Shown: piece by piece, positions 1 to 37,686 of the stretch
Position numbering within the stretch: position 1 is the first letter of the stretch
Layout of the letters: every line of letters begins with the position of its first letter
DNA from: an uncultured Lachnospiraceae bacterium
GTDB taxonomy: Bacteria; Bacillota; Clostridia; Lachnospirales; Lachnospiraceae
NCBI GenBank assembly: GCA_946414825.1
Contig: CAMKQB010000013.1
Location: 1 to 37,686 of the forward strand
Length of the DNA: 37,686 bases
Reading direction: 5' to 3'
Translations under genes and position numbers: made by a program
The notes under the pieces: generated by a model
The model's database searches: none
Seen by the model: the letters and a program-made list of their open reading frames with translations, nothing else
Told to the model about the DNA's origin: nothing

Positions 1-194
1 TACAGGGTGAGGTTGCCAGACCACAGCACGTTATATGCAAGGCTCTTGATAGAGATATGAAGGAGATAACTGTAGAGGGTGAAGATCTACTCGCCAGAGC
101 TATCTGCCATGAGCTGGATCACCTGGATGGAATACTCTATAAGGATCTGGCAATTGATGGTTTGTACAAAGTAGAACCAGTGTCGGAAGATTAG
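1..194 (+). CDS. def: Peptide deformylase, C-terminal fragment
   Basis: This is the 3' end of a gene that begins before the window; the first complete codon starts at base 3 and the TAG stop is at 192-194, giving 63 visible residues. The translated piece carries HELDHLDG, the HExxH zinc-binding motif that ends the catalytic core of peptide deformylases, with the Glu as general base. The family removes the formyl group from the initiator methionine of nascent proteins in the cytoplasm, using a bound metal ion. The next gene is fmt, which adds that same formyl group, and this def-fmt pairing is very common in bacteria and supports the call. The upstream motifs (GxGxAAxQ and EGCLS) would lie outside the window and cannot be checked. 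Confidence 0.93.
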
Positions 195-240
195 GAAGAC
201 ATTGAGTGAATGATAATAAAGTCTTAAAAAATTGGAATAA

Positions 241-270
241 TGTCATTCTGAGAGCAAAGCTCGAAGAAGC
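241..270 (+). repeat. Dispersed hairpin repeat, copy 1 (def-fmt gap)
   Basis: The copy starts with TGTCATTCTGAG. Outer stem ATTCT (245-249) faces AGAAG (265-269) with four of five pairs, then GA opposite GA, an inner stem GAGC/GCTC (252-255 with 259-262) and loop AAA. It ends 30 bases before the fmt start. TGTCA at 241-245 is also mirrored by TGACA at 281-285, which no other copy shows. Confidence 0.75.
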
Positions 271-299
271 GCATCATCTTTGACAGTAAGAGGAATAAT

Positions 300-1220
300 A
301 TGAGAGTAGTATACATGGGCACCCCTGACTTCGCGGTGCTACCACTTAAAAAAATAAATGAGGCAGGCCATGAAATAGTTGGCGTATATACACAGCCAGA
401 TAAACCAAAGGGAAGAAGTAAGAAGCTAGTACCACCAGATGTTAAGTTGGCAGCAATGGAATTAGGACTAGATATATATCAGCCAGAAAAACTTAGAGAG
501 GCTACAGTTGTTGAAGAACTCCGTGACCTTAATCCTGATATAATAGTAGTAGCTGCTTATGGACAGATTCTCTCAGAGGATGTTCTGAACATTCCTAAGT
601 ACGGCTGTATCAATATTCATGCATCGCTACTTCCTAAATACCGCGGTGCATCACCTATCGAAGCTTGTATAATAAATGGTGATGAGACCACCGGCGTAAC
701 TATTATGTATATGGCTAAAGGACTGGATACAGGAGATATTATTAGTCAGGCTGAATGTCCTGTTGGTTTACATAACACAGAAACACTTACAGCTGAATTA
801 TCAAAGCTGGGAGCTGATCTTGTTGTTAAAACTATGGCTGATATTGAAGCAGGTACAGCAGATAGAATTCCTCAAAAGGAGGAGGATAGCTGCTACTCAG
901 GTAAGCTGGATAAAACTATGGGAATAATCGACTGGAATAAGCCTGCAGTAGAGATAGAAAGACTTGTAAGAGGACTATATCCATGGCCATGTGCATTTAT
1001 GACACTTGGAGATAAGAACCTCAAGCTTATAGAATCCGAGGTTGTTGATGTGCTGGATGACACGGTTTCTGTAGGTAAGGTATGCGAAGTAACAAAGAAG
1101 TATTTCGTTATTAAATGCGGTGAGAAGGGACTCAAGATAAAGAAGCTTCAGCCAGAGGGCAAGAAGCCTATGGACACAGTCGCATTTTTAAATGGTTATA
1201 AAGTGGTTGTAGGACAGTAA
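300..1220 (+). CDS. fmt: Methionyl-tRNA formyltransferase
   Basis: The enzyme transfers a formyl group from 10-formyltetrahydrofolate to Met-tRNA(fMet), which bacteria need for efficient initiation. The N-terminal MGTPDFAV is the family's opening strand. The catalytic Asn and His of the formyltransferase fold are visible in INIHASLLPKYRGASPI (about residues 102-118), and the catalytic Asp in GLDTGDI (about 141-147). A C-terminal tRNA-binding domain follows (about 205-306). The length of 306 residues is normal. An AGAGGA ribosome-binding site lies about seven bases before the ATG. It follows def and is separated from rsmB by four bases, so the three genes are very likely co-transcribed. Nothing in it looks damaged. 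Confidence 0.97.
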   Translation: MRVVYMGTPDFAVLPLKKINEAGHEIVGVYTQPDKPKGRSKKLVPPDVKLAAMELGLDIYQPEKLREATVVEELRDLNPDIIVVAAYGQILSEDVLNIPKYGCINIHASLLPKYRGASPIEACIINGDETTGVTIMYMAKGLDTGDIISQAECPVGLHNTETLTAELSKLGADLVVKTMADIEAGTADRIPQKEEDSCYSGKLDKTMGIIDWNKPAVEIERLVRGLYPWPCAFMTLGDKNLKLIESEVVDVLDDTVSVGKVCEVTKKYFVIKCGEKGLKIKKLQPEGKKPMDTVAFLNGYKVVVGQ

Positions 1221-1224
1221 ACAA

Positions 1225-2565
1225 ATGGATACAAGAAAATTCTCTTTTGATATATTAAAGAAAATAGAATCTGAAGATGTATTTGTAGGCGAAGTGCTGG
1301 ATATGGCGCTTCGCCATTTGCAGTTTAATGATAAAAGAGATAGAGCCTTTATAACCAGACTTGTAGAAGGAACTGTTGAGCGTAAAATATCGCTGGATTT
1401 CCTTATTGAAAAGTTTTCGAAAAATGCTCCTGATGTGAATACCAGGATAATACTTCGAATGGGAATCTATCAGATTAAATATATGGAATCGGTCCCTGAT
1501 AGAGCTGCAATAGATGAATCCGTGAAACTTGTAAAAACCATTGGACTAAGCGGAAGAGAAGGATATGTAAATGCCGTGCTTCGTAAGGTTGCAGCGCTGA
1601 AGGATGAAAAGAAACTAGATAGCCTGCTCGTTAGTAGAATGGATGTTAGATATTCCACTCCACAGTTGCTATGTGATCTGGTTGTAAAAGTATATGGAAA
1701 GGATAATGCTAAGTTAATCCTTGAAGATCAATTTGCTGAGCATGATACAGTCATTAGGATAAATTCCTTAAAGACAAATAAACAAGAATTAAAGAAGCTG
1801 TTCGAAAATAAGGGGATAACTGTTAAGGACGGTATCCTTTCTGATAGATGTCTTCGTATCAGTGGCTATGATTCAATCAGACGACTTCCGGGATATAAAG
1901 AGGGACTATTTGTGGTTCAGGATGAAACCTCGGTATATACCGTTGAACATGCTGGTATTAAGCCAGGTGACAAGATACTTGATATTTGCGCCGCCCCAGG
2001 TGGAAAGTCCATGCTGGCATATGAACTGGCGACGGATGGAAATGTGGCTGGAATAGTTGTCAGCCACGACATATCAAAGAGGAAGTTAGAGATAATAAAG
2101 GAAAATGCAGAGAGACTTGGTATTCCATGTCATTCTGAGCGAAGCGAAGAAGCTTATATATATCAGCCAGGGATAACAGTAGAGTGGGGCGATGCAACCG
2201 AAGCTAACGAGTATTATGTTAACTTAGCTGAAGAGGATAAATTCGATGTAGTAATATCGGATGTCCCATGTTCAGGGCTTGGAATCATTGGACGAAAGAA
2301 CGACATTAAGTATCACATGACACCTGAAATTATGTCTGAACTTGCAAAACAGGGGCTTGTGATTCTTGGTAATGCCTCTAAATATGTGAAAACTGGAGGA
2401 AGAATATGCTACTCCACCTGCACCATTAATACAGAGGAGAATGGAGAGGTAGTAAGGGCTTTTCTGAAGGAGTATGCTGAGTATAAAATCCTTGAGGAAA
2501 GAACCTTTATTCAGGGGATAGACGGAAGCGATGGATTTTATTTTTGTATATTAGCAAGGGAGTAA
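1225..2565 (+). CDS. rsmB: 16S rRNA (cytosine-967-C5) methyltransferase
   Basis: RsmB uses S-adenosylmethionine to methylate C967 of 16S rRNA. The N-terminal part (about 1-140) is the NusB-like RNA-binding domain. The Rossmann methyltransferase core contains DICAAPGGK (about 252-260), the motif IV cysteine in DVPCSGLG (near 348) and the nucleophilic cysteine in STCTINTEENGE (near 399). The length of 446 is usual for the family. The oddity is at residues 302-309: an in-frame copy of the dispersed repeat is read as CHSERSEE, in the loop between a predicted helix ending NAERLGIP and the strand ITVEWGDA. Both catalytic cysteines lie downstream and are intact, so the gene is probably functional. 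It is the third gene of the def operon. Confidence 0.95.
   Translation: MDTRKFSFDILKKIESEDVFVGEVLDMALRHLQFNDKRDRAFITRLVEGTVERKISLDFLIEKFSKNAPDVNTRIILRMGIYQIKYMESVPDRAAIDESVKLVKTIGLSGREGYVNAVLRKVAALKDEKKLDSLLVSRMDVRYSTPQLLCDLVVKVYGKDNAKLILEDQFAEHDTVIRINSLKTNKQELKKLFENKGITVKDGILSDRCLRISGYDSIRRLPGYKEGLFVVQDETSVYTVEHAGIKPGDKILDICAAPGGKSMLAYELATDGNVAGIVVSHDISKRKLEIIKENAERLGIPCHSERSEEAYIYQPGITVEWGDATEANEYYVNLAEEDKFDVVISDVPCSGLGIIGRKNDIKYHMTPEIMSELAKQGLVILGNASKYVKTGGRICYSTCTINTEENGEVVRAFLKEYAEYKILEERTFIQGIDGSDGFYFCILARE
2128..2154 (+). repeat. Dispersed hairpin repeat, copy 2 (inside rsmB)
   Basis: This copy lies entirely within the rsmB reading frame and is translated as CHSERSEEA. ATTCT (2132-2136) faces AGAAG (2148-2152), then GA/GA, then the inner core GCGAAGC (2139-2145). 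It keeps the sequence of the intergenic copies base for base over TGTCATTCTGAG. Because its insertion did not create a stop or frameshift, it reads as a tolerated in-frame insertion. Confidence 0.85.
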
Positions 2566-2578
2566 CCAAGAGGTAAAT

Positions 2579-3667
2579 ATGGATATTCGCTCAATGTATA
2601 TGGATGAACTAACTGAATATGTAGTCGAGAGAGGTTATCCTAAGTTTCGTGCAAAGCAAATCTATGAGTGGCTCCATAAAAGGCACGTATCTGATGTGGA
2701 TGAAATGACTAATATCTCCAAGGAAATGAGGGAGTCGCTTCGTAAAGACCTGACACCGGTTAAGTACGTGACACATCAGACTGATAATGAGGATGGAACA
2801 CGTAAGTTCCTCTTTGAGATGGAAGATGGCCAGATGATAGAGACGGTCTTCATGAAGTATAAGCATGGTAATTCTATATGTATATCCTCTCAAGCAGGCT
2901 GTGCTATGGGATGTAAGTTCTGTGCCTCAACTATTGGAGGATGTATAAGAAATCTTACAGCGGGAGAAATGCTGGGACAGATATATATGGCAATCAATAA
3001 GGTTAGAGAAGAAGAGATAGAGCTTGGAATAGCTACCGAAGCTGACAGTAGTGATAAGCTCGTATCTAACGTCGTAGTTATGGGAACAGGCGAACCTTTC
3101 CAGAATTATGATAATCTACTCAGATTCATTCGGATCATAACAAGTGAAGAGGGCTACAATCTCAGTATCAGGAATATTACAGTCTCCTCCTGTGGTATAG
3201 TTCCTAACATAAAGAGACTTGCAGATGAAGGGCTGGGAGTGACATTTGCGCTTTCCCTGCATGCACCTACTGACGAGCTACGTAAAACGATAATGCCTAT
3301 CGCTAATCAGTATACGATAGAAGAGACCCTTGCAGCGACAGACTACTACTTTGATAAAACGGGAAGACGTATAACCATTGAATATAGCTTGATGAATGGG
3401 GTGAATGATACAGCTGAGTGTGCTGAAAAGCTTGGAAAGCTTCTGAAGGAGCATAATTCAAGGGGAGAACAGCATGGAATATACCATGTTAATCTGATTC
3501 CAGTAAATCCCGTAGATGAGCGAGATTACAAGGCTTCTGGGACCACGGAGGTCGAAGGATTTAAGAAAATACTTGAAAAATATCGAATTAATGTTACTAT
3601 TAGGAGAGGTATGGGCAGAAATATAGATGCTGCCTGTGGACAGTTAAGAAGGAAGTATGGTTTATGA
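2579..3667 (+). CDS. rlmN: Dual-specificity 23S rRNA/tRNA adenine-C2 methyltransferase
   Basis: RlmN is a radical-SAM enzyme that methylates C2 of A2503 in 23S rRNA and of A37 in some tRNAs, with effects on decoding accuracy. The CxxxCxxC iron-sulfur motif is visible as CAMGCKFC (C108, C112, C115). The second essential cysteine is in DAACGQLRRKYG near the C-terminus, and GRNIDAACGQL is characteristic. VVMGTGEPFQNYDN and SLHAPTDELR are further family blocks. The 362-residue length is close to the family norm. Thirteen bases separate it from rsmB, and its stop overlaps the next gene's start in an ATGA arrangement at 3664-3667, indicating translational coupling. Confidence 0.96.
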   Translation: MDIRSMYMDELTEYVVERGYPKFRAKQIYEWLHKRHVSDVDEMTNISKEMRESLRKDLTPVKYVTHQTDNEDGTRKFLFEMEDGQMIETVFMKYKHGNSICISSQAGCAMGCKFCASTIGGCIRNLTAGEMLGQIYMAINKVREEEIELGIATEADSSDKLVSNVVVMGTGEPFQNYDNLLRFIRIITSEEGYNLSIRNITVSSCGIVPNIKRLADEGLGVTFALSLHAPTDELRKTIMPIANQYTIEETLAATDYYFDKTGRRITIEYSLMNGVNDTAECAEKLGKLLKEHNSRGEQHGIYHVNLIPVNPVDERDYKASGTTEVEGFKKILEKYRINVTIRRGMGRNIDAACGQLRRKYGL

Positions 3668-4389
3668 GACTAGTTTCCACTGGTAGGACAGACAAGGGAA
3701 GAAAACGAAATAATAACCAGGACAGTATATTTGTGAGCGATAAGCCGGTAGGACCACTTCCTAATCTGTATCTTGTTGCAGATGGAATGGGCGGTCACGC
3801 TGCTGGAGACTTTGCGTCTAGATATGCCATCAGTATCGTGATTGACTTTGTTTCGAAGTCGACAGTTGCAAATCCTATCTCCTTACTTAGAAGGGCTCTG
3901 GTATATGCCAGCAATGAGCTGTACAAGGAGTCTGAGAAGGATAAGGACAAGATGGGCATGGGCACCACAATGGTGGCAGCTGTAATTATAAACGATAAAC
4001 TGTATGTCGCAAATATAGGCGACAGTAGATTATATATAATAAATGATGATATAAAACAGGTGACTATGGATCACTCCCTTGTTGAGGAACTTATAAGGAG
4101 CGGACAGCTGGAGAGAAATAAGGGACGAAATCATCCTGAGAAGAATATCATCACCAGAGCTATGGGCTCTAGGGATGAGGCTATGCCTGACTTCTTTGAA
4201 CTGGATATTAAAGAAGGTGATAAGATACTCATGTGTTCGGACGGCCTTTCAAATATGGTCGAGGACGATGAGATAAAGGATATAGTTCAGGAGAATCAGG
4301 TTTTAGATCAGGCTGTTTCTTCATTAATAAGCAGAGCCAATTATTATGGTGGAAATGATAACATTTCCGTAATAATAATTTCGATATAG
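3664..4389 (+). CDS. stp: PP2C-family serine/threonine protein phosphatase (PrpC/Stp)
   Basis: This cytoplasmic metal-dependent phosphatase reverses the action of the kinase encoded next. The PP2C metal-binding aspartates are in LVADGMGGHAAG (about 39-50), SDGLSNMV (about 192-199) and GNDNISVIII near the end. NNQDS at the N-terminus and NIGDSRLY (about 117-124) complete the standard set. The length of 241 matches the short bacterial stand-alone phosphatases with no regulatory domain. It begins inside the rlmN stop codon, and the kinase starts 11 bases downstream. A phosphatase-kinase pair at this position in the rlmN-prkC-rsgA-rpe order is widely conserved in Bacillota. Confidence 0.95.
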   Translation: MRLVSTGRTDKGRKRNNNQDSIFVSDKPVGPLPNLYLVADGMGGHAAGDFASRYAISIVIDFVSKSTVANPISLLRRALVYASNELYKESEKDKDKMGMGTTMVAAVIINDKLYVANIGDSRLYIINDDIKQVTMDHSLVEELIRSGQLERNKGRNHPEKNIITRAMGSRDEAMPDFFELDIKEGDKILMCSDGLSNMVEDDEIKDIVQENQVLDQAVSSLISRANYYGGNDNISVIIISI

Positions 4390-4400
4390 AGAGGTAAGTT

Positions 4401-6593
4401 ATGTTAAAACCCGGAACAATACTAGATGATAGATATGAAATAATAGATGTTGTGGGAACAGGTGGAATGTCCACTGTTTACAGAGCAAAGGATGAGCGAC
4501 TTAAAAGATTTGTGGCAATTAAGGTGCTGAAGTCTGATTATAGTTCAGATCAAAACTTTGTTTCTAAGTTCCGTGCAGAGGCACAATCATCTGCAGGACT
4601 TACACATCCAAATATTGTAAGCGTTTACGATGTATGTGAAGATGATGGAAGATATTTCATAGTAATGGAGCTGGTAGAAGGCATTACTCTGAAGGAGTAT
4701 ATTAATCTAAATGGCCGTCTGTCTATGAGTCAGGCTATAGATTTTTCTATTCAGATAGCTTCTGGTCTGGAGGCTGCTCACGAGCATCATGTGATTCATA
4801 GAGATATTAAACCACAGAACATTATCGTTTCTAAGAGTGGTAACATTAAGGTTACAGACTTTGGTATTGCGAAGGCTGCAACCTCCACTACAATGTCTAC
4901 TACTGGTATCGGATCGGTGCATTACATATCCCCTGAGCAGGCGCGTGGTGGATATAGTGACGAGAGAAGTGATATCTATTCACTTGGTATTACTATGTAT
5001 GAGATGGTTACAGGAAGAGTTCCTTTTGAGGGAGACACAAATGTAGCTATAGCGCTCATGCACATTCAGAATGAAATGATTCCGCCTAGACAGCTATACC
5101 CGGATATATACCCAAGTTTTGAGAAGATTATACTTAAAGCTTCCCAGAAGAAGCCTGAGAGAAGATATCTGACTGCAGCTGCACTTATCGCGGATCTGAA
5201 TAGAGTTAAGGATAACCCAAGCATCGATATAATCGTTGCTCCAGCTACAGTTACTGGAGCGCCTACACAGCAGTTTACCAACGAGGATATGGAGAAGATC
5301 AAGAATGGTAGCGCTAATAAGGCTTATGATGAGGAAATGGAAGCAGCAGGTAAGGCTGCTGAGAGTTCTGAGGTCAGACCTGATAGAAGTCGTATAGAGG
5401 CTCTTCTCAATCAGGAGGATGAGGACTTCTATGATGAGCGTCCTGCCAGAAAGGGTAGTCTCAAGAAAATCGATGACGAAGATGATGGATATGCTATGGA
5501 TGATGACTATGATGAAGATGACGAGTCAGATGTAGATCCAAAGCTTGAGAAGGCTGTAATGATAGGTGGTATCGCTGCAGCAGTTATAGTCGCAGTTATT
5601 ATATTCGTAGTAGTTGGTAACATGATGGGCTGGTTCAGCTTCGGCAGCAAGGAAAAGAAGACTACAGAGGCAACCACAGAGGCTTCTACAGAAGAGGCTA
5701 AGATCAAAATGGTTGATGTAGTTGGTCTGAGTGAAAAGGCTGCAGAGAAGGATATGAAGGAAGCGGGCTTCACAAATTACCAGTTTGTTCAGGAAAACTC
5801 TACAGATGTTAAGGAAGGCTATGTTATCAGTCAGAATGTAGAAGCTGGAACAGATATTGCAAAGGATGCACAGATAATAATTACAGTCAGCGCCGGAGCC
5901 GCAGAGCTGGATGTCGCTGATGTCAAGGGAATGGATGAAGATGCCGCTTATGAAACACTTGAGAAGCAGGGCTTCAAGCCAACCAGATCCTATAAGTTTG
6001 ATGATGAGATAGAAGAAGGCAAGGCTATATCAACAGACCCTGCCGCGGGTAAAAAGGCAAAGGCTGGAGATACAATAGTTATCTACATCAGCCAGGGTAA
6101 GGAAGAGAAGACAGTTAAGGTGCCTAACCTTTCAGGTCTTACAGAGTCTGCCGCAAAGGGAGCTCTTGAATCCAATACACTTACAGCAGGAAATGTATCC
6201 TATGAGTTCAATTCAGAGGTTGCATCCGGTCTTGTTATCAGACAGAGCGTACCGGCTGATACAGAGGTTAAAGAGAAGACTACAGTTGATTTTGTAATCA
6301 GTAATGGTGCAGAGAAGAAGTCTTATAAGGGTACAGTAACAGGAAGTATCTCAACAGCTGATGAGACACTTGCAGCTAGTACAGTTACAGTAAATGTATA
6401 TATCAACGATGAAGGTGGATATCACTTGGCATATACAACAACACAGTCAGGAGCTACGATTGATGTTAATGGTGCTGCCGGTGGACTGGGCTACAACAAT
6501 GGTACAGTGTCATTTACAGTAGTTGACGCAAATGGTGCTGACGTATCAGCAAGCTATAACAAGTCACTGACACTTTCTTATCAGAATGAGTAG
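4401..6593 (+). CDS. prkC: PASTA-domain serine/threonine protein kinase
   Basis: This membrane kinase couples cell-wall state to intracellular phosphorylation. The N-terminal kinase domain (about 10-270) has the ATP-binding Lys in VAIKVLK, the catalytic loop HRDIKPQN (D near 135), DFGIAKA, and a Thr/Ser-rich activation loop before GSVHYISPE. A long acidic linker rich in Asp and Glu precedes one transmembrane helix at about 386-410. Outside are three PASTA repeats (about 435-500, 503-572 and 574-640), which in the family bind muropeptides or peptidoglycan. The last 90 residues are not a PASTA repeat: they are Thr/Ser/Gly/Ala-rich and look like a beta-sandwich I cannot name. The ribosome-binding site GAGAGG is just upstream. 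The likely substrate family IreB is encoded in the same window at 29458. Confidence 0.96.
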   Translation: MLKPGTILDDRYEIIDVVGTGGMSTVYRAKDERLKRFVAIKVLKSDYSSDQNFVSKFRAEAQSSAGLTHPNIVSVYDVCEDDGRYFIVMELVEGITLKEYINLNGRLSMSQAIDFSIQIASGLEAAHEHHVIHRDIKPQNIIVSKSGNIKVTDFGIAKAATSTTMSTTGIGSVHYISPEQARGGYSDERSDIYSLGITMYEMVTGRVPFEGDTNVAIALMHIQNEMIPPRQLYPDIYPSFEKIILKASQKKPERRYLTAAALIADLNRVKDNPSIDIIVAPATVTGAPTQQFTNEDMEKIKNGSANKAYDEEMEAAGKAAESSEVRPDRSRIEALLNQEDEDFYDERPARKGSLKKIDDEDDGYAMDDDYDEDDESDVDPKLEKAVMIGGIAAAVIVAVIIFVVVGNMMGWFSFGSKEKKTTEATTEASTEEAKIKMVDVVGLSEKAAEKDMKEAGFTNYQFVQENSTDVKEGYVISQNVEAGTDIAKDAQIIITVSAGAAELDVADVKGMDEDAAYETLEKQGFKPTRSYKFDDEIEEGKAISTDPAAGKKAKAGDTIVIYISQGKEEKTVKVPNLSGLTESAAKGALESNTLTAGNVSYEFNSEVASGLVIRQSVPADTEVKEKTTVDFVISNGAEKKSYKGTVTGSISTADETLAASTVTVNVYINDEGGYHLAYTTTQSGATIDVNGAAGGLGYNNGTVSFTVVDANGADVSASYNKSLTLSYQNE

Positions 6594-6595
6594 AT

Positions 6596-7489
6596 ATGAT
6601 ATTAAGAGGACGAATAATTAAAGGAATCGGCGGCTTCTACTATGTAGATGCCGCTGGTGTTATTTATGAGACAAGAGCCAGAGGTGTTTTCAGGAAACAA
6701 GGAATAACACCGCTGGTTGGTGATAATGCAGAAATCGATGTTATAAGCGAGCAGGAGCATACGGCATTTCTGGTTGATATAGTAGATAGACAAAATGAAC
6801 TGATCAGACCAGCTGTAGCAAATGTAGATCTGGCACTGGTTATCTTCGCAGTTGCGCATCCTGTTCCGAATACCGGTCTTCTCGACAGGTTTCTCATCAA
6901 TATGGAGAAGCAGGAGATGGAGACCTGTATAGTTCTGAGCAAGGTTGATCTCTTAAAGGATAATCCGGAAGAATTGGATAGACTAAGGGGCATTTACAGT
7001 AACGCAGGATATAAGGTAGTAGAGCTATCAAATATCAATGGCAGGGGCCATGATGAGATAAGAGAACTCCTCAATGGCAAGATAACAGTTTTGTCAGGTC
7101 CTTCGGGAGTTGGCAAATCCTCTCTTATCAATAGCCTGGTTCCGGACTACAATGGAGAGACTGGGGATATCAGCAAGAAGCTGGGTAAGGGTAAGAATAC
7201 AACTCGTCACACGGAGATAATACCTGTCCCGGGTTTCACAGATACATTTATTATTGATACGCCGGGATACAGCTCGATAGAGCTTATGGTCAGCGACGAG
7301 AATGATATAAGATATTATATCAGAGAGTTTGAAGGACTGAATGAGAGCTGTAAATATACTGGATGCGTGCATATAGCGGAGCCTTCCTGTGCTGTGAAGG
7401 AGCGGCTTGAAAGTGGCGTTATATCGCAGGAAAGATATGCAAGCTACGTTGATATATATAACGACGTTAAGAGTAGGAGGAAATGGTAA
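6596..7489 (+). CDS. rsgA: Ribosome small subunit-dependent GTPase A
   Basis: RsgA is a circularly permuted GTPase that helps late 30S subunit maturation. An OB-fold occupies about 1-70. The permuted order of GTPase motifs is visible: the G4 motif SKVDL comes first (near 119), then G1 as GPSGVGKSSL, and G3 as DTPGYSS. The C-terminal zinc-binding segment has Cys and His in the CKYTGCVH-EPSC region (about 258-272). The length of 297 is normal. The start lies only two bases after the prkC stop and no clear Shine-Dalgarno sequence precedes it, so it probably relies on translational coupling. Its stop overlaps the rpe start as TAATG. Confidence 0.95.
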   Translation: MILRGRIIKGIGGFYYVDAAGVIYETRARGVFRKQGITPLVGDNAEIDVISEQEHTAFLVDIVDRQNELIRPAVANVDLALVIFAVAHPVPNTGLLDRFLINMEKQEMETCIVLSKVDLLKDNPEELDRLRGIYSNAGYKVVELSNINGRGHDEIRELLNGKITVLSGPSGVGKSSLINSLVPDYNGETGDISKKLGKGKNTTRHTEIIPVPGFTDTFIIDTPGYSSIELMVSDENDIRYYIREFEGLNESCKYTGCVHIAEPSCAVKERLESGVISQERYASYVDIYNDVKSRRKW

Positions 7490-8142
7490 TGAACATACTT
7501 GCTCCATCGATACTATCTATTGACTTCGGTCATATGGAGGATGAACTTAAGAAAGTGGTAAATGCAGGAGCAGATATCATTCATGTGGATGTTATGGATG
7601 GCCTGTTTGTTCCAAATATATCCTTTGGACCTCCGGTTATTAAATATGTGAAAAAGGCTATTCCTGATACGAAGCTTGACCTTCATATGATGGTCAAGGA
7701 TCCGATCCGATACCTAAATACTTACGTGAGTCTGGGAATGAGTGACATCACTATTCATGCTGAGGCAACAAAGCATTTGAGAGAGGACCTGCTTCAGATA
7801 AAGGAGTCAGGCCTTGGAGTAGGCGTTGCTGTTAGCCCTGATACTCCTCTTAGTGCAGTGGAGAATGTACTCGATCTCATAGATATTCTTCTTATTATGA
7901 CTGTTTATCCTGGGTTTGGTGGACAGAGCTTCAGAGAAGAGTCTTATGACAAGATCAGAGAAGCCGTACAGATGAGAGAGACCAGAGGACTTAGCTTTGA
8001 TATTGAGGTGGACGGCGGTGTTAATGCTGAGAACATAGACAAGATACTTGCAGCCGGCGCGAATATGATAGTTGCAGGTTCAGCTGTATTTAATGGTGAT
8101 ACAGAAGCAAATACAAAAAGATTATTAGAGATGATGAAATGA
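7489..8142 (+). CDS. rpe: Ribulose-phosphate 3-epimerase
   Basis: This TIM-barrel enzyme interconverts ribulose 5-phosphate and xylulose 5-phosphate in the pentose phosphate pathway. LAPSILSIDFGHM, HVDVMDGLFVPNISFG, LHMMV, VYPGFGGQSF and EVDGGVN are the family's metal- and phosphate-binding blocks. I place the start at 7489 and not at the in-frame ATG at 7483. The AGGAGG at 7475-7480 is eight bases from 7489 but only two from 7483, and family members begin directly with the sequence after the second Met. This gives 217 residues, a normal length. The chosen start overlaps the rsgA stop by one base, and thiN begins within the rpe stop. Confidence 0.95.
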   Translation: MNILAPSILSIDFGHMEDELKKVVNAGADIIHVDVMDGLFVPNISFGPPVIKYVKKAIPDTKLDLHMMVKDPIRYLNTYVSLGMSDITIHAEATKHLREDLLQIKESGLGVGVAVSPDTPLSAVENVLDLIDILLIMTVYPGFGGQSFREESYDKIREAVQMRETRGLSFDIEVDGGVNAENIDKILAAGANMIVAGSAVFNGDTEANTKRLLEMMK

Positions 8143-8777
8143 AGATTCTTTTAGTTGCAGGTGGAGAACTGGATATAGATATTCTGAGAGAGACCTATAG
8201 AAGTCTGGAGAATCCTTATGTTATAGGGATAGATAGAGGTGCTATATTCCTTATGGAAAATGGTATCAAGATAGATAAGGCGATAGGAGACTTCGATTCG
8301 GTAAGTGACGAGGAGAGAGAGAATATCTTATCTGGCATTGTGTCAGAGAAGCTTAATCCTGTGAAGGATGATACAGATACAGAACATGCGCTGAAATATG
8401 CCATTTCCCTTGCTCCGGAAGAGATAGTAATGCTGGGCTGTACCGGAAGAAGAATGGATCATTGCCTCGCATGTGTTGGAATGCTTCGGCTTGCCTATGA
8501 TGCAGGAATAGAGGCATATATAATTGATAGATATAACCGTATTCGCGTAACGCGCGGCAATGTACAAATGTCTGCAGCTGACTCTTACGGTAAATATATA
8601 TCAGTTCTTCCTTATGGCGATGTAGCCAGGGGAATAACTATAAGTGGTTTTAAGTATAATGCTGAAGGGCTTGATCTAACCGCGGCGGAAGCCAGAGGAG
8701 TCAGCAATGAGCTGGCAGGTGAAATCGGAAGCATTTCTTGTGACGATTATATGATAATAATGGAGACCCGAGACTAA
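8139..8777 (+). CDS. thiN: Thiamine pyrophosphokinase
   Basis: The enzyme transfers a pyrophosphate group from ATP to thiamine, making the ThDP cofactor. GDFDSV (about 47-52), DDTDTEHAL (about 72-80) and GCTGRRMDH (about 95-103) are the conserved metal, ATP and thiamine-binding blocks. The length of 212 is standard. The start overlaps the rpe stop (ATGA at 8139-8142) and the stop overlaps the start of the next gene (TAATG at 8775-8779), so three genes are translationally linked. The rpe-thiN order after rsgA is common in Bacillota. Its product would be needed by the ThDP-dependent enzyme at 24875, though every cell has other uses for ThDP. Confidence 0.95.
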   Translation: MKILLVAGGELDIDILRETYRSLENPYVIGIDRGAIFLMENGIKIDKAIGDFDSVSDEERENILSGIVSEKLNPVKDDTDTEHALKYAISLAPEEIVMLGCTGRRMDHCLACVGMLRLAYDAGIEAYIIDRYNRIRVTRGNVQMSAADSYGKYISVLPYGDVARGITISGFKYNAEGLDLTAAEARGVSNELAGEIGSISCDDYMIIMETRD

Positions 8778-10228
8778 TGTATATTCGTAAGTTTGCCCTG
8801 GGGGACGCTTCACCAATTGAAATAGGACTCACATCAACTGTTTTTCTGACAGGTTTTATTGGTGCAGTTATTTTGCCATTTTATTTATATCTATTTGGTG
8901 CAGGTATATTCTGGGAGTTTCTTGGGGTATCCATCTGCATTCTTATCGTATGGAATTTTGAATCCTATAGACTAATGAGATATTCTAAGAAGAGCCTGAG
9001 AATTGTGACACTCCCAGGCTATTTTGAGTATAGATTTTGTTCGAAGGGATATTTTGTCCGCTTACTAACAGCTGTAGAAATAATAGTAATACCTATAGTT
9101 ATATCGGCGCTTGTTTTAAAAGAGGCGGCCATAGTTTTGTATAAGGTTCTGGGGCTTCCTCAGGAGTTTATAATCACTGCAATGTCCCTTGGAATCGCAC
9201 TGATGGTAGGAATATTCGGACTAGACCTTTTCACAAAAACAGTTAGAATCAAGGCAATCATAATGCTGCTGGGAGTTATTCTACTGGTTGTATTCCTGCT
9301 TTACGATATTGGACTAAATAAGCTAATCAGAAATATGATGGAAATGGATATACTGGGAAGCGTAAGCGACTATATGAACATTCTATTCCATGATGGCAAG
9401 CCGCTTATGCCTTCTGATTATGTGTCGCTTATTTCAATGGGACTGCTGGCTTCTGGTATGCCATTTATGCTGGGGCTATTCTTTGCAGAGAAGGATGGTG
9501 CAGCTATTAATATTGGCAAGATAATTACTGTAATATATATATTCATATTCTTCTCGAGTCTCGCGTGTCTGGGAACAATTTCGAGAGGAGTGCTGTATCC
9601 GCATAAAATAACAAATTCTGTATCGGACTATATCAGCCTTATGTATCTCCAGATAAGCAATATAAGTCAGATAGGCAAAATGACTGCGTTCATTTATATG
9701 ATAATTATCGTCCTTGGATTCATAACTGCTATCGAAGGGGCTTTTCATTCGATCATAACTTCGCTTTATGAAGACATCATATGCTGCGGAAGAGTTGTCA
9801 GAGTGGACCATAGAAAGGATAAGAGAAATGTTATTATCGCCGCTTTTTTTGTGGGGATAGCGACAGCAATGATAGCTATGGGAATCAAGAATTTGTCTAT
9901 AGGTCTGGTGCTTGTATTCCTTGGTGCGCTAGGTTGCTCTATATCACCAACTCTTTTCATGTCACTGATTTGGAAGAGGATGAATAAGTTTGGATGTATA
10001 GCAGGCCTGATAGTTGGACTTGGCAGCGTTCCGCTATTTAAATATGCTGCGATATTTGACGGGGATGGAGTGAAGGAAACTCTGTGCGACATTATAGGAA
10101 TCAATTCAGTTATTCCATCGATGCTGTTTACTGTATTTATGATAATGGTAGTAAGCCTGCTGTCGCCAGAGCCTGATGAGAAGCAGGTGGAAGAATTCCT
10201 GGAAGTTAAGCATAGAATTATGGAGTAA
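8777..10228 (+). CDS. Sodium/solute symporter-like membrane protein, substrate unknown
   Basis: A 483-residue polytopic membrane protein with about 12-13 hydrophobic segments spread over its whole length. The general pattern fits the solute:sodium symporter (PutP-like) superfamily. It opens with a non-cytoplasmic N-terminus and TM1 (about 19-40), a basic loop with the R-Y-S/F-L-P-G-Y-F-E-Y-R-F block, and a late SPTLFMSLIWKRMNKFGCIAGLIVGL segment. That last segment resembles the symporters' conserved loop (LfWkR.nk.GaiaGiivG). The resemblance is by pattern only and divergence is large, so I cannot say whether the sodium site is kept. It is the last gene before the terminator and is coupled to thiN by TAATG. 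A link to thiamine or precursor uptake is possible but not shown. Confidence 0.6.
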   Translation: MYIRKFALGDASPIEIGLTSTVFLTGFIGAVILPFYLYLFGAGIFWEFLGVSICILIVWNFESYRLMRYSKKSLRIVTLPGYFEYRFCSKGYFVRLLTAVEIIVIPIVISALVLKEAAIVLYKVLGLPQEFIITAMSLGIALMVGIFGLDLFTKTVRIKAIIMLLGVILLVVFLLYDIGLNKLIRNMMEMDILGSVSDYMNILFHDGKPLMPSDYVSLISMGLLASGMPFMLGLFFAEKDGAAINIGKIITVIYIFIFFSSLACLGTISRGVLYPHKITNSVSDYISLMYLQISNISQIGKMTAFIYMIIIVLGFITAIEGAFHSIITSLYEDIICCGRVVRVDHRKDKRNVIIAAFFVGIATAMIAMGIKNLSIGLVLVFLGALGCSISPTLFMSLIWKRMNKFGCIAGLIVGLGSVPLFKYAAIFDGDGVKETLCDIIGINSVIPSMLFTVFMIMVVSLLSPEPDEKQVEEFLEVKHRIME

Positions 10229-10249
10229 GATAGAATGACAGTACAAAGA

Positions 10250-10279
10250 AAAAGCACCTCGTCTTCACGAGGTGCTTTT
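10250..10279 (+). terminator. Rho-independent terminator
   Basis: A perfect 13-pair stem has arms 10250-10262 and 10267-10279 closing a CTTC loop (10263-10266). The left arm is preceded by an A-rich run and the right arm ends in TTTT. It follows the symporter-like gene by about 20 bases and closes the def-to-symporter operon. The A-rich flank means it could also act on the other strand, but no convergent gene is seen. Confidence 0.93.
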
Positions 10280-10406
10280 GTATACACTATTTCATAGGGT
10301 GAGAGAGTTATGAAAAATCTATGGTTTAAATATAAACTATAAATATGAACAAGTTATTAACAAACTTTAAAATATATGTAAAAGTGATGTGAAATATTAT
10401 AAATTG

Positions 10407-10415
10407 TGGTACAAT
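10407..10415 (+). promoter_or_regulatory. Extended -10 promoter for the bactofilin gene
   Basis: TGGTACAAT matches the extended -10 form TGnTATAAT with one difference. No good -35 box is visible at 16-18 bases upstream, which fits extended -10 promoters. It lies in the only gene-free stretch of note (10229-10475), downstream of the terminator and 60 bases before the bactofilin start. The start of transcription would fall near 10422. Confidence 0.6.
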
Positions 10416-10419
10416 AGGT

Positions 10420-10442
10420 ATCGATTTGTGAAGCAAATCGAT
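10420..10442 (+). promoter_or_regulatory. Hairpin at the predicted 5' end of the bactofilin mRNA
   Basis: ATCGATTTG (10420-10428) and CAAATCGAT (10434-10442) form a perfect nine-pair stem around the loop TGAAG. It starts five bases after the -10 box, so it would sit at or next to the RNA 5' end. It could protect the transcript from 5'-end decay, or be an operator. There is no T-run, so it is not a terminator. Confidence 0.55.
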
Positions 10443-10475
10443 GCTACGAACGAAACTTTGAAAGAGGGATAATCT

Positions 10476-11342
10476 ATGGGTTCAAAAAAGAAGTATCGCA
10501 AGAGCTTTGCGGAGGCTGTAAAAAGTATAGATACAAATTCACAGGAAGAAGAAATAGAAGTATCCGGTGAAGTATCTGCGGATGCCCTCAAGAAGCAGGT
10601 TGATAAAGATATAGAAGAAGAAATACAGGAACTTGAGTCTGAGGAGGCTTCTGAATCTGAAGCTTCTGAATCTGAAAACTCTGAAACTGAAACATCTGAA
10701 TCTAGTGAAGAATCAGATGTTATTGATGAAAACATCAAATCTTCTGCAGACAAAACAGAGTCAAAAGATATTGAGAAGAAGACTGAGAAGAAAGTAACTA
10801 GCAAGACTGCTAAGGAGGTCCAAATGAGCAGCTTAGAACATGAGATAAGAGGAGATGAGGAACTCACAGGACTTAGTGAGAATACAACATATATCACTAA
10901 AGGCACCGGAATCAGTGGTGATATCGACGTAGACGGCGATATCGAAATGCTTGGAAGAGTCGACGGAAATATCAAGTGTACAGGCAAGCTGGTTGTTGGT
11001 GGAAGAGTAAATGGCGACATTGACTCTGGCGATCTCTATACAGAGAATGCTCATATAGAAGGTGAGATTACATTATCAGGACATCTAAGAGTAAGTGCCG
11101 GATCAGTTCTGATTGGTAATATAAAAGCTGAGTCAGCTGTTATCTCTGGGGCAATCAAGGGAGATATAGATATAACAGGTGATGTAGAGATTGGTTCTAC
11201 AGCAGTAATAGTTGGTAACATTAAGTCTAAGTCAGTACAGATCAGTAGCGGTGCTGTTGTGGAAGGTATGTGCCAGCAGGTATATGCAAGCGTAGACATT
11301 AATCAGTACTTCGAAGAGGGTATTCAAAACCTAGATGGTTAA
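10476..11342 (+). CDS. Bactofilin-family protein with long acidic N-terminal extension
   Basis: Bactofilins are small self-polymerising cytoskeletal proteins that organise cell shape, wall synthesis or division sites. The bactofilin domain (about 138-270) is a run of short beta-helix turns with repeating G-D-I, G-x-V and G-N-I patterns, for example DIDVDGDIEMLGRVDGNIKC. Before it lies a 116-residue extension: a basic start (MGSKKKYRKS), then a Glu/Ser tract (about 22-80) with repeated EASES units, then a Lys/Thr segment. Typical bactofilins have only a short tail, so this extension is unusual. The ribosome-binding site AGAGGG (10463-10468) supports the ATG at 10476. An internal start is listed separately. 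It sits alone between a terminator and pyrH. Confidence 0.85.
   Translation: MGSKKKYRKSFAEAVKSIDTNSQEEEIEVSGEVSADALKKQVDKDIEEEIQELESEEASESEASESENSETETSESSEESDVIDENIKSSADKTESKDIEKKTEKKVTSKTAKEVQMSSLEHEIRGDEELTGLSENTTYITKGTGISGDIDVDGDIEMLGRVDGNIKCTGKLVVGGRVNGDIDSGDLYTENAHIEGEITLSGHLRVSAGSVLIGNIKAESAVISGAIKGDIDITGDVEIGSTAVIVGNIKSKSVQISSGAVVEGMCQQVYASVDINQYFEEGIQNLDG
10812..11342 (+). promoter_or_regulatory. Internal ribosome-binding site and in-frame start in the bactofilin gene
   Basis: AAGGAGGT at 10812-10819 is an exact match to the anti-Shine-Dalgarno complement, better than the site in front of the annotated start. It is followed by an in-frame ATG at 10824, five bases after GGAGG. Initiation there would give a 172-residue protein beginning MSSLEHEIRG, that is, the bactofilin domain with a short tail of family-typical length. 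The underlying codons read Lys-Glu-Val, so chance is possible. Confidence 0.5.
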
Positions 11343-11346
11343 ATTT

Positions 11347-11369
11347 GTTCTGAGAAGCAGAATCAGAAC
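11347..11369 (+). other. Small inverted repeat before pyrH
   Basis: GTTCTGA (11347-11353) and TCAGAAC (11363-11369) form a seven-pair stem with a nine-base loop, five bases after the bactofilin stop. The following TTCTTTG is too broken for a good intrinsic terminator. It may be a weak terminator or processing site, and it does not match the dispersed repeat. Confidence 0.3.
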
Positions 11370-11431
11370 TTCTTTGAAGACCTGTATGCATAGTATGAAT
11401 GATACAAAAAAATCTATAAAAAGGAGACAAC

Positions 11432-12133
11432 ATGGAATTTAACAGAATACTACTTAAACTAAGTGGCGAAGCCCTAGCAGGAGAAGCACATCACGGATTC
11501 TCAGAGCAGGAAGTAATGAGAGTTGCTAAGGAAGTTAAGAAAATCGTAGATAAGGGAATACAGGTATGTATTGTAATAGGTGGCGGTAACTTCTGGAGAG
11601 GTAGAAGCTCTGAAGGAATGGATAGAGTTAAGGCTGACCAGATAGGAATGCTCGCTACCGTTATGAATTGCATATATACAGCAGATGCATTTCGCAGAGA
11701 AGGGATGAAGTGCAGAGTTACTTCTCCATATGCGATAGGAGATGTAACAGAAGGTTTTGTTAGGGCAAATGCCATAGAAGCCATGGAAGCAGGCGAGGTT
11801 GTATTCTTCGCTGGCGGAACAGGACATCCTTACTTCTCAACAGATATGGCTGCAGTACTTAGAGCAATAGAGGTTGAGTGCGACGCTATACTTTCAGCTA
11901 AGGCAATAGATGGAGTATATGACAGCGATCCTAAGCTCAATCCTAATGCTAAGAAATATGACACAATGAAGATGTCCGACATCGTCGATCAGAAGCTTGG
12001 AGTTATAGACCTTGCATCAGCGGTTCTCGCTATGGAGAACAAGATGCCAATGCTCCTCTTTGGTCTCAACGAGGAAGACTCAATAGTAAAGGCAGTTAAT
12101 GGAGAGAAGATAGGTACTCTTGTAACTGTATAA
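11432..12133 (+). CDS. pyrH: UMP kinase
   Basis: PyrH phosphorylates UMP to UDP with ATP, the entry to UTP and CTP synthesis; UDP and CDP compounds feed sugar-nucleotide and phospholipid synthesis. LLKLSGEAL (about 6-14), GGGNFWRGR (about 51-59), the GTGHPYFSTDMAA block (about 129-141) and the C-terminal DSDPKLNPNAKKY are family blocks of the amino acid kinase fold. The length of 233 is normal. The start is supported by AAAAGGAGA ending about six bases before the ATG. It begins the pyrH-frr-uppS-cdsA-dxr-rseP-ispG-polC series conserved in Bacillota. Confidence 0.96.
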   Translation: MEFNRILLKLSGEALAGEAHHGFSEQEVMRVAKEVKKIVDKGIQVCIVIGGGNFWRGRSSEGMDRVKADQIGMLATVMNCIYTADAFRREGMKCRVTSPYAIGDVTEGFVRANAIEAMEAGEVVFFAGGTGHPYFSTDMAAVLRAIEVECDAILSAKAIDGVYDSDPKLNPNAKKYDTMKMSDIVDQKLGVIDLASAVLAMENKMPMLLFGLNEEDSIVKAVNGEKIGTLVTV

Positions 12134-12157
12134 AAAAGTTAGATAAAGTGAAATAAA

Positions 12158-12182
12158 TGTCATTCTGAGCGTAGCGAGGAAT
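12158..12182 (+). repeat. Dispersed hairpin repeat, copy 3 (pyrH-frr gap)
   Basis: ATTCT (12162-12166) pairs with GGAAT (12178-12182), using one T-G wobble. Then GA/GA, inner stem GC/GC and loop GTA (12171-12173). It ends 37 bases before the frr start and 25 bases after the pyrH stop. Confidence 0.8.
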
Positions 12183-12218
12183 ATTTAATAACAAATATAA
12201 TTATCGGAGGATACAACA

Positions 12219-12761
12219 ATGACACCATATGAAGAGAAAATGCAGAAGGCAATTGATAACCTGGTAGCAGATTACGCTACAATAAGAGCTGGACGTGCCA
12301 ATCCACACATACTTGATAAGCTTACAGTAGAGTACTACGGTACACCAACAAATCTTCAGAGCGTAGCTAACGTTACTGTACCTGAAGCTAGAACTCTTAT
12401 GATCACACCATGGGAGGCTTCTATGGTTAAGGAGATAGAGAAGGCTATTCAGATATCAGACCTTGGTGTAACACCAAATAATGACGGAAAGAGCGTTATT
12501 ATTAACTTCCCTGAGCTTACAGAGGAGAGACGTAAGGAACTCGCTAAGGATATCAAGAAGAAGGGCGAGGACACAAAGGTTGTAGTTCGTAACGCCAGAC
12601 GTGATGCAAACGATGCTGTTAAGAAGCAGAACAAAGCAGGAGAGCTTTCTGATGACGAGCTCGCTGGAGAGGAAGAAGATATCCAGAAGGCTACAGACAA
12701 GTTTATCGCAGAAATCGATAAGCTTGTAGATGCTAAGACTAAGGAAATCCTTACAGTATAG
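12219..12761 (+). CDS. frr: Ribosome recycling factor
   Basis: RRF works with EF-G to split the post-termination ribosome. The tRNA-shaped protein is recognised from the N-terminal block IRAGRANPHILDKLTVEYYGTP split across about 22-43 and the helical C-terminal half with NFPELTEERRKEL (about 95-107) and RNARRDAND. The length of 180 is close to the usual 185. The ribosome-binding site CGGAGG ends about nine bases before the ATG. The gene follows pyrH, a near-universal neighbour. It is flanked on both sides by copies of the dispersed repeat, which is unusual for so short and highly expressed a gene. Confidence 0.97.
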   Translation: MTPYEEKMQKAIDNLVADYATIRAGRANPHILDKLTVEYYGTPTNLQSVANVTVPEARTLMITPWEASMVKEIEKAIQISDLGVTPNNDGKSVIINFPELTEERRKELAKDIKKKGEDTKVVVRNARRDANDAVKKQNKAGELSDDELAGEEEDIQKATDKFIAEIDKLVDAKTKEILTV

Positions 12762-12766
12762 TTAAA

Positions 12767-12780
12767 TGTCATCCTGAACA
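12767..12780 (+). repeat. Dispersed hairpin repeat, copy 4 (half copy after frr)
   Basis: TGTCATCCTGAACA matches the left half of the copy that follows 13 bases later, then gives way to an A/T-rich stretch. The right arm is missing, so it cannot form the hairpin alone. It suggests a partial duplication or a decayed copy directly beside an intact one. Confidence 0.65.
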
Positions 12781-12793
12781 ATAATAATTAAAA

Positions 12794-12820
12794 TGTCATC
12801 CTGAACGAAGTGAAGGATCT
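12794..12820 (+). repeat. Dispersed hairpin repeat, copy 5 (frr-uppS gap)
   Basis: ATCCT (12798-12802) pairs with AGGAT (12814-12818), a T-A to C-G change on both arms relative to most copies. Then GA/GA, inner stem AC/GT and loop GAA. It ends 14 bases before the uppS start codon and may mask its ribosome-binding region. Confidence 0.82.
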
Positions 12821-12834
12821 TATAAAGGGAAAAT

Positions 12835-13545
12835 ATGAACGACGATTATAAAATCCCACAACACGTTGCCATCATCCTGGATGGTAACGGAAGATGGGCT
12901 AAGAGTAAGCATATGCCTAGAAACTATGGCCATAAGGTCGGGGCAGACAATCTAGAGAGAGTCATCGAAGATGCATGGGACCTTGGAATCAAGTATCTCA
13001 CGGTTTATGCATTTTCTACTGAAAACTGGAAACGCTCTGTAGAAGAGGTTACGGGTATAATGACCATCCTCAGAGATTTCCTTAAGAAGTCAATTGATAA
13101 AGCTGAGAAGAACAACATGCGTGTTCGTGTAATCGGTGAGAGATCCAGACTTGATAAGGATATAATAGAGGCTATGAATAGACTCGAAGAAGCCACGAAG
13201 GATAATACTGGTATACAGTTTAATGTGGCTATTAATTATGGCGGTCGAGATGAGATAACCAGAGCGGTTCGTAAGATAGCTGACGAGGTGAAGGCAGGCG
13301 CTATCAGTAGCGAGGATATAACAGAGGAGTATATATCTTCCAAGCTTGATACTGCAGGGATACCTGATCCGGATCTTCTGATCAGAACCAGTGGTGAGAT
13401 CAGAATATCTAACTTCCTTCCTTGGCAGATATCATATTCTGAATTCTATTTCTGCGATACATTGTGGCCAGACTTTGATAAAGAGGCGCTTCGCAAGGCT
13501 ATAGATTACTATAATGTCAGAGACAGAAGATTTGGTGGGGTATAG
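12835..13545 (+). CDS. uppS: Isoprenyl (undecaprenyl) diphosphate synthase
   Basis: This cis-prenyltransferase extends farnesyl diphosphate with isopentenyl diphosphate to make undecaprenyl diphosphate, the carrier for peptidoglycan and surface glycans. The catalytic Asp is D16 in ILDGNGRWAK. The family signature appears as LIRTSGEIRISNFLPWQ in two adjoining parts (about 187-203). The length of 236 is normal. AAAGGGA lies just before the ATG. The substrate is supplied through dxr and ispG encoded downstream. Its stop is one base before the cdsA start. The product serves exactly the kind of glycan assembly suggested by the inserted sugar genes. Confidence 0.96.
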   Translation: MNDDYKIPQHVAIILDGNGRWAKSKHMPRNYGHKVGADNLERVIEDAWDLGIKYLTVYAFSTENWKRSVEEVTGIMTILRDFLKKSIDKAEKNNMRVRVIGERSRLDKDIIEAMNRLEEATKDNTGIQFNVAINYGGRDEITRAVRKIADEVKAGAISSEDITEEYISSKLDTAGIPDPDLLIRTSGEIRISNFLPWQISYSEFYFCDTLWPDFDKEALRKAIDYYNVRDRRFGGV

Positions 13546-13546
13546 T

Positions 13547-14374
13547 ATGTTTTGGACTAGATTATTTAGCGGAATAGCATTAATTATAATAGCATTTGCC
13601 GTACTTTGGGTAGGTGGACCACTAACAGGAGTTGTGACGATGGCTCTTTCTCTTGTGGGTGTTTTCGAGCTATGCAGGGTCTACGGAATAGAAAGAAGAT
13701 CTCCAGGTATATTCGCATATATCTGGACGGTTTTATATTATGCGGTTCTTATTCTAGGTGGAATCATAGTAAATGGCTTCAGTCTGGTAGGACTGGCTAT
13801 GCCTGTTATGATCACATATCTGCTTGCAATACTGGCGGTATATGTTATCAGATTCCCTAAGTATCATGATAGAGAGATAATGGCTGCATTTATGTCCTTT
13901 TTCTATGTAAGCGTAATGCTGTCATATGTATTTAGAATAAGGGAAATGAAGAACGGTGGATATTTCGTCGTTCTGATATTTCTTTGCTCATGGGGAAATG
14001 ACACACTTGCTTATTGTGTGGGAGTTCTATTCGGTAAGCACAAGATGTCGCCAAAACTTAGCCCTAAGAAGAGCATAGAAGGACTGATAGGAGGAATACT
14101 GGGTGCTGGAGCGCTTGGGGCACTTTATGCATTCTTGCTGAAGGCTCAGATTCCAGAACTCACACATCCTCATCTTGTACTCTTTGCAGTATGCGCGCTT
14201 GGCGCGATACCTGCTGTTATCGGAGACCTTGCTGCATCAGCAATCAAACGAAATAACGATATAAAGGACTATGGCAAACTGATACCAGGCCACGGCGGCG
14301 TGCTGGATAGATTCGATAGTATGATATTTACAGCACCGATTATTTATTATCTGGTGAGGTTTGTGATTGGTTAA
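13547..14374 (+). CDS. cdsA: Phosphatidate cytidylyltransferase
   Basis: CdsA makes CDP-diacylglycerol from phosphatidate and CTP for phospholipid synthesis. It is an integral membrane protein with about seven to eight hydrophobic segments. The C-terminal signature is visible as GHGGVLDRFDSMIFTAP, and SPKKSIEGLIGG is another conserved block. I choose the start at 13547 (MFWTRLFSG), giving 275 residues, because GGTGGGG at 13534-13540 is well spaced from it. An in-frame ATG at 13514 lies inside uppS, has no ribosome-binding site and would add a polar tail before the first membrane helix. The normally adjacent dxr is pushed away by the three sugar genes. Confidence 0.94.
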   Translation: MFWTRLFSGIALIIIAFAVLWVGGPLTGVVTMALSLVGVFELCRVYGIERRSPGIFAYIWTVLYYAVLILGGIIVNGFSLVGLAMPVMITYLLAILAVYVIRFPKYHDREIMAAFMSFFYVSVMLSYVFRIREMKNGGYFVVLIFLCSWGNDTLAYCVGVLFGKHKMSPKLSPKKSIEGLIGGILGAGALGALYAFLLKAQIPELTHPHLVLFAVCALGAIPAVIGDLAASAIKRNNDIKDYGKLIPGHGGVLDRFDSMIFTAPIIYYLVRFVIG

Positions 14375-14411
14375 ATAATCTGTGTGAGCCAATATAGCAG
14401 GAGTATAAGAT

Positions 14412-15302
14412 ATGAAGCGACTACTTATATCTGGAGGAACAGGAACAATAGGAAGCAGTCTGGTCAGGATAGCATCTGAAAAAGGATTCTTTGTGACAGT
14501 TCTTGTTAGAAAAGAATCACCTAGAATAGATAACATTCCTAAGGCTGATAATGTAGAAATAATAGAGTGTAATTTAGCTGATTATCAGAATCTGAGCCTA
14601 GATAAAGAATATGATAGCTTCATACATCTTGCATGGGATAAAACCTTCGGTGCCTCAAGAGATAATACTGATATTCAGATGCTTAATATTCAGTACACAC
14701 TAGACGCAGTAAGGCTTGCTTCTAGATGTGGCTGTAAGAAGTTTGTTGGACTTGGGTCACAAGCAGAATATGGTGTAAGTGAAAAGGCTTTATCGGTAGA
14801 TTCGCTTGTCAATCCTGAAAGTGGATATGGAATAGCAAAGTTTGCAGCTGGAAAGATGTCTGAACTACTTTGTAAACAATTAGGTCTTCAGTTTAACTGG
14901 ATAAGAGTTCTGAGTGTATACGGCCCCAATGATGCAGAGTATACACTTATCTCGTATGTGATAAATAGTTTAAAGTCTGGCAAGTCACCAGAGCTTACTA
15001 AGTGTGAACAGATATGGGACTACATTTATTCTGATGATGCTAGTGAAGCAATCCTATCAATCGAAGAAAAAGGTGTTGACGGTAGGTATTATCCACTTGG
15101 ATGTGGTGAGGGAAGACCATTAAAAGACTATATAGAAGAAATTAGAGATGTGTTAGAATCGGATGTTCCACTTCTCTTTGGGGCAAAAGAATATTATCCT
15201 CATCAACCTATGTATCTTGTTTCTGATAATGAGTGTTTAAATAAAGATACTGGATGGAAACCGAGATATAGTTTTAAAGATGGAATAAGTAAGTTAATTT
15301 AG
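14412..15302 (+). CDS. NAD-dependent epimerase/dehydratase-family protein (sugar nucleotide)
   Basis: An extended short-chain dehydrogenase of 296 residues. The NAD(P)-binding GGTGTIG is at about 8-14. The catalytic triad region shows SQAEYG (Ser near 113) and the YxxxK motif as YGIAK (about 137-141). The family acts on nucleotide sugars, as 4-epimerase, 4,6-dehydratase or 4-keto reductase. The short length and the C-terminal half resemble reductase or epimerase members, not the longer dehydratases. The exact reaction is not readable. It starts the first sugar insert between cdsA and dxr, with an AGGAG site eight bases before the ATG. Two following genes act on 4-keto-6-deoxy sugars in other bacteria, so a 4-keto reductase or epimerase role in the same route is plausible. 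Confidence 0.8.
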   Translation: MKRLLISGGTGTIGSSLVRIASEKGFFVTVLVRKESPRIDNIPKADNVEIIECNLADYQNLSLDKEYDSFIHLAWDKTFGASRDNTDIQMLNIQYTLDAVRLASRCGCKKFVGLGSQAEYGVSEKALSVDSLVNPESGYGIAKFAAGKMSELLCKQLGLQFNWIRVLSVYGPNDAEYTLISYVINSLKSGKSPELTKCEQIWDYIYSDDASEAILSIEEKGVDGRYYPLGCGEGRPLKDYIEEIRDVLESDVPLLFGAKEYYPHQPMYLVSDNECLNKDTGWKPRYSFKDGISKLI

Positions 15303-15346
15303 ATTATAGATTTATTAACAAATTGTAATATGAATGGAGAGATGAA

Positions 15347-15769
15347 ATGCACGTAGTTAAGTATATGTTTCAACCTCATGGAGATGAAAGAGGACAATTA
15401 ATAGCTCTTGAGGAGTTTAATGATATTCCTTTTAGAATTAAGAGAGTTTATTATATGTATGACACTGCTCCAGGGGTGATTAGAGGATATCATGCTCATA
15501 AGAATCTAGAGCAGATTTTAGTGTGTATTCATGGTAGTTGTAAAGTCAAGTTAGATAATGGTAAAGAGAAAAAAATTGTTCCTTTGGAAAAACCATATGA
15601 GGGCTTGTATGTTCCTAATAATATGTGGAGAGAAATGTTTGATTTTTCTCCTGATGCCGTGTTATTGGTTTTTGCTTCTGAAATATACGAGGAAGCAGAT
15701 TATATTAGAAATTATGATGAGTTTCTAGAGTTTATAAAGCAAAGTGATAATAATGATTCTGCTAAATGA
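15347..15769 (+). CDS. Sugar 3,4-ketoisomerase of the FdtA/QdtA (WxcM-like) cupin family
   Basis: A 140-residue single-domain cupin. The histidine pair in RGYHAHK (about 45-51), DERGQL (about 14-19) and the block [15 protein letters not shown] (about 99-113) match the family of FdtA and QdtA, which move the keto group of dTDP-4-keto-6-deoxyglucose from C4 to C3. The product is then aminated by a partner aminotransferase, which is the next gene here. FdtA and QdtA differ only in C4 stereochemistry, so I cannot tell a Fuc3N from a Qui3N route. A GGAGAG site precedes the start. Base composition is low in G+C (16 of 60 in the line starting at 15541). Confidence 0.87.
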
Positions 15770-15780
15770 GAAGGTGTGAA

Positions 15781-16875
15781 ATGAAGATACCATTTGTATC
15801 ATTTCGTCCTATGGAAAATGAACTTAATGATGAATTACATGATGCCTTTGAGCGGGTACTAACGTCATCTTGGTATATTGGTGGCAAGGAAGATGCGGCG
15901 TTTGAAGATGCTTTTGCAAGGTTTTGTAATGTGAAATATTGTGTTGGCACTGGAAACGGGCTTGATGCCCTAATGCTGATTCTTAAAGCCTTAAATATTG
16001 GTGAAGGTGATGAGGTAATTGTTCCATCCAATACTTATATTGCAACTGCTTTAGCTGTAACATATGTCGGAGCTACTCCTATTTTTGTAGAACCTGATAT
16101 TAATACCTTTAATATTGATCCTAATAGAATAGATGAAGCTGTAACACCTAGAACTAAGGCTATTATACCAGTTCATCTTTATGGTCAAGCTTGCGATATG
16201 GATTCAATTATGAAAAAGGCTCGACATTACAATTTAAAGGTTGTAGAAGATTGTGCTCAAGCTCATGGAGCAACTTATAAAGGAACTAAGATAGGTACTT
16301 TTGGTGATGCAGCAGCATTTTCTTTTTATCCAGGTAAAAATCTAGGTGCATTAGGTGATGCAGGGGCTGTTGTAACAAATAATGAGGAAATTGCTAAAAA
16401 GGTTCGTGCATTAGGTAATTATGGTTCGGATTACAAATATCACCATATTTATAAGGGTAATAACAGCAGATTGGATGAGTTGCAAGCTGCATTGTTGAGC
16501 GCTAAATTACCTCATCTTGAAAGAATGAATGTTGAGAGAAGACGTATAGCAGATAGATATTTAACTGAAATAAATAATGTAAAGATTATACTCCCAACGG
16601 TTTTTATAGATTCGGTTCCAGTATGGCATGTTTTTGGAATAAGATGTAATGATAGGGATGCTCTTGAAAAGGAATTGAATGATAAAGGAATATCAACAAA
16701 TAAGCATTATCCTATTCCGATACATCTTCAAGAATGTTATAAAGACCTAGGTTTTAAAGAGGGAGATTACCCAATCAGTGAAGAGATAAGTAGGACAGAG
16801 CTTAGTATACCGCTATACTATGGTATGACTGAAGAGGAGATAAGTTATATTATTGCCTCGATAAATTCATTCTGA
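15781..16875 (+). CDS. DegT/DnrJ/EryC1-family sugar aminotransferase
   Basis: A PLP-dependent aminotransferase that, in this family, puts an amino group on a keto sugar nucleotide using glutamate. The PLP lysine lies in [15 protein letters not shown] (Lys near 187), close to FdtB/QdtB enzymes that aminate C3. GTGNGLDAL (about 59-67), [12 protein letters not shown] and [10 protein letters not shown] are further family blocks. I choose the start at 15781, giving 364 residues, because AAGGTG ends four bases before it. An in-frame ATG at 15766 would overlap the preceding gene without a ribosome-binding site. With the upstream cupin this is the classic FdtA-FdtB pair for a 3-amino-3,6-dideoxyhexose. 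No acetyltransferase (FdtC/QdtC) follows. Confidence 0.92.
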
Positions 16876-16911
16876 AAAACTAGTTATAAACTATGAGGAT
16901 AATATAGAAAT

Positions 16912-18060
16912 ATGAAAAAAATATCAATTATAGGTTCCACCGGCTCGATAGGAACTCAGGCTCTTGATATAGTCAGAGCAAATGATGACCTGAAGGTTGT
17001 GGCACTTGCATGTGGAAGTAATATAGAACTACTTGAGAAACAGGCTAGGGAATTTAGTCCCGAGCTTGTTTCTGTTATGTCTGAGGAAGCTGCGGAAACA
17101 CTCAGAGTAAAACTTGCTGATACAGGTATTAAGGTTGTTTCAGGAATGAAGGGACTCTGCGAGGTTAGTGCAATAGATTCAGCGGACATGACGCTTACGG
17201 CTGTAGTAGGAATGATAGGAGTAGAACCAACTCTTGCCGCGATAGAGGCAGGAAAGGATATAGCGCTTGCTAATAAGGAGACTCTAGTTACTGCGGGACA
17301 TCTTGTTATGAAAGCAGCAGCAGAAAAGGGTGTAAGGATACTTCCTGTAGATAGTGAGCATAGTGCTATATTCCAGAGTCTTCAGGGAAATCAAAATAAT
17401 AAAATATCAAGAATTCTTCTAACAGCATCTGGTGGACCATTCAGAGGACGCACTAGAGATGAACTGGCGGATGTAACTATAGAACAGGCGCTTAATCATC
17501 CTAACTGGTCCATGGGACCAAAAATTACCATCGATAGTGCTAGTATGGTTAATAAGGGGCTGGAAGTAATAGAAGCGCACTGGTTATTTGATACCGATAT
17601 AGAGGATATAGAGGTTTTGATTCAGCCTCAGAGTATTATTCATTCGGCGGTTGAATATGAGGATGGAGCGGTGATAGCACAGCTTGGAACTCCAGATATG
17701 AAGCTTCCTATTCAGTATGCTTTCTATTATCCTGAGAGAAGATATCTGGCAGGTGAGAGACTAGACTTCACTAAAATTAGTGGAATCATAATAGATAAGC
17801 CTGATTATGAGGCGTTCCTCGGTATACCACTTGCAAAAAAAGCGAGTCAGATAGGTGGTTCTATGCCAACAGTTATGAATGAAGCAAACGAGCATGCAGT
17901 TGCGGCATTCCTTGCTGGCAAGATCAAGTTCCTGGAAATATATGACATGATTGAGTACGCTATGTCACAGCACAAGGTTATTCCGGATGTTGACCTGAAG
18001 GGAATACTTGAAACAAGAGACGAGACAGACGCGCTATTACGTGCAAAATATGGGGTATAA
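16912..18060 (+). CDS. dxr: 1-deoxy-D-xylulose 5-phosphate reductoisomerase
   Basis: Dxr converts DXP to 2-C-methyl-D-erythritol 4-phosphate with NADPH, the first committed step of the MEP isoprenoid pathway. The NADPH-binding GSTGSIG is at residues 8-14. LANKETLVTAG (about 119-129) and PVDSEHSAIFQ (about 144-154) carry metal and substrate ligands, and HPNWSMGPKITIDSA is also conserved. The length of 382 is normal. The ribosome-binding site is weak (GAGGA about 16 bases upstream). It resumes the housekeeping order after the sugar insert and is followed 35 bases later by rseP. Confidence 0.96.
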   Translation: MKKISIIGSTGSIGTQALDIVRANDDLKVVALACGSNIELLEKQAREFSPELVSVMSEEAAETLRVKLADTGIKVVSGMKGLCEVSAIDSADMTLTAVVGMIGVEPTLAAIEAGKDIALANKETLVTAGHLVMKAAAEKGVRILPVDSEHSAIFQSLQGNQNNKISRILLTASGGPFRGRTRDELADVTIEQALNHPNWSMGPKITIDSASMVNKGLEVIEAHWLFDTDIEDIEVLIQPQSIIHSAVEYEDGAVIAQLGTPDMKLPIQYAFYYPERRYLAGERLDFTKISGIIIDKPDYEAFLGIPLAKKASQIGGSMPTVMNEANEHAVAAFLAGKIKFLEIYDMIEYAMSQHKVIPDVDLKGILETRDETDALLRAKYGV

Positions 18061-18095
18061 TACATATACTTACTTAGAATGACGGGATATAAAGA

Positions 18096-19169
18096 ATGGA
18101 TCAACTGATTAATATAATTGCAATAATATTTACCTTCGGAATAATAGTTTTCGTGCATGAGTTCGGGCATTTTATATTTGCAAAGATGAACCACATCAAG
18201 GTTAATGAATTCGCTGTAGGTATGGGCCCTAAGATAGCTAGTTGGGAAAAGAATGAAACACTGTATTCAGTAAGAGGTCTTCCATTTGGTGGTTACTGCC
18301 TCATGGAAGGAATGGCAGAAGCGTCTGATAACAAAAATGGCTACAATAATAAATCAGTTTTGGCTAGACTATCTGTATCTTTTGCAGGACCATTCTTTAA
18401 CTTCGTATTAGCGTTCTTACTTTCAATCATCATTTGTCATTTCTATGCAATAGATGAGCCTGTATTAACCAAAATAATGGATAATAGTGCAGCCTCAGAA
18501 GCAGGTATAGAAGCGGGTGACAAGATAGTAGCTCTTGATGGTAAGAGAATATACAACTACCGTGAGATTACCCTTTATTCTATGGTTACTGATCCAAAGG
18601 ATCCTGTGGAAATCACTTATGAACGTGAAGGTAAGGAATATAACACAACCCTTACTAGAAAGAAAGATGCTGAAACAGGAAACTATTATTTCGGATTTAT
18701 CAGTATGGGCAGACCTTCTAAGGGACTAGCAGATGAACTGAAGTATTCCGTATATGAAGTTAGATTCCAAGTAAAGGCGGTTATATATTCTATCAAAATG
18801 CTTGTTACAGGCAAGGCGTCAAAGGATAGTCTCATGGGACCGGTTGGAATCAGTAGCACCATGAATGACATTATAGAAGAGGCAAAGGAAGAGACTGCGG
18901 ACGAGACAGCATGGACACAGTTCCTGACGGTGTTCCTAAATATTGTCAACTTCGCTGTTCTGCTGAGTGCTAACCTGGGAATCATGAATCTGCTTCCAGT
19001 ACCAGCACTTGATGGTGGCAGGATTCTATTTGTACTTATCGAAGCGATATCAGGTAGACCAGTACCACCAGAAAAGGAAGCTATTGTAAATGCAGTGGGT
19101 GTTATACTGCTTATGTTACTAATGATATTTGTATTCTTCAATGATTTAGGAAACGTAATTAATAAGTAA
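18096..19169 (+). CDS. rseP: Site-2 (RseP/RasP) intramembrane metalloprotease
   Basis: This zinc protease cuts transmembrane segments of anti-sigma factors and signal-peptide remnants within the membrane. The active-site HEFGH is at residues 21-25 in the first transmembrane helix, and the third zinc ligand is in the LDGG motif (PALDGGRI, near 305). A PDZ domain sits between (about 115-180), including EAGIEAGDKIVALDG. The length of 357 is normal. It lies between dxr and ispG as in many Bacillota. Upstream (18071-18083) there is only a weak ribosome-binding site. Confidence 0.95.
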   Translation: MDQLINIIAIIFTFGIIVFVHEFGHFIFAKMNHIKVNEFAVGMGPKIASWEKNETLYSVRGLPFGGYCLMEGMAEASDNKNGYNNKSVLARLSVSFAGPFFNFVLAFLLSIIICHFYAIDEPVLTKIMDNSAASEAGIEAGDKIVALDGKRIYNYREITLYSMVTDPKDPVEITYEREGKEYNTTLTRKKDAETGNYYFGFISMGRPSKGLADELKYSVYEVRFQVKAVIYSIKMLVTGKASKDSLMGPVGISSTMNDIIEEAKEETADETAWTQFLTVFLNIVNFAVLLSANLGIMNLLPVPALDGGRILFVLIEAISGRPVPPEKEAIVNAVGVILLMLLMIFVFFNDLGNVINK

Positions 19170-19175
19170 ACGTAC

Positions 19176-19197
19176 TGTCATCCTGAGCAAAGGATTT
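19176..19197 (+). repeat. Dispersed hairpin repeat, copy 6 (rseP-ispG gap, shortened)
   Basis: TGTCATCCTGAGC begins the copy. ATCCT (19180-19184) pairs with AGGAT (19191-19195), but the inner stem and the second GA are gone, leaving a six-base loop GAGCAA. A TTTTT run follows. It ends 13 bases before the ispG start. It shows that the outer stem survives an internal deletion. Confidence 0.72.
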
Positions 19198-19210
19198 TTA
19201 AGGAGAAATA

Positions 19211-20272
19211 ATGTACAGAGATAATACAAAAAAGATAAAGATAGGCAATGTCGAAATAGGTGGTGGTAATAGAATAGCCATCCAATCAATGACTAATACT
19301 GAAACTTCAGATATAGATGCGACAGTGGAACAGATACTGCGTCTTGAAGAAGCAGGTTGCGATATAGTTAGATGTACAGCAAATACTGAAGCGGCTGCTA
19401 GAGCCTTTGAGAAGCTGAAGGAGAGAACTCATGTTCCGTTAGTGGCAGATATACATTTTCAGTATAAGCTCGCAATTATGGCTATGGAAGCTGGCGCGGA
19501 TAAGATAAGAATTAATCCTGGTAACATTGGTTCTGAGGAGAATCTCAGGGCTGTAGTTGATGTGGCTAAGAGTAGGGATATACCTATAAGAGTAGGTGTA
19601 AATAGTGGATCACTGGAGCAGCAGTTTATCGATAAGTATAACGGCGTTACTGCAGAAGGTATAGTCGAAAGTGCTCTTGACAAGGTAAGGATGATAGAAG
19701 AACAGGACTACGACAATATCGTTATCAGTATCAAGTCTTCAGATGTTCTTATGTCTGTAAAAACACATGAACTTATAGCTGAGAAAACTAAGTATCCGCT
19801 TCATGTAGGTATTACAGAATCAGGTACTCTTTGGAGCGGAAATATCAAGTCGTCAGTTGGACTTGGTATCATACTTAATCAGGGGATAGGAGATACTATC
19901 CGTGTATCTTTGACAGGAGACCCGGTTGAGGAAGTGAAGAGTGCGAAGCTTATACTTAAGACACTTGGACTACGTAATGATGGGATAACACTTGTATCAT
20001 GTCCTACATGTGGCAGAACTCACATAGACCTGATAGGACTGGCAAATCAGACAGAGAAGCTTATAAGCCAGTATAGTAACCTGAATATTAAGGTTGCGGT
20101 TATGGGCTGCGCAGTTAATGGTCCTGGTGAAGCTAGAGAGGCAGACCTCGGAATAGCTGGCGGTGATGGAGTAGGACTTGTATTTAAGAAGGGTGAGATA
20201 CTGAGAAAGGTTCCACAGGAACAACTATTATTAGAACTTAAGAAGGAATTGGATAATTGGGATGAAAACTGA
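19211..20272 (+). CDS. ispG: 4-hydroxy-3-methylbut-2-en-1-yl diphosphate synthase
   Basis: IspG reductively opens methylerythritol cyclodiphosphate to HMBPP, the penultimate step of the MEP pathway, using a [4Fe-4S] cluster and flavodoxin or ferredoxin. The cluster cysteines are visible in SCPTCGRT (about 264 and 267) and GCAVNGPGEA (near 299). The N-terminal TIM barrel has QSMTNTET, RCT and LVADIHF blocks. The length of 353 is normal for the bacterial short form. An AAGGAGA site sits seven bases before the ATG. The end overlaps the polC start by 11 bases. Confidence 0.97.
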   Translation: MYRDNTKKIKIGNVEIGGGNRIAIQSMTNTETSDIDATVEQILRLEEAGCDIVRCTANTEAAARAFEKLKERTHVPLVADIHFQYKLAIMAMEAGADKIRINPGNIGSEENLRAVVDVAKSRDIPIRVGVNSGSLEQQFIDKYNGVTAEGIVESALDKVRMIEEQDYDNIVISIKSSDVLMSVKTHELIAEKTKYPLHVGITESGTLWSGNIKSSVGLGIILNQGIGDTIRVSLTGDPVEEVKSAKLILKTLGLRNDGITLVSCPTCGRTHIDLIGLANQTEKLISQYSNLNIKVAVMGCAVNGPGEAREADLGIAGGDGVGLVFKKGEILRKVPQEQLLLELKKELDNWDEN

Positions 20273-23200
20273 TGGATTTAAAAAATTTAAAGAGGTTTTC
20301 CCTGGAATAGAATTAGATGATGACATAAATGGATATTTTGAAGATGTTGAAGTAACTAGAGTAGAAATGGTCAGCAGTACCACGACTATTTATGTCAGGA
20401 TTCAGTCAAAGCATCTTATAGCAAGACCGAATATCAAGAAGGCGGAAGAAGCACTCCGTCTTTTTGTGTTTGGAGACGAAGCAGGAAATGTAAAAATAGA
20501 GGATAGATATTTGCTGTCGGGTCAGTACAATCTTAAGAACCTGATGCATATCTATGGAGATAGTATCATGGATGAGCTTCGTGATACCAGTGCTATAGAG
20601 CATGCTCTTGTTAAAATGTCTGACATAAAATGTAAGGACAATCTGATAACTATTCAAATGATAGAGGGAAAGCTTTCCAGAGAGAGAAAAGCAGACATAG
20701 AGATATTCTTCAATCACCTTTTTGCAACAAAGTTTGGTATGAATATCAATACCTCGGTGAAGCTTGTAAAGAGGATAGAAGAAGAGGAAGAACCAGAGGA
20801 AGAGGAAGTTACAGTTGAAGGACTTCCAGAGAAAGAGGACAAGTTAAAGGAAGTAGAGAAACAACTTGAGGAAGCATATGATGCTGATTCAAATGAAGTT
20901 TCGATTAATAACAGCATGATGCCTAAGAAGAGCACGGAGGCTCCAAAGAAGAAGGACTACAAGGCCCGTGCTGAAGAGTTTAAGCGTAAGAATTATAACG
21001 ACATGGACTGCTTCTATGGCAAGAATACTGAGGGTGACATAGTGCCTATCAGTTCTATCATAGAGGAACTGCCAGATTATGTTGTAATAAAGGGACAGAT
21101 AACTAGTATTGAGGAAAAGCCTATTAGAAATAATAAGACTATTCTGAAGGTTTATATAACAGATTTTACAGATACTATCGGCTTCAAGCTTTTTATAGCA
21201 AATGACGACCTGGATCCGCTTAAGGATGACCTTAAGGTGGGTAGTTTTGTAATGGTAAAGGGTATACCTATGAAGGATACCTATGCCAAGGAACTTATTC
21301 TAGAGAAGGTGGATGGTGTTAAGAAGATACAGGACACCAGGCCTAAGAGAGAGGATAATGCACCTGTCAAGAGAGTAGAGCTTCATCTTCATACAAAGTT
21401 CAGTGAGATGGATGCTGTTACTCCTGTTGAAGGAGCTGTACAGAGAGCCCTTGACTGGGGACATCCCGCTGTTGCGATAACAGATCATGGAGTAGTTCAT
21501 GGCTTTACTGAGGCGGATCATTATCTGCATAGTAAGGATGCAAAGGGAGACAAGGATAACTTTAAACTCCTATTCGGTGTAGAGGGATACTTCGTAGATG
21601 ATATAAAAACTCTTGTTATGAATAGTCATGGTCAGAGTCTGGATAGTGAATATGTTGTATTCGATATAGAGACAACGGGACTATCCTTTAAGTTCTGTAA
21701 GATTATTGAGATAGGAGCGGTTCGTCTTGACACAGCAGGAAATGTAATAGACAGATTCTCTGAATTTGTTAATCCAGAGGTTCCTATCCCATACCATATA
21801 GAGAAGCTTACATCGATAAATGACAACATGGTTAAGGATGCAGATACTATAGACAAGGTTCTTCCAAGATTCCTTAAGTTCTGCGAAGGTGCCATGCTGG
21901 TCGCTCATAATGCAACATTTGATACTACATTTATCAGAGTTAATGCAAAGAGACTAGGGCTCACATATGATTTCACAGCGCTGGATACAATGACTCTTGC
22001 CTATATATATCTTCCAGAGCTTGGTAGGTATACACTGGACAGACTTACACATTACTTCAATCTGACAAATGCTCATCATCATAGAGCGTGCGATGATGCT
22101 GAGGTTACATCTGAGATATTTGTATGTCTCATGAAGATGATAAATGAATCAGGTGCGAAGACTGTAGATGACCTTAATAAGATGGGTAAGGCGTCATCTG
22201 ATAAGATAAAGAAGGCTAAGTCCTATCACGGTATTATCTTCTTCAAGAATGAGACAGGTAGAACGAATCTATATAGACTGATATCAGAGGCACATCTTAA
22301 CTACTTCAATAGAAGGCCTAGGATACCTATGTCTCTTATTGAGAAATATAGAGAAGGACTTATAGTTGGTTCGGCGTGTTCTTCAGGACTTTTGTATTCT
22401 GCCCTGCTAGATGGTGCAGAGGATGAGGAGATAGAGAGACTTGTTAGGTTCTTTGATTATCTTGAGATACAGCCAGTTGGCAATAACATGTATCTTGTTA
22501 ATGATGAGAAGGAAGATCGTATCAATTCGATTGAAGATCTGCAGGATATAAACAGACAGATAGTTGAACTGGGAGAAAAGTATGATAAGCCTGTAGTTGC
22601 TACAGGTGATGTACATTTCCTGGATCCAGAGGATGCGATATCAAGAGCTATCATTTTGGACAGTGTTCGCATTAGACAGATGAACAAGAATACTAGAGAA
22701 AAGGTTCTGGCAGAAGTAGAAGAAAAGGTGGCACAGGGACTGATAGATCCTCATGCAGATCCTGTAAAGGATGAGATGGAGAAACAGCCTCCGCTATACT
22801 TTAAAACCACAGAAGAGATGCTGGAGGAATTCTCTTATCTGGGTGAGGAGAAAGCATACGAAGTTGTAGTAACTAATACGAATCTAGTTGCTTCCTGGAT
22901 GGAGAAGATGTCACCGGTACGTCCGGACAAGGCACCTCCAAGAATCGAGAATTCAGATCAGATACTTAGGAAAATATGCTATGACAAGATGCATGAGATG
23001 TATGGACCTGAACCTCCTGAAATAGTTAAGAATAGACTTGATAAGGAATTGGATTCCATAATAGGTAACGGATACTCTGTTATGTATATAGTTGCACAGA
23101 AGCTGGTTTGGAAGTCTAATGAGGATGGATATCTGGTTGGTTCCAGAGGTTCGGTTGGTTCTTCATTTGCAGCTACTATGGCAGGTATAACAGAGGTTAA

Positions 23201-24854
23201 TCCTCTTCCTGCACATTATCTATGTCCTAATTGCTTCTATACGGAGTTTGATTCTGAAAGAGTTAAGAAGTATGCAGGTGAATGTGGTTGTGATATGCCG
23301 GATGCAGTATGTCCTAAGTGCGGAACTAAGCTGAAGAAGGAAGGACAGGATATACCATTTGAGACCTTCCTTGGATTTAAGGGTGATAAGGAGCCAGATA
23401 TAGATCTTAATTTCTCTGGTGAGTATCAGGCTAAGGCTCATGCCTTCCTGGGTGAACTCTTTGGAAAGGATCACTCTTTTAAGGCGGGAACAGTAGGTAC
23501 TGTCGCAGAAAAAACTGCAATGGCCTATGCCAGAGATTATTGTAAATATAGAGGTCTAGATAAGAGATGGCAGGAGATGGAGAGACTGTCTAAGGGATGT
23601 ATCGATGTTAAGAGAACAACAGGTCAGCATCCTGGTGGAATCATAGTTACTCCAGATGATGAAGAGATATATAGCTTCACTCCGGTGCAGAGACCAGCTA
23701 ATGATCAGACAGTTGATATAATAACAACACATTTTGATTATCACTCCATTGATCATAACCTTCTGAAGTTTGATATTCTTGGTCACGATGATCCAACTAT
23801 GATTAGACGTTTGGAGGATCTGACAGGAGTAAAGGTTAAGGATATACCATTTGATGATTCTAATGTTATGCAGCTCTTCAAGAGTACAGAACCACTTGGT
23901 ATAACACCGGAGGATATGGGTGGTATACCACTTGGATGCCTGGGTGTGCCAGAGTTTGGAACAGAGTTCGCTATGCAGATGCTTATAGATGCAGATCCTA
24001 AGAGCTTTTCGGACCTTGTTCGTATTGCAGGTCTGTCTCACGGAACTGATGTATGGCTCGGCAATGCTCAGAAACTTATTCAAGAAGGTACATGCGAACT
24101 TTCAAGTGCTATTTGTTGTCGTGATGATATCATGGTTTATCTCCTGAATCAGGGACTTGACTCTGGTGATGCATTTACCATTATGGAACGAGTTCGTAAG
24201 GGACTCGTGGCTAAGGGAAAGTGTAATGAATGGCCTGACTTTAAGAAGACCATGGAGGAACATGGTGTACCGGACTGGTACATATGGAGCTGTGAACAGA
24301 TTAAGTATATGTTCCCTAAGGCTCACGCAGTTGCGTACGTAATGATGTCATGGCGTGTTGCTTACTATAAGCTGTACTATCCACTAGCATACTATGCAGC
24401 TTACTTCAGTATCAGAGCTGATGACTTCTCCTATGAGGTTATGTGTCAGGGCGAGGATCATCTGGATACAGTGCTGGAAGAGTATAAGGCAATGGATAAG
24501 AATGCTCTATCAGCTACAGAGAAAGGACTCCTTAAGGATATGAAGATAGTTAAGGAGATGTATGCTAGAGGTTTTGATTTTATGCCACTGGATATATATA
24601 GAGCTAAGGCTGACCGTTTCCAGATAATTGATGGCAAGATTATGCCAAGCTTTCTCTCTATCGATAAAATGGGAGAGTCTGCAGCTTTCCAGATGGAAAA
24701 GGCAGCACAGGGCGGACGTTTCCTGTCACAGCAGGAACTTAAGGATAGAGCTAAGGTGTCTGGAACAGTTATAGAGAAAATGGAAGAGCTTGGAATACTG
24801 GGTGATATGCCAAAGACCAGTCAGCTGACATTTGATTTTTTGAGTGAGGAATAA
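20262..24854 (+). CDS. polC: DNA polymerase III alpha subunit, PolC type
   Basis: PolC is the main replicative polymerase of low-GC Gram-positives, with built-in 3'-5' proofreading. Domains in order: an N-terminal region with an acidic, poorly conserved stretch (about 165-235); an OB-fold (about 265-355); the first part of the PHP domain with HLHTKFSEMD (near 373); the exonuclease with FDIETTGL (near 465), HNATFDT and HHRACDDA; a zinc site with CPNC, CGC and CPKC (about 987-1023); and the polymerase palm Asp pair in PDIDLNFSGE (near 1045). The 1530-residue length is a little above the common 1430-1460. The start overlaps ispG; an AAGGAA 13 bases upstream is a weak ribosome-binding site. It is normally the end of this operon, and here three unrelated genes follow. 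Confidence 0.98.
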   Translation: MKTDGFKKFKEVFPGIELDDDINGYFEDVEVTRVEMVSSTTTIYVRIQSKHLIARPNIKKAEEALRLFVFGDEAGNVKIEDRYLLSGQYNLKNLMHIYGDSIMDELRDTSAIEHALVKMSDIKCKDNLITIQMIEGKLSRERKADIEIFFNHLFATKFGMNINTSVKLVKRIEEEEEPEEEEVTVEGLPEKEDKLKEVEKQLEEAYDADSNEVSINNSMMPKKSTEAPKKKDYKARAEEFKRKNYNDMDCFYGKNTEGDIVPISSIIEELPDYVVIKGQITSIEEKPIRNNKTILKVYITDFTDTIGFKLFIANDDLDPLKDDLKVGSFVMVKGIPMKDTYAKELILEKVDGVKKIQDTRPKREDNAPVKRVELHLHTKFSEMDAVTPVEGAVQRALDWGHPAVAITDHGVVHGFTEADHYLHSKDAKGDKDNFKLLFGVEGYFVDDIKTLVMNSHGQSLDSEYVVFDIETTGLSFKFCKIIEIGAVRLDTAGNVIDRFSEFVNPEVPIPYHIEKLTSINDNMVKDADTIDKVLPRFLKFCEGAMLVAHNATFDTTFIRVNAKRLGLTYDFTALDTMTLAYIYLPELGRYTLDRLTHYFNLTNAHHHRACDDAEVTSEIFVCLMKMINESGAKTVDDLNKMGKASSDKIKKAKSYHGIIFFKNETGRTNLYRLISEAHLNYFNRRPRIPMSLIEKYREGLIVGSACSSGLLYSALLDGAEDEEIERLVRFFDYLEIQPVGNNMYLVNDEKEDRINSIEDLQDINRQIVELGEKYDKPVVATGDVHFLDPEDAISRAIILDSVRIRQMNKNTREKVLAEVEEKVAQGLIDPHADPVKDEMEKQPPLYFKTTEEMLEEFSYLGEEKAYEVVVTNTNLVASWMEKMSPVRPDKAPPRIENSDQILRKICYDKMHEMYGPEPPEIVKNRLDKELDSIIGNGYSVMYIVAQKLVWKSNEDGYLVGSRGSVGSSFAATMAGITEVNPLPAHYLCPNCFYTEFDSERVKKYAGECGCDMPDAVCPKCGTKLKKEGQDIPFETFLGFKGDKEPDIDLNFSGEYQAKAHAFLGELFGKDHSFKAGTVGTVAEKTAMAYARDYCKYRGLDKRWQEMERLSKGCIDVKRTTGQHPGGIIVTPDDEEIYSFTPVQRPANDQTVDIITTHFDYHSIDHNLLKFDILGHDDPTMIRRLEDLTGVKVKDIPFDDSNVMQLFKSTEPLGITPEDMGGIPLGCLGVPEFGTEFAMQMLIDADPKSFSDLVRIAGLSHGTDVWLGNAQKLIQEGTCELSSAICCRDDIMVYLLNQGLDSGDAFTIMERVRKGLVAKGKCNEWPDFKKTMEEHGVPDWYIWSCEQIKYMFPKAHAVAYVMMSWRVAYYKLYYPLAYYAAYFSIRADDFSYEVMCQGEDHLDTVLEEYKAMDKNALSATEKGLLKDMKIVKEMYARGFDFMPLDIYRAKADRFQIIDGKIMPSFLSIDKMGESAAFQMEKAAQGGRFLSQQELKDRAKVSGTVIEKMEELGILGDMPKTSQLTFDFLSEE

Positions 24855-24874
24855 ACTATTCCGGAGGTGGATAG

Positions 24875-26701
24875 ATGAATATTAGACTAGCAGATTATGT
24901 TGCGAACTTTTTAGTAGAACATGGCGTTACAGATGTGTTCAGTGTTGTTGGAGGAGGTGCTATGCACTTAAATGATGCACTAGGACATAATACTGAGCTT
25001 CATGTCACATATAATCATCATGAACAAGCCTGCGCTATTGCAGCAGAAGCCTATGCTAGACTAGATAATAAAATAGCTGCAGTATGTGTTACGACTGGGC
25101 CAGGTGGAACGAATGCGCTTACTGGGGTCTTAGGTGGTTGGCTGGATTCAATCCCAATGTTTATAATTAGTGGACAAGTTAGATATGATACTACAGCTCG
25201 TTATGCAGAAAGAATAACAGGTGCAAAAATAAGAGCGTTAGGTGATCAAGAATATGATATAGTAAAGTCGGTTCAAAATATGACTAAATACTCAACCATG
25301 ATTGAGAATCCTGAGGATATTAGATATGCTCTTGAGAAAGCATGGCATCTAGCAACATCGGGACGTCCAGGCCCAGTATGGATAGATATACCGCTGAATT
25401 TTCAAGGGGCATCTATCGATACCGAAAATTTAAAGGGATATGATCCTGCTGAGGATGATATGAATCTTCCACCTGAAGTTGGAATGGATGTTATTAAAGA
25501 GGTTATAGAAAAGATTCAAAAAGCTAAACGTCCTGTTTTACATGCTGGATATGGAATCAGATTGTCTGGTGCATATGATATATTCAGAAGGGTGATTAAG
25601 AAACTAAATATTCCAATAGTAACATATTGGAATGCTGTAGACCTAATAGAGACTGATAATGATTTGTATTGTGGCAGAGCTGGAAATATGGGAGATAGAC
25701 CTGGTAACTGGGCAATACAAAATGCAGATTTGATTTTGGCTATAGGGACAAGAATATCTATTAGACAAGTGGGTTATGATTGGAAAACTTGGGCTAGAGA
25801 AGCGGAAGTTATAATGGTTGATATAGATGAAGCGGAGCTTAAGAAGCATACTATTCATGTGGAAATGCCTATATGGGCAGATGCCAAAGACTTCCTAAGT
25901 AAACTGGATTATATGCTAGATGAAAAAGCTATACAGAAAGATGAATGGCTGGAAATCTGCAAAAAATGGAAATATGATTATCCAGTAGTTCAGGATAAAC
26001 AAAGGGAAGATACAGAAGATGGTGCGAATGTTTATGCATTTATAGACTATTTAAGTAGTTGTCTTCCGGATAATAGTCTCACTGCAGTTTCGAATGGTGC
26101 TTGTTGCGTTGTTGGTAATCAAGCTTATATTATAAAAAAGGGTTCTAGAATGGCTAATAATAGTGCTGTAGCATCTATGGGATATGGACTTCCTGCAGCT
26201 ATAGGTACATGTATAGGTGGGGGAAGAAGAGAAACCATCTGCTTAGAAGGGGATGGTTCTATAATGATGAACCTTCAAGAACTCCAAACGATTATTACTA
26301 ATAGACTTCCTATTAAAATCTTCTTGATTAATAATAATGGATATCATTCTATTAGATTAACACAAACGAATCTTTTTAATGATCATTCGAAAATTGGAAT
26401 AGGACCTGAGTCTGGAGATTTATCATTTCCTCAATTTAGTAAAATAGCTGAAGCTTTTGGATTTGATTATTATGCAGCTCATAATAATCAAGAAATGAGG
26501 GATGTTGTTGATAAAGTGATAAATCTTGAAGGCCCTTTATTTGTTGAAATATTTACTGATACTGAACAGGTTTGGGAACCTAAGAGTAGTACAAAAAGAC
26601 TGGATGATGGTTCACTAGTGAGTTCACCTTTGGAAGATCTCGCACCTTTTCTTCCGAGAGAGGAACTCGAAAACATTATGATAGTTCCTATGATTAATTA
26701 A
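24875..26701 (+). CDS. ThDP-dependent enzyme of the acetolactate synthase-like family
   Basis: A 608-residue protein with the three-part fold of ThDP decarboxylases and ligases. The N-terminal PYR domain has the ThDP-activating Glu in NHHEQACAIAAEAYAR (E50), and GPGGTNALTGV is a conserved block. The C-terminal PP domain has the ThDP/Mg motif EGDGSIMMNLQEL (GDG near 459) ending in NNNGY. Biosynthetic IlvB would sit with ilvN, ilvC or leu genes, and none is here. ThDP enzymes of this family are also found in sugar clusters; YerE of Yersinia transfers an acetyl unit from pyruvate to a 4-keto sugar. A GGAGGTGG site supports the start. It opens the second AT-rich insert, 20 bases after polC. Confidence 0.85.
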   Translation: MNIRLADYVANFLVEHGVTDVFSVVGGGAMHLNDALGHNTELHVTYNHHEQACAIAAEAYARLDNKIAAVCVTTGPGGTNALTGVLGGWLDSIPMFIISGQVRYDTTARYAERITGAKIRALGDQEYDIVKSVQNMTKYSTMIENPEDIRYALEKAWHLATSGRPGPVWIDIPLNFQGASIDTENLKGYDPAEDDMNLPPEVGMDVIKEVIEKIQKAKRPVLHAGYGIRLSGAYDIFRRVIKKLNIPIVTYWNAVDLIETDNDLYCGRAGNMGDRPGNWAIQNADLILAIGTRISIRQVGYDWKTWAREAEVIMVDIDEAELKKHTIHVEMPIWADAKDFLSKLDYMLDEKAIQKDEWLEICKKWKYDYPVVQDKQREDTEDGANVYAFIDYLSSCLPDNSLTAVSNGACCVVGNQAYIIKKGSRMANNSAVASMGYGLPAAIGTCIGGGRRETICLEGDGSIMMNLQELQTIITNRLPIKIFLINNNGYHSIRLTQTNLFNDHSKIGIGPESGDLSFPQFSKIAEAFGFDYYAAHNNQEMRDVVDKVINLEGPLFVEIFTDTEQVWEPKSSTKRLDDGSLVSSPLEDLAPFLPREELENIMIVPMIN

Positions 26702-26719
26702 TAGAAATGGAGACTTCTT

Positions 26720-28297
26720 ATGGGGTTTATTTATTTACTTGATTGTACTCTTCGAGATGGCGGTTATATAAATGACTGGAATTTTGGAGTGGATACAATA
26801 AAAGGTTTTGGAAAAAAAATAGCACAAACGGGTATAGAAATATTTGAAGTGGGATTTATAAAAGGTAAAGATTATGATCCTAATAAGTCAATATTTCCTG
26901 ATATAGAATCCTTTACCAATGTAATTGTTCCTAAATCAGAGGGAATGATGTATGTTGGAATGCTAGATATGAATTCGCCGATTCCGCTAGATAAAATAAC
27001 TCCATATGATGGTACTTCAATAGATGGTATACGAGTTATATTTAAAAAAGATAAAATAGATGAAGCTTATAACTATTGTAAGAGAATAAAAGAACTTGGC
27101 TATAAGGTGTTTGTAAATTTTGTTGGAACGGACTTATACACAGATAAGGAATTTGTCGATGGTATTGAAAGGTTTAATTCTATTGAACCATTTGCAGTTT
27201 CAATAGTGGATAGTTTTGGACTAATAAAAAGGAAACAGTTTCTTAGATTAGTTTATTTAGCTGATAATAATTTGAACGAAGATATAGCTTTAGCTTATCA
27301 TGCGCATAATAATTTACAGCAGGCTTTCGGAAATGCCGAAGCACTTGTTGAAATGAACTTAAATCGAGATTTGATAATTGATGCTTGTGTTTTTGGAATG
27401 GGAAGAGGAGCAGGTAATTTAAATCTAGAATTATTCGCGGAATATATGAATGAGAATTATAATACTCACTATAAGATTGAACCTATGCTTGAAATAATGG
27501 ATGAGTATTTAAATGAAATATATCAAACAAAGTTTTGGGGTTACTCTTTACCTCTTTATGTATCTGCTTCGGCAGGCTGCCATCCGAATTATGCTATTTA
27601 TCTAGCTGAGAAAAATACACTTACTGTTAAAGCATTTAATGAATTGCTGCAACATATACCTAAGGAAGATAAGTCAAGATTTAGTAAAGAAAAAGCGGAG
27701 AAGTATTATAGGGAATATCAGGAAAAACATATAGATGATAAAGATGTAATTTATTATTTGTCGAAAGAATTCCAGGATAAGAATATTTTGGTTTTAGCGC
27801 CAGGTAAATCAATACTATCTTATAAAGATAAAATACACGAACTAAGAGCTGATGATAATTCTGTTGTAATTGCTGCAAATTTTTTGGCAGAAGAGTTTAG
27901 ACCAGATTATATATTTAGTAGTAACATGAGGAGATATATAAAAATCCAAGGAAAGACAAAAGCTAAGTGTATAATAACTTCAAATATGAAGGAAAGTGAA
28001 TCATATGATTATATGGTTAATTTTTCTAGCTACTCAGTTAATAATCCGGATATAATTGATAACTCTGTGTTAATGTTATTAAAATTACTTATGGCATGTA
28101 ATGTTAAGAGTGTTAAGATAGCTGGCATGGATGGATATTTAGTTTCTGATGATGATGTTTATTATAATGATGAACTAAATTACGATTTTACTAAAGATGC
28201 AAAAAAGAGAAATCTTTTGATTTCTGAAGAGTTAAGAAGTATTAAAGAGCATATGAAGCTTATGTTTATCACGCCAACAAATTACAAAATCAGTTAA
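26720..28297 (+). CDS. Pyruvate-aldolase-like DRE-TIM protein with an extra C-terminal domain
   Basis: The first 290 residues are a DRE-TIM (HMG-CoA lyase/4-hydroxy-2-oxovalerate aldolase superfamily) barrel. The motif LDCTLRDGGY gives the catalytic Arg12 and metal ligand Asp13; HAHNN (H194, H196) supplies the other ligands, and GMGRGAGNLNLE is a conserved turn. These enzymes form or break a carbon-carbon bond at pyruvate. A helical stretch (about 270-345) follows. The last 180 residues contain VLAPGKSI (near 355), VVIAANF, PDYIFSSN and KIAGMDGY, a pattern I associate with DUF115/6-HMP-kinase-like domains of surface-glycan proteins; that assignment is tentative. Total length 525 is far above the 340 of plain aldolases. 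The gene is very AT-rich (15 G+C of 60 in the line at 27721). Confidence 0.78.
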   Translation: MGFIYLLDCTLRDGGYINDWNFGVDTIKGFGKKIAQTGIEIFEVGFIKGKDYDPNKSIFPDIESFTNVIVPKSEGMMYVGMLDMNSPIPLDKITPYDGTSIDGIRVIFKKDKIDEAYNYCKRIKELGYKVFVNFVGTDLYTDKEFVDGIERFNSIEPFAVSIVDSFGLIKRKQFLRLVYLADNNLNEDIALAYHAHNNLQQAFGNAEALVEMNLNRDLIIDACVFGMGRGAGNLNLELFAEYMNENYNTHYKIEPMLEIMDEYLNEIYQTKFWGYSLPLYVSASAGCHPNYAIYLAEKNTLTVKAFNELLQHIPKEDKSRFSKEKAEKYYREYQEKHIDDKDVIYYLSKEFQDKNILVLAPGKSILSYKDKIHELRADDNSVVIAANFLAEEFRPDYIFSSNMRRYIKIQGKTKAKCIITSNMKESESYDYMVNFSSYSVNNPDIIDNSVLMLLKLLMACNVKSVKIAGMDGYLVSDDDVYYNDELNYDFTKDAKKRNLLISEELRSIKEHMKLMFITPTNYKIS

Positions 28298-28325
28298 TAG
28301 AACAATGAAAGGAAATGATCATTAT

Positions 28326-29351
28326 ATGAGTAAAATAGTAACATTTGGAGAAGTGATGCTTCGTTTATCTCCAACTGGATACAATAGATTATTTCAAAAT
28401 GATAATTTACAGGCTACTTTTGGAGGGGCTGAGTTAAATGTTGCTGTTTCACTAGCTGAATTTGGTGAGGATGTAGTATATGTAACAAAGGTACCTGACA
28501 ATCAGATAGGAGATGGTGCGATTTCAAATATAAAATCCTTTGGAGTTGATACAAGTGCTATTGTTCGAGGTGGTAGTAGACTTGGCATATTCTTCTTAGA
28601 AAAAGGTGTCAATTTGAGACCAAGTGTTTGTATTTATGATAGGAACAATTCGTCAATACAACAGTCAGACGTAGCGGATTTTGATTGGGATGAGATCTTT
28701 GATGGAGCAAAGTGGTTTCATTTTACTGGAATAACTCCAGCTCTTGGAGAAAACTTAGTTGATATCTGTCTAAAAGCTTGTGAGAAAGCTAAAGAAAAAG
28801 GACTAACTATATCCTGTGATTTGAATTATAGGAGTAAACTATGGAATCAGGAAACTGCCGCAAAAACCATGAAAAAGTTTTGTCCTTATATAGATCTCTG
28901 TATAGCTAATGAAGAAGATGCTCAAAATTATTTTGGTTTAAGTTCTGAAAATACTGATGTATATTCCGGAAAAATAAATAAAGATGGTTATGAGATTATC
29001 GCTAAAGAATTAGTAGAGAAATATGGATTTAAATATATGGCTTTTACCTTGCGCACTTCTATTTCAGCAAGTGTAAATAAATGGGCAGGTATGCTATATG
29101 ATGGGAATAATTGTTATTTCTCTAAAGAATATCATATTGATTATATAGTAGATAGAGTCGGCGGTGGTGATAGTTTTGGCGCGGGACTAATATATTCGAT
29201 GATAAATAATTACGGCGCACAAGAGGCTATAGAGTTCGCTGTTGCTGCTTCTGCGCTTAAGCATAGTATTGAAGGAGATTTTAATAGGGTTACGGTGAAA
29301 GAAATCAATGATTTACTTCAAGGAGACGCTTCTGGAAGAATTAAAAGATAA
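28326..29351 (+). CDS. PfkB-family sugar kinase, 2-keto-3-deoxygluconate kinase-like
   Basis: A ribokinase-fold enzyme of 341 residues that phosphorylates a sugar or sugar acid with ATP. The N-terminal FGEVMLRLSP and GGAELNVAVSLAEFG are family signature 1. The C-terminal signature 2 is DRVGGGDSFGAG with the catalytic Asp near 281. Among PfkB members, FGEVMLRLSP and the GGAELNVA block are closest to 2-keto-3-deoxygluconate kinases, but substrates in this family are hard to predict. I choose the Met at 28326 because the sequence there aligns with the family start. The upstream ATG at 28305 has no ribosome-binding site, while AAAGGA lies between the two. It follows the aldolase-like gene closely, so a shared pathway is likely. 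Confidence 0.85.
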   Translation: MSKIVTFGEVMLRLSPTGYNRLFQNDNLQATFGGAELNVAVSLAEFGEDVVYVTKVPDNQIGDGAISNIKSFGVDTSAIVRGGSRLGIFFLEKGVNLRPSVCIYDRNNSSIQQSDVADFDWDEIFDGAKWFHFTGITPALGENLVDICLKACEKAKEKGLTISCDLNYRSKLWNQETAAKTMKKFCPYIDLCIANEEDAQNYFGLSSENTDVYSGKINKDGYEIIAKELVEKYGFKYMAFTLRTSISASVNKWAGMLYDGNNCYFSKEYHIDYIVDRVGGGDSFGAGLIYSMINNYGAQEAIEFAVAASALKHSIEGDFNRVTVKEINDLLQGDASGRIKR

Positions 29352-29370
29352 TTGTTAAGAAACAGTAAAC

Positions 29371-29399
29371 TTGATATTTAATGATAAATTGGTTATAGT
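29371..29399 (+). promoter_or_regulatory. Sigma-A-type promoter for the ireB-ruvX operon
   Basis: TTGATA (29371-29376) and TATAGT (29394-29399) are separated by exactly 17 bases. Both boxes differ from consensus at one position. It lies in the 106-base gap between the kinase gene and ireB, giving the housekeeping block independent transcription from the inserted genes. No terminator is visible in that gap. Confidence 0.65.
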
Positions 29400-29457
29400 A
29401 ACTATGTATGTTTAGAATAATATATAGTGAAGGTTTAGTTAAAAGGAAAGGAAGAGT

Positions 29458-29724
29458 ATGGGAAATTACGACGGACAGCATACACAGGATGTAAACATCG
29501 AGAGAGAGTATACTATTGAAGTTTCTGATATAGTAGCGGATGTTTATGAGGCACTTTCAGAAAAGGGGTATAATCCTGTGAATCAGATTGTTGGATATAT
29601 CATGAGTGGCGATCCAACTTACATCACGAGCTATAAGGGAGCTCGCAGTCTTATAATGAAGGCTGAAAGAGATGAGATACTGGAACTCCTTATGGAAAAC
29701 TATATAGAAACGAGACTCAAATAA
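29458..29724 (+). CDS. ireB: IreB-family regulatory phosphoprotein (UPF0297/YrzL)
   Basis: A small 88-residue cytoplasmic protein. YTIEVSDIVADVYEALSEKGYNPVNQIVGYIMSGDPTYI-type sequence (about 18-58) and YKGARSLIMKAERDEILE are strongly conserved in this family. In Enterococcus, IreB is phosphorylated near its N-terminus by the PASTA kinase IreK and dephosphorylated by IreP, and it affects cephalosporin resistance. Here Thr9 and Thr19 are possible sites. The kinase and phosphatase homologues are in the same window (4401 and 3664). The neighbour ruvX is the usual one and overlaps as TAATG at 29722-29726. Confidence 0.95.
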   Translation: MGNYDGQHTQDVNIEREYTIEVSDIVADVYEALSEKGYNPVNQIVGYIMSGDPTYITSYKGARSLIMKAERDEILELLMENYIETRLK

Positions 29725-30149
29725 TGAGAGTAATGGGACTAGACTATGGCGATAAGACTGTCGGTGTAGCCATTTCTGATGAGTTACTCATTACAGCACA
29801 GCCTATAGAAACAATCGAAAGAGAAAGAGCCAGTAAGCTTCGCAAAACATATCAGAGAATAGAAACTCTTATCGCTGAGTATAGTGTCGAGAAAATAGTT
29901 ATCGGTAGACCTCTCAACATGAACGGAACTGAGGGAGAGCGTGTAGAAACTACAAGAGCCTTCAAGGATGAGTTGGCTAGAAGGACAGGACTTGAAATAG
30001 TAGAGATAGATGAGAGACTTACCACTGCAGAGGCAAACCGTATACTAGAAGAAACAGGTGTTGCTCATTCTGCCAGAAAAGAACACATCGATAAGATGGC
30101 AGCAGCTATTATATTACAGAGTTATTTAGATGGATTATCAAATCAGTAG
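29724..30149 (+). CDS. ruvX: Putative Holliday junction resolvase / pre-16S rRNA nuclease
   Basis: YqgF/RuvX has an RNase H-like fold and is implicated in 5'-end maturation of 16S rRNA, with a resolvase role proposed from homology. The first acidic residue is in LDYGDKTVGVAISD (D near 7), the second in VIGRPLNMNGTEGERVE with a conserved Glu/Asp context, and the DERLTTAEA block (about 97-105) carries the next. The length of 141 is typical. The start overlaps the ireB stop by one base. It is followed by a repeat copy and then the RNase J gene. Confidence 0.93.
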   Translation: MRVMGLDYGDKTVGVAISDELLITAQPIETIERERASKLRKTYQRIETLIAEYSVEKIVIGRPLNMNGTEGERVETTRAFKDELARRTGLEIVEIDERLTTAEANRILEETGVAHSARKEHIDKMAAAIILQSYLDGLSNQ

Positions 30150-30154
30150 TTTGT

Positions 30155-30183
30155 TGTCATTCTGAACGAAGTGAAGAATCTTT
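30155..30183 (+). repeat. Dispersed hairpin repeat, copy 7 (ruvX-rnj gap)
   Basis: ATTCT (30159-30163) pairs with AGAAT (30175-30179), then GA/GA, inner stem AC/GT and loop GAA (30168-30170). A TCTTTAAAA run follows, which might make it a weak attenuator. It ends 34 bases before the rnj start codon and begins 6 bases after the ruvX stop. Confidence 0.82.
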
Positions 30184-30217
30184 AAAATACGAACAGTTTA
30201 TATTCGGAGGACGTACA

Positions 30218-31879
30218 TTGGATACGAATAATGCAAGAGTGAAAATCATACCACTAGGTGGTTTAGAACAGATAGGTATGAATATCACTGCTATTGAATA
30301 TGAGGATGATATAATCGTTATAGATGGCGGTCTGTCATTCCCAGATGATGATATGCTTGGAATAGATCTTGTTATTCCTGATATCACATATCTAAAAGAA
30401 AATAAAGATAAGATAAGAGGTATGGTTGTAACACATGGTCATGAGGATCATATAGGTGCCATACCTTATATTGAGAAGGAACTTAGTATTCCTATATATA
30501 CCACTAAGCTTACTATGGGACTTATTGAGTATAAGCTGACTGAACATGGTCTGATAGATAATGTCAGACGTAAGGTGGTTACTTACGGACAGATAATTAA
30601 TCTTGGATGCTTCAGAATAGAGTTTATAAGAACAAATCATTCTATAGCGGATGCTTGCGCACTCGCTATATATACTCCTGCTGGTATCATAGTTCACACA
30701 GGAGATTTCAAGGTAGACTTTACTCCTGTTTTCGGTGGAGTAATAGATCTACAGAGATTTGGTGAGCTTGGTAAGAAGGGTGTACTTGCGCTTATGGCGG
30801 ATTCTACAAATGTAGAGAGACCAGGATATACTCCTTCTGAAAAGACAGTTGGAAAAACATTTGATCATATATTTGATGATAATAGAAATCATAGACTTAT
30901 CATTGCAACCTTTGCATCAAATGTGGATAGAGTACAGCAGATTATTAATTCTGCGTATAAGTATGGGCGTAAATGTATAGTTGAAGGCCGAAGCATGGTG
31001 AATATAATCAACATTGCTTCTGAACTTGGTTATATCAAGATTCCTGATAATACACTTATTAGTATAGATGAAGCTAAGGAATATCCTGATGAGAAGCTTG
31101 TTTATATTACAACTGGTAGCCAGGGTGAAAATATGGCGGCGCTTTCTCGTATAGCGGCATCTATTCATAATAAAATATCTATAGTACCAGGCGACGTGGT
31201 TATATTCTCGTCTAGTCCAATACCTGGAAACGAGAAGTCCGTTTATAGAGTTATGAATGAACTCGAGCAGAAAGGTGCCAGAGTTATATATCATGATACG
31301 CATGTTTCAGGACATGCATGCCAGGAAGAGCTTAAACTTATATATGCACTGACAAAACCTAAGTATGCTATTCCGGTACATGGAGAGTACAGACATCTGA
31401 AGAGACATTCAGAATTGGCGCAGGAAATGGGTATCCCTAAAGAGAATGTGAAGATACTTATGTGTGGAGAGGTTCTGGAAGTTGGTGAGGATAAGTTTGA
31501 TGTTGTAGGTAAGGTGCCTGCAAGAGGCGTATTCGTAGATGGGCTTGGAGTAGGCGACGTTGGAAATATCGTTATAAGAGATAGACAACATCTATCAGAG
31601 AATGGTCTGATGGTTATTGTTATTACACTTGAGAGTGGAACTAATCAGGTTCTATCAGGTCCGGATATAGTATCCAGAGGTTTCGTATATGTTAGAGAAG
31701 CGGAGCTTCTGATAGAACAGTGTAGGGATGTTGTGTCTGAAACACTGTTTGAATGTCTGAATAGTGATAACGTTGATTGGAACAAAATCAAGAATAGTAT
31801 CAGAGAAGATCTCGGAGAGTTCCTTTGGGAGAGAACAAAGCGTAACCCTATGATACTGCCAATTATATCTGAGGTATAA
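30218..31879 (+). CDS. rnj: Ribonuclease J
   Basis: RNase J is a metallo-beta-lactamase/beta-CASP ribonuclease with endonuclease and 5'-3' exonuclease activity, central to mRNA decay and rRNA maturation in Bacillota. The zinc-binding HGHEDHIGAIPY is at about 72-83; HTGDFKVD, LMADSTN, TGSQGENMAALSR and the HVSGHA block follow in the expected order. The length of 553 is normal. The start is TTG at 30218, fixed by GGAGG at 30206-30210 seven bases upstream and by the conserved RVKIIPLGGLEQIGMN opening. It sits inside the ruvX-mltG neighbourhood, which in Bacillus subtilis does not contain it. Confidence 0.96.
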   Translation: MDTNNARVKIIPLGGLEQIGMNITAIEYEDDIIVIDGGLSFPDDDMLGIDLVIPDITYLKENKDKIRGMVVTHGHEDHIGAIPYIEKELSIPIYTTKLTMGLIEYKLTEHGLIDNVRRKVVTYGQIINLGCFRIEFIRTNHSIADACALAIYTPAGIIVHTGDFKVDFTPVFGGVIDLQRFGELGKKGVLALMADSTNVERPGYTPSEKTVGKTFDHIFDDNRNHRLIIATFASNVDRVQQIINSAYKYGRKCIVEGRSMVNIINIASELGYIKIPDNTLISIDEAKEYPDEKLVYITTGSQGENMAALSRIAASIHNKISIVPGDVVIFSSSPIPGNEKSVYRVMNELEQKGARVIYHDTHVSGHACQEELKLIYALTKPKYAIPVHGEYRHLKRHSELAQEMGIPKENVKILMCGEVLEVGEDKFDVVGKVPARGVFVDGLGVGDVGNIVIRDRQHLSENGLMVIVITLESGTNQVLSGPDIVSRGFVYVREAELLIEQCRDVVSETLFECLNSDNVDWNKIKNSIREDLGEFLWERTKRNPMILPIISEV

Positions 31880-31907
31880 TTATCAAGAGATTATAAATGA
31901 GGCGTTT

Positions 31908-32234
31908 ATGGATAATATAATGGAAGAGTGCAGAAAACTTAATCTAATGATTACTAATTCCGAAGAGTATAGAAATTATATCTTTGCTCGAAATTCTATA
32001 AAGGCTAATGAGGATTTATATAATAGCCTGATGGAGTTCAAACGTAGATATGAAGATATAATGAAGTATACAGACGGTAATCCATATGATGAGATATATA
32101 GGATATACTATGAGAATGATGATCTCATACATAATTCTACAGTAAATGAATATTTGAGAGCCGAAAGCGCTCTATCAAAACTCATTAGAAGTATAATAGC
32201 AAAGGTAACTGATGGAATCAGGTTTGAGGAATAA
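31908..32234 (+). CDS. YlbF/YmcA (RicF/RicA)-family protein
   Basis: A 108-residue all-helical protein matching the YlbF/YmcA family, with LNLMITNSEEYRNYIFAR at the N-terminus and YLRAESALSKLIRSI near the end. In Bacillus subtilis, YlbF and YmcA form a complex with YaaT that guides RNase Y mRNA processing and affects biofilm formation and competence. Its position directly after RNase J here fits a role in RNA turnover. The start at 31908 follows a weak site (GAGGCG). Its stop overlaps the next start as TAATG at 32232-32236. Which paralogue it is cannot be told from the sequence. Confidence 0.8.
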   Translation: MDNIMEECRKLNLMITNSEEYRNYIFARNSIKANEDLYNSLMEFKRRYEDIMKYTDGNPYDEIYRIYYENDDLIHNSTVNEYLRAESALSKLIRSIIAKVTDGIRFEE

Positions 32235-32809
32235 TGAAGAAAAGAGTATTAGATAGTCGTAAGAAGAAAGCAATAAAAATTGAAAAGAGATTACAGGTAG
32301 CTCTTTATTATTCGTTTCAGTTGCTGGTTGATGTGCTGATTGTGCTTCTGTTTGTAAAGGCATTTACTATATCCTTTAATTTTTCGCATGATGTATTCCA
32401 TGATTCGGCGAAGGATCTGAAGAGTAGAGAATATATGACAGTTACGATTGAGCCTGACTCATCTACCAGTACTGTGTCTTCTTTATTATACGAGAGTGGA
32501 GTTATAAAGAATAAGTATGTAATGATGGCTAAGATAAAGCTGGGTGAGGTTGGTCCTGATATCAAGCCTGGTAATTATAAGTTGTCCCCATCGATGAGAT
32601 ATAGTGAAATAATTACTATTATTACAGGTGGAGCCTTCAGTAATGATGATATAAAGGATGATATACCTACAGTATCCACTCCAACAGATGCTAATGGAGT
32701 TCATGATAACTCTGCTGCTGGAGCTGGTGATGGAGCATCCGAAGGAGACGACTATGTTCCTGAAGACGGTGGAGACACTGGAGATGCAGGAACAGAAGGT
32801 GAGGAGTAG
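32234..32809 (+). CDS. Short MltG/YceG-like membrane protein lacking the lytic domain
   Basis: A 191-residue protein with a basic cytoplasmic tail, one transmembrane helix (about 28-50) and an extracytoplasmic LysM-like domain (about 66-131: VTIEPDSSTSTVSSLLYESGVI, IKPGNYKLSPSM, YSEIITIITGG). The last 60 residues are a Gly/Asp/Glu-rich, low-complexity tail. Full-length MltG (about 340 residues) has the same start, then a catalytic transglycosylase domain that cuts nascent peptidoglycan; that domain with its essential Glu is absent here. The stop is genuine, not an obvious frameshift, and the next gene follows after three bases. Gene order (ruvX, mltG, trmR, trhP) matches Bacillus, which supports descent from mltG. 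Confidence 0.75.
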   Translation: MKKRVLDSRKKKAIKIEKRLQVALYYSFQLLVDVLIVLLFVKAFTISFNFSHDVFHDSAKDLKSREYMTVTIEPDSSTSTVSSLLYESGVIKNKYVMMAKIKLGEVGPDIKPGNYKLSPSMRYSEIITIITGGAFSNDDIKDDIPTVSTPTDANGVHDNSAAGAGDGASEGDDYVPEDGGDTGDAGTEGEE

Positions 32810-32812
32810 TAA

Positions 32813-33499
32813 ATGGATTATAGTAGAATCAGAGATTTTGTAATGTCATATAGTCATGATGATACAGGACTTCTGAAGGATATCCATGACAAAGCTCTTG
32901 AGAAAGATGTACCTATCATAAGAAGAGAGGCAGCTGACTATCTGAAGGTTATGCTTCAAATAGTAAGACCAAAGAATGTCCTGGAGATAGGAACAGCGGT
33001 TGCTTATTCTACACTACTTATTGCGGATACCTTGGCTGATGTTTTTGGTGAGAATGAAACCCCGATGTATGATACAAAGTCTACTTGGTATATAGATACC
33101 TGCGAGTTGGATACGGATAGAATAACAGAAGCTAGGACTAATATAGCTAAAAGTGGTTATAAGAATATCCAGATATTTGAAGGCGATGCAGCAGAGACGT
33201 TAAGAGGTATTCAGGATAAGATATATGACTTTATCTTTATAGATGCTGCTAAAGCTCAGTATAAGATATATATGGAAGAGGCTATCAGACTTTCTCATCC
33301 AGGTACTGTAATAATAACAGACAACATTCTGGCGGATGGTGATGTTCTTGAATCTCATTTTCTTGTGGAGAAGAGAGACCGGACCATTCATGACAGAATG
33401 AGAGAATATTTATATATGATTAAGAATGATGATAGACTAGAAACTGCAATATTATCAGTAGCAGATGGTATTGCAGTTTCTGTTGTTAAGAAGAACTAG
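32813..33499 (+). CDS. trmR: tRNA 5-hydroxyuridine methyltransferase (TrmR, O-methyltransferase family 3)
   Basis: A class I SAM-dependent O-methyltransferase of 228 residues. The SAM site is LEIGTAVAYSTLLIA (about 57-71); the acidic metal-binding motif is FIFIDAAKAQY with TDNIL after it (about 140-167). In Bacillus subtilis the family member YrrM (TrmR) methylates 5-hydroxyuridine at tRNA position 34 to give 5-methoxyuridine. The neighbour to the right encodes the matching hydroxylation protein TrhP, and the same two genes are adjacent in Bacillus, so I assign this role. Small-molecule O-methyltransferases share the motifs, so the sequence alone would not settle it. It starts three bases after the previous stop. 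Confidence 0.85.
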   Translation: MDYSRIRDFVMSYSHDDTGLLKDIHDKALEKDVPIIRREAADYLKVMLQIVRPKNVLEIGTAVAYSTLLIADTLADVFGENETPMYDTKSTWYIDTCELDTDRITEARTNIAKSGYKNIQIFEGDAAETLRGIQDKIYDFIFIDAAKAQYKIYMEEAIRLSHPGTVIITDNILADGDVLESHFLVEKRDRTIHDRMREYLYMIKNDDRLETAILSVADGIAVSVVKKN

Positions 33500-33538
33500 T
33501 ATGTTGTGTACTAAACATATGATATGGAGTGACAGATA

Positions 33539-34825
33539 ATGGATAAACATTATATAAATAAACCAGAACTTCTTATACCTGCAGGAGGACTGGAAACTCT
33601 AAAGGTTGCGGTTGACTATGGTGCTGATGCGGTATACATAGGCGGTAATAGATTCGGTCTACGAGCTAAGGCAGATAACTTCACTAGAGAAGAAATGGAA
33701 GAGGGACTTGCTTACTGCCATGCGCACAATGTTAAGTTATATGTCACAACTAATATATATGCTCATAATGAAGATATAGTTAAGGCAGAAGATTACTTCA
33801 CAGAGCTTCGCGAGATCGGGGTAGATGCTGTTTTGATATCAGATCCGGGAATGTTCAGTATAGCAAGTGAGGTTTTGAAGGATAGTGCGACAGAGATACA
33901 TATCAGTACTCAAGCTAATAATACAAACTACATGACATATAGATTCTGGAAGGACATGGGGGCTACCAGAGTAGTGGCGGCAAGAGAACTCTCTCTTAAA
34001 GAGATAAAGGATATAAGAGAGAATATCCCGGAAGATTTAGAGATAGAAGCCTTCATGCACGGCGCTATGTGTATATCATATTCGGGTAGATGCTTGCTCT
34101 CAAACTATTTTACAGGACGTGATGCCAATAGAGGGGCATGCACACATCCTTGCAGATGGAAGTATGCTGTGGTTGAGGAACATCGCCCGGGAGAATATCT
34201 TCCTGTAGAAGAGGATGATAGAGGAACTTATATATTCAATTCCAAGGACCTGTGTATGGTTGATAAGATTCCGGATCTGGTTAGCGCCGGAATTAATTCC
34301 TTTAAGGTTGAGGGAAGAATGAAAACTAATCTCTATGTGGCAGTGACCGCTAGAACCTATAGAGAGGCAGTAGACGACTACTTTGAATCGATTGAAAAGT
34401 ATGAGTCAAAGATAGAACATTATAAGGAAGAAATATCTGCATGTACTATGCGCGATTTCACCAGAGGCTTCTATTATGGAAAGCCTTCAGAGGAAGATCA
34501 GATATATGATAATAATACTTATATAAGAAATGCTGTTTATATGGGACGGGTTGACAGCGTAAACGAAGATGGAAGTATAAGTATAATTCAGAAGAATAAG
34601 TTCTCACTCGGAGATGAGATAGAGGTTATGTTATATAATGGACATAACCTTAAAACTAGGGTTACAAGAATTGTTGATGAATACGGTAGAGATACTGAGT
34701 CGGCACCTCATCCTAAGGAGAAACTGAAGGTCTGGCTAGAGGTAATTGATGGGGTAACTGAATCGGATGATACTAATGCGAAAATAGAGACCGGAATGAT
34801 TCTTAGAACTATCGTAAATGACTAA
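33539..34825 (+). CDS. trhP: U32-family tRNA hydroxylation protein (TrhP)
   Basis: A 428-residue protein of peptidase family U32, the group now known to act in tRNA uridine hydroxylation. ELLIPAGGLETLKVAVDYGADAVYIGG forms the N-terminal block. Cysteines at 178, 185, 201 and 205, in the segment AMCISYSGRCLLSNY and GACTHPCRWKY, fit the iron-sulfur site, and ICNSKDLC-like FNSKDLCMVDKIP follows. In Bacillus subtilis TrhP (YrrN/YrrO) makes 5-hydroxyuridine-34 from prephenate, and TrmR then methylates it. The gene follows trmR by 39 bases with GGAGTG before the start. Bacillus has two adjacent TrhP paralogues, only one here. Old annotation as a collagenase-like protease is likely wrong. Confidence 0.9.
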   Translation: MDKHYINKPELLIPAGGLETLKVAVDYGADAVYIGGNRFGLRAKADNFTREEMEEGLAYCHAHNVKLYVTTNIYAHNEDIVKAEDYFTELREIGVDAVLISDPGMFSIASEVLKDSATEIHISTQANNTNYMTYRFWKDMGATRVVAARELSLKEIKDIRENIPEDLEIEAFMHGAMCISYSGRCLLSNYFTGRDANRGACTHPCRWKYAVVEEHRPGEYLPVEEDDRGTYIFNSKDLCMVDKIPDLVSAGINSFKVEGRMKTNLYVAVTARTYREAVDDYFESIEKYESKIEHYKEEISACTMRDFTRGFYYGKPSEEDQIYDNNTYIRNAVYMGRVDSVNEDGSISIIQKNKFSLGDEIEVMLYNGHNLKTRVTRIVDEYGRDTESAPHPKEKLKVWLEVIDGVTESDDTNAKIETGMILRTIVND

Positions 34826-34857
34826 ATTATTTGTATAATATGTACAGAAAAATAAAG

Positions 34858-34886
34858 TTGCCATGGATATTTTCGTATGATATAAT
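34858..34886 (+). promoter_or_regulatory. Consensus sigma-A promoter for pilB
   Basis: TTGCCA (34858-34863) and a perfect TATAAT (34881-34886) are separated by 17 bases. It lies in the 104-base gap after trhP, 44 bases before the pilB start. This is the best promoter match in the window and suggests vegetative expression of the pilus ATPases. The transcript would start near 34893. Confidence 0.85.
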
Positions 34887-34929
34887 TTTTCTGTTGTGGG
34901 TGACATAAAATATTAAAGGAGAAGGGTTT

Positions 34930-36645
34930 ATGCGATTAACGGGTGCGAGAAAGAAGATACGTATCGGTGATCTGCTTGTAGAAGCTGGTGCTATTACAGA
35001 CGAGCAGCTCCAGGAAGCGCTTGCGAAGCAGAAAGAAGAAGGTGGTATGCTTGGTAATATCATCATGGATCTTGGCTTCATATCAAGAGAGCTTCTGATT
35101 ACAGTTCTTACTACCCAGATGGGTATCGATTATTGTGAGGTTAGAACAGTTCAGATAGATGAAAATGTTGTCGGTCTGGTATCAAAGGATCTGGTGCAGA
35201 AGTACAAGGCTATGCCAATAGGTTATGCTGAGGACAATCCAAATATGCTCCAGGTTGCTATGGCCGATCCTATGGATCTGATGGCAATAGATGACATCAG
35301 CATATCTAGTGGTCTCCAGGTAGAGCCACTTCTATCATTCCAAGATGATCTGGAAAATGTAATAGGTAAATACTACGGTAGTGCTGAAGCTATGGAGGCT
35401 GCTGAAGCTTATAAGCTTGAGATGGGTTCTGGTGCTGATGAAGAAGGAGATGGCTCTAATGAAGAGATAGATAATTCTCCTATTGTACTCCTGGTTAATC
35501 AGATAATAGAAGGTGGAGTTAGACAGAGGGCTTCCGATATTCATATCGAAGCACTTGAATCAAACGTTCGTGTACGATACCGTATAGATGGTGCTCTGAA
35601 ACAGGTTATGACATACGAGCTAAGTATTCTTCCAGCTATTACTGCTCGTATCAAGATTATCGGTGGTATGGATATAGCAGAGAAGAGAAAACCTCAGGAT
35701 GGTCGTATCACTATAATAGTAGATAGAAAAGAGTTTGATGTCCGTGTTTCTATCCTTCCTACAGTATTCGGAGAGAAGACGGTTATGAGACTTACCTCCA
35801 AGGATGGCCTTACTAAACCAAAGGCTGGACTTGGATTCTCACCAGAAGAGCTAGAGGTATTCGACGGAATACTCAGTAATCCGCATGGAATCATTCTGGT
35901 TACAGGACCTACAGGTTCTGGTAAATCAACAACACTGTATACATCCCTCTCTGAGCTTAATACTGAAGATGTTAATATCATCACTGTAGAAGACCCTGTT
36001 GAGGCGAATATTAATGGTATCAATCAGGTACAGGTTAATGTTAAAGCGGAGATGACCTTCGCGGCAGCTCTTAGATCTATCCTTCGTCAGGACCCTGACA
36101 TAATAATGATAGGAGAGATTCGAGACGGCGAGACAGCTCAGATAGCAGTTCAGGCCGCTATCACCGGTCACTTGGTTGTTTCTACACTACATACGAATTC
36201 TGCTGCGTCTACAGTAACTCGTGTAATTGATATGGGTATTGAACCATATGTTGCAGGCGACGCACTTGTTGGAGTTATAGCACAAAGACTTGTTCGTAGA
36301 CTTTGTACATCCTGTAGAGTTCCAAGACTTGCAGATGATGACGAGAAGGTAGTTCTCGGAGTTAAGGATCCGGAGGATGACGTAGTTATCTACGAACCGG
36401 AAGGATGTCCACTATGTAATGATACAGGGTACTCTGGACGAATCGGCGTTTATGAAATGATGCCTGTATCGAAAGCACTTCAGGCAGTTATAGCTAGGGG
36501 TGCTACAGCAGACGTTATTGAGAAACAGGCGCTTGAAGAAGGAATGTCAACTCTGAAGATGTCAGCTGCCAGACACGTACTTGCAGGAACAACATCTATA
36601 TCAGAGATGAAGAAAATCGTTTATACGACTGGAGATACTTACTAA
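34930..36645 (+). CDS. pilB: Type IV pilus assembly ATPase (PilB/GspE family)
   Basis: PilB is the hexameric cytoplasmic ATPase that drives pilus extension. The N-terminal domain (about 1-150) is a GspE/MshEN-type c-di-GMP or platform-binding domain, with ALAKQKEEGGMLGNIIMDLGFIS. The ATPase has RASDIHIEAL (about 199), Walker A GPTGSGKST (about 325-333), the Asp box DPVEANI, Walker B LRQDPDIIMIGEIRDGETA and HTNSAASTVTR. A zinc site of two CxxC pairs, LCTSCR (near 458) and GCPLCND (near 492), marks extension ATPases. The length of 571 is normal. AAAGGAGAAGGG precedes the ATG. PilT follows, so a retractile type IV pilus is likely and a plain type II secretion system less so. Confidence 0.95.
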   Translation: MRLTGARKKIRIGDLLVEAGAITDEQLQEALAKQKEEGGMLGNIIMDLGFISRELLITVLTTQMGIDYCEVRTVQIDENVVGLVSKDLVQKYKAMPIGYAEDNPNMLQVAMADPMDLMAIDDISISSGLQVEPLLSFQDDLENVIGKYYGSAEAMEAAEAYKLEMGSGADEEGDGSNEEIDNSPIVLLVNQIIEGGVRQRASDIHIEALESNVRVRYRIDGALKQVMTYELSILPAITARIKIIGGMDIAEKRKPQDGRITIIVDRKEFDVRVSILPTVFGEKTVMRLTSKDGLTKPKAGLGFSPEELEVFDGILSNPHGIILVTGPTGSGKSTTLYTSLSELNTEDVNIITVEDPVEANINGINQVQVNVKAEMTFAAALRSILRQDPDIIMIGEIRDGETAQIAVQAAITGHLVVSTLHTNSAASTVTRVIDMGIEPYVAGDALVGVIAQRLVRRLCTSCRVPRLADDDEKVVLGVKDPEDDVVIYEPEGCPLCNDTGYSGRIGVYEMMPVSKALQAVIARGATADVIEKQALEEGMSTLKMSAARHVLAGTTSISEMKKIVYTTGDTY

Positions 36646-36666
36646 TATTAATTATTTACATATAAT

Positions 36667-36697
36667 TGTTATTCTGAGGGCGAAGCCCGAAGAATTT
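36667..36697 (+). repeat. Dispersed hairpin repeat, copy 8 (pilB-pilT gap)
   Basis: ATTCT (36671-36675) pairs with AGAAT (36691-36695), then GA/GA, a four-pair inner stem GGGC/GCCC (36678-36681 with 36685-36688) and loop GAA. A TTTTAT run follows. It is the longest and most stable copy and could act as a partial terminator between pilB and pilT. It ends 33 bases before the pilT start. Confidence 0.85.
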
Positions 36698-36730
36698 TAT
36701 AAAAACAAGAAAGATTGGGGGTAACTAATA

Positions 36731-37686
36731 ATGATAGATATGGACGAGCTCCTCAGCCTGGCGGTTGATGAGAATGCATCAGATATCCATTTGGCAGTTG
36801 GTATTCCACCTAAGTTTAGAATAAATGGTGGACTTCAGGAGGTTGATGTACCACCTCTTTCAGCCAGCGAAGCTGCCGAGAGTATCGGTATGACAATGAA
36901 TGAGAGACAGAAAGCTATCCTTAAGGATAGAGGTGAGTGCGACTTTGCTTACTCAGTAGGTGATAAAGGAAGATTCCGTGTTAATGTCTATATGGACCGT
37001 GGTAACATGGCTGCTGCATATAGAAAGATTGATACAATCATCCCTAAGCCTGAACAGCTGGGCCTTCCACCTGCAGTAGTAGATCTCTATAAGAAGAAGA
37101 GAGGACTGGTCCTGGTTACAGGACCTACAGGTTCTGGTAAGTCGACAACACTTGCTTCAATTATTAATAAGTGTAATGAAAATACAAGTAACCACATTAT
37201 TACTCTTGAGGATCCTATCGAGTACATACATCATCATAAGAAATCGATAGTTAACCAGAGAGAGCTTGGAATGGATACACTTTCTTTCGATAATGCGCTT
37301 AGAGCTGCACTTCGTGAGGATCCAGATGTTATCCTCGTAGGAGAGATGCGTGATCCAGAAACTATTCAGATAGCTATCACAGCTGCTGAGACTGGTCACC
37401 TCGTATTCTCGACACTACATACTATCGGTGCTGCGGCTACTGTAGACCGTATCATCGACGTATTCCCTCCACACCAACAGCAGCAGATACGTATTCAGCT
37501 TGCGATGGTTATTGAGGGTGTTATATCACAGCAGCTTATTCCTACAGCTGACGGACATGGTAGATGCGCAGCCTTTGAGGTCATGCTTGCGACGTCTGCT
37601 ATTAGAGCTCAGATCCGTGAAGGAAAGACTCATCAGATAGAGTCATCTATACAGACATCGCGTAATGTCGGAATGGTTACAATGGA
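36731..37686 (+). CDS. pilT: Type IV pilus retraction ATPase PilT, 3' end outside window
   Basis: PilT powers pilus retraction, which gives twitching motility and DNA uptake. The reading frame is open from the ATG at 36731 to the last base (318 complete codons) and the stop lies beyond the window. ENASDIHLAVG (about 14-24), Walker A TGPTGSGKST (about 130-139), the Asp box LEDPIEYIHHHKKS, Walker B REDPDVILVGEMRDPETI and HTIGAAATVDRIID match PilT; AIRAQIREGKTHQIES near the visible end is the PilT-specific block. There is no CxxC pair, unlike PilB. About 30-40 residues are probably missing. GGGGGT ends about eight bases before the start. An in-frame ATG at 36740 is possible but less well spaced. 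Confidence 0.95.
   Translation, partial: MIDMDELLSLAVDENASDIHLAVGIPPKFRINGGLQEVDVPPLSASEAAESIGMTMNERQKAILKDRGECDFAYSVGDKGRFRVNVYMDRGNMAAAYRKIDTIIPKPEQLGLPPAVVDLYKKKRGLVLVTGPTGSGKSTTLASIINKCNENTSNHIITLEDPIEYIHHHKKSIVNQRELGMDTLSFDNALRAALREDPDVILVGEMRDPETIQIAITAAETGHLVFSTLHTIGAAATVDRIIDVFPPHQQQQIRIQLAMVIEGVISQQLIPTADGHGRCAAFEVMLATSAIRAQIREGKTHQIESSIQTSRNVGMVTM

Follow-up and report, generated by a model that had tools for sequence, protein, structure and literature searches.

A YerE/JanthE-like ligase, an aldolase fusion and a KDG-kinase-like protein encoded side by side in a Lachnospiraceae genome: candidate genes for a long-branched CDP-sugar

What might a ThDP-dependent enzyme, a pyruvate-aldolase-like fusion and a sugar-acid kinase make together? 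The question is raised by three neighbouring genes of an uncultured Lachnospiraceae bacterium (assembly GCA_946414825.1, contig CAMKQB010000013.1). The whole stretch of 37,686 nucleotides that was analysed is called the window here. A sequence-only reading had proposed that the three proteins build or trap a branched or elongated deoxy-sugar or ulosonic acid. Its direction was largely right, and the pathway that it sketched is partly supported. We lean to the view that the three genes belong to a dispersed pathway that makes a long-branched CDP-sugar.

The locus

The three ORFs are intact, adjacent and on the same strand. The features used below are as follows.

14412..15302, + strand: SDR of the c5 group, candidate ketone reductase (Pfam Epimerase)
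24863..24869, + strand: ribosome-binding site GGAGGTG of the ThDP gene, read from the sequence, directly after polC
24875..26701, + strand: putative YerE/JanthE-like ThDP-dependent carboligase, 608 aa (Pfam TPP_enzyme N, M and C, all confirmed; best solved chain 8rph)
26720..28297, + strand: aldolase fusion, 525 aa (residues 1 to ~330 form a DRE-TIM/HMGL-like metal aldolase domain, followed by a C-terminal domain of ~190 aa)
27728..28294, + strand: C-terminal domain of the aldolase fusion (predicted model, pLDDT 92.6)
28326..29351, + strand: PfkB kinase related to 2-keto-3-deoxygluconate (KDG) kinase, 341 aa (longer ORF from 28305; Pfam PfkB)

The ORFs and the sequence confirmed the contiguity given by the sequence-only reading, with gaps of 18 bases (26702–26719) and 28 bases (28298–28325). 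The polC gene lies upstream of the ThDP gene with a gap of 20 bases. The aldolase gene has its ribosome-binding site, GGAG, at 26709–26712. For the PfkB gene the start at 28326, with AAAGGA ahead of it at 28308–28313, is better than that at 28305. Compared with G337, a genome of the same genus, dN and dS were 0.0135 and 0.247 for the aldolase gene (525 codons), 0.034 and 0.465 for the PfkB gene (348 codons) and 0.019 and 0.215 for the last 88 codons of the ThDP gene. These values exclude chance, and the three ORFs are genuine genes. The scan for consensus promoters and terminators gave no excess over shuffled sequence. No terminator-like site was found between the three genes, and since the terminator scan did no better than shuffles, this absence proves nothing.

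The three protein families

The ThDP enzyme could be read as an unusual acetolactate synthase or branched-chain amino acid gene, and its top NCBIfam models are indeed acetolactate synthases (TIGR00118, 327 bits). However, that score (326.7 bits) is under the curated cut-off of 538.35 bits, whereas a separate ThDP gene on contig C17 passes with 698.4 bits and is the genome's own acetolactate synthase. The claim that ilv genes are absent thus holds at most for the window. The best solved chain, 8rph, scored 418 bits against 246 bits for the best AHAS chain, acetolactate synthase I. According to PMC12188165, 8rph is JanthE, which accepts 4-hydroxy-2-oxovalerate as donor with benzaldehyde as partner, and five hot-spot residues are named. 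The ThDP enzyme is 37% identical to JanthE, and the alignment contains the catalytic Glu and the Asp-Gly ThDP motif (GDG, where JanthE itself has CDG). Y297 and K567 of JanthE are kept, and both are missing from the genome's acetolactate synthase. The other hot-spot positions, V121, Y268 and P293, are D, M and R (chain numbering offset by one). A clear alignment with IlvB/AlsS had been named as a finding that would speak against the proposal; JanthE scored above every AHAS chain. The comparison supports a YerE-like enzyme rather than IlvB/AlsS at the sequence level, and we regard the acetolactate synthase reading as very improbable.

The aldolase belongs with the DRE-TIM/HMGL-like enzymes by its Pfam score (HMGL-like, residues 4–254 only; 64.3 bits against a cut-off of 29), its D..TLRD and HxH motifs and its fold. 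Residues D8, T10, L11, R12, D13, E43, H194, H196 and N198 are invariant in 38 rows. With its predicted model (pLDDT 91.6), Foldseek returned 3dxi as the best match, followed by DmpG-type aldolases. DmpG shares the fold and the metal-aldolase motif. However, the window's aldolase reached only 53.1 bits against the TIGR03217 (4-hydroxy-2-oxovalerate aldolase) cut-off of 286, and we rejected it as a DmpG ortholog. It also has no His after the RDG motif (GGY where DmpG-type sequences have GSHA, whose His is catalytic), and it carries the extra C-terminal domain. For that domain Foldseek gave no PDB match at E ≤ 0.001 (best E 0.0014), and the highest query TM-score listed, 0.46 to sialyltransferase 5bo9, is not trustworthy. 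A weak MptE-like Pfam signal appeared in 11 of 38 members (best E 0.0059). By our own count, 65 of 299 family genomes hold 69 matches to the fusion over at least 430 residues, and we found no assigned function for this fusion family.

The best solved chain for the PfkB kinase is the KDG kinase 2afb (383 bits), and the Tyr-Asp-Arg and Asn-Tyr-Arg segments are kept in the alignment. In contrast to KDG kinases, it lies beside this aldolase and not beside a KDPG aldolase, it deviates at 26 of 162 positions that are invariant across 27 other KDG-kinase-like rows, and it misses the curated KDG kinase cut-offs (NF041332, 233.8 vs 440 bits; NF040938, 115.5 vs 400 bits). The nearly canonical kinase of locus L166 is likewise under both (253.8 and 129.4 bits). 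Three of the 61 genomes of the genus, the window genome included, have this PfkB gene, which adjoins the aldolase gene in all three.

Gene neighbourhoods

Partners within 9.5 kb were recorded for 42 aldolase copies, from the window and 40 fetched loci (roughly the 20 best-scoring besides the window, then 20 across weaker matches, mostly on longer contigs). Twelve copies had a ThDP gene and Rfb genes, 8 a ThDP gene alone, 18 a CMP-transferase alone, 2 both and 2 neither. Two kinds of neighbourhood, almost mutually exclusive, are seen in this family: one with ThDP genes, the other with CMP-ulosonate cytidylyltransferases. A ThDP gene was found near 22 of the 42 copies, within 710 bases in 18 and within 120 bases in 11; in two of the 22 (L069 and L070) the ThDP enzyme is without the YerE marks. 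In the genus, 30 loci were read from 33 matches, window included, and the ThDP gene adjoins the aldolase gene or is one gene away in 22. On the aldolase tree (57 labelled rows) the partner label changes 5 times, compared with 17 in shuffles. In the clade of the window's aldolase (9 chosen rows, support 100) every row is ThDP-linked.

All three genes together were seen in only three of the loci read: the window, G337 (L196) and Lachnospiraceae isolate SIG296 (L166). A neighbourhood search had been suggested as a check on rarity, and it gave a divided answer, since the pairing of ThDP and aldolase genes is common. In L166 a single cluster has the order RfbF-RfbH-ThDP-aldolase-PfkB-SDR-GT-RfbG. 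Genome G303 (L207/L227) has the aldolase-PfkB pair with a CMP-transferase alongside and no ThDP gene in the stretch. Other clusters have a phosphatase where the window cluster has the kinase.

The ThDP loci are the best 80 of a contig scan, not a census; several are on short contigs, and L157 is, judged by length and identity, the same contig as L059. The ORF caller left the ThDP gene uncalled in 7 of the 80, and partners were counted by tblastn. Rfb genes, without aldolase or DmpF/DmpG in the stretch, were found in 34 loci; 20 had no aldolase, Dmp gene or Rfb gene there. The 12 loci nearest JanthE (L116–L127: Duganella, Rugamonas, Mucilaginibacter, Pedobacter, Verrucomicrobia and others) resemble the window in that the ligase gene lies near an HMGL-type pyruvate aldolase gene, with Rfb genes near in 11. 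They differ in that the aldolase couple is DmpF/DmpG, a known pair. DmpF was present in all 12 and DmpG in 11 (tblastn, at least 150 and 200 bits), and the remaining 68 loci gave no match at these thresholds. Both proteins of the L126 pair score above the curated thresholds, set for acetaldehyde dehydrogenase and for 4-hydroxy-2-oxovalerate aldolase (DmpG 370 bits).

ThDP relatives are often in clusters with RfbF, RfbG and RfbH, the makers of CDP-4-keto-3,6-dideoxyhexose; this and the 8rph match support the YerE precedent. No Rfb gene is adjacent to the trio within the window. The genome has its CDP-3,6-dideoxyhexose genes on other contigs: RfbF and the start of RfbG (first ~100 residues, cut by the contig end) on C84, and RfbH (74%) with a second c5 SDR on C66. 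RfbG was found in 28 of 32 aldolase-bearing genomes of the genus compared with 14 of 29 others (27 and 13 without one contig-truncated gene on each side); because these genomes are kin, the Fisher p of 0.001 is only a guide. No RfbG was seen in 4 of the 32. SDRs of the c5 group are near ThDP/aldolase genes in relatives. The window's own shares 47% and 43% identity with the SDRs that follow the aldolase in L034 and L035, respectively, and may have a YerF-like role as a ketone reductase. The yersiniose A pathway includes an SDR reductase.

A candidate pathway and its alternatives

In the pathway that we favour, RfbF, RfbG and RfbH would supply CDP-4-keto-3,6-dideoxyhexose. The aldolase would join pyruvate to an aldehyde to give a 4-hydroxy-2-oxo (2-keto-3-deoxy) acid. 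The ThDP enzyme would decarboxylate this acid and attach the remaining acyl chain at the C4 ketone of the sugar nucleotide, a reaction paralleled by YerE, which uses pyruvate, and by ErwE, whose donors are hydroxylated 2-oxo acids. Reduction of the resulting ketone by a c5 SDR would then yield a surface-glycan sugar resembling erwiniose or caryophyllose. The PfkB kinase, whose role is the least certain, may act on the 2-keto-3-deoxy acid; this would draw the reversible aldol reaction towards its product or else put a phosphate on the branch. We infer every one of these reactions, those of the aldolase and the kinase most of all, from the genes, families, conserved residues and neighbourhoods observed; it is context that suggests the aldolase as the source of the ThDP enzyme's donor. 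Several observations speak against this pathway: the trio has no Rfb gene next to it and only the start of RfbG was seen, four aldolase-bearing genomes of the genus show no RfbG, the aldolase scores low against TIGR03217 and has no GSHA-type His, 20 ThDP loci have none of the partner genes in the stretch, two aldolase-linked ThDP enzymes are without the YerE marks, other clusters have a phosphatase in the kinase's place, and PfkB is changed at 26 otherwise invariant positions.

The nearest described chemistry is that of ErwE and MMAR_2332, YerE-like enzymes for erwiniose and caryophyllose whose preferred donors are 2-oxo acids bearing hydroxyl groups (PMC12247030). ErwE, a ThDP ligase of Pectobacterium atrosepticum, adds a chain derived from such an acid to CDP-4-keto-3,6-dideoxyglucose (PMC12247030); these donors are what an aldolase would make. 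The window system differs in its added aldolase domain, its KDG-kinase-like gene, its Lachnospiraceae host and its genes spread over several contigs. In view of the ErwE/MMAR_2332 chemistry the supposition of an undescribed pathway is not fully supported. In the literature searched we recognised no description of the aldolase-ligase combination beyond reviews of YerE-like enzymes; coverage was incomplete and an earlier description is possible.

A yersiniose-type pathway, with the ThDP enzyme using pyruvate to add a two-carbon branch and the aldolase a mere neighbour serving another sugar, would fit the 34 ThDP loci with Rfb genes alone. YerE for yersiniose A likewise combines a ThDP ligase with a CDP-3,6-dideoxyhexose acceptor, but pyruvate is its preferred donor and the chains it transfers are no longer than C3 (PMC12247030), and it would need no aldolase. 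The presence of a ThDP gene within 9.5 kb of the aldolase in 22 of 42 copies and next to it or one gene away in 22 of 30 genus loci, and the aldolase lineages that track their partner, make this reading unlikely. We think it less probable still that in this genome, as near CMP-transferases, the aldolase is there for a CMP-activated ulosonic acid, with the ThDP enzyme and PfkB serving a second sugar. The 18 CMP-transferase copies without a ThDP gene, an aldolase-KdsB fusion in L126 and the setting of the G303 pair favour it; against it, the window's aldolase clade is ThDP-linked and no member of these CMP-transferase groups was labelled in the 9.5 kb around the aldolase of the window.

Just as improbable in our view is a catabolic route, in which PfkB phosphorylates uronate-derived KDG, the aldolase cleaves the product instead of KDPG aldolase and the ThDP gene is incidental. 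PfkB is close to KDG kinases, and a KDPG-aldolase-like gene is beside those in 22 of 29 other loci (by eye; none among the called ORFs in 7). Searches for a KDPG aldolase came up empty in the genomes of the window (91.6% complete), G337 (87%) and L166. However, G303 has the aldolase-PfkB pair plus a KDPG aldolase elsewhere, the aldolase family is mostly among sugar-nucleotide genes, and in the genus PfkB (E ≤ 1e-80) is beside the aldolase only.

Beside the long-branched CDP-sugar pathway we tentatively put a wider reading, in which the aldolase fusions open a way into higher-carbon sugars that does not depend on PEP, for the most part in Bacillota. The 2-keto-3-deoxy acid made from pyruvate and an aldehyde would have one of two fates: activation with CMP as an ulosonic acid, the aldolase taking the place of a KdsA- or NeuB-type synthase, or decarboxylation and attachment to a CDP-keto-sugar by a YerE-like ligase. 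In the window's clade a recruited KDG kinase would phosphorylate the acid, and phosphate may then be present on the branch. To our knowledge, long-branched surface deoxysugars of this kind are known from few bacteria only. If these readings are true, erwiniose/caryophyllose-type sugars extend to common Lachnospiraceae, a frequent aldolase fusion gains a testable function, and a PEP-free route to CMP-ulosonic acids alters the prediction of such sugars from genomes. Ligase-aldolase pairs could also be put to use in making chiral tertiary alcohols with enzymes.

The trio behind polC

The three genes lie on the forward strand of the window:

24875-26701, +, ThDP enzyme
26720-28297, +, aldolase fusion
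28326-29351, +, PfkB kinase

These coordinates and the gaps of 18 and 28 bases, claimed by the sequence-only reading, were borne out by our sequence check. On reading the sequence, a ribosome-binding site was seen before each gene, and the ThDP gene starts 20 bases after the end of polC. Downstream of PfkB, in a housekeeping stretch whose genes were named by eye, come an ireB-like ORF and then ruvX and an RNase J-like gene. GC3 of the trio is 0.21-0.22, lower than the 0.28-0.38 of 12 other window genes taken as background, and the sugar block at 14412-16875 resembles the trio (0.21-0.25). When the window was compared with the related genome G337, all three genes were found under purifying selection, the ThDP gene over its last 88 codons only.

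Reading genus loci by eye, we noted that the slot right after polC (window 24854-29460) is a recurrent insertion site. It holds the ThDP-aldolase-PfkB version in the window and a HAD-aldolase-ThDP version in nine other genus loci (L209, L212-L215, L217, L218, L220, L222). The second low-GC3 block, before dxr, carries an SDR gene of group c5 (found near ThDP and aldolase genes in relatives), an FdtA-like isomerase and a DegT aminotransferase, a gene set suggestive of a 3-amino-3,6-dideoxyhexose as a further product.

A probable YerE-like ligase and its proposed substrates

Generic models name the ThDP enzyme acetolactate synthase, yet it scores below the curated cut-off. Its top solved chain is 8rph (418 bits; runner-up 246), a structure of the YerE-like enzyme JanthE according to PMC12188165. 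Of five JanthE hot spots, Y297 and K567 are kept and V121, Y268 and P293 are changed; in the acetolactate synthase of the same genome, the alignment is gapped at Y297 and at K567. That synthase is encoded by a separate ThDP gene on contig C17, is 29% identical to the window enzyme and clears the acetolactate synthase cut-off (698 vs 538 bits). We judge the ThDP enzyme to be very probably YerE-like.

By eye, the ThDP ORFs of loci L128, L130 and L184 are 850-862 aa long with a cupin-like N-terminal extension of ~250 residues. Dehydroquinate-synthase-like genes, also by eye, lie downstream of the ThDP gene in L137, L177, L186 and L191, and in L186 and L191 a sugar-kinase-like gene immediately precedes the aldolase.

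In relatives, the ThDP gene often neighbours RfbF, RfbG and RfbH, named by curated models, which make CDP-4-keto-3,6-dideoxyhexose. Tblastn over the best 80 contig-scan loci found ThDP in 80, RfbF in 44, RfbG in 39 and RfbH in 50. In the window's genome (91.6% complete), contig C84 carries RfbF and, cut by the contig end, the start of RfbG, and contig C66 carries RfbH together with a c5 SDR. RfbG is present in 28/32 aldolase-bearing genus genomes vs 14/29 others (Fisher test, kinship uncorrected; contig-truncated genes in G000 and G335, one per side, scored present).

Among the same best 80 loci, the 12 nearest JanthE (L116-L127) carry the acetaldehyde dehydrogenase DmpF (12/12) and the 4-hydroxy-2-oxovalerate aldolase DmpG (11/12) by tblastn; neither matched in the other 68 at the same thresholds. 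In L125, which lacks DmpG, the contig stops at 13928, about where DmpG would start. Both proteins of L126 clear their curated cut-offs. In structure, erwiniose and caryophyllose are consistent with a four- or six-carbon acyl chain joined to a 3,6-dideoxyhexose. The DmpG product, 4-hydroxy-2-oxovalerate, is accepted by JanthE as donor with benzaldehyde as partner (PMC12188165), and ErwE and MMAR_2332 are reported to prefer hydroxylated donors of this kind (PMC12247030). This gene neighbourhood and donor use make an aldolase that feeds the ligase the most economical reading of the window. There, DmpG's place would be filled by another member of its superfamily, which would feed the ThDP ligase. 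The pair would thereby vary a chemistry already known from ErwE. In our judgement the aldolase is likely the donor maker.

An aldolase with two alternative partners

The motif residues of the aldolase's DRE-TIM domain are invariant across 38 rows. The structure closest to the model (pLDDT 91.6) is 3dxi, whose title gives it as the N-terminal domain of a putative aldolase, and DmpG-type aldolases come next; model, Pfam and structure searches gave no assignment for the C-terminal domain. Homologues (E <= 1e-10), many spanning the aldolase domain only, occur in 127/299 family genomes.

We counted partners within 9.5 kb each side of 42 aldolase copies (the window and 40 fetched loci), as follows.

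Partners near the aldolase copies
CMP-ulosonate cytidylyltransferase without ThDP: 18/42
ThDP and Rfb: 12/42
ThDP alone: 8/42
ThDP and CMP-transferase (both copies of L033): 2/42
Neither in range: 2/42

A quick aldolase tree (59 rows, 57 labelled) needs 5 partner changes vs a shuffled mean of 17, and at least 3 of the 5 are forced by supported branches. In L126, a Verrucomicrobial contig, the aldolase at 14735-17062 is a fusion with a CMP-Kdo synthetase domain of KdsB type that is over 2 of five listed KdsB-type cut-offs and under 3. Newest in the finding is this aldolase subfamily, which goes with one or the other of two partners.

KdsA was above its cut-off in 0/18 genomes of the CMP type (control: 4/14 known genomes pass). 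Strong NeuB (E below 1e-60) was found in 11/18, on a different contig from the aldolase in all except the one-contig G296, where they are ~326 kb apart. Given no KdsA over the cut-off and strong NeuB in only 11, the aldolase could be the sole ulosonate synthase in some CMP-type genomes, not demonstrably all.

The L126 contig also carries DmpF/DmpG close to its ThDP gene. Aldolases 73% identical to the window's in G317 (contig C51, L228) and G311 (contig C27, L229) are solitary copies next to mutS/mutL-like or unrelated genes, with no ThDP gene in the stretch.

The kinase and a possible phosphate step

The nearest solved chain to PfkB is the KDG kinase 2afb. Relatives (E <= 1e-60) occur in 71/150 family genomes, and by eye a KDPG-aldolase-like gene adjoins the kinase in 22/29 other loci read and was not seen beside it in 7. 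PfkB at E <= 1e-80 is in only 3/61 genus genomes, the window's included, always directly 3' of the aldolase. The full trio also lies inside a complete cluster in L166 (Lachnospiraceae isolate SIG296). At 162 otherwise invariant positions, PfkB has 2 changes in L166, 26 in the window, 29 in G337 and 33 in G303; leave-one-out rows of other kinases have 0-5. In the kinase tree, the aldolase-linked PfkBs are split by 2 changes and are not a single clade (bootstrap unsettled; long G303 branch), so the kinase was probably recruited more than once. KDPG aldolase was not found in the genomes of the window, G337 or L166, none known to be complete; in G303 it is present elsewhere in the genome.

In other genus members an HAD phosphatase stands beside the aldolase at the kinase's place. 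This swap weakly suggests that every version pairs its reversible aldolase with a single phosphate step. We hold the aldol product as kinase substrate with about even confidence.

Type IV pilus-like genes, labelled by eye, occur no more than 9.5 kb from the aldolase, both in the window (34930-37684) and in 3/40 loci (L041, L067, L072). Glycosylation of pilin would be conceivable.
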